From: a virus
IMG/VR virus record: IMGVR_UViG_3300018080_000439
Location: 1-30,929 of that record
Length of the DNA stretch: 30,929 nucleotides
Reading direction: 5' to 3' (one strand)
Both the position numbers and the translations under genes were made by a program. Positions 1-30,929 of the stretch are shown piece by piece. Within the stretch, counting starts at the first letter, position 1. Every line of letters begins with the position of its first letter. The notes beneath the pieces are model-generated. The model was not told the DNA's origin. It was given only the letters and a program-made list of their open reading frames with translations, and did not search any database.

Positions 1-1
1 A

Positions 2-739
2 AACATCAAGTCCGGCAACGCTGGTGCGAACCTCATTGTCGACGCGGCGAGTGCCGCTAGTGCGTTCGCCCGTCTGATGCACTACAAGGCCGGCGTCCAG
101 AAGTGGGCCCTTGCCTTGGGCGCACAGACGGACGACAACCTCTACGTCTGGAACAACGCCAACTCCCCTGTCCTCGTCTTCGCCCAGGCTCTCACCTCTC
201 GGTTCTACGGCCAGGTGAGCATTGGCACGGCGGTGGACACGTCATACGACCTGAAGACCAGTGGCGACGTGTGGTTCGGCGGCGCGGCCAACCGTGACGG
301 CTGGCTGCACATGTACGACAACAACGGTGGCACAGTCATTGCCACGGCTGCCTGGACTGACGTCACCTGGGACACGGAGGTCAGGAAGGACACGACCTGG
401 TACACGCACAGCGCGGACAGTGCGGAGGTCACGATCGAGGTGGCCGGCGACTACAAGATCACGTATGACGTGACCGCGGACAACCTCACCACGACCAGGC
501 ACTTCGCTTTGTGGAAGCTGCAGAAGGACAGCGGCGCGGGGTATGGTGACATCACTGGTACGATCTCCGGGACGTACCATCGTACCTCGTCCGACGGTGA
601 GGGAAGCGCAAGCTGCACGTGCATCCACACGTTCGCGGCGGACGACAAGGTGAAGCTCGTCGGACGCTCGGACCACGCGACGGACGTGGTCACGGTTGCG
701 CAAGGCTGCCGTCTCACAATCGAGAAAATTGACGTGTAG
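2..739 (+). CDS. Virion fibre-like protein, C-terminal part (C1q-like end), 5' truncated
   Basis: The reading frame is already open at base 2 and has no start in the window, so only the C-terminal ~245 residues are present; the first internal ATG is at 77. The last ~130 residues (after VIATAAW) read as a C1q/TNF-like jelly roll: alternating beta strands, a GDYKITYDV strand, and a closing GCRLTIEKID strand, the usual ending of C1q-like tips on phage fibres. The part before it (LYVWNNANSPVLVF, then a DLKTSGDVWFGG segment) resembles repeats in phage receptor-binding or baseplate-associated proteins. It would sit on the virion surface and may bind the host or assemble as a trimer. It is the first visible gene of a rightward set that runs to 2283. 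Fold assignment is by pattern only; the exact role is inferred. Confidence 0.6.
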   Translation, partial: NIKSGNAGANLIVDAASAASAFARLMHYKAGVQKWALALGAQTDDNLYVWNNANSPVLVFAQALTSRFYGQVSIGTAVDTSYDLKTSGDVWFGGAANRDGWLHMYDNNGGTVIATAAWTDVTWDTEVRKDTTWYTHSADSAEVTIEVAGDYKITYDVTADNLTTTRHFALWKLQKDSGAGYGDITGTISGTYHRTSSDGEGSASCTCIHTFAADDKVKLVGRSDHATDVVTVAQGCRLTIEKIDV

Positions 740-778
740 CACGGTGCTGCACGGATTCCATAAACGCTGGAGGGCGGA

Positions 779-1207
779 ATGGCGAAGCACGTAGTGGTAC
801 AGTTCGGGCCCACGGACAAGACAGTCATGGGCGACACACTCGAGGAGGCGGTGCAAAAGACCTTGGGTGAGATTCTGACGAAGGTCGGACGTGAACCGAC
901 CGCGGAGATGGAGAAGCAGGTACGCGCGAACATCAACTCCCAGGCAGCCAACGAGAAGGAGCTGATGAAGTCAGCGTTCTCAACATACGCGACCAAGGTC
1001 AAGAAGGAACTGGACACCCTGGTCGAGTGCGGACTGCTGATGCGGAAGGTAGACAAGGCCGAAGGGTCCATCGAGCTGACGGACCACGAGGTGCGGATGT
1101 TCAAGGAGGCGCTGCCGCAGATGGAGAACGTCGACCTGTGGGTGGTGTACGTCGACCTCCTGGAGCAGCTGTCCAGTCCGCAGTACAAGGAGGACACAAA
1201 GGAGTAG
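779..1207 (+). CDS. Hypothetical protein, 142 aa
   Basis: I do not recognise this protein. The ATG at 779 follows a GGAGGG ribosome-binding site. It is acidic, lacks cysteine clusters, signal peptide and membrane segments, and is predicted mostly helical: a long charged stretch at residues ~30-85 rich in Lys/Glu, then a shorter strand-like part (GLLMRKVDKAEGSIELTD) that could be a winged beta hairpin. It follows the fibre-like gene by 39 bases and ends 3 bases before the next gene, so it belongs to the same late operon. By position it could be a virion accessory or assembly protein, but nothing in the sequence shows this. Confidence 0.6.
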   Translation: MAKHVVVQFGPTDKTVMGDTLEEAVQKTLGEILTKVGREPTAEMEKQVRANINSQAANEKELMKSAFSTYATKVKKELDTLVECGLLMRKVDKAEGSIELTDHEVRMFKEALPQMENVDLWVVYVDLLEQLSSPQYKEDTKE

Positions 1208-1210
1208 AGC

Positions 1211-1897
1211 ATGGCACGTATCGTGAGGACATATCGGTGTGACCGGCTGCGCGGCTGCGACATCTTCTTCAGCCGCACCAAGAAGGCGTACGCCCGCGTC
1301 ATCGTGTACGCTACCTGTTGGGGAAAAGGGCGGGCGGCCAGGAAGGCTGCCAGGCGCGCGGTGAAGGACCCGACGGTTCCGAACCATGGCGGCAACATCC
1401 ACGACAGGTGGGGCCAGAAGTATCCGGTGGAGGCTGCTCGGAAAGGATACGAGGAGAACAACCTGGACGAGTACCGGACCAGGCGCGCCTGGATCACGGA
1501 CGTGTTCCGGTGGCGTGGGTTCGACGACGAGGAAGTCAGGAAGCACGCGGCGCAGGTGCTGGAGCTGTGGTGCCGGCGCAACAACCGCGTGAAGTACGAC
1601 CTGCCTGGAGCCATCATGAGTTCCAAGCTCGGTCGGTTCCTGTTCGGCCGGTGGATGAAGAACGACCCCAACGAGCTATTCTGCACCGAGGGCATCTTCT
1701 ACCTGCTGGTCATCTGTGGGTTCCTGGACGGCGAACTGCTGCCGGTTGACGTCAAGCTGGAGGACGTCAGTGAGATCATCGCGCAGGCGTACGTGGACGG
1801 CCTGGTGGACCTGCCGCCGTCTCTGAACCCGGTCGACCTGCGCAACTGGATGGCAGGCCACGACGACTTCTCTCGTGTCCGGGACTTCATCGCCTGA
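1211..1897 (+). CDS. Possible permuted NlpC/P60 (YiiX-like) papain-fold protein, 228 aa
   Basis: The start at 1211 is preceded by AAGGAG at the end of the upstream gene. Elements in order fit the permuted papain-like peptidases of the YiiX/YebB type: an N-terminal CDIFFSRTK strand (compare GDIxFxR in that family), NHGGNIHD supplying a candidate histidine, PVEAARKGY as the 'EA..GV' strand, a VKYDLPGAIMSS segment matching the usual 'g.pYD' region, and FCTEGIFYLL as the late 'CSEhv' cysteine motif. If correct it would cleave peptide or amide bonds in the cell wall or act as an amidase or acyltransferase. The basic stretch GKGRAARKAARRAVK is unusual. The assignment rests on motif order only, so it is a hypothesis. 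It overlaps the next gene by one base (TGATG). Confidence 0.5.
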   Translation: MARIVRTYRCDRLRGCDIFFSRTKKAYARVIVYATCWGKGRAARKAARRAVKDPTVPNHGGNIHDRWGQKYPVEAARKGYEENNLDEYRTRRAWITDVFRWRGFDDEEVRKHAAQVLELWCRRNNRVKYDLPGAIMSSKLGRFLFGRWMKNDPNELFCTEGIFYLLVICGFLDGELLPVDVKLEDVSEIIAQAYVDGLVDLPPSLNPVDLRNWMAGHDDFSRVRDFIA

Positions 1898-2283
1898 TGT
1901 TCTCACGGCTGTCGAGATTCAAAGGAGAACTGTGGTCCATCCTGCAGCGCAGTGCTGACGCAGAGCTGGACCAGTTCATCGCGGCCAGGTGGGAGGCTGT
2001 GTACGGTGACACTCCGCCCAAGGTCACTCGCTCCCGCCTGGTCGTCGCCATCGCATACGAGCTCGCTGCCGCGGACTATGCTGCCGCTGGTATCGAACCG
2101 TCACCCAAGTTCACCGAACTGCGCGACCAGGTCGCCGCACTGCAGGCGACTGGAACTCTGTCGTCCAGGGACTTCGGCAGAGCATCCCGATTGCTGTGGG
2201 AAGTTGACCTCTTCAGCCTTCCCCTTGCAGCGACCTGGTCACCCGCGGCCGCAATGCTCCGCAGTGCTGGTGAGAGTTCCTGA
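1897..2283 (+). CDS. Hypothetical protein, 128 aa, last gene of the rightward operon
   Basis: The ATG at 1897 shares its A with the TGA of the previous gene, so translation is probably coupled. The protein is almost entirely helical and Ala-rich, with Trp and Arg scattered through it, no cysteine motif and no clear membrane segment. The middle (SRLVVAIAYELAAADYAAAGIEPSPKFTELRDQVAAL) looks like a helical bundle. I do not recognise the family. It ends 260 bases before the convergent leftward operon, making it the final gene of the rightward late transcript. Codon use resembles its neighbours. Confidence 0.55.
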   Translation: MFSRLSRFKGELWSILQRSADAELDQFIAARWEAVYGDTPPKVTRSRLVVAIAYELAAADYAAAGIEPSPKFTELRDQVAALQATGTLSSRDFGRASRLLWEVDLFSLPLAATWSPAAAMLRSAGESS

Positions 2284-2404
2284 CTGCCGGGGTGTGCTAC
2301 CAGGCAGCCGTGACTGCAGCAGCGTGCTGCACAACTTAACACGTTAAACGCCTTCGGGCCCGTCCTGGGTGACCCGGGCGCGTAATTCGCGACCTCGCCG
2401 CCTC

Positions 2405-2530
2405 TCGCCGCGTCTCGCAGACCCTAGCGCCGGATCTGGCATCCTAGTCATCTGCCAGGCGCGGCGAGCGGAGGCCAAATAAAAAGGGCCCTCTGGATTC
2501 CTCCAGAGGGCCCCTATCGCCGCGTCTCGC
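2405..2530. repeat. Repeat-dense convergent intergenic region
   Basis: The gap 2284-2543 holds no credible gene. A 14-base direct repeat (TCGCCGCGTCTCGC) lies at 2405-2418 and 2517-2530, flanking the terminator at 2478-2513. A 9-base inverted copy of part of it (CTCGCCGCG at 2404-2412 against CGCGGCGAG at 2460-2468) could form a stem. A short TTAAC-AC-GTTAA inverted repeat sits near 2336-2347. No function is evident; it may help end the convergent transcripts. Confidence 0.5.
2478..2513 (-). terminator. Rho-independent terminator of the leftward operon
   Basis: A perfect 12-bp stem (2486-2497 with 2502-2513) closes a TTCC loop. Read on the - strand it is followed directly by TTTTTATTT (complement of 2478-2485), the classical U-tract. 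It lies 31 bases beyond the last leftward gene (stop at 2544). On the + strand no T-run follows, so it acts mainly leftward, although the stem may also slow rightward transcripts. Confidence 0.9.
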
Positions 2531-2543
2531 CGCGGGTAGCGCG

Positions 2544-2930
2544 TCAGGCTGCAGACAGGTCCAGGGCGTCGGTCGTGCCGACGTGGTGGGCTGCCGTCGC
2601 CTCCTGGACGTTGTGGTACGGACCGTCGACCCGACCGTTCGCCAGCCGCCTCGCGTCGGCGTGCGGACCGCGGAGGCGGTCCGGGTCGAACCGGCCGAGG
2701 TTCCAGACGAGATACTGGTTGTCAGACATGACCAACAGCTTGACGGCCAGTGCCGGCCGCGTCGTCTCGTGTGGGACGCCGGGGAGGTCGTCCGTGATGT
2801 CGTCGACCCCGATACACTCAGGGCAGCGCTTGACCGTCAGGTACGGTGCCTCGATCTCGAAGTCGATCGGGTTCTCGTTCATTGCGCCGAGGCTCCAGGC
2901 CTCGCCACAACCTTGGCATGTGTGTAGCAT
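2544..2930 (-). CDS. Zinc-ribbon-like hypothetical protein, 128 aa
   Basis: This is the last gene of the leftward operon. The ATG at 2930 follows the phage's standard AGAAAGGAGAG ribosome-binding site (2936-2946). The N-terminus has two CxxC pairs, Cys5/Cys8 and Cys36/Cys39, spaced as in a zinc ribbon, so the first ~45 residues probably bind zinc. The rest has a short strand region (ALAVKLLVMSDNQYLVWNLGRF) and a polar C-terminal part ending in Ala-Ala. No catalytic motif was recognised. Such small zinc-ribbon proteins are frequent in phage early operons and may bind nucleic acid or host proteins, but the function here is unknown. Confidence 0.7.
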   Translation of the reverse strand: MLHTCQGCGEAWSLGAMNENPIDFEIEAPYLTVKRCPECIGVDDITDDLPGVPHETTRPALAVKLLVMSDNQYLVWNLGRFDPDRLRGPHADARRLANGRVDGPYHNVQEATAAHHVGTTDALDLSAA

Positions 2931-2941
2931 CGTCTCTCTCC

Positions 2942-2987
2942 TTTCTAGAGGTGACTAGTTCAACTTTCTAGAGGCGACTAGTTCAAC
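2942..2987 (-). repeat. 23-bp tandem duplication over a gene end and ribosome-binding site
   Basis: Two adjacent 23-base units, 2942-2964 and 2965-2987, differ at one position (GTGACTAG against GCGACTAG). The second unit contains the last codons and stop of the topoisomerase VI-A-like gene (stop at 2978). The first lies between that gene and the next, and overlaps the edge of its ribosome-binding site. This looks like a recent slippage or unequal-crossover duplication that copied the 3' end of the gene into the spacer. Confidence 0.85.
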
Positions 2988-3859
2988 TGCTCGGCCAGCT
3001 TGCGGATTGCTTCGCGGCCGTCCTCGATGTCGTCTGCTGCACGGCTCCAGCCTTCCTGGTCGCGGAACCGCTCGATCTCCTTGCGTACCAGGCTCGACAG
3101 AACCGTCGGCTCCAGCGCGTCCAGCTCCCATGACTCGTTGCCGTACTGCGCCGCGTACGTCTGGAACCGTGCGTCGGTGGTGCGCGCCGGGTTCGGCGGC
3201 GGCGTGTACTGTTCTACCTGGTCCATGTTCAGTGCCAGGCGGCGGACTTCCATGTTGACGCCGAAGGTGGTCATCCGCGTCTGGATGTCGCGGGTCATGT
3301 CGAGGCCAGACGGGTCGTGGTCACCGAAGTGAAGGATGACCGGGGCCTGGTCGTCGTCAACGTACTCCTGGAACCGCCGCGCGGCGCGCCACAGTTCCGA
3401 CTGCGAACCGTAACCGCGGCAGCTGAACAACGGAACGTCCAGTGACTCGCAGACGCGCTCGAACACACCAACCAGGGCGTCCTTCTCAATCCACACCTCG
3501 ACACGGCACGGCTGGTACTGCGCGCTCCAGCGGTCTACCCGGAACTGACGAGCGCAGGCGCCGACGATGTCCGCCGGTGAATCCCAGTGCGCCAGCTCCC
3601 TGACAAACCGTGTCCTGTCCTCGATGGCGTTCCAGTCGACCAGTCCTGCCATCCGTGCGTTGGACAGGAGGGCGCCGAGCTTCTTGTACTCCATCAACTT
3701 GTTGGGGATGATGTCACGGGCGACGAACTGATAGTACAGCTGCCTCAACGTCAGGCTGTACCCTTGGTCCCGGTACTCCGCGATGATGTTGTTGATCCTG
3801 TCAATCATCGCCAGGCTCGCGGCCTGGAATCTCTTGGGAACGTACTCAATCATCGGCAT
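2978..3859 (-). CDS. Orphan Spo11/topoisomerase VI subunit A-like protein, 293 aa
   Basis: The ATG at 3859 (MPMIEY) is chosen because AGGAGG lies just upstream; an upstream in-frame start has no such site. Two domains fit the Spo11/TopoVI-A layout. The first is an N-terminal winged-helix region with SLTLRQLYYQFVAR (Tyr42/Tyr43 as candidate nucleophiles, like the 'kRdlYY' motif). The second is a Toprim domain with VEVWIEKDALVG (Glu125) and HFGDHDPSGLDM (Asp180/Asp182), the metal-binding Glu and DxD of Toprim enzymes. Proteins of this family make covalent 5'-phosphotyrosyl double-strand breaks. No GHKL ATPase (B subunit) is encoded in the window, so it resembles the stand-alone A subunits known from mobile elements. 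It may relax, nick or recombine phage DNA. The fold is well supported; the activity is inferred. Confidence 0.8.
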   Translation of the reverse strand: MPMIEYVPKRFQAASLAMIDRINNIIAEYRDQGYSLTLRQLYYQFVARDIIPNKLMEYKKLGALLSNARMAGLVDWNAIEDRTRFVRELAHWDSPADIVGACARQFRVDRWSAQYQPCRVEVWIEKDALVGVFERVCESLDVPLFSCRGYGSQSELWRAARRFQEYVDDDQAPVILHFGDHDPSGLDMTRDIQTRMTTFGVNMEVRRLALNMDQVEQYTPPPNPARTTDARFQTYAAQYGNESWELDALEPTVLSSLVRKEIERFRDQEGWSRAADDIEDGREAIRKLAEQLN

Positions 3860-3872
3860 CGCTTCCTCCTGG

Positions 3873-4070
3873 TTATCGGCTCTGGACGACGGTGACCTGG
3901 AACTCGTGGTCACCAACTGTGATGACGAGGCCGTGGTTGTTGGTCATCAGGCAGGCCTCCTCGAACGTGTTGCTGAACAGTGGGTGCTCCGTTTCGTTGT
4001 GCGCCATCGTGTCCTCGTTGAACAGGTCCAGGCTCTCCTGGATGATGGCCACGACCTTCTGTTCGTTCAT
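3873..4070 (-). CDS. Small hypothetical protein, 65 aa
   Basis: The start at 4070 (MNEQKVVAI) is set by the AGAAAGGAGAG site at 4075-4085; longer in-frame extensions to 4241 lack one and run through an intergenic hairpin. The protein has an N-terminal helix (KVVAIIQESLDLFNEDTMAH), a central segment with one Cys, and a C-terminal beta hairpin (GLVITVGDHEFQVTVV). It has no membrane segment and no known motif. It ends 13 bases before the topoisomerase VI-A-like gene, so the two are probably co-translated. Function unknown. Confidence 0.7.
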   Translation of the reverse strand: MNEQKVVAIIQESLDLFNEDTMAHNETEHPLFSNTFEEACLMTNNHGLVITVGDHEFQVTVVQSR

Positions 4071-4097
4071 CTGCCTCTCCTTTCTAGAGGTGAATGG

Positions 4098-4132
4098 TGA
4101 ACTCAAGGGAGCGGCCGCAGCCGCTCCGTTCA
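4098..4132 (-). promoter_or_regulatory. Intergenic bulged hairpin, copy 1
   Basis: Core stem 4108-4115 pairs with 4120-4127 (8 bp, loop UGCG on the - strand, a UNCG tetraloop). An outer 5-bp stem pairs 4098-4102 (TGAAC) with 4128-4132 (GTTCA), leaving a 5-base one-sided bulge at 4103-4107. It starts 11 bases after the stop of the 4144-4617 gene and ends 12 bases before the next ribosome-binding site. Related copies lie at 4651-4685 and 4944-4978. Confidence 0.75.
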
Positions 4133-4143
4133 GCTCATCACAC

Positions 4144-4617
4144 CTAGTTGCCGCGGTACTCGCTGCGCGTCTGACCGCCCGCGTCCCGCATGGCCTGCCA
4201 CGCTTCCTCGTGACTCTTGCCGGCGGTCCGTGCCTTGGCATAAGCCTCGGCGGCGCTGCGACTGGAGACGGCCTCGATCACACCAGGCTTGCCGTCGGGG
4301 TCGTACACTGACCAGCCCCAGCCGTGCCTGTCCTGCACCTTCCACTGAGGAGCCTTGTGTGCCTCGTCACGCTCGATGTCCTCGGGGAGGATGTCGTGCA
4401 CAGCCGTGCGAATCATCTTGACGCGCTGGTCGAGCGTCGCCAACCAGTCCTCTGCATACTCGTCTGCGCGAGGGAACGACACGATCAGCTGCCGCTTGCC
4501 GCCCTCACGTTCCTCCACCACCTTCGCCTGGTTGCACCGACCGCGGAACGTGGTGACCAGGAGGTTGACGGCCTGTATCTCCAAGTCGTCCGTGTACACA
4601 GCAAAAGGTGTACCCAT
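4144..4617 (-). CDS. Hypothetical protein, 157 aa
   Basis: The ATG at 4617 (MGTPFAVYTDD) lies six bases from the AGAAAGGAGAG site; an upstream in-frame ATG at 4659 would start before this site and is rejected. Predicted layout: an N-terminal alpha/beta part (residues 1-85, with a strand KRQLIVSFPR and a helix around TLDQRVKMIRTAVHDIL), then a linker, then a C-terminal part WGWSVYDPDGKPGVIEAVSSRSAAEAYAKARTAGKSHEEAWQAM. That C-terminal part has the look of a short sheet plus helix that adapts a substrate or partner. No catalytic or metal-binding residues stand out. It is flanked by two copies of the bulged intergenic hairpin. Function unknown. Confidence 0.7.
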   Translation of the reverse strand: MGTPFAVYTDDLEIQAVNLLVTTFRGRCNQAKVVEEREGGKRQLIVSFPRADEYAEDWLATLDQRVKMIRTAVHDILPEDIERDEAHKAPQWKVQDRHGWGWSVYDPDGKPGVIEAVSSRSAAEAYAKARTAGKSHEEAWQAMRDAGGQTRSEYRGN

Positions 4618-4650
4618 ACCGCACTCTCCTTTCTTGGGCTGTCGCCCGGG

Positions 4651-4685
4651 TGAACTCAAGGGAGGACCCGTGGGTCCTCCGTTCA
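4651..4685 (-). promoter_or_regulatory. Intergenic bulged hairpin, copy 2
   Basis: Core stem 4661-4669 with 4672-4680; outer stem 4651-4655 (TGAAC) with 4681-4685 (GTTCA); one-sided 5-base bulge 4656-4660 identical to copy 1 (TCAAG). The core stem sequence differs from copy 1 at several positions, with matching changes on both sides, so the pairing is kept while the sequence changes. It starts two bases after the stop of the 4688-4924 gene. Confidence 0.75.
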
Positions 4686-4687
4686 GG

Positions 4688-4924
4688 TCACCGAACCAAC
4701 CAGCGCACCGTCTCGTTGACGACTGCCAGGCGCGCTTCCTCCGCGGTGTCGTACCAGTCTACCGACACGACGCCGTTGATACCGTCAGACTCGAGGTATC
4801 TGACCAGGCGCCACTTCTTCTGGAACCGTGAGAAGTTGCCCTGGATGATTGGGGACACGTCGACGAACTCCTGGTCGCGAGCGTAGTCCTCGTTGAATGG
4901 AATCCTGCGGACCATCGCATTCAT
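4688..4924 (-). CDS. Small hypothetical protein, 78 aa
   Basis: The ATG at 4924 follows AGAAAGGAGAG at 4929-4939. The protein is rich in aromatic and charged residues: PIIQGNFSRFQKKWRLVRYLESDGINGVVSVDWYDTAEEARLAVVNETVRWLV. This could form a short antiparallel sheet followed by a helix. There are no cysteines, no signal peptide and no membrane segment. The sequence is compact and lies between two hairpin copies in the leftward operon. I do not recognise the family. Confidence 0.7.
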   Translation of the reverse strand: MNAMVRRIPFNEDYARDQEFVDVSPIIQGNFSRFQKKWRLVRYLESDGINGVVSVDWYDTAEEARLAVVNETVRWLVR

Positions 4925-4943
4925 GACACTCTCCTTTCTGTGG

Positions 4944-4978
4944 TGAACCCAGGGGAGCGGCCGAGGCCGCTCCGCTCA
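4944..4978 (-). promoter_or_regulatory. Intergenic bulged hairpin, copy 3
   Basis: Core stem 4954-4962 with 4965-4973; outer 4944-4948 (TGAAC) with 4974-4978 (GCTCA); 5-base bulge 4949-4953. On the + strand the outer stem has an A-C mismatch, but on the - strand transcript it is a G-U wobble. The pairing therefore survives only in the leftward RNA, which is the transcribed one. Confidence 0.75.
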
Positions 4979-4994
4979 GCTCATCACCAGGAGA

Positions 4995-5492
4995 CTAGTG
5001 GTGACTCACAAGCATGTCGTTCAGGATGCCGGTGCCACACAGCTGCGCGTTCTTCATCGCGTCCAACATCTTGGTGAACTTCTTGAGACGGCCGGCTGCG
5101 TTCGGGCCCACGAACGTGACGGTCGCCTTGCGGTGGCCGCGAACGTGGTGCTGGATGGAGACGGTCGTGCCAACCTGCAGCGAGCCGCTGGAGCTGCTGA
5201 CCATCTCGACCAGGGCGACGAAGTAGTCGCTCGTGTACGAGACTTCCTCGACGTTGTCCGCCCAGATTCTGCGGATGAGGTTGATGGCTGCAGCTGCACG
5301 GCTGATGTGGCCGATGCCATTCAGCTCGTGGAACCAGCTGCCGCTGCGAACGCCGAACTTCTCTTTGTAAACGACGCCGTAGTTTTGCCCGAGGTACCAG
5401 ACCTCGTATGCGTTGCCGGCGGTTTCCTCTTCGTACGTCGCGGTGATGTTGACGTACCTGATCACCTGTGTGTGAATTGAAGGTGAACCCAT
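4995..5492 (-). CDS. Hypothetical protein, 165 aa
   Basis: The ATG at 5492 follows AGAAAGGAGAG (5498-5508). The N-terminal ~60 residues are beta-rich (VIRYVNITATYEEE, AYEVWYLGQNYGVVYKEKFGVRSGSWFHEL). A helix (ISRAAAAINLIRRIWADNVEEV) follows, then a second sheet (GSLQVGTTVSIQHHVRGHRKATVTFVG) and a basic C-terminal helix. The His/Arg-rich middle could bind nucleic acid, but there is no recognised motif. It is separated from the next gene downstream by the third hairpin copy. Function unknown. Confidence 0.7.
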   Translation of the reverse strand: MGSPSIHTQVIRYVNITATYEEETAGNAYEVWYLGQNYGVVYKEKFGVRSGSWFHELNGIGHISRAAAAINLIRRIWADNVEEVSYTSDYFVALVEMVSSSSGSLQVGTTVSIQHHVRGHRKATVTFVGPNAAGRLKKFTKMLDAMKNAQLCGTGILNDMLVSHH

Positions 5493-5506
5493 GGTGACTC
5501 TCCTTT

Positions 5507-5719
5507 CTAGCTGCGCAGCTCGTTGACGATGTGGTTGACGTCTGCGTCGGTGATGTGGTAGACTTCCTTCATCTCGTTGCGGGTGAACACTGACACGCTG
5601 CAGCCGAACCGCACGAAGAACTGCGCCTGCTTGCCGAGACGCGGCTGGCAGCCAATCACGATTGCGCCGCCTTCCAGCTGGACAGACTTCGTTCTGATGG
5701 TGACCATCTTTGCCGCCAT
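5507..5719 (-). CDS. Small hypothetical protein, 70 aa
   Basis: I chose the ATG at 5719 (MAAKMVTIRTK) over the GTG at 5722 because it has better spacing from AGAAAGGAGAG (5724-5734). The N-terminal ~45 residues look like a small beta barrel or sheet (MVTIRTKSVQLEGGAIVIGCQPRLGKQAQFFVRF), followed by a short helix with an acidic end. It lies after a highly structured intergenic stretch (5735-5829) that would be its untranslated leader. The family is not recognised. Confidence 0.65.
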   Translation of the reverse strand: MAAKMVTIRTKSVQLEGGAIVIGCQPRLGKQAQFFVRFGCSVSVFTRNEMKEVYHITDADVNHIVNELRS

Positions 5720-5750
5720 CACACTCTCCTTTCTAACGTCCTGGCTCTGC

Positions 5751-5823
5751 GTCCCTCACCGTGAGGTCCCCGGACTTGCCACCGGGTTCAGCTGCATTAC
5801 GGACGGGCGGCCGAAGCCGCCCG
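5751..5823 (-). promoter_or_regulatory. Structured intergenic leader with three consecutive hairpins
   Basis: Going leftward, the RNA after the stop of the 5830-6549 gene forms first an 8-bp stem closed by a UUCG tetraloop (5804-5811 with 5816-5823). It is followed by a 5-bp stem CCCGG/CCGGG around 5769-5786 and a 5-bp stem CCUCA/UGAGG near 5756-5768. No U-tract follows, so it is not a typical terminator. It leads into the ribosome-binding site of the 70-aa gene and may protect or process the mRNA. Confidence 0.5.
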
Positions 5824-5829
5824 GTGATG

Positions 5830-6549
5830 CTACCCTTCGAGGTACTTGTTGAGGACGTCCGTGACCGCGTCCATGTTGCCGCCGTTCGCCAGGCAGCGGA
5901 CAGCGTCGTTCACGGCCTTCTTGAATCCGGGGAATCCGAAGCTGTCCATCAGCAGCGAGGTGCGGCGCATGGAGGAGTCGATGGCGGACAGAGACTTGGT
6001 CACGTCAGCGATGACGTTCTCCGCTATCTGCTTGCGTGTCTCCAGCATGGTCGGCACGGTGGTGCCGTCCGTGTTCCAGGAGTGACCACAGTCGTTGCAG
6101 ACAGCCGACTGGTTGGCGCTGTCGTACTTGACGTACTTGGCACTGTCACACACCGGACAGACGATAGACGGCCTGACCAGCTGGTTCGGGTTCCAGTTGA
6201 AGGTGGACTCATTCTCAACGTAGAGGTTGTGGTCGCGGATGTACTTGCGGATGAGGTCGTACATGTCCTCGACCTTGGCGAAATTCTTGGAGTAGTAGGT
6301 GCCGAGCGTGTGGCCGAATGTGTTCAGGATGCTGATGGCGTCGCCGTACACCTGGAGCCGCACGGTCGTGGGTTCGTTGTAGAATGCCTTGATGGCCGCG
6401 TCTACCTGGTCAGCGTCGATGTCGGCGTTGCCGTGTTCCTTGCCGAGGTTCTTGCTGATCTCGTGAACGTCCTGGTCGCTGCTCTCGATGTTGAGCGCGA
6501 ACACCCTCAGGGCAACCATCTTCTCGAGTGCGGTGCGTGGCGTTGACAT
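5830..6549 (-). CDS. Zinc-ribbon hypothetical protein, 239 aa, first gene after the hammerhead-like leader
   Basis: The ATG at 6549 follows GAGAGGAGAG. The N-terminal ~115 residues are helical and acidic. The middle holds a clear zinc ribbon, Cys131/Cys134 and Cys151/Cys154 (CPVC then CNDCG), and the C-terminal ~80 residues are helical (ETRKQIAENVIADVTKSLSAID). Zinc ribbons of this CPxC...CxxCG type often bind DNA, RNA or RNA polymerase. It is the promoter-proximal gene of the 6549-2544 leftward operon, directly downstream of the ribozyme-like element, so it may be made early and in quantity. No family name can be given. Confidence 0.7.
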   Translation of the reverse strand: MSTPRTALEKMVALRVFALNIESSDQDVHEISKNLGKEHGNADIDADQVDAAIKAFYNEPTTVRLQVYGDAISILNTFGHTLGTYYSKNFAKVEDMYDLIRKYIRDHNLYVENESTFNWNPNQLVRPSIVCPVCDSAKYVKYDSANQSAVCNDCGHSWNTDGTTVPTMLETRKQIAENVIADVTKSLSAIDSSMRRTSLLMDSFGFPGFKKAVNDAVRCLANGGNMDAVTDVLNKYLEG

Positions 6550-6565
6550 GGTCTCTCTCCTCTCT

Positions 6566-6619
6566 GCTGTTTCGTCCTTCCGGGACTCATCGGCGCCAGC
6601 TGCTGAACTGGCGGACAGC
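6566..6619 (-). ncRNA. Type III hammerhead ribozyme-like motif in the 5' leader
   Basis: On the - strand, in order: stem III strand GCUG (6619-6616), U16.1 and C17 (6615-6614, a GUC cleavage triplet), stem I CGCCAG with CUGGCG (6613-6608 and 6599-6594) closed by an 8-base loop, core CCGAUGA (6593-6587), and stem II GUCC/GGAC (6586-6583 and 6577-6574) with a 5-base loop. GAAA (6573-6570) and the closing strand CAGC (6569-6566) follow. Every hammerhead element is present, with all stems perfect. The one departure is C in place of the conserved U4 of CUGANGA, which could weaken or abolish cleavage. Predicted cleavage is between 6614 and 6613, about 65 bases before the ATG at 6549. Confidence 0.75.
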
Positions 6620-6620
6620 G

Positions 6621-6642
6621 GGGCGGCGGTGTGCTGCCGCCC
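6621..6642 (-). other. Hairpin abutting the hammerhead-like motif
   Basis: GGGCGGC (6621-6627) pairs with GCCGCCC (6636-6642), leaving an 8-base loop. It ends one base before stem III of the hammerhead-like element. After cleavage it would sit near the 3' end of the 5' fragment and could protect it from exonucleases. Confidence 0.6.
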
Positions 6643-6752
6643 AGGTGCTAGGCTCTAGGCCTTGGTTTCGTCAAATCGTTATCGCTTCCCCGCCGTGCCT
6701 CCTGGCGGACCCGCTCACGTTCGGACTGTCAATGAACAACCACTAGTACCTA

Positions 6753-6781
6753 TTATACTTTGTTTCATGGTCCAGATCCAG
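6753..6781 (-). promoter_or_regulatory. Sigma70-like promoter for the 6549-2544 operon
   Basis: On the - strand there is a perfect TATAAT (-10, 6758-6753) with TGGATC (-35, 6781-6776) at 17-bp spacing. It lies between the terminator at 6794-6835 and the hammerhead-like leader, as expected for a promoter starting the next leftward transcript. The start would fall near 6746, giving a leader of about 200 bases. The -35 match is only moderate. Confidence 0.65.
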
Positions 6782-6793
6782 GGTCATGACCAT

Positions 6794-6835
6794 AAAAAAA
6801 CGGGTCCCCAGCCAGATGGCCAGAAACCCGCCTTT
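6794..6835 (-). terminator. Bidirectional rho-independent terminator
   Basis: CGGGT (6801-6805) pairs with ACCCG (6826-6830), with an inner GCC/GGC stem (6811-6820). On the - strand it is followed by a run of seven T (complement of 6794-6800); on the + strand by TTTTT (6833-6837). It lies 22 bases beyond the stop of the DUF932 gene and ends the upstream leftward transcript. Confidence 0.85.
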
Positions 6836-6856
6836 TTGATACCATTGACGCGTGTT

Positions 6857-7903
6857 CTACGCGGCAGCCAGGGCAGCCCAGTCACGCCTCGGCAGCTCCA
6901 TGATGGACCCGCCCAGCGTTTCCAGGTCCGTGGCACGCTGGTAGTCATCCACGTCCTGGGAAGTCCGGGTCACGGCCTGGATGAGACCGTACCTGGTCAG
7001 GTCGCCGCCGGTGGTCAGGTGCTTCAGGATGCCTGACCGCTCGTCGTCCTTCAGGAGGAACCGGTCGGTGACGTTGTCGACCAGGGTGACCGGGTCCGCC
7101 TCGACCACCTCCGCCGCGGTCTCACGTAGGCGCCGGACGAATCCGTCGAACACGTCCTGCTGCAGCACGCCGTTCACCGTGTCCGTCACCTTCATGAAGA
7201 ACGCCTTGTTGTCCGCAGCCATCGTCTCATGACGATAGAACTGCACCTGACCTTCCATCTGCTCGGCCAGTTTACCAACGTGGTATTTCTTCAGAGACGC
7301 GTCGTTGATGATCATCCCGTTGAGGCACACCAGGCGGAACATCAGCGGCTCGACACGCACGCTGCCGGCGCCGATCTCCGAGTTAGACAGGACGAGCCCG
7401 GCCTGCACGACATCGCCCTTCTTCACGTCCGCTGTCAGCCGCGGCGTCGTGACCTTCAGGTACATCCTGGTCTGCGTCAGCTCACAGCTCTGGACGTCGC
7501 AACCGAGCTCCAGGATTCGCGGCAGCACCGCGTCCAGGAGGTCGTAGTTGTCGATGGGGCGGTAGCGGTCCGACAGGAAGGCACGCGCAGTGTCGTCCAA
7601 CGTCCTGACCATCCGCTTCTCCGGGTTCTTGTGAAACCAGTGATTCACGTTGTCCGCCAGGAGCGCAGGTGCGTTCTCACGCATGCGGTCGTAGTAGACC
7701 TTCGGAATCTTGACGCGGCTGGCGACCTGGCCGTGCGCGTAGTCGGTGAGGCCGAGGTCCTGGCCCATGTCACCGTTGCGCATCTCCAGCTTCGTGTTCG
7801 GCAGCATCGTCAGTGCGGAGGTGTCTGCGATGTAGTCGCGCTTGGTTTCCATCTGGCGCTCCAGCTCATTGGCGAGCGCGCTGAGTGAACGTCCCGTCTT
7901 CAT
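6857..7903 (-). CDS. DUF932 phage/plasmid-like protein, 348 aa
   Basis: The start at 7903 (MKTGRSLSALANELERQ) overlaps the previous stop by one base (TAATG) and has GAGAGGAGAG upstream. The sequence matches DUF932: an N-terminal ALANELERQ..TKRDYIADTSAL segment, RVKIPKVYYDRMRENAPALLADNVNHWF, then FLSDRYRPIDNYDLLDAVLP and GVVLSNSE-like LVLSNSEIGAGSVRVEPLMFRLVCLNGMI. Length is typical for the family. DUF932 proteins are common on plasmids and phages and their biochemical role is not settled; links to DNA repair or recombination and anti-defence have been proposed. It is the last gene before the terminator at 6794-6835. Confidence 0.8.
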   Translation of the reverse strand: MKTGRSLSALANELERQMETKRDYIADTSALTMLPNTKLEMRNGDMGQDLGLTDYAHGQVASRVKIPKVYYDRMRENAPALLADNVNHWFHKNPEKRMVRTLDDTARAFLSDRYRPIDNYDLLDAVLPRILELGCDVQSCELTQTRMYLKVTTPRLTADVKKGDVVQAGLVLSNSEIGAGSVRVEPLMFRLVCLNGMIINDASLKKYHVGKLAEQMEGQVQFYRHETMAADNKAFFMKVTDTVNGVLQQDVFDGFVRRLRETAAEVVEADPVTLVDNVTDRFLLKDDERSGILKHLTTGGDLTRYGLIQAVTRTSQDVDDYQRATDLETLGGSIMELPRRDWAALAAA

Positions 7904-8085
7904 TAGTTCTCTCTCCTCTCTGAGGTTCGCTTCTTCCGCGGCGGCCGTCCGGTGGCCGAGCGGTAACACAGGTAGCACAGATCCGCTGCCGGCCGTTTGA
8001 CCAGCAGGTTGAGTTTGAGTGCTCTGCCGCAGCCCTTGCAACGGCGGGTGGTCGACACCGCAGTGCTGCTGTGCGGTTTCTTCAT
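7903..8085 (-). CDS. Small zinc-ribbon protein, 60 aa
   Basis: The ATG at 8085 overlaps the previous gene's TGA (ATGA), with GAGAGGAGAG upstream. Two CxxC pairs (Cys16/Cys19 and Cys37/Cys40) make a compact zinc ribbon, flanked by a basic tail RPPRKKRTSERRE. This size and charge fit a nucleic-acid-binding or RNA-polymerase-binding phage protein, but no known family was identified. The tight ATGA and TAATG junctions on both sides show it is translated as part of a block with the DUF932 gene. Confidence 0.7.
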   Translation of the reverse strand: MKKPHSSTAVSTTRRCKGCGRALKLNLLVKRPAADLCYLCYRSATGRPPRKKRTSERREN

Positions 8086-8423
8086 GAATCAGCTCTCCTC
8101 TCTTTGTTGGTGATGTTGCGGAAGGCCTTGATGATGTCGACGAGCCGTGAGATCTCACGGAAGCCGAGGTGCTCCGGGTTCTCGGTGACGACGCTTTCCA
8201 GGGCGTCGCAGATGACGTGGATGGTAGTGGCCTCTGTCTCGAAGTCGTAGTCGGCAAACAGGAGGTGGAACCGTGACTCGGATTCCTCCACCGCGTCGAC
8301 CAGGTCTCTGATGAGGTCAACCGCTTCGCCTGGGCTGAACACCAGGCCACCAACAACGACTGACGGCTTGGGCCCGCTGACCCTTACCTCCATCACGCTC
8401 TGTCTGTTCATCGTCTTCGCCAT
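8082..8423 (-). CDS. Hypothetical protein, 113 aa
   Basis: The ATG at 8423 follows AGAAAGGAGAG (8427-8437), directly downstream of the promoter candidate at 8468-8496, so it is the first gene of that transcript. It has an N-terminal beta hairpin (VMEVRVSGPKPSVVVGGLVFSPGEAVDLIRDL) followed by helices (DLVDAVEESESRFHLLF, ATTIHVICDALESVV, FREISRLVDIIKAFRNI). It is acidic in the middle, with a basic end. No motif is recognised. Confidence 0.65.
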   Translation of the reverse strand: MAKTMNRQSVMEVRVSGPKPSVVVGGLVFSPGEAVDLIRDLVDAVEESESRFHLLFADYDFETEATTIHVICDALESVVTENPEHLGFREISRLVDIIKAFRNITNKERRADS

Positions 8424-8456
8424 CCTCTCTCCTTTCTGTTGAGGGCGATTGACTTG

Positions 8457-8759
8457 TTACATATAGGAATATAACACTACGCCAGCCAGGAGTCCAACAG
8501 CGAGACCCGCCAGGACGTATACGCCCCTGGTCAGGCACCAGGTAGCGATGGCACGGCCGATCTCCTGGAGCCGCAGCTTACCCAAGGTGGCCATGACTGG
8601 GCGGCGACCAGGCGGCGCGTGCAGCATCGCCTGGTGGAGGTGACGGCGTACCTGCGCCTCCGCCTTCCGCCGGGCCCGGCGCCGGTTCCAGCCCTTCTCT
8701 GTCATGTACTTCGTGGTCAGCTGTTCCAGGAGCTGAGTCAGTTTGTCAGGTGCGTTCAT
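8457..8759 (-). CDS. Basic protein with one C-terminal membrane segment, 100 aa
   Basis: The ATG at 8759 follows CTGGAGGA. The first ~70 residues are soluble and strongly basic (KGWNRRRARRKAEAQVRRHLHQAML). The last ~23 (YVLAGLAVGLLAGVVLYSYM) form a single membrane helix ending at the C-terminus, like a tail-anchored protein. The basic part should stay in the cytoplasm. Next to the M15-type peptidase and the 42-residue membrane protein, it could be a holin or another lysis or membrane-targeting factor, but there is no family match. Its 3' end overlaps the promoter candidate for the downstream gene. Confidence 0.65.
   Translation of the reverse strand: MNAPDKLTQLLEQLTTKYMTEKGWNRRRARRKAEAQVRRHLHQAMLHAPPGRRPVMATLGKLRLQEIGRAIATWCLTRGVYVLAGLAVGLLAGVVLYSYM
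8468..8496 (-). promoter_or_regulatory. Sigma70-like promoter inside the end of the membrane-protein gene
   Basis: On the - strand, TGGACT (8496-8491) and TATATT (8473-8468) are separated by 17 bp. The -10 lies in a TATATTCCTATAT block that also occurs near 22941-22957 and, with one change, near 23930-23945, each upstream of a leftward gene. It would start a transcript near 8461, ~38 bases before the ATG at 8423. Confidence 0.55.
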
Positions 8760-8770
8760 GAATCCTCCAG

Positions 8771-8875
8771 GGCAGAGTGGCGAGGGCCGGCGAACAGTCT
8801 GGGCGACACGCCGACGGAAGAAAGCCTAACGAGGGAAGAAGCCCCGGCCCAGTTCCACACTCCTCGCCACCTGCC
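8771..8875 (-). ncRNA. Structured RNA candidate between the peptidase and membrane-protein genes
   Basis: The 117-base gap folds into a long-range helix: 8771-8775 with 8871-8875 and 8777-8785 with 8862-8870 (14 bp with one bulged base), starting two bases after the peptidase stop. Inside, 8844-8850 (CCGGCCC) can pair with 8784-8790; alternatively 8847-8852 can pair with 8799-8804, so two folds compete. A GGCG/CGCC hairpin lies in the centre. It ends just before the ribosome-binding site of the downstream gene and may be a regulatory leader. No known RNA family was recognised. Confidence 0.55.
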
Positions 8876-8876
8876 T

Positions 8877-9179
8877 TTACTTCGGGTCGTACTCAACGTG
8901 AATGTGATTGCTCTCCAGGACGACGTCGAACTTGCATCCGAGGTGCTTCTTCAGGTCCGCCGTGAACCGCTGGAAGTTCACACCGACTGGCAGCCGCAGG
9001 TCGAACGCGCGGCCGGACGGGTGGAACGAGGCGTACCCGTGTGTGCCGTCACGTACCGACGTGACGACCATCTGCTCCTGGTCCTGGAGGGCCCAGAACT
9101 TCGCACACTGGCGCAGTCCCTCGGCTGCCTCGGGTACCAGGTCACCCCACACGCCTTGCTTGTACAGTGTCTCCATCAT
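8877..9179 (-). CDS. M15-type (hedgehog/DD-peptidase fold) zinc peptidase, 100 aa
   Basis: The start at 9179 (ATGATG) overlaps the stop of the 42-residue membrane protein. The motifs of the M15 fold are intact: His53 and Asp60 in SFHPSGRAFD (HxxGxAxD) and His94 in ESNHIHVEYD, with Glu89 or Glu96 as candidate catalytic acid. These coordinate zinc and cleave D-Ala or L-Ala-D-Glu bonds in peptidoglycan stems. At 100 residues it is just the catalytic core, with no binding domain and no signal peptide, so release would need a holin. The adjacent membrane proteins fit a lysis cassette, though its place in an early leftward operon is unusual. Confidence 0.75.
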   Translation of the reverse strand: MMETLYKQGVWGDLVPEAAEGLRQCAKFWALQDQEQMVVTSVRDGTHGYASFHPSGRAFDLRLPVGVNFQRFTADLKKHLGCKFDVVLESNHIHVEYDPK

Positions 9180-9304
9180 CTCCTCGTCTCAATTAGAGTG
9201 TGAATTGCGTCGACCGTTACGGTCACGGTGTAGTACGCGGTCCAGGCAGCCACGACCAGGCCGACTAGTAACAGGTAGAAGCAGATCCGGTCGCAGACAG
9301 TCAT
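9176..9304 (-). CDS. Small single-pass membrane protein, 42 aa (holin-like candidate)
   Basis: The ATG at 9304 shares bases with the TGA of the SNF2-like gene (ATGA at 9304-9301), with GGAGGAG upstream, and its TGA overlaps the ATGATG of the M15-type peptidase gene. The translated product starts MTVCDRICFYLLLVG and has one hydrophobic helix (residues ~8-25, FYLLLVGLVVAAWTAYY) followed by a short polar tail ending ETRR. It is too short for usual gene-length cut-offs. Overlap on both sides and direct linkage to a cell-wall peptidase make a holin or lysis-regulator role plausible. This is an inference from context, with no family match. Confidence 0.7.
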   Translation of the reverse strand: MTVCDRICFYLLLVGLVVAAWTAYYTVTVTVDAIHTLIETRR

Positions 9305-10764
9305 GCCAGCAGCTCCTCCCAGTTGGAGATCAGGATGCGGTCCGCCATCGCCTTCTTGTCACGCAGTGACTTCAGTATCTTCTCGTCCACGGTCCCCGGC
9401 ACGTAGAGGTCAACATACGTCACGCTGCGGTCCTGACCGATGCGGTGGCACCGGTCCTCGGACTGCTGCCGCTTGTCCGCGTCGTACGAGTTCGAGTAGT
9501 AGACCACGTTCGCGGCAGCCGTCAGCGTCAGTCCGTACCCCGCGGTCTGCGGGTTGCCGACCAGGTAGCGTATCTTGCCGGCCTGGAAACCCTCACGGAT
9601 GTCGATGCGCTCCTGGTCGCTGGTGTCACCGAAGTACAACGCCACGTCCTCCTTGCGCATTCCCTCCTTGGCACGCAGGTGGTTCGCGATGGCCAGCAGG
9701 TCGTGACGATAGTTCGCCCAGATGATGACCGGCTCACTCATCTCGGCCAGGACGTCGTCCATCCCGGCCAGGCGCCGGTGCGGCACCTCGTGCACGTTGC
9801 CGTCGTCGTCAGTCGCGTAGCCGCACACCAGCTGGTGCAGCCGCAGCAACTTGGTCAGGACCAGGGGAGCAGTCACGAACGTCTCCTCCTGGAGCTCGGC
9901 CACGGACGTCCGCTTCATCTGGTCGTACAGCCGTGCCTGGTCGGGCGTCATCTCCACGGCGAACCGCTCGTACACCTTGGGCGGCAGGTCCAGGCAGTCC
10001 TCCTTCTTGATGATGAACGAGAACTGCTGGAGGTCCCTGGTCAGCTTGTCCAGGTAGCGGTAGCCAGTGACGATCTTCACCTTGCGACCGGACGCGCGCA
10101 GGGTGATCTCCTGGAGCTCGGCGTAGTACGCCTTGAACGAGTAGTAGCTGGTGAAGTTCAGTGCGCCGCGTGACAGGAACTCGCACTGACTGTAGAGGTC
10201 GAGTGGGTTGTTGGTGATGGCGGACCCAGTCAGGATGCGCCTGGCCACGGCCTCCCTGGCCACGGCCATGACACCCTTGGTCCGCTTCGCCTTGTGGTTC
10301 TTGATGGTCGTTGACTCGTCGACCACGACCATCGTGTCGTGGGTCCGCGCGAACCGCAGGGCGAACTCCCTGGCCTTGTCAAACGCCATCGCCTCCACGT
10401 TCATGACCAGCACCTGGAGGTGCATCACCTCCGGCACGAACAACGTGTCGTAGAGGCGCTGCAGTTTCTTCCCGCTGCCACCGACCTTCCAGCAGACCAC
10501 GTTGCGTTCCACGCGGTCCGGCATGTGGGTCGGGATCTCCTGTGTCATCCAGTTGGTGTAGCTGCCGTTGTTGGCGAAGATGAGGAGGGCATTGATCTTC
10601 CCCTTCTCGTAGAAGTACGTGGCCGTGTCAATGATGACCTTTGACTTGCCAGTACCCATCTCCATCAACAGTGCCTGGTACCGCATTCGCCGTCCCTGCT
10701 CGAACGCCGAACGCTGGTGGTCATACGGCACCGTCTTGTATTCGTACCCTTCCTTGTCGCGCAC
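9301..10764 (-). CDS. SNF2-family (SF2) helicase/ATPase, 487 aa
   Basis: A GTG start at 10764 is used: AGAAAGGAGAG lies at 10768-10778 and no better-placed ATG follows. Helicase motifs in order: the Q-like YDHQRSAF, Walker A MEMGTGKS (residues ~35-41), DESTTIKNHKAKR (motif II), LTGSAITN (III), LVGNPQTAGYGLTLTAA (V) and RCHRIGQDRSVTYVDLYV (VI). RIGQ plus 'VDEKI' near the end is diagnostic of SNF2-type translocases. It should track along double-stranded DNA using ATP, helping replication, recombination or protein removal. It lies just downstream of the UvrD-type helicase and upstream of the small membrane protein. Confidence 0.9.
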   Translation of the reverse strand: MRDKEGYEYKTVPYDHQRSAFEQGRRMRYQALLMEMGTGKSKVIIDTATYFYEKGKINALLIFANNGSYTNWMTQEIPTHMPDRVERNVVCWKVGGSGKKLQRLYDTLFVPEVMHLQVLVMNVEAMAFDKAREFALRFARTHDTMVVVDESTTIKNHKAKRTKGVMAVAREAVARRILTGSAITNNPLDLYSQCEFLSRGALNFTSYYSFKAYYAELQEITLRASGRKVKIVTGYRYLDKLTRDLQQFSFIIKKEDCLDLPPKVYERFAVEMTPDQARLYDQMKRTSVAELQEETFVTAPLVLTKLLRLHQLVCGYATDDDGNVHEVPHRRLAGMDDVLAEMSEPVIIWANYRHDLLAIANHLRAKEGMRKEDVALYFGDTSDQERIDIREGFQAGKIRYLVGNPQTAGYGLTLTAAANVVYYSNSYDADKRQQSEDRCHRIGQDRSVTYVDLYVPGTVDEKILKSLRDKKAMADRILISNWEELLA

Positions 10765-10776
10765 GGTCTCTCCTTT

Positions 10777-12258
10777 CTACAGGCTGAAGTGCGCCGGTGT
10801 CTGCGGCTGCACGATGCAGAGGCGGCTGAGTGCCCTGGTGACACCGACGTAGAACACCCTGGTCTCGTCGTCCGGACGTCGCCACATCTCCTGGGCTGTC
10901 TTGTTGCTGACGTCCGTGAACAGCAGGACGTTCTCACACTCACCACCCTTCGCGCCGTGGATGGTGCTGACCTTGATTCGCGGGTGGCGGAGGTTCTCAT
11001 TGCGCCGCCTGGCTGCTCTGAAGTACTCTCTGTCCTCCACTGACATCCGGCCGAGCGCATCGTACCAGTGCTGCTGCAGTGACGCCCCGGTCACGGCCTG
11101 GAAGTCAGAGGCACTGACAGGACGCGTCTGGTCCCACGCACCTGGCGCCCCCTCTACCGGATGGGTCAGGTACGCAGGGACTGCGACAGCGTCCTCGTAG
11201 GCGACGTCGTGGCCAGCTCGCAGCGCCTCCCACGCGTAGGCAGCGCGCAGGGCGACGTTGTCGGCCGGCTTGTCCCGCTCGGCCTCGTACGCGTAGCCAC
11301 AGTAGCGGAGGTGGTCGAGCACTCCCTGGATCTGGTAGTTGTTGCGCACCAGGATGAGCCAGTCACCGGTCTCCAGAGCGTCCGCGTCGTCCAGGCTGGC
11401 GACGTAGTCTACCTGGCCTTGCTTCTCGGTGGGGTGGAACGCCTTCACGAACCGGCGGTCGATGCGGCCACTGACCTCCTCTGCCAGCGTGTGTATCGCT
11501 GCCGGCAGGCGGTAGCTCTGGTCGAGCACCTGTTGGTGGTCAGCGAACTCTGCCGCCAGGAAGTAGTCCACGTCTGCACCGGACCACCGGAAGATCGCCT
11601 GGTCGTCGTCACCGGCGACGTACGTCTCCGTGGCTGCCGCGCGCATGCGCTCCACGATTCGCCACTGCAGCTGGCTGAGGTCCTGTGCCTCGTCCACTAC
11701 CAGGAGGTCGAGGTCCGGCACGACGCCCGTGTCGAGAAACCGCTCCAGCATGTCGGTGAAGTCGTACAGGAGGTGGGCGTCCTTATACCGTTGCAGTGAC
11801 CTGGTGTACTGGTCGAACTGAAACCAGTTGAGGTCGCCGCCCCACTTCTCCCACGCCTCCTTGTACGTGACGCAGCACAGTCGTGCCCGGTTCTCCAGGC
11901 CAACCATCTGGTCACCAACTGAGATGAATCCGACGTCGTCCAGGCGGCGCCCCGTCATGCGGACGCCGAGCTCGTGGCCGAGCTCCTTGAAGTGCTTCCA
12001 GCCCATCACGTCCTGCCGCGACATGCCGAGCTGCCTGAAGGCCAGGGAGTGGATGGTGCGGTAGTACACCAGGTCTTCCTGGTCGATGGCGAACTGATCA
12101 CACGCACGGGCCCGTGCCTCGTTGACTGCCTTGCGTGTGAACGACACGAACCCGACGCGGTCCGGCCGGCTGCCGTTCCTGAATGACTCCTCCACCAGGT
12201 CGAGCAGTGTCGTGGTCTTGCCCGTTCCAGGCGGGCCCAATATCAGTGTCGTGGCCAT
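10777..12258 (-). CDS. UvrD/Rep-type superfamily 1A DNA helicase, 493 aa
   Basis: The start at 12258 (MATTLILGPPGTGKTT) overlaps the previous gene by 16 bases. SF1A motifs are complete: GPPGTGKTT (I, residues 8-16), FVSFTRKAVNEARAR (Ia), LLVVDEAQDLS (II), VAGDDDQAIFRWSGAD (III, the typical 'GDxDQsIY' form), QSYRLP (IV), STIHGAKGGECENVLLF (V) and RVFYVGVTRAL (VI). The compact size (493 residues against ~700 in UvrD) shows reduced 1B/2B insertions, as in other phage versions. It should unwind DNA 3'-5' during replication or repair, working near the phage primase and polymerase. Confidence 0.92.
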   Translation of the reverse strand: MATTLILGPPGTGKTTTLLDLVEESFRNGSRPDRVGFVSFTRKAVNEARARACDQFAIDQEDLVYYRTIHSLAFRQLGMSRQDVMGWKHFKELGHELGVRMTGRRLDDVGFISVGDQMVGLENRARLCCVTYKEAWEKWGGDLNWFQFDQYTRSLQRYKDAHLLYDFTDMLERFLDTGVVPDLDLLVVDEAQDLSQLQWRIVERMRAAATETYVAGDDDQAIFRWSGADVDYFLAAEFADHQQVLDQSYRLPAAIHTLAEEVSGRIDRRFVKAFHPTEKQGQVDYVASLDDADALETGDWLILVRNNYQIQGVLDHLRYCGYAYEAERDKPADNVALRAAYAWEALRAGHDVAYEDAVAVPAYLTHPVEGAPGAWDQTRPVSASDFQAVTGASLQQHWYDALGRMSVEDREYFRAARRRNENLRHPRIKVSTIHGAKGGECENVLLFTDVSNKTAQEMWRRPDDETRVFYVGVTRALSRLCIVQPQTPAHFSL

Positions 12259-12497
12259 GAGCGGTCCCTTCCACCGAGAACCACGAACTCGGCTGCCTCT
12301 ATGAGTTTGCTGCGGATAGTGTGCTCGTCAGTGATGTCCTTCTTTACAATCGCCGCTGCCGGTTCATGCTGGCTTCGCAACTCTGCCAGCCTGCAGCGAA
12401 TCGTCTCCAGCTCCAGCTGCGAACTGGCTGCGCAGTATCTTTCGTACGCAGCATTCTTTCGGGCCCTTGCCAGTTCATACTGCATGAAATTACTCAC
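12243..12497 (-). CDS. Small helical hypothetical protein, 84 aa
   Basis: A GTG at 12497 (VSNFMQYELARARK) lies six bases after AGAAAGGAGAG (12502-12512); the in-frame ATG at 12485 is too far away. The protein is mostly one or two long helices with alternating charge (NAAYERYCAASSQLELETIRCRLAELRSQ), likely coiled coil, and ends with a basic RDRSWPRH. It overlaps the helicase gene by 16 bases, so translation is coupled. It may be a small partner of the helicase or primase; no family is recognised. Confidence 0.6.
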   Translation of the reverse strand: MSNFMQYELARARKNAAYERYCAASSQLELETIRCRLAELRSQHEPAAAIVKKDITDEHTIRSKLIEAAEFVVLGGRDRSWPRH

Positions 12498-12511
12498 TCA
12501 ACTCTCCTTTC

Positions 12512-14026
12512 TCAGATGGCTTCGTCGCCCTTGATGTCCGGTGTGTCGAATCCCTCACTCTGCTCGGAGAACTCCGGCACACTCCAGCAGTTCACACCCT
12601 TTCCCTTCAGGTTGAAGAAGTGATGGTCGCCGCCTATTTCCTTGATGACGCTCGTGATCTTGTTCGTCCCCAGTTCACGGAACCGCTGCCGCTCCAGGTA
12701 CGCCGTCAGGTCGCGCAGCCGGAAGAACGTGCGGCTGTCCTCGGTCCACGGCTTGCCCAGCAGCATCTCGTCCTTCACCCTGGCCTTCGCCTTGCCGGTG
12801 CAGAACGCCTCCAGGTGCTCCATCAACTGTCCCTCTGGTGACGCGTCCACCGGTGCCTCGATGATGGTGACGGTCTCCAGGAGTCCTTGCACAGTAGAGG
12901 TCCACCTGGTCTTGTTGAGTTGCGGCGGCATGATGTTCAGCGCGTCCATGCACCGCCGCTGGAATCGTGACTGGTTTTGGATGTCCTCGGTTGATAGCTC
13001 CAGTCTGCCTCCGCCCTCGATGTCGATGAACCATATCGGTGGTGTCGTGTCGTACTTGGTCAGTCCGGTCAACGCCGGCAGTCCTGCCACCTGGTCGAGT
13101 CCATGACGCCGCAGTCGGCACAGCTGCTGGTTGCAGAAGGCCTTGATGGGCGGGCGGTCACAGCTGTAGCTGTACTCCTTTCGTTGCATTGACTTCACGA
13201 TGTTCTGGACCTCGTCCGAGGACAGAGGTGGGTCCATGAACTTCACGTTGTAATCGTCAACCAGCGTCGGCCACTGGTCGGGGTTGGCTTTCTTCAGGTA
13301 GACGGCCAGGTTGAACAGACCGTCGTTGCGGCTGCCGCGGCTGAATCCTTGGGTGATAAGGTACTGCAGACACGGTGGTCCATCCGAGATGTCCGACAGG
13401 ACGGTGACAGAGAACGCCGAGAACTCGGCTGCCGTCATCCGCCTGGACTCGGCGTACGTCAGGAAGGCAGCCAGGTCCAGTCGCTTGCCCTCCTGGTTCA
13501 CTGCGTACCTGGTCGTGTCCTTGGCGTTGAAGTACGGCGCGTTGATCCAGCCGCCGACGTCGCCTCGGTCCGCCAGTATCTCGGATTGCTTCGGGAACAC
13601 CTCTGAACCACCATACCCCAGGACCGCCGCGAAGGTCGCCAGTTTCTCGCGCATGTCCGCAGCCGTGACCGGCTCCTTCACGAAGCAGTACGCGTGCACA
13701 CCACCGCTCTTCGAGTAGCACATCACCAGCGGCAGGTCTTGTTCCTCGGCGTGCTTCACCACGTCGTTGATGTCAAGACCGTCGTAGACGTCGATGTCGA
13801 TGGCGCCGAACATGCAGGTGGCGTCATCTCTGATAGGAACTATACCAACGCCCTGGACGCCGGACAGGTGGCCGAGAAGGATGTCCTCTGTCAGAGGCTC
13901 CGACTTGGTGACAGCCTGGCCGACGACCTTCGCACCGCGGGTCTTACTACGCGACAGGTCGTATGTACCGTACGCTCGCTGCAGTCCGGAGAACAGCTGC
14001 GCGAATCGCTTGACGTGTTTCTTCAT
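12512..14026 (-). CDS. Archaeo-eukaryotic-type primase (AEP) protein, 504 aa
   Basis: The ATG at 14026 has only a weak site (GGCGAG). AEP signature residues: GAIDIDVYDG with Asp77 and Asp79 (metal-binding DxD), then SKSGGVHAYCFV with the Ser-Gly-Gly and His111 of motif II, and a later FPKQSEILADRGDVGGWINAPY region. Residues ~280-320 resemble a PriCT-like module with a Cys cluster (CDRPPIKAFCNQQLC) that may bind zinc. The C-terminal ~150 residues are helical, perhaps a primer-binding or DNA-binding part. It would synthesise primers for the phage family A polymerase. This primase type is different from the DnaG type most phages use. Confidence 0.85.
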   Translation of the reverse strand: MKKHVKRFAQLFSGLQRAYGTYDLSRSKTRGAKVVGQAVTKSEPLTEDILLGHLSGVQGVGIVPIRDDATCMFGAIDIDVYDGLDINDVVKHAEEQDLPLVMCYSKSGGVHAYCFVKEPVTAADMREKLATFAAVLGYGGSEVFPKQSEILADRGDVGGWINAPYFNAKDTTRYAVNQEGKRLDLAAFLTYAESRRMTAAEFSAFSVTVLSDISDGPPCLQYLITQGFSRGSRNDGLFNLAVYLKKANPDQWPTLVDDYNVKFMDPPLSSDEVQNIVKSMQRKEYSYSCDRPPIKAFCNQQLCRLRRHGLDQVAGLPALTGLTKYDTTPPIWFIDIEGGGRLELSTEDIQNQSRFQRRCMDALNIMPPQLNKTRWTSTVQGLLETVTIIEAPVDASPEGQLMEHLEAFCTGKAKARVKDEMLLGKPWTEDSRTFFRLRDLTAYLERQRFRELGTNKITSVIKEIGGDHHFFNLKGKGVNCWSVPEFSEQSEGFDTPDIKGDEAI

Positions 14027-14050
14027 GGCACTCGCCGGGGTTGAGGTTAT

Positions 14051-14078
14051 GGAGGGACGTCGTGCAGACCGTCCCTCC
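14051..14078 (-). other. Intergenic hairpin after the 14093-14899 gene
   Basis: GGAGGGACG (14051-14059) pairs with CGTCCCTCC (14070-14078), 9 bp, with a 10-base loop. It starts 14 bases after the stop at 14093 and precedes the primase start. No U-tract follows, so it may stabilise the upstream mRNA end or attenuate transcription rather than terminate it. It lacks the bulge of the 4-5 kb hairpins. Confidence 0.6.
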
Positions 14079-14092
14079 TGTCAAGCGAACGA

Positions 14093-14899
14093 CTACAGCA
14101 CGTTGTCGGCGTCGTCGCCACCGGCATCCGTGTCGCCCTCGGCCGGCGGCGGGGTCAACCGCACGCCGCCCGACTTCACGGCCTGGTGGAACTCACGCGC
14201 CGCCTGGTAGACCGCGGCATCCTCGATGAGCTGTGGCTCACCGATGTCCCACGAGTACCAGGTGCCTTTGTCGTTGCTCTCCTCAACCGACCCCAGCGAG
14301 TAGCTGTGCGAATACAGGGGCGGCGTCACGGTCTTGTTGCCGACCTTGACCTTCAGCGCCATCGCCTGGCTGTTCCAGCGGCGGCTGCGCTTCAGCTGTG
14401 TCGACGACATCCCAATGACCATCGCCTGCGGCACGTCACCCTTGCCGCCGACGAGGAGACCGTAGTGATAGCCAGTCCTGACCAGGATGTTGCCGTTCGG
14501 CAGCACGTCCTGACCCTTGTCGTTGCGCTTCGTCGTGTCCAGCAGCTTCGGGTCCTGGTGCTGGGCGATGAACCCGCCGCCCTTCTCACGCGGTACCCAC
14601 TCGACGAAACACTTCTGATAGTAGCACGGAACGAACCGAACCGGCGGGTCGTAGACGGCGCCGCTGACGGTGTTGAACAGCATCCCTTCCTTGGCACCGG
14701 CAATCTTGGTGGCGCCGCGGACCTGAGGTGACAGAGCCTGAAGAACCATGAGGAACGGAATCGCCAGGTCATCGGCACCCATGTCCTCGAAACCCGAGGC
14801 ATCCTGGGAATCAGCTGCCAGCGACTTCATCATGTCGGCAGGAACGGGCGCGGTGCTTGCGCGCTTGGCTACAGCCTTGCTTGTCTGCTTGCGTGCCAT
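14093..14899 (-). CDS. Conserved phage protein near the replication genes, 268 aa
   Basis: The ATG at 14899 (MARKQTSKAV) is set by AGGAGTGC upstream; longer in-frame ORF starts lack a site. A basic N-terminal tail is followed by DDLAIPFLMVLQALSPQV and GMLFNTVSGAVYDPPVRFVPCYYQKCFVEWVPREKGGGF. This pattern is familiar from phage genes beside primase and recombination functions; I cannot give it a verified name. The middle is beta-rich (ILVRTGYHYGLLVGG, AMVIGMSSTQLKRSRRWNSQAMAL), and the tail is acidic (DTDAGGDDADNVL). An acidic C-terminal tail is also typical of single-stranded DNA-binding proteins, so an SSB-like or accessory role is possible but unproven. Confidence 0.6.
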   Translation of the reverse strand: MARKQTSKAVAKRASTAPVPADMMKSLAADSQDASGFEDMGADDLAIPFLMVLQALSPQVRGATKIAGAKEGMLFNTVSGAVYDPPVRFVPCYYQKCFVEWVPREKGGGFIAQHQDPKLLDTTKRNDKGQDVLPNGNILVRTGYHYGLLVGGKGDVPQAMVIGMSSTQLKRSRRWNSQAMALKVKVGNKTVTPPLYSHSYSLGSVEESNDKGTWYSWDIGEPQLIEDAAVYQAAREFHQAVKSGGVRLTPPPAEGDTDAGGDDADNVL

Positions 14900-14936
14900 T
14901 GTTAAGCACTCCTGTTGTGAAGATGATTGGAAACCG

Positions 14937-15509
14937 TCACGACACCTTGGTCGTGCGGACGGGGTGGACGCCGAAGGTATCCATCGGCAGGTCCACACCT
15001 GACTCGAGCTGCTCCGTCACGAACGCCTTCAGAGTACCGGGGTGGACGGATTCCCGGTCAGCGTACGAGAAGCCGCCGTCGTTGAGCTGCGCGACGAGCG
15101 AACGGTGCTGGTCGTCCTCTCCTTTCTTGAGTTTGACGGTGACGTCATGCTTGACGATAGCCTCATGGCCGTTCTCCCGGAGCCACTGGAGTGCGGCCGG
15201 CCAGTTCTTCTGACTGATGTGTGCGGCGAACTGTCGCTTGACCGAGACGGTCTGGCCATTGGCCAGCTTGATCTCGGACAGACCCACCTGGTCGAACAGG
15301 TTCGGGATGCGCTCCATGCTCGTGTCCATCAGAGCCTTCTTCGCTTCCTTCAGTTCGTCCTCCAGGCGTGTGACTTCCTTCTCCTGGAGCTGCATGAGCG
15401 TGACCAGGTCAGCCAGCTCACTTATCTCCTGGTTGGTCGGCGTCTTTGTGGCAGCGGACTCCATGTCCTCCGCCATCATGGCACCAACGTCTTGCGGTTC
15501 CGAGGCCAT
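14937..15509 (-). CDS. Coiled-coil phage protein, 190 aa
   Basis: The ATG at 15509 follows AGAAAGGAGAG (15513-15523). Residues ~28-70 are a coiled coil (ISELADLVTLMQLQEKEVTRLEDELKEAKKALM). A region IPNLFDQVGLSEIKLANGQTVSVKRQFAAHI follows, then NWPAALQWLRENGHEAIVKHDV, and a basic VKLKKGED segment. The order of coiled coil, short 'IKLANGQTV' sheet and helix is seen in T7-group and other phage genes of unknown function near replication proteins. It sits in the replication block between the 268-aa protein and the nuclease. Role unknown. Confidence 0.65.
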   Translation of the reverse strand: MASEPQDVGAMMAEDMESAATKTPTNQEISELADLVTLMQLQEKEVTRLEDELKEAKKALMDTSMERIPNLFDQVGLSEIKLANGQTVSVKRQFAAHISQKNWPAALQWLRENGHEAIVKHDVTVKLKKGEDDQHRSLVAQLNDGGFSYADRESVHPGTLKAFVTEQLESGVDLPMDTFGVHPVRTTKVS

Positions 15510-15525
15510 ACGGCTCTCCTTTCTG

Positions 15526-15828
15526 TTAGTAGATTTGGCAAGCGATCGGCAGGTACCGTCGCTCCTGTCTGTCCCACTTCAACATCTTCACCCGGCCGTT
15601 GTTCCAATGCGCGGCCAGGGCCGTGGCGATTCCGATGGTGACCGGGTCGCCAATGAGAAGCAAGTAGTCATCGTCGCTGAAGTTCGACAACTTCGGCAGC
15701 AGCTGCTTGGCCACCTGGCCAGCCGAGTGTGCGACCTCCAGGCCAGGCGGCAGCAGGACCTTCAGCTTGCCGTACTGCATGGCAGGCGTGATGTTCTTGC
15801 CTGACTGCTCCTGCGTCACATATACCAT
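15526..15828 (-). CDS. Small hypothetical protein, 100 aa
   Basis: The ATG at 15828 follows GAGGAGGTGA. The core has the look of an alpha/beta sandwich: KLKVLLPPGLEVAHSAGQVAKQLLPKLSNFSDDDYLLLIGDPVTIGIATALAAHWNNGRVKMLKWDRQERRY. The strand-glycine-helix (LLLIGDPVTIGIATALAA) is Rossmann-like but lacks a full P-loop. It lies between the nuclease and coiled-coil genes in the replication block. Similar short proteins with a 'LKWDRQ..Y' ending occur in other phages; the function is unknown. Confidence 0.6.
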   Translation of the reverse strand: MVYVTQEQSGKNITPAMQYGKLKVLLPPGLEVAHSAGQVAKQLLPKLSNFSDDDYLLLIGDPVTIGIATALAAHWNNGRVKMLKWDRQERRYLPIACQIY

Positions 15829-15832
15829 GGTC

Positions 15833-16210
15833 TCACCTCCTCACCGCTGTCGTGATTTCCTCAACCATCAGACCCCAGTTGTACGGCTTGGAGTCCTCCC
15901 ATACTCGCCGGTAGGTTCGCGGCGTGTCACACCACCACAGCGAGATGTTGTCACCGTGGCGAATCATTACGAAGACGACGGACCCGGCAGCAACGCGGCG
16001 TGCGTGCCACTGCACCTGGAGCGGCTCGCACATCTCGAGCGGTGGCTTGAACTTCTTGGTCCGGCAGACCTTCAGCTCAATCCAGTAGTCGTGACCGTCT
16101 ACGCCGCTGACATCCGGCACGCCGGCACCGACCAGGTTCTCGATTCGCTCGACCTCACCAGGCAGGTGCGGCTTGACCAGCCGCCACAGATCCTTCTCCT
16201 GTCTATTCAT
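15833..16210 (-). CDS. VRR-NUC-like PD-(D/E)XK nuclease, 125 aa
   Basis: The ATG at 16210 overlaps the DNA polymerase stop by 8 bases. The sequence NLVGAGVPDVSGVDGHDYWIELKV gives the PD-(D/E)XK active site: Asp33, Glu45 and Lys47, preceded by a helix (MNRQEKDLWRLVKPHLPG). The 'GxPDv...ywiElK' spacing is that of the VRR-NUC and related phage nucleases, which cut branched or flapped DNA. After it come QVQWHARRVAAGSVVFVMIR and a Trp-rich tail. It would resolve replication or recombination intermediates, or mature DNA ends, in support of the polymerase. The small size is typical. Confidence 0.8.
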   Translation of the reverse strand: MNRQEKDLWRLVKPHLPGEVERIENLVGAGVPDVSGVDGHDYWIELKVCRTKKFKPPLEMCEPLQVQWHARRVAAGSVVFVMIRHGDNISLWWCDTPRTYRRVWEDSKPYNWGLMVEEITTAVRR

Positions 16211-18134
16211 GCCAGTCCTTCCCCTCTCCCCAGGACGGCCCGTTCTCCACGTCCACCTTCATCGGGACCTCCAGCGGCAGCGCGTTCAGCATGACGTCGC
16301 AAATCTCACGCCGCTCCTTGTCCGTCTGCGTGGAGTAGCACAGCTCGTCGTGGACGGTGACGTGCGGGACGTACCCGAGCTTGTGCAGCTGGTGCATGGC
16401 TGCCTTGATCATGTCCGCGCTGGAGCCCTGTACGACGCGGTTCATCGCCTTGTGGAGGAAGTACAGCTGTACCGGTGCCCCGAACTTCTCGACGGCCTCG
16501 TCGTAGCGCAGAGGGCGTATACCAGGCGACCAGCGCGGTGGACCGTACAGGACGAACCGCTGGCGCCGGCCAAGCAGCGTCTTCACAAATCCACGGTGCT
16601 TGGCGACGCGCTGGCACTTGTTGTTCAGCTGCCGGACGAACGGCACGTGCGAGTGGTACTGGTCGAACAGGTCAGACGCCTGCTCGAACGACAGACCCGC
16701 CTTCTCGGCGAACGTCTTCTTGCCCATGTTGTAGGACAGCGCCAGGTTCAGCATCTTCGCCGTCTTCCGCTCCAGGCCAGTCAGGTCACGGACGAAGTTG
16801 TGGAAGTCCGTGGACGGGTCGTCAATGTACTGCTGCCTGGCGTCCTCCGCCCCGCTGCAGCCGAGTGCGTACGCGTAGTGGACCGTGACCCGGAACTCCT
16901 GCTGGCTGTAGTCCACTGACGTCCAGTCACACCCCTTCTCAGGAATGAACACCGACCGTATCAACGGCGCCAGCTCCGGGTCGCGCGCAGGTATCTGCTG
17001 TGCGTTCGGAGACGACGACGCGAACCGACCGCTGTTGGTGCCGTGCTTCGCTCCCTGTGCCTCGGTCCTGACCTGCCAGAACTGCGGGTGCACACGGCCG
17101 TCCACCTGGAGGTCCAGGACCTTGCTGCGCAGGTAGACGGACCCACCACGGTCCAGGCGTCTGGCCTTCAGTATCAGCTGAAAGACCTCCTGCTCCTGTG
17201 CCTCCAGCCAGTCCGCGGTGAACGACGCGTTGCCCTTGCTGGTCTTACTATAGGAATAGCCCAGCGTGTCGCAGACCCTGGCGATGTCGTCGTTCGCCCA
17301 GATGTTCGGCGTGAATCCACACAGCCGGCTGATGCGCCTGGTCGCCTTGGCCTGGCGCTTGGCCAGGTCCTCCACCAGTTCCTCGGCACGGTTCACGTCG
17401 ACCGGGATACCGCGGAACCGCATCTCCAGGAGCAGGTCCACCAGCTCGGTCTCCATGATGAACAAGTCCCACAGCTCCTGGTCACGCAGCTTCGGCTCCT
17501 GCATCTTGAAGATGCGGCACGGCAGGTCGCTGTCGATCTCGCCATACGGGCCCACGTACCTGGCAGGCAACCGCCACAGGTTCTGCTTCACACGCTTCTC
17601 CAGGAGGTCGTCACGGCCGGTGACACCCAGCAGCACCTTGGCTGCCTCGGTCATCAGCGTCTCCTCCTTGTGTTCGCCCAGGTAGTCCTCGGCCAGTGAG
17701 TCCAGGCGGTACGTGTAGCGGTTCTCGTCCAACAGACCCTCCGCGATCTGAACGTCGTACGTGTGGCCAGCCATCTCCACGCCGTTCACACGCAACCACT
17801 CACGGTCGTAGATGATGTTGGCGCCGACCTTGGGCTGGTCGGCACGGCCCACCTGGTCACGCAACCAGTCCAGCGCCTTCTCTGGGTTCTCGACGTTGTC
17901 ACCACCCTCGTGCCGCAACGGGTAGTATCCCCTGAACTCGCCGTCGTCAGTGGCGACGCTGAACCCGACCAGGTGTCCCTTGCCGCGCACGCCACCGGGC
18001 CCGTTTTCCAGGAGCTCCGGGTCGTACGTCTCGGTGTCGACGCCGAGCATCTTCGCGGCAGCCAGGTTCGGGTACTCGGTCGGTGGTCGCCAGTCGCTTG
18101 GGACCAGGGAGTACAGCTCATCCTTTGCTGGCAT
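16203..18134 (-). CDS. Family A DNA polymerase with 3'-5' exonuclease, 643 aa
   Basis: The ATG at 18134 (MPAKDELYSL) follows TTGGAGGA and overlaps the upstream gene by 17 bases. The exonuclease motifs are present: Asp33 and Glu35 in GVDTETYD, the Asn/Asp region ANIIYDREW, and YRLDSLAEDYLG. Polymerase motifs: A, DWTSVDYSQQEFR (Asp408); B, RKTAKMLNLALSYNMG (Lys460, Tyr468); C, VTVHDELCY (His595-Asp596-Glu597). The residue aligned with E. coli Pol I Phe762 is Leu464, a variant common in environmental phages and proposed to go with slower, more accurate synthesis. There is no 5' nuclease domain, as usual for phage forms. This is the replicative polymerase of the phage. Confidence 0.95.
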   Translation of the reverse strand: MPAKDELYSLVPSDWRPPTEYPNLAAAKMLGVDTETYDPELLENGPGGVRGKGHLVGFSVATDDGEFRGYYPLRHEGGDNVENPEKALDWLRDQVGRADQPKVGANIIYDREWLRVNGVEMAGHTYDVQIAEGLLDENRYTYRLDSLAEDYLGEHKEETLMTEAAKVLLGVTGRDDLLEKRVKQNLWRLPARYVGPYGEIDSDLPCRIFKMQEPKLRDQELWDLFIMETELVDLLLEMRFRGIPVDVNRAEELVEDLAKRQAKATRRISRLCGFTPNIWANDDIARVCDTLGYSYSKTSKGNASFTADWLEAQEQEVFQLILKARRLDRGGSVYLRSKVLDLQVDGRVHPQFWQVRTEAQGAKHGTNSGRFASSSPNAQQIPARDPELAPLIRSVFIPEKGCDWTSVDYSQQEFRVTVHYAYALGCSGAEDARQQYIDDPSTDFHNFVRDLTGLERKTAKMLNLALSYNMGKKTFAEKAGLSFEQASDLFDQYHSHVPFVRQLNNKCQRVAKHRGFVKTLLGRRQRFVLYGPPRWSPGIRPLRYDEAVEKFGAPVQLYFLHKAMNRVVQGSSADMIKAAMHQLHKLGYVPHVTVHDELCYSTQTDKERREICDVMLNALPLEVPMKVDVENGPSWGEGKDWHE

Positions 18135-18945
18135 AGTAGTCCTCCAATTCACCGAGCCACCGCAGGCGGCCGTTTGCGATTCCGTTGGCGCGGTCCCACA
18201 GGTGCGCCACGAAGTTGTCGGCGTCGCTGAACTCGCTGATGTCCAGCGGCTTGTACGTGAAGGCCTCACCAGCGTCGGTGATTGCCCTGACCACGTTGTC
18301 ATCGTCATACCCGAACCCACCGCGGTACGTGTGCTGGCTGCCGGCGACCAGTGTCAGTAGTCCCGGCTGCACGTTCACCTCGTAGTGGTCACGCAGCAGG
18401 AGGCAGACGTACGCCCCCAGCATCGAGAACGTGAACCAGTCGTACGGCACGCCGAGCCAGGCGTCGCTGCTCCGCATCGTGTCGACCAGGTGCAGCCGGC
18501 CGTCACGGATGAGGAACTGGATGGAGATGGTACACGGCAAGTCCTTGGACGGCCCTGGTCGCTCGCGCCAGATGGTCAGGACTGCCTGGCGGCTGCCGTG
18601 GTCGTCGGCCAGGCTGCGCAGTATATACGGTAGTTGGTCGACGACCTTGGGCCCATAGGCACCGGACATGAACACACCGTCGTCACTGAACCGCTCCATC
18701 ATCTTCGCGTACTTCCTGATGGTACCCAGGCGGTTGTCACCGGAGAGAATCCACGCCGCCTCGCCGCACATGAACCGGTACCCCAGCTTGCGCTCCGGGG
18801 TAGTCAGCACCGGTGACCGCATCTCCACGTGCGTGACGGACACCAGTGACTCGTGCGTCTTGAACCCACGGCACGTCGGCGTCATGCCTGACGCCACGAT
18901 GCGCACCAGGAGGTTCCGCCACTCACTGTTAGTCGCTGCCGACAT
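18118..18945 (-). CDS. Thymidylate-synthase-fold enzyme with Asn to Asp at the base-recognition site (candidate dCMP hydroxymethylase), 275 aa
   Basis: The ATG at 18945 follows AAGGAGG and overlaps the kinase gene by 17 bases. TS-fold landmarks: WILSGD, FSDDGVFMSGAYGPKVVDQLPYI, SRQAVLTIW, catalytic Cys138 in DLPCTISIQF, MRSSDAWLG (Arg158, Asp161) and the GSQHTY His205/Tyr207 pair that holds the sugar. At the position where thymidylate synthase has Asn (E. coli Asn177 in GLPFN) this protein has Asp169 (GVPYD). The same swap marks dCMP hydroxymethylase of T4, which acts on cytosine nucleotides. The Cys-His pair of TS is also changed to Cys-Thr. It therefore probably hydroxymethylates or methylates dCMP, or a related pyrimidine; substrate is inferred. 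Confidence 0.8.
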   Translation of the reverse strand: MSAATNSEWRNLLVRIVASGMTPTCRGFKTHESLVSVTHVEMRSPVLTTPERKLGYRFMCGEAAWILSGDNRLGTIRKYAKMMERFSDDGVFMSGAYGPKVVDQLPYILRSLADDHGSRQAVLTIWRERPGPSKDLPCTISIQFLIRDGRLHLVDTMRSSDAWLGVPYDWFTFSMLGAYVCLLLRDHYEVNVQPGLLTLVAGSQHTYRGGFGYDDDNVVRAITDAGEAFTYKPLDISEFSDADNFVAHLWDRANGIANGRLRWLGELEDYYASKG

Positions 18946-19918
18946 TAAGAGCCTCCTTCAGTTGGGTGGTGAACTTCTCACGCTGGTGCGGGAACCGCCG
19001 AGCCGACTGCGGGTGCAGGCAGTGGTGGAACTCGACACCAGGATAGATGGAGTGGAACGTGTGCGCCGCCCTGTCACCGAACACGACGACGCGACGTACG
19101 TGGTCCAGGCACCGCTCCACTGCCTTGGCTCCAAACGTGTCATTGATGTTGGTCCACACGCCGCGGTACTCCGGCCACCTCAGCCGGTCCAGTTCCCTGG
19201 CCAGGTACAGCGACGAGTTCGCGTACTCGTAGAACGGCCACACTCGGCTGCCGCTGCCCTTCACCTTTGCCTGGTCACCGACGAACAGCGTGTCGGCGTA
19301 GTTGAGGTTGCCCAGGAAGTTGTCGCCACACGTCTGCAGCTGCGGGTATCGCGGCCGCTGGAGGTGGCGCCGGACGTTGTTGACCAGTGCCTCGGGCGAC
19401 GTGAACTTCATCAGGAACCCGAACACGTGCGGCCAGCGTTCCATCGGGGAGTAGTGACCCTCCTTCGACTTGAACACCGACCGCTCGCTGTGGTTCCAGT
19501 ACAGCTCGTCATACCCGGCCACGACCTTGGTCATGTCCTCGAACATCTCGAACCGCTCCTCACGCAGCCTGGCGAACCGCTTCTCGTGCTCCGGGTCCGC
19601 CTGGCAGACGACGTACACGCCGCCATACCTGGTGAACACCCGGTCCATCATCCGCCCCATCAGCGGCCACCTGGTGCCGCCACGATACACCGCGGCGTAC
19701 ACCAGCTCGGACGGCCACCAGCGGTCCAGTATGACCGGACGACCAGTGCGCTCTACCCGGTCCACGGCGTGGCGGAGGATGGCCGTGTGGTACAGGTGCA
19801 TCCGCCTCACGTACTTGCAGCCGGCGTGCAGGTACGTCTCCGCCCCGAGCTCCTTGCGAAAGGCCTCGGCCAGCGTCGACTTGCCGGTGCCGTCCGCTCC
19901 CTCCAGGCAGATTATCAT
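18929..19918 (-). CDS. dNMP kinase fused to a UDG-like domain, 329 aa
   Basis: The ATG at 19918 (MIICLEGADGTGKST) follows GAGGAGGT, and its first bases overlap the TGA of the upstream gene. Residues 1-190 are a thymidylate-kinase-like P-loop domain: GADGTGKST (7-15), then ILDRWWPSE with the DR motif (65-66) that binds the monophosphate. Residues ~205-325 form a separate domain: LFVGDQAKV, SSLYLARELD, VWTNINDTFG, VVVFGDRAAHTF, CLHPQSARRF. This order matches the uracil-DNA-glycosylase superfamily (motif 1, Asn strand, GxxA strand, HPS motif). The kinase would charge modified dNMPs. The UDG-like half may recognise, remove or modify a non-standard base. The fusion is unusual. Confidence 0.7.
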   Translation of the reverse strand: MIICLEGADGTGKSTLAEAFRKELGAETYLHAGCKYVRRMHLYHTAILRHAVDRVERTGRPVILDRWWPSELVYAAVYRGGTRWPLMGRMMDRVFTRYGGVYVVCQADPEHEKRFARLREERFEMFEDMTKVVAGYDELYWNHSERSVFKSKEGHYSPMERWPHVFGFLMKFTSPEALVNNVRRHLQRPRYPQLQTCGDNFLGNLNYADTLFVGDQAKVKGSGSRVWPFYEYANSSLYLARELDRLRWPEYRGVWTNINDTFGAKAVERCLDHVRRVVVFGDRAAHTFHSIYPGVEFHHCLHPQSARRFPHQREKFTTQLKEALNVGSD

Positions 19919-21897
19919 GACGACCTCCTCAGCCGGAGGACCCACAGGTTGTTGCGCGCCAGGTCAGGGTACATGGGAGCGAAGAAGCACGACAGCGCGT
20001 CGTTGTCGTAGTACGCCGACAGGTCGTCCATGACCTCCCGGTGTTCCTTCGACAGCTGCTTCTTGACGCCGGCCGTCACGTTCATGAAGGTACCGAACCG
20101 GTTGACCACCTCGAAGCCGGTGTCTACCAGCATCTTCTCCAGCTCCGGCACGGTGTACTCATGCAGGTGCGCCCTGGCCGCGCGGCCGTTGAACACCGGC
20201 GTGGACAGGAACAGCAGCGTGTCACGGCTCATGAGGGCGGCGATGTTCTTCAGCATCGTCCGGCCGTCCTTCTTGTGCATGTGCTCCAGGACCTCGAGGC
20301 AGGCGATGTGCGTGTACCCCATGTAGTCGAGCAGCACCTTCCACTTGGCCAGGAAGTTGAACTCGTCGAAGATGACCGCGTTCTTCCGCTGCGGCTTCTT
20401 CCTGATTGGGTTCAGGTCCACGCCGACGTAGAGCTTCGGCTCCTTGCCCTGGACGCCGTCGGTCAGCAGGTGCATCAGCGGGACCTCCTGGCCGCAGCCC
20501 ACGTCCAGGATGACCGCGTGCCGCTGCACGTACCGCCGGAGGAACGACCAGCGGAAGAAGTGGGCGGAGTAGTCGCGGTGGCAGTTGAGACCCTTGGAGG
20601 ACAGCTTGAGCTGGCTGCGGTCAAACCGTTCCTCACGCTCCAGGGGAGCGTCGGACCCCACGCGACGCTGCTGCACTCTCTTTGCTCTGGCTGCTCTGCT
20701 GGCGGGTTGTGCTGACAGGTCCAGCTCTTCCTGGTGCACTTTCGGGGCAGCCGGCCTCTTACGCGGCACTGTGGCCACCGGTGGAGCACTGCGTGGACGC
20801 ACCATGACACTCACCGGGGGAAGCGGTCCACCTATCTCCACTGTGGTCTCCACCTGGTGCTCTGCGCCGCGGAGTGCTTCAATGACGCGGAGGCGTCGGT
20901 CTTTGCCGACCGACCTGCCAGCCCTCAGCGTGAGGTCCACCGACCTGGCCAGCCACTCCCCGACCTTGCTGCTGACGCCGCGGCCACAGTAGTGGTACGC
21001 GCCGGTGCCACCGGGGAACTTGTAGTCCTTGGGGAAGTCAGCCAACGCCTGGTGCTCGGACAGGTGGATGAACCGGTCCTCGGACGGGTGCGCCAGCGGG
21101 TACGCCATGATGGTTGGACACAGGCCGTCCCCGTTCAGACGCTGCAGGCCGAACGATGGCCTCCCCTTGACGTTGCCCTTGGCGTTCAGCTCCCTGGTCT
21201 CCGGTGGGTTCAGCCGCTCCCACACCTTGGACAGCCGCTCGCCTGGCTCGGCTGCCTGGATGACCGGGATGAGTTTGTCAGACCAGCCGTGCGCCCACAC
21301 CTGGCCGTTCGGCTTGACGCCCTTCAGACGCTGTGCGACGGTCACGGCTGGCTTTGACTCGTAGTGCTCGGGGCAGAAAACCTTCTTGGACCCAATCAAC
21401 AGCAAACGGCGGCGGTCCTGGCAGCTGCCCATGAAGCAGGCGTTGTGGAAGAAGATGTGCGGACGGTACCCCATGCGCTGGGTCCACTCCACCATCTCCT
21501 GGACCATGGCCGGCGCCTTCGTGTACATCTGGCAGACCGACTCGACGGCGAACACCTTGGGCTGGCACGCCTCGACCTGGTTCATCACGTTGTACCAGCA
21601 CTCGCACCGCGGGTCGCTCTTGTAGCTGTCCGCCCCATAGCTCCTGGTGTTCGCGTTGCTGAACGCGGCGCATGGCGGGTTGGCGAACAGCAGGTCCAGC
21701 TTCTTGTTTACCGGCCAGTTGGCCGGACCAGCGTGCACCGGCATGCTTCCCCAGTACCGGTCACGGTTCATGTCGATGACGTCCAGGCCGTACGGCTGCG
21801 GGTCCTCACAGTGCCCGACGACATCCATGTGCTTCAGGACACCGAGTGAGAAGTTCCCGGCGTACACGTAGCAGGCCATCGCGTTCCTTTGCGGCAT
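19915..21897 (-). CDS. C5-cytosine-methyltransferase-like protein fused to a second SAM methyltransferase, 660 aa
   Basis: The start at 21897 follows AGAAAGGAGAG (21902-21912); a second ATG at 21879 also has an AAGGAA site. The N-terminal ~340 residues carry C5-MTase motifs: LLFANPPCAAFS with Cys76 (motif IV), AVES (VI, residues 117-120), QDRRRLLLIG (VIII) and a late RFIHLSEHQALADFP (IX). Motif I (YAGNFSLG) lacks the usual FxGxGG and the motif X is degenerate. After a Pro/Arg linker, residues ~465-655 are a class I SAM methyltransferase: ILDVGCGQ, GVDLNPI, ACLEVLEH and STPVFNG. The fusion could modify cytosine in two steps or add a different group. Placement beside TS-like and kinase genes suggests base hypermodification. 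Confidence 0.75.
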   Translation of the reverse strand: MPQRNAMACYVYAGNFSLGVLKHMDVVGHCEDPQPYGLDVIDMNRDRYWGSMPVHAGPANWPVNKKLDLLFANPPCAAFSNANTRSYGADSYKSDPRCECWYNVMNQVEACQPKVFAVESVCQMYTKAPAMVQEMVEWTQRMGYRPHIFFHNACFMGSCQDRRRLLLIGSKKVFCPEHYESKPAVTVAQRLKGVKPNGQVWAHGWSDKLIPVIQAAEPGERLSKVWERLNPPETRELNAKGNVKGRPSFGLQRLNGDGLCPTIMAYPLAHPSEDRFIHLSEHQALADFPKDYKFPGGTGAYHYCGRGVSSKVGEWLARSVDLTLRAGRSVGKDRRLRVIEALRGAEHQVETTVEIGGPLPPVSVMVRPRSAPPVATVPRKRPAAPKVHQEELDLSAQPASRAARAKRVQQRRVGSDAPLEREERFDRSQLKLSSKGLNCHRDYSAHFFRWSFLRRYVQRHAVILDVGCGQEVPLMHLLTDGVQGKEPKLYVGVDLNPIRKKPQRKNAVIFDEFNFLAKWKVLLDYMGYTHIACLEVLEHMHKKDGRTMLKNIAALMSRDTLLFLSTPVFNGRAARAHLHEYTVPELEKMLVDTGFEVVNRFGTFMNVTAGVKKQLSKEHREVMDDLSAYYDNDALSCFFAPMYPDLARNNLWVLRLRRSS

Positions 21898-21910
21898 GCC
21901 TCTCTCCTTT

Positions 21911-22414
21911 CTACAGCAGCTCACCGAGCTGCGGTGGTTTCCATCCCTCCGGCTTGACCACGTCGAAGGTGCTGTCTCGCTTGCTGTCTGACTTGCGCCT
22001 GGCCCGGACCTTGGTCATGTTGGCTGCCTGGACGCGACGCCAGGCCTCCTCGAAGATAGTGACGTTGACCGGGCACAGCGAGGTGGTGTGTCCCTCCTCC
22101 ACCTCCATGACAACTCGCTTCTCGTTGAACATGCCCATCAAGTACGCCGTGCCGAGCAGCACGTACTGCAGGTCGACCAAGGCGTCCAGGGCTCCCTCCA
22201 GGTCGTTGACCCGGCCGCGCTTGTTGGAGGGAACGAACTGCTTGAGGCCGTCATGGAAGTAGAACCCGCATGACGTGGCCAGCTCAGTCAGTTCCTCCAT
22301 CAGGAAGTTCAGCCGCATCTTCATGTAGTCGCGCTCGATGAACCCGGCCTTCTTGCGGTTCGGCAATCCGAACTTCCGGTGGAACGATCTGATGTCCTCC
22401 AGGAACTTGTTCAC
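21911..22414 (-). CDS. MazG-like all-alpha NTP pyrophosphohydrolase, 167 aa
   Basis: The GTG at 22414 (VNKFLEDIRSFHRKFG) follows AGAAAGGAGAG (22420-22430); further in-frame codons upstream have no site. The helical core has FLMEELTELA (EExxE-type metal site) and LEGALDALVDLQYVLLGTAYLMG (second acidic helix, D..VD), typical of MazG and HisE-like pyrophosphohydrolases that split nucleoside triphosphates to monophosphates. The C-terminal part (VQAANMTKVRARRKSDSKRD...VKPEGWKPPQ) matches the usual 'NmsKv...g' tail. In T4 an enzyme of this general type destroys dCTP and provides dCMP. Here it would feed the TS-like enzyme. Substrate is inferred. Confidence 0.8.
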   Translation of the reverse strand: MNKFLEDIRSFHRKFGLPNRKKAGFIERDYMKMRLNFLMEELTELATSCGFYFHDGLKQFVPSNKRGRVNDLEGALDALVDLQYVLLGTAYLMGMFNEKRVVMEVEEGHTTSLCPVNVTIFEEAWRRVQAANMTKVRARRKSDSKRDSTFDVVKPEGWKPPQLGELL

Positions 22415-22616
22415 ACCGCTCTCCTTTCTTGGCGTCCTCGACGACGCCGTTGAAGATGATAGTAGGTATGGTGACTTCACGAAGCATCTTGACGGACAGC
22501 CACGCCATCATCGCCTTGGCGTCGGTCGACAGCTCGTCGTCGCGCATGATGCGGATGAGAGCCTGGACCGTGTCCAAGGCAGCCGTGACCACGTCCAGTT
22601 GAGTGTCTCTATTCAT
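22284..22616 (-). CDS. Hypothetical protein, 110 aa, overlapping the MazG-like gene by 131 bases
   Basis: The ATG at 22616 overlaps the upstream TGA (ATGA). Residues 1-68 look like a real helical protein (QLDVVTAALDTVQALIRIMRDDELSTDAKAMMAWLSVKMLREV). Residues after ~68 lie in the region where the MazG-like gene is read in another frame and look like out-of-frame translation. There is no stop codon between the ribosome-binding site of the MazG-like gene and 22284. The N-terminal part is likely real; the tail may be an evolutionary readthrough. Function unknown. Confidence 0.5.
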   Translation of the reverse strand: MNRDTQLDVVTAALDTVQALIRIMRDDELSTDAKAMMAWLSVKMLREVTIPTIIFNGVVEDAKKGERCEQVPGGHQIVPPEVRIAEPQEGRVHRARLHEDAAELPDGGTD

Positions 22617-22906
22617 GGCGCCAGCCTCGCGACAATGGTACGCAGGTTGTCCGCCGTGTTGTGGTCTTCGCTGCTGGCTGCTATCTGCTCCAGGGCACAG
22701 GCCAGGTCGCCGTAGATAAGACGCCAGAGGTCCTTGGCCGTCCCGTCCTTGGCGTCCGCGATCACCTGGTCGTGGGCCGTGGCGTACTGCTCGTGCGACA
22801 GCATGTAGTCACAGGCGAGGGTCACGGTCGACTCGACCACGACACCCTTGGGGGTGATCCTGGTCGAGGGCGAGGCACTGCGGAGAAATGAGTCCTTGTT
22901 CAGCAC
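22613..22906 (-). CDS. Hypothetical helical protein, 97 aa
   Basis: A GTG at 22906 (VLNKDSFLRS) lies after AGAAAGGAGAG (22910-22920). A beta segment (ITPKGVVVESTVTLACDYML) is followed by helices (SHEQYATAHDQVIADAKDGTAKDLWRLIYGDLACALEQIAASS). It is the first gene of the 22906-6857 leftward set, just after the promoter-like motif at 22941-22957, and is translated in a chain with the two downstream genes. The family is not recognised. Confidence 0.6.
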   Translation of the reverse strand: MLNKDSFLRSASPSTRITPKGVVVESTVTLACDYMLSHEQYATAHDQVIADAKDGTAKDLWRLIYGDLACALEQIAASSEDHNTADNLRTIVARLAP

Positions 22907-22940
22907 CGGTCTCTCCTTTCTGGGGGTGTCTGGCTGCTGA

Positions 22941-22957
22941 CTATATAGGAATATACC
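22941..22957 (-). promoter_or_regulatory. Promoter-like TATATTCCTATATAG motif before the 22906 gene
   Basis: On the - strand GGTATATTCCTATATAG matches the block at the candidate promoters near 8468 and 23938. It lies 35-51 bases before the GTG at 22906 and just after a terminator hairpin, an expected place for a promoter. No good -35 hexamer lies 16-18 bp upstream, so it may depend on an activator or a different recognition mode. Confidence 0.45.
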
Positions 22958-22984
22958 GCTTGATTTACACTATAGAATTGGAAA

Positions 22985-23013
22985 GGCCCAAGTCGCACAA
23001 AGCGACCTGGGCC
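22985..23013 (-). terminator. Hairpin terminator after the 23040-23513 gene
   Basis: GGCCCAAGTCGC (22985-22996) pairs with GCGACCTGGGCC (23002-23013). One + strand mismatch becomes a G-U pair in the - strand RNA, pointing to leftward transcription. Read leftward it ends in CUUUCCAAUUC, a weak U-rich tail. It starts 26 bases after the stop of the gene at 23040. Confidence 0.6.
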
Positions 23014-23039
23014 TCGGTCAGACGGCAGCTGGAGACAGA

Positions 23040-23513
23040 CTACTTCTTCATGACTCCGCGCTTGATGAGGGTCCGCCGGTAGAAGTGGAAGTTGTTCCAC
23101 GGGTTGCCGCGAGTCTTGAACCCGTGCTTCTTGAAGATGGCCAGCAGCTCGTCCTTCGTCACCTGCTTCTCCTGGCCGGCCTTGCACTCCTTGAGGAACA
23201 TCTCGATGAAGTGCTGGCACTGGTACGGCAGGTCGTCAACCTTGACCGCCTTCTTCGGGTGGACGATGGTGTACATCTTGTTGCCGCGGCCCGGACCCGC
23301 CGGCTTCTCCTTGGCAGCCGTGCCGGCTGCCTCAACGAGCACCGGCCACAACTTGGCGGCGATCTTCTTGGCGCCGACCTTGTTGAACTTCTTCCCCATG
23401 AACTTCTCCGCCAGGCGGTTGAGCTGGCCAGCGGTGAACAGGTCTGCGAGTGCCTCCGCGTTGCCGACCGGAGTTCCCTTACCGAGTGTGCAGTTGCCGA
23501 TACTGATCTTCAT
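23040..23513 (-). CDS. Basic hypothetical protein, 157 aa
   Basis: The ATG at 23513 (MKISIGNCTLG) follows GGAGGGCGG; an in-frame ATG upstream at 23528 lies inside this site and is rejected. The protein is strongly basic throughout (KKFNKVGAKKIAAKLW, VHPKKAVKV, FKKHGFKTR, YRRTLIKRGVMKK), with an N-terminal helical part (NAEALADLFTAGQLNRLAEKF), a Gly/Pro linker (KPAGPGRGNK) and a helical C-terminus. Such charge suggests nucleic-acid binding. It is transcribed just after the HTH protein at 23531-23893. No family recognised. Confidence 0.65.
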   Translation of the reverse strand: MKISIGNCTLGKGTPVGNAEALADLFTAGQLNRLAEKFMGKKFNKVGAKKIAAKLWPVLVEAAGTAAKEKPAGPGRGNKMYTIVHPKKAVKVDDLPYQCQHFIEMFLKECKAGQEKQVTKDELLAIFKKHGFKTRGNPWNNFHFYRRTLIKRGVMKK

Positions 23514-23530
23514 GGTTCCGCCCTCCATGC

Positions 23531-23893
23531 TTAGAGTTTGATGTAGCGTGAGAGAAACTGCTTGACCGCGGCCACCTGGTCGCGGAGTTTGACGAGGTTG
23601 TCGTGATTGGGATTCGACACGACCAGCTCTGACCTCGTCGCCAGCTGGTACAACATGGTGTAGACCGTGTCGAAGTGCGTCGGCACCTCATCGGCGTCGA
23701 CCAGGTTCAGCTCCCGCAAGCTGGCCACGATTCGCTCCGCCGTCTCCTCCTGGACCCTCTCCCCGTTCACGAATCTCAAGAAGGTCTGGTAGCTGACGTC
23801 GTGCTGCGCTACGTGCCTGCCATGAAACTCGCGCAGGTTCTGGTAGCAGTAGTTGCGGACCGCGGAGGCAGTGTCACGGGAAATGGTCGCCAT
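23531..23893 (-). CDS. HTH DNA-binding protein, candidate early regulator, 120 aa
   Basis: The ATG at 23893 (MATISRDTASAV) follows AGAAAGGAGAG (23896-23906); the long upstream extension of this frame crosses the promoter region and is rejected. Residues ~15-55 (YCYQNLREFHGRHVAQHDVSYQTFLRFVNGERVQEETAERIVASLREL) resemble a helix-turn-helix of Cro/C1 type: 'isyqTfxrfvnG..v..eta.rI...L'. The rest is helical. It is the first gene of the leftward transcript and lies next to the operator-like inverted motifs at 23976-24223, the arrangement of a phage regulator acting on its own control region. It could repress or activate early or late promoters. Confidence 0.65.
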   Translation of the reverse strand: MATISRDTASAVRNYCYQNLREFHGRHVAQHDVSYQTFLRFVNGERVQEETAERIVASLRELNLVDADEVPTHFDTVYTMLYQLATRSELVVSNPNHDNLVKLRDQVAAVKQFLSRYIKL

Positions 23894-23937
23894 CGTCTCT
23901 CCTTTCTGTTGGATGGTGAGTGCTGCCTCTATAAAGG

Positions 23938-23967
23938 AATATACCACCAGGTCGTGGTCGAAGTCCA
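23938..23967 (-). promoter_or_regulatory. Leftward promoter for the HTH gene
   Basis: On the - strand TGGACT (23967-23962) is followed after 18 bp by TATATT (23943-23938), within GGTATATTCCTTTATAG, a block also found at 8468 and 22941. The start would lie near 23931, about 38 bases before the ATG at 23893. The -35 hexamer is the same as in the promoter at 8491-8496. Confidence 0.6.
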
Positions 23968-23975
23968 TTACTATA

Positions 23976-24223
23976 ATCTCACGCTGAGATGAATGTGTCG
24001 CGTCCGTACCTGTGCCAATAGCCCCAATAGGGGTACGCGCTGCGTGCAGCCGTGACCAGGTGAACCAGGCAGCCGGCTGCCGCACCAGGAGACATTGACC
24101 GCTGCCCAAGGCAATATGTGACCAACACGCCGTAAGTCGTTCGCCTATAGGTCGCTCAGGGACAGAGCTATTGCCTATTGGCTTGAAGTGAAAACGGCCG
24201 ATTGGTGAGACATTCATCTCACC
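23976..24223. promoter_or_regulatory. Divergent control region with paired inverted motifs
   Basis: No gene lies between 23894 and 24412. The 12-mer TGAGATGAATGT occurs at 23985-23996 on the + strand and at 24210-24221 on the - strand. A related GCCAATAG block occurs at 24014-24031 (+) and 24167-24182 (-). The two pairs are nested around ~24100. Each 12-mer sits in a dyad: TCTCA-CGC-TGAGA (23977-23989) and GGTGAGA-N6-TCTCACC (24204-24223). These are likely operator or origin sites for the nearby HTH protein or the replication proteins. Confidence 0.55.
24068..24081. repeat. Perfect 14-bp palindrome GGCAGCCGGCTGCC
   Basis: It lies between the nested inverted motifs at 23985 and 24221, near their centre. 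It may be a protein-binding site or part of an origin or packaging region. No further support is visible. Confidence 0.5.
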
Positions 24224-24326
24224 CATGCCGCTGTAAAAAAAACCGCAGTGAGTCTCGAGCGGTGTAATAGCAACAGGTCCGCCTCGTGTGTCATCCCCCT
24301 GGCTCAATGCAACATTCGGATGATGA

Positions 24327-24355
24327 TAGACATAGTGGAGTGGGAAGGCTATATT
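24327..24355 (+). promoter_or_regulatory. Rightward sigma70-like promoter for the packaging operon
   Basis: TAGACA (24327-24332, five of six to TTGACA) and TATATT (24350-24355) are exactly 17 bp apart. A start near 24362 leaves a leader of about 50 bases before the ATG at 24413. It is the only good rightward promoter in the divergent region and would drive TerS, TerL and head genes. Confidence 0.7.
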
Positions 24356-24412
24356 GGATGAGAACAGCCGCAGTTTGCCGCTTCAAGCGCGGTTATCATC
24401 GAGGACCCAACC

Positions 24413-24829
24413 ATGACCACCAAGCCACCAGCACCGCCGAAGAAACGGTCAGCCAACAAAGGGTCGTTCAAGAAGGGTAACACCGCAGGCAAAGGAAAGA
24501 GAGCAGCCGGTTCAAACCATCCCCTGAATCGTGTCCGGCCGATTCGCGAGGCTCTCAAGGCGATACTTGCTGAACCATGTTCTGACGAAGACAAGCGGTC
24601 AAAGGCGCGAGCCATTTGGGACCGCGTTGTCGACTCTGCCAGGGCAGGCGAAGCGTGGGCAGTGAACTTCATCGCTGAGAGGACGGAGGGTAAGGTTGCC
24701 ACGGTCATCCGTCAAGAATCCCACCGCAGGTACGAAACCCTTGGGGACAACGAACTTGGTCGAGCCATCGCTGAGCGACGGCGCAGACTTGGCCTACTTG
24801 TTGGAGGAGCAGGAGACGCGGCTGTGTGA
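24413..24829 (+). CDS. Probable small terminase subunit (TerS), 138 aa
   Basis: The ATG at 24413 follows GAGGA, the first gene after the rightward promoter. The basic Lys/Pro-rich N-terminus and SFKKGNTAGKGKRAAGSNH motif match phage DUF5681-like/TerS proteins ('fkkGNxxgkG'), followed by a helical core (REALKAILAEPCSDEDKRSKARAIWDRVVDSARAGEAWAVNFIAERTEGK) of the usual 'A..Gd..A...i..RteGK' type. It is directly upstream of and overlaps the large terminase. It would bind the packaging site on phage DNA and recruit TerL. Assignment rests on motif and position. Confidence 0.75.
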   Translation: MTTKPPAPPKKRSANKGSFKKGNTAGKGKRAAGSNHPLNRVRPIREALKAILAEPCSDEDKRSKARAIWDRVVDSARAGEAWAVNFIAERTEGKVATVIRQESHRRYETLGDNELGRAIAERRRRLGLLVGGAGDAAV

Positions 24830-26297
24830 ACAGCGGCTCTACAACTTCCTCATCTGCGCATGGGAAATCCTGGAACCCGGTACGGCTCTCGAGCTGAACT
24901 GGCACTACCTGTATCTCTGTGACGAGCTGCAGCGCGCCATTGCTGACGTCGCCAACGGGATCACCAAGACCCAGGACATCATAGTCAACGTCCCGCCGCG
25001 TACCTTGAAGACGACCATCGTGTCTGTCATCCTGAACGCCTGGACCTGGCTGCAGTGGCCGCACCTCCGCTTCCTCACCGCGTCGTACGCAGACAACCTC
25101 TCCATCGAAGCCAGTTGGAACACCAGGCGACTCATTCAGTCGGAGTGGTACCAGGACAGGTGGGCAGACAAGTACGGCCTCATGGGTGACCAGAACGTCA
25201 AGAACTTCTACAGCAACGACAACGGCGGATACCGCATCAGCACCTCGGTTGGTGGTGCAGCCACCGGCCGTGGCGGTGACGTCATCATCGTGGACGACCC
25301 GCAAAGTGCAGAGGAAGCGGAGAGCGAGAGCAGCCGGGCCCGAGTCATCAGCTGGTGGGGCAAGACCATGTACCCACGCCTCAACGACCAGCGCATCGGC
25401 CTGCGCATCGTCATCCAGCAGCGCCTCCACGAGAACGACCTGACCGGATACCTGCTGCGGACGCAGCCCAAGTCATACAGGCACATCAACCTCCCGGCTG
25501 AGGCAGCGGCGGACGTGAAGCCACCGCGGCTTCGTGAGCGGTATGAGGGCGGGCTGCTCTTTCCGTCACGCTTCGGTCGGGAGCAGTTGGATGACGCCAG
25601 GCGCCGTCTATCCTCCTATGTATACGAGGGACAGTACAACCAGCGGCCGGCGCCAGAAGAAGGCGGTCTGTTCAAGCGGTGGTACTGGGGATACTGGCGG
25701 CCGAAGGGAATGGACCTGCCACCGGTGCAGACGAAGATGCCCGACGGCCGTGTGTACACGCACGCCCTGGTCGACCTGCCGGAGGAGTGCGATGACAAGG
25801 TTGTGGCCTGGGACATGTCATTCAAAGGAACCGCTGGCAGCGACCGAGTAGTTGGCGACGTGTGGGCCCAGTATGGCGCGTCCGCCTTCCTGCTCGACGA
25901 GATGTGTGGGACCATGGAGTTCCTGAAGGCGAAGGACTCAGTGGTCGAGCTGTATGAGCGACACCAGGACGCCAGCGCCGTGCTGATTGAGGACACGGCC
26001 AATGGGCCCGCTATCATCAACACCCTGGACGACGTGCTGCCGTGCTTGATTCCAGTCAAGGCCGTCGGCAGCAAGACAGCCAGGGCAACCGACAGCAGCA
26101 AGGCGATGTCAGTGCTGGCCAGGGCGGAAGCCGGCAACCTGTATCTGCCGCACCCGGCGATCGCGCCTTGGGTAGAGGACTACGTTGCAGAGTTCGCAGT
26201 CTTTCCCAAAGGTGCGCATGACGACCGTATCGACGCGACCGTCTACGCGGTGCGGCGGTTGACCGAGATCACCCTCCCAGGAGCATTCAGCGCATGA
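24696..26297 (+). CDS. Large terminase subunit (TerL), 533 aa, probable TTG start
   Basis: No in-frame ATG or GTG lies near the N-terminus. A TTG at 24696 sits five bases after GGAGGG and is the best-supported start, overlapping TerS by 134 bases; TTG at 24756 is a weaker alternative. ATPase motifs: VNVPPRTLKTT (Walker A variant), VIIVDDPQSAEEAESE (Walker B and catalytic Glu) and FLTASYADNL. Nuclease residues: VVAWDMSFKGT (Asp), VLIEDTANG (Asp/Glu) and DDRIDATVYAVRRL (Asp). It packages DNA into proheads and cuts the concatemer, working with the portal encoded next. The long overlap suggests coupled translation. Confidence 0.93.
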   Translation: MPRSSVKNPTAGTKPLGTTNLVEPSLSDGADLAYLLEEQETRLCEQRLYNFLICAWEILEPGTALELNWHYLYLCDELQRAIADVANGITKTQDIIVNVPPRTLKTTIVSVILNAWTWLQWPHLRFLTASYADNLSIEASWNTRRLIQSEWYQDRWADKYGLMGDQNVKNFYSNDNGGYRISTSVGGAATGRGGDVIIVDDPQSAEEAESESSRARVISWWGKTMYPRLNDQRIGLRIVIQQRLHENDLTGYLLRTQPKSYRHINLPAEAAADVKPPRLRERYEGGLLFPSRFGREQLDDARRRLSSYVYEGQYNQRPAPEEGGLFKRWYWGYWRPKGMDLPPVQTKMPDGRVYTHALVDLPEECDDKVVAWDMSFKGTAGSDRVVGDVWAQYGASAFLLDEMCGTMEFLKAKDSVVELYERHQDASAVLIEDTANGPAIINTLDDVLPCLIPVKAVGSKTARATDSSKAMSVLARAEAGNLYLPHPAIAPWVEDYVAEFAVFPKGAHDDRIDATVYAVRRLTEITLPGAFSA

Positions 26298-28501
26298 GAC
26301 TATTCGGCCTGGACATCACCAAGGCAGCGGACCCTGCACGGCAAATCATCTCCTCCACCCAAGGATTCGGTTGGGACACGTCGCTGCCTGGTCAGTGGGA
26401 CTGGTCGGCGTATGTCAACGCGTACAAGTCGTGGGTCTACATCGCCATTGACAAGATAGCACGGTCGGTTGCGATGCTTCCCCTGGAGCTGTACGTGTAC
26501 CGCAGCACACGCGACGGCAAACTGGTCCATGGCCACGAGGTCAAGCTGGCGCTCCGCCAGTGTGAGGACGAGCTGGACCGCAAGCGATACCTGAAGTCGA
26601 TGCAGCTCGAGAAGGAACCGGTCACCACCCACCCGTGGCTGGAGCTGATGCAGAAGCCGAACGCCATCACGGTACGGTTCGCATTGTGGTACGACACCAT
26701 GGTGAAGATGGAGCTCGGCGGCAGCTGCGGGTGGTACATGCCCAAGGGACCGCTGGGAATACCAGGTGCCATCTACGTGCTGCCCCTGACCAGCAGCGCC
26801 AAGCTGTCACCTATCCCGGACCCGGTCACCCTCATCAAGGGATTCAAGTACGAGGACGGCAACCTGCGCCAGACGTTCGAGCTGGACGAGGTCATGTACA
26901 TGCGCTACCCGTCACCGCGGTCACCCATTGAAGGGATGAGCGCGCTGCGGTCGCAGATATATCCGTACAGCATCGACGACTACATGGACAAGCTCCAGTA
27001 TTACATGTTCAAGAACAAGGCGGTCCCTGGTCTGAACCTGCACACTGACCAGCCGCTCAAGGGCCAGCAGGTCGAGGACATTCGCACGCAGATAGCGAAC
27101 ACCTTTGAGGGAGCCAAGAACGCCGGCAAGTTGTTCGTCACCCACAGCGGCTTGAAGATTGGCCAGGCACTCACGCCGCCGTTCAAGGAACTGGTGCTCG
27201 ACAAGATCAGCGACCTCCAGCAGGACAAGATACTGGCGGCGTACGACGTGCCGGCCGGCCTGGTTGGTCTGGTCAAGGACGTCAACCGCGCGAACATGGA
27301 GGCGCTGAAGGAGTCATTCTTCGGTGAGACTATCCGCAGCAAGACGATGTTGATAGAGGAGTATATCGAGGCGTTCATGCTTCCGATGTACGACGAGCGA
27401 CTGACCTGTGACTTCCGCATACCAGAGCTCAGCCAGCGAGACCTGGACCTCCAGGAGCGACGTGAGAACCTGGACCGCGGCGTGACTACTATCAACGAAG
27501 AGCGCGCCAAGATGCAGCTGGACGAGGTCGAGTGGGGCGACAAGCCGTGGATGCCGGTCAACCGGCTGCCTTGGGAAGAGGAGGAGACGGACCCAGGCGC
27601 ACCACCGGCCGGGCCCGACGACGGCAAGTCATACCACAGCAAGAACGTGGTCCTGGCCAACGCGAATACCAAGTCCCTGGACCTGGTGTGGAAGGCGTAC
27701 GCCAGGCAGCACGCTGGATATGAGAAGCTACTCCTGGCCACGGCCCGGAAACTGTTCAAGCGCCAGGCGGAGGAGACCGTCGAGAAGATGGAGGCCGAGA
27801 CCGTGAAGCTGGTCAACCGGTTCGGCACCAACAACAAGTCGGCTGGCCGTCAGCGGTTCGTGAAGCAGAACGGCCTGGTCCGTCGCATCTTCGACCCACT
27901 GTACTGGAAGAAGGTGACGGAGGAGATGTTCCGACCGGTGGTCGAGTACGTCTGGGAGGACGCCGGCACCGAGCAGATGAAGCGCCTGGAGGCCAGCACC
28001 AAGCAGCTGGAGTTCCTGTTCAACGTCAACGACCCGCACGCCCAGCAGATGCTTGGCGACCGCCTGGACAAGTTCAGTTCAGAGATCACCGGCACGACGT
28101 TCAGTGAGGTGGACAAGGTTCTGGCAGCCGGTTGGGAGGCTGGCCTGCCGTCGTCCGTCATCGCCGGCAACCTGGCCGAGATGTTCACGGCTGCCGAGAA
28201 GTACCGTGCGCCGCTCATCTCCAGGACCGAGGCCACGGCTGCCAGCAACGCGGCTGACCTGGAGTCGGTACGCCAGGCAGGACTCGAGCAGGACGTGCTG
28301 AAGGTGTGGGTGTCGTCACGCGACCAGGCAGTACGTGAGACACACTCCCAGGCGGAGGCGGACTACATAGAAGGCATCCCGATGCAGGAGTCGTTCACAG
28401 TCGGCGGTGACACGATGGAGGCACCTGGTATGGGAGGCCTGGCGGAGGAGAACATCAACTGTCGGTGTACGGTAGCGTACATCAAGCGAAAGGACAAGTA
28501 G
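26294..28501 (+). CDS. Portal protein fused to a MuF-like head morphogenesis domain, 735 aa
   Basis: The ATG at 26294 overlaps the TerL stop (ATGA) and follows AGGAGC. The N-terminal ~450 residues form an HK97-type portal: WVYIAIDKIARSVAMLPLELY, VKMELGGSCGWYM, RYPSPRSPIEGMSALRSQI, GLNLHTDQPLKGQQVEDIRTQI and YDVPAGLVGLVKDVNRANMEALKESFFGETIRS. After a Pro/Gly linker and a helical region, residues ~560-735 are a Mu gpF-like domain: APLISRTEATAASNAADLESVRQAGL, KVWVSSRDQAVRETHSQAEAD and ENINCRCTVAYI. These two proteins are separate genes in most phages. The fusion would couple the DNA entry ring to the internal head protein. Confidence 0.9.
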   Translation: MRLFGLDITKAADPARQIISSTQGFGWDTSLPGQWDWSAYVNAYKSWVYIAIDKIARSVAMLPLELYVYRSTRDGKLVHGHEVKLALRQCEDELDRKRYLKSMQLEKEPVTTHPWLELMQKPNAITVRFALWYDTMVKMELGGSCGWYMPKGPLGIPGAIYVLPLTSSAKLSPIPDPVTLIKGFKYEDGNLRQTFELDEVMYMRYPSPRSPIEGMSALRSQIYPYSIDDYMDKLQYYMFKNKAVPGLNLHTDQPLKGQQVEDIRTQIANTFEGAKNAGKLFVTHSGLKIGQALTPPFKELVLDKISDLQQDKILAAYDVPAGLVGLVKDVNRANMEALKESFFGETIRSKTMLIEEYIEAFMLPMYDERLTCDFRIPELSQRDLDLQERRENLDRGVTTINEERAKMQLDEVEWGDKPWMPVNRLPWEEEETDPGAPPAGPDDGKSYHSKNVVLANANTKSLDLVWKAYARQHAGYEKLLLATARKLFKRQAEETVEKMEAETVKLVNRFGTNNKSAGRQRFVKQNGLVRRIFDPLYWKKVTEEMFRPVVEYVWEDAGTEQMKRLEASTKQLEFLFNVNDPHAQQMLGDRLDKFSSEITGTTFSEVDKVLAAGWEAGLPSSVIAGNLAEMFTAAEKYRAPLISRTEATAASNAADLESVRQAGLEQDVLKVWVSSRDQAVRETHSQAEADYIEGIPMQESFTVGGDTMEAPGMGGLAEENINCRCTVAYIKRKDK

Positions 28502-28502
28502 C

Positions 28503-28778
28503 ATGGCACAGCAGGGCAAGAGCTGGTCACAGGCCGTGGACGTTTCTGGCGGTGACTACGACATCCCGACCAACGTGCGCGTCCAGGAGATGCGGGTGAA
28601 CGCGGCCGGCACCGTCAGGCTGCAGGACCATGACGGCACGGAGCACGACTACGTCGGCACGGACTTCGACATCTACAAGCTGGGCGGCGAGGGACTGCGG
28701 CGCGTGCGGCAGATTGGCACGACCGTGGCACTGCGCTCCGGCGCCATCACGCTGTTCGGATACTACGTCTCGGGATAA
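28503..28778 (+). CDS. Small hypothetical protein, 91 aa, near head genes
   Basis: The ATG at 28503 follows AAAGGA at the end of the portal gene. It is beta-rich: YDIPTNVRVQEMRVNAAGTVRLQDHDGTEHDYVGTDFDIYKLGGEGLRRVRQIGTTVALRSGAITLFGYYVSG. A short beta barrel with an N-terminal tail is likely. It could be a small head or decoration protein, or a spike-like piece, by position between portal and fibre genes. No family is recognised and no membrane segment is present. Confidence 0.6.
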   Translation: MAQQGKSWSQAVDVSGGDYDIPTNVRVQEMRVNAAGTVRLQDHDGTEHDYVGTDFDIYKLGGEGLRRVRQIGTTVALRSGAITLFGYYVSG

Positions 28779-28812
28779 CCGAGACATCACCTCCTTACAG
28801 GAGCAAGGGACG

Positions 28813-29058
28813 ATGAAGGGATCAGACATCAAGACCGCCGCCCAGGGCGACGTCAAGGAACTCGTGGACAGCACGGACTACAAACTGGGTATCATGGCAG
28901 TGACAGTCCAGGCGGGCTTCAGTTTCGAGAAGGCAGACCACTCTCAGGTGCAGTACGCGCAGTCAGCGTCACTGACACCCGACGAGATCGCCGCCCTCAC
29001 GGCCACGGTGAAGACACAGCTGCTCGCCATCGTTGAGAAGCGCATCAAGCCAGCATAG
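28813..29058 (+). CDS. Small hypothetical protein, 81 aa
   Basis: The ATG at 28813 (MKGSDIKTAAQGDVK) is chosen because AGGAGCAAGGGA precedes it; upstream in-frame codons overlap the previous gene. The protein starts with a helix, has a middle strand (YKLGIMAVTVQAGFSFEKADH) and a C-terminal helix (TPDEIAALTATVKTQLLAIVEKRIKPA). It is acidic to neutral, with no Cys and no membrane segment. It lies in the late operon between the 91-aa protein and the large fibre gene. Function unknown. Confidence 0.6.
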   Translation: MKGSDIKTAAQGDVKELVDSTDYKLGIMAVTVQAGFSFEKADHSQVQYAQSASLTPDEIAALTATVKTQLLAIVEKRIKPA

Positions 29059-29069
29059 AGAGGTAGCCA

Positions 29070-30782
29070 ATGGCACTCCGATACTGGGTCGGCGGGTCCG
29101 GCAACGTCAACGACACAAACCACTGGAGCACGTCCAGCGGAGGCAGCGGTGGTGCGTCTGTACCAGGCGGCGCGGACACGGCTGTGTTCGACAGCAGCTC
29201 TGGCACCGGGACGTGTACCGTCAACGTCGCCTTCTCACCGCAGGGCATTGACCAGCAGGTCAACAACAACATCACCATTTCGCAGTCAGCCTCGGTCAGT
29301 GTAGGCAACGCGAACTGGGCCGTGGACGGTGGGACGTTCGACTCGAACTGGTGGAACTGGAGCGTGACCGGCAACTTGACCATCGGCGCCGGCGGCACGT
29401 TCACGAACACCGGGGCGAGTATAGGAACCGTGACCGGGAACCTGATCGTGAACGCCTCTGCCACTGTGTCCTGGGGCACGGGTACCGTCATCATGGGCGG
29501 CACCGGTGCGCAGACCCTGACGTGTGACAAGGACGTGGCGGCGTTCTACAAGCTCGAAAACCAGAACACGCTCGGCACCGTCTCGCTTGGCTCTGACATT
29601 CGCACGACCAACTACCTGGACGTGAAGGTGAACGCGGCGCTCGACTGCGTGTCCACGTACGACATCTACCTGCGCGGCACCGGGACACCGCTCATTCTCA
29701 GCGGACGCATCTGGGGCAACGGCTGCAAGGTCATATACGAGATAGACACGACCGGAACCTACAGCCTCGTCGGGTCGACGGCCTGGGGAGCGCAGGGGTG
29801 CCTGGCTGGTGCCCAGTACAACATCTGGATCATCGCCACGTGTACGGCAACCCTCAACATGACAGCGCAGATCCGTGACGTCAACAGCTTCGTCATGGAG
29901 AGCACGGCGGCTGGCTCGGGTGCCACCATCACGTTCAACACGAACAACAACGACATCAGTGACGGCGCGGGCGGTCGCGGTGTGTACTCGTACATTCGTC
30001 TCGGTTCGGACGTGGCCGCCAACGATTGCACGGCGACCTTCAACTTCGGCTCTTCGGAAATCGTTCCCGAGTCGTGGTCGTTCATGCGTCTGCAGTGGTC
30101 GGGCGCTCACTACAACCTCGGGTCGATGACGTGGCAAGGCAACGGCGGAGTCGGTGGTACGTTCTCGGTCTATGGGCCGACCACCGCAGGCGTCGACGTC
30201 GCACAGACGTTCACGCCAGGAACCAGCCACATCAAGTGCCAGAAGTTCGGTGAGGTGTGGATGGGTCTTGGTGCACACCCGACACCCGTCAACGTGTACG
30301 ACCTGGAGATGAACAACCCGGGCGGCATCGCGTACTGCTACATCAAACCCATCGTAGCGAACCGCCTCACCACGACCGACGACGGTGTGACGTTCGAGAG
30401 TGACGTCGAGTTCCAGGCGGAGCACGACATCAACGAGCTGTACCTGACGGCTGTGCTGACCAACGTCACGGTCTACGTCTACGAGGTGGGTCTGAGCATC
30501 TGGCGCAAGGCTCCGGTCCGCACAGGAGCGAACTTCGTCAACATCCGCTCGCGTGTCCTGGGCACCCAGGCGCAGGTGCGGTGCGACGAGGCCGCCCAGG
30601 TCAAGCAGAACTTCAACGTGCGTGACAGCGACCTGGTCTACGCCGGGAACTGGATTGACGTGCGCCACGCGTCGAACGTGGACAGCGGAAACAACTCACC
30701 GTACTGGTGGTTCACTGGCGACGAGCCGGTGGCACCGAGCAGCGGACAGGCACGCCGGCTGATGAAGGCCGGTGGGATGTAA
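29070..30782 (+). CDS. Large beta-rich fibre or adhesin-like virion protein, 570 aa
   Basis: The ATG at 29070 follows AGAGAGG. The N-terminus RYWVGGSGNVNDTNHWSTSSGGSGGASVPGGADTAVFDSSSG is a known pattern of phage surface proteins ('RYWVGGtGnWndt.hWs..sGG.gGaSvP...D.v.FD'). After it comes a long series of short beta strands with Gly/Asn/Thr turns (LTIGAGGTFTNTGASIGTVTGNLIVNASATVSWG and similar), typical of a right-handed beta-solenoid. The C-terminal ~120 residues (LYLTAVLTNVTVYVYEVGLSIWRKAPV...) differ and may form a sandwich. It is likely a tail or head fibre that contacts the host surface. It has few Lys and many Asn/Thr/Ser, unlike the enzymes. Confidence 0.75.
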   Translation: MALRYWVGGSGNVNDTNHWSTSSGGSGGASVPGGADTAVFDSSSGTGTCTVNVAFSPQGIDQQVNNNITISQSASVSVGNANWAVDGGTFDSNWWNWSVTGNLTIGAGGTFTNTGASIGTVTGNLIVNASATVSWGTGTVIMGGTGAQTLTCDKDVAAFYKLENQNTLGTVSLGSDIRTTNYLDVKVNAALDCVSTYDIYLRGTGTPLILSGRIWGNGCKVIYEIDTTGTYSLVGSTAWGAQGCLAGAQYNIWIIATCTATLNMTAQIRDVNSFVMESTAAGSGATITFNTNNNDISDGAGGRGVYSYIRLGSDVAANDCTATFNFGSSEIVPESWSFMRLQWSGAHYNLGSMTWQGNGGVGGTFSVYGPTTAGVDVAQTFTPGTSHIKCQKFGEVWMGLGAHPTPVNVYDLEMNNPGGIAYCYIKPIVANRLTTTDDGVTFESDVEFQAEHDINELYLTAVLTNVTVYVYEVGLSIWRKAPVRTGANFVNIRSRVLGTQAQVRCDEAAQVKQNFNVRDSDLVYAGNWIDVRHASNVDSGNNSPYWWFTGDEPVAPSSGQARRLMKAGGM

Positions 30783-30805
30783 TACCTATAGATGGAGGGC
30801 GAGGT

Positions 30806-30929
30806 ATGATGAGGAGACGGAGGAACAAGGACAAGGAGAAGGAACCTGACCAGGCAGCAACGGGTCAGGACCAGGAGCAGGAGCAGCCGGCTGCCGAGGA
30901 CCAGGACAACCTGGCCGAGGACAATGAGA
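30806..30929 (+). CDS. Truncated acidic, low-complexity protein (5' part only)
   Basis: ATGATG at 30806 follows GGAGGGCGAGG. The frame stays open to the window end, giving 41 residues. It starts with a basic run (MMRRRRNKDKEKE) and then becomes Gln/Glu/Asp-rich (DQEQEQPAAEDQDN). Such low-complexity acidic sequence is found in scaffold proteins, head fibres or linkers, but there is too little here to judge. The gene follows the fibre gene in the late operon. Confidence 0.5.
   Translation, partial: MMRRRRNKDKEKEPDQAATGQDQEQEQPAAEDQDNLAEDNE

Follow-up and report, generated by a model that had tools for sequence, protein, structure and literature searches.

Genes and leader elements at the locus

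The stretch of DNA analyzed here, hereafter the window, comprises the 30,929 nucleotides of a viral record that can be assigned to a tailed phage by its terminase and portal genes, which are encoded rightward. The leftward genes encode a DNA polymerase, a topoisomerase-like protein, UvrD and SNF2 helicases, a primase-like protein, and a cytosine methylase. Since these leftward genes are of the DNA-replication type, it is plausible that the leftward operon is early. One leftward reading frame (positions 19915-21924, minus strand) fuses a C-5 cytosine methylase domain with a second methyltransferase domain.

The element described here, a type III hammerhead ribozyme motif, is located on the minus strand between a DUF932 gene and the first gene of a leftward block (5830-6549, minus strand). 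The latter encodes a 239 amino acid protein with a four-cysteine, zinc-ribbon-like segment that falls below the Pfam cut-off, and no homologues of this protein were found in IMG/VR or in the phage collection. The sequence-only reading of this DNA had proposed a comparison of the same position in related phages; this comparison identified no close relative that has this gene at that place. DNA searches of the phage collection returned short chance matches only, and the best relative by neighboring gene (L130, 58% identity in that gene) has no hammerhead there.

The DUF932 gene is followed by a long and very stable stem carrying seven consecutive U residues (approximately 6798-6837, minus strand; folding z = -5.4), which is the probable terminator of that gene. 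A simple terminator scan did not list this stem, perhaps since the stem includes the T run. A search of the leader for the sigma-70 promoter consensus gave no match. Folding and comparison identified a G+C-rich hairpin of 7 bp (6621-6642, minus strand; arms 6642-6636 and 6627-6621) that ends one base before stem III of the hammerhead. A strand of this hairpin, GCGGCAGC (6640-6633, minus strand), could alternatively pair with GCUGUCCGC (6619-6611, minus strand) across the cut site. On the other side, the ribozyme is separated from the ATG at 6549 by 16 nt (6565-6550), within which a purine-rich ribosome-binding region of the AGAGGAG type (6554-6563, minus strand) can be read from the consensus. 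The distance of 16 bases to the gene start and the 7-bp hairpin directly upstream, both described in the sequence-only reading, are thus as it had placed them, and the hammerhead immediately precedes the start of a phage gene, as in other phage leader hammerheads.

Structure of the hammerhead and support from models and folds

Positions 6619-6566, read on the minus strand, encode a complete type III hammerhead, in the order GCUGU-C, CGCCAGUUCAGCAGCUGGCG, CCGAUGA, GUCCCGGAAGGAC, GAA, and ACAGC. Both the covariance models and the predicted fold give the expected topology, in which loops cap stems I and II while stem III is left open. Stem III is formed by 5 bp, including the U16.1-A15.1 pair, between G6619-C-U-G-U6615 and A6570-C-A-G-C6566. 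The cut site has the NUH form, with G-U-C at 6616-6614 and the U16.1-A15.1 pair completed by A6570, and alignment and hammerhead numbering place the predicted self-cleavage between C17 (6614) and 6613. Stem-loop I (6594-6613, minus strand) pairs 6613-6608 with 6599-6594 over 6 bp in the predicted fold and could reach 8 bp if closed by a CAGC loop. The catalytic core segment CCGAUGA (C3 C4 G5 A6 U7 G8 A9; 6587-6593, minus strand) leads into stem-loop II, GUCC-CGGAA-GGAC (6574-6586, minus strand), which has 4 bp (6586-6583 with 6577-6574) and a CGGAA loop and is followed by G12-A13-A14-A15.1 at 6573-6570. Judged by eye, a loop-loop contact between UUC of loop I and GAA of loop II is possible. 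When compared with the consensus core (C3 U4 G5 A6 N7 G8 A9 and G12 A13 A14), the sole mismatch is C in place of U4. Our re-reading therefore agrees with the earlier description in two respects, namely that all hammerhead parts occur in order on the minus strand and that C at U4 is the lone deviation, with all remaining core positions matching the consensus.

A search with a type III hammerhead covariance model, which the sequence-only reading had suggested as a check, returned a match. In a cmscan of a 401-nt piece against all of Rfam, RF00008 (Hammerhead_3) aligned over its full length (1-54 of 54) with 35.4 bits (E = 4e-6), although this score is under the Rfam gathering score of 48.5. When RF00008 alone was run over the whole record, the E-value was 8e-8 and no second match was present in the record; none of 14 control genomes gave an RF00008 match. 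It should be noted that the gathering score is a threshold set by the curators and not a structural feature, and that none of 18 phage records with an RF00008 match (type III hammerhead records, most of them with perfect cores) reaches 48.5, the best scoring 47.8 bits. Whole-window cmscans did not list the hammerhead at either the gathering threshold or an E-value threshold, the latter miss being attributed to speed filters, and found no second RNA element in the window. In addition, we built our own covariance model from 15 phage type III sequences with a consensus core, all with U4 and with the window left out. With this model nothing but the window hammerhead matched, scoring 48.2 bits (E = 1.2e-11 on a rough calibration).

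The motif was absent from all 300 dinucleotide shuffles of the window, loose criteria included. Both the minimum-energy and the centroid folds of an 86-nt leader piece correspond exactly to the hammerhead, and a 221-nt piece likewise has it as its minimum-energy fold. As energies alone, these folds do not stand out (z from -0.3 to -2.2). Covariation on alignment A1 is strong, but partly built in, given that the sequences were picked by requiring those stems. The earlier assignment to type III is thus upheld by two independent covariance models, the fold, and the comparison with phage hammerheads, as described below.

Recurrence in other phages and variation at core position 4

For the comparative analysis, a structure-based finder was applied to the fetched loci and the window, which identified 30 type III hammerheads (24 non-identical) and 201 type I hammerheads (167 non-identical); all placement and hairpin statistics that follow are drawn from loci picked by one stem II pattern. 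Among the 167 non-identical type I sites (loci L002-L129), cut sites peak sharply at approximately 19-35 nt before an ATG, and 71% lie within 40 nt of one, compared with 19% of random positions. In most other type III matches, the ribozyme ends approximately 14-33 nt ahead of a start codon; some lie closer, some farther, and a few have no nearby ATG. These distances are counted from the end of the ribozyme, since those from cut site to ATG include some spurious ATGs that lie within it.

For 16 of the 24 type III hammerheads, the preceding 39 nt include a hairpin of at least 7 bp, compared with 7% of random positions, and this hairpin usually ends 0-7 nt before stem III. When the set is collapsed by eye to lineages, the association is seen in about 6 or 7 of 14, so that the effect remains, in small numbers. 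Examples of a hairpin before a type III cut site include L092, L097, L114, L040, L045, L051, and L011, and in several phages the unit of hairpin and hammerhead is repeated. The records of L045, L094, L051, L092, and L114 each contain four to seven RF00008 matches, some of which possibly belong to other hammerhead types. The hairpin is the only feature common to the upstream leaders of other type III hammerheads, in which no conserved leader sequence was found.

To place the substitution at position 4, IMG/VR was scanned for the core within the stem II frame of the window with either pyrimidine at this position, which returned at least 120 contigs. Besides the window, C4 occurs in 4 of 126 matches among the matches listed. 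A scan for C4 only identified 10 IMG/VR contigs and 2 matches in bacterial genomes, and inspection showed that nine of the former and one of the latter (one MAG) are proper hammerheads. The pattern matches in L126 and L129 look like chance sequence and were left out of the hammerhead counts; neither matches RF00008, although L129 reaches 24 bits with our own model. The C4 hammerheads span roughly nine lineages, the window counted, and are otherwise intact. With the same core and stem II pattern, neither A4 nor G4 was found in IMG/VR, and the G5A transition was equally absent. Two of the C4 contigs, L069 and L124, are identical to the window over the 25 bases that make up the core, stem II, and GAAAC, whereas their stems I and III differ from those of the window yet are fully paired. 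Moreover, near-identical ribozymes occur with U4 and with C4 (L054/L080 and L064/L087, respectively).

Since C4 recurs while A4, G4, and G5A are absent, it can be regarded as a tolerated variant and not as random loss; on this pattern of occurrence, C4 is best read as a rare but recurrent core substitution and not as evidence of decay. In the account given in PMC3088659, a viroid ribozyme with U4C is considerably slower in vitro and is nevertheless sufficient in vivo, the viroid being infectious. Because the deviation recurs in intact phage hammerheads and has been reported as active in a viroid, it bears on the rate of cleavage and not clearly on class membership.

Proposed function, alternatives, and known parallels

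The window has the sequence, structure, and position of a type III hammerhead, and the same architecture recurs in other phages. Ribozyme activity is likely and possibly slow. In our reading, the 5' leader of this leftward phage operon contains a real type III hammerhead, which probably cuts itself between 6614 and 6613 and is probably slowed by C4. In such a scenario, the leader would fold during transcription and cleave itself at this site, leaving an upstream fragment whose 3' end would carry a 2',3'-cyclic phosphate immediately after a stable hairpin, and an operon mRNA that would have a hydroxyl group at its 5' end, with stems I and II next to it. The ribosome-binding site would be exposed about 50 nt beyond the new 5' end. 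The leader would thereby be trimmed to a fixed, structured 5' end that may be insensitive to 5'-phosphate-dependent decay, and the operon mRNA would become independent of where transcription began. C4 would probably slow the cut without abolishing cleavage.

The main alternative is that the hammerhead is decaying or already inactive, with C4 as the first mutational hit, the fallback that had been offered in the sequence-only reading. The rarity of C4, its scattering over lineages beside U4 sisters (L080 by L054; L087 by L064), and the considerable loss of in vitro activity caused by U4C in the account of PMC3088659 are what a decaying ribozyme could show. However, in the window no other core base is altered and none of the three stems is broken, C4 has been seen about nine times while A4, G4, and the equally easy G5A were never seen in IMG/VR, and L069 and L124 retain C4 with re-paired stems. 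Taken together, these observations disfavor decay, which we regard as improbable.

Two further proposals appear less probable still. The main product could be the upstream fragment, a stable small RNA with a hairpin end that is freed from the leader by the cut, and the stretch from the probable terminator (about 6798) to the cut site is structured and without an evident gene, and would end in a stable hairpin. This proposal is very unlikely, given that other phages share only the hairpin and not a conserved leader sequence, and that the leader has no identified promoter. Least probable of all is a regulated ribozyme, in which pairing of GCGGCAGC with GCUGUCCGC would mask the cut site and cleavage would depend on which pairing wins. 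The alternative pairing is evident in the sequence and a slow C4 core would fit a regulated cut, but the predicted folds favor the hairpin together with the hammerhead, and no ligand or signal is suggested.

Returning to the self-cleaving leader hammerhead, a broader and rather doubtful extension is that the recurrent cassette of hairpin and type III hammerhead is a standard phage device that protects the ends of both mRNA halves. In some lineages, that of the window included, C4 would then be a slower setting favored by selection, its timing perhaps governed by the upstream hairpin competing with stem III. The locus provides a clean phage example in which the position is defined and the core variant is a recurrent one; sharp placement before start codons, the hairpin before most type III cuts, and the tolerance of C4 where the other changes tested are absent make the idea of mRNA processing directly testable. 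Perreault et al. (2011) have put forward the idea that hammerheads of phages may trim long transcripts to operon-length or gene-length mRNAs (PMC3088659), and what phages use hammerheads for is still listed as an open question (PMC6155905, PMC10085705).

Among known systems, the window hammerhead shares with Rfam RF00008 the three stems, the open stem III, the GUC cut site, and the CNGANGA and GAAA core segments, and differs from it in having C at core position 4 and in a score below the gathering score, the latter as in the other phage type III examples tested. The viroid U4C hammerhead (Ambros and Flores, 1998, cited in PMC3088659) has the same core substitution and is described there as active in vivo and slow in vitro; it serves viroid RNA replication, whereas that of the window is located in a phage mRNA leader. 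The IMG/VR phage contigs L069 and L124 carry an identical core and stem II, CCGATGAGTCCCGGAAGGACGAAAC, in a type III hammerhead upstream of an ORF, and differ in stem I and stem III sequences of their own, both re-paired. The best published parallel is HHphage of haloviruses HF1 and HF2, in which a polycistronic phage transcript likewise has a hammerhead immediately ahead of the start codon of its first gene, 13 nt away there (PMC3088659) and 16 nt away in the window. HHphage has core insertions near C3 (PMC3088659), whereas the hammerhead of the window has the substitution at position 4 and is immediately preceded by a hairpin. In HF1/HF2 the hammerhead precedes an early helicase gene, and the 5' end of the mRNA has been mapped within 3 nt of the cut (PMC3088659). 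The window hammerhead is accordingly of a kind already known, being one of hundreds of hammerheads that phages put before genes.
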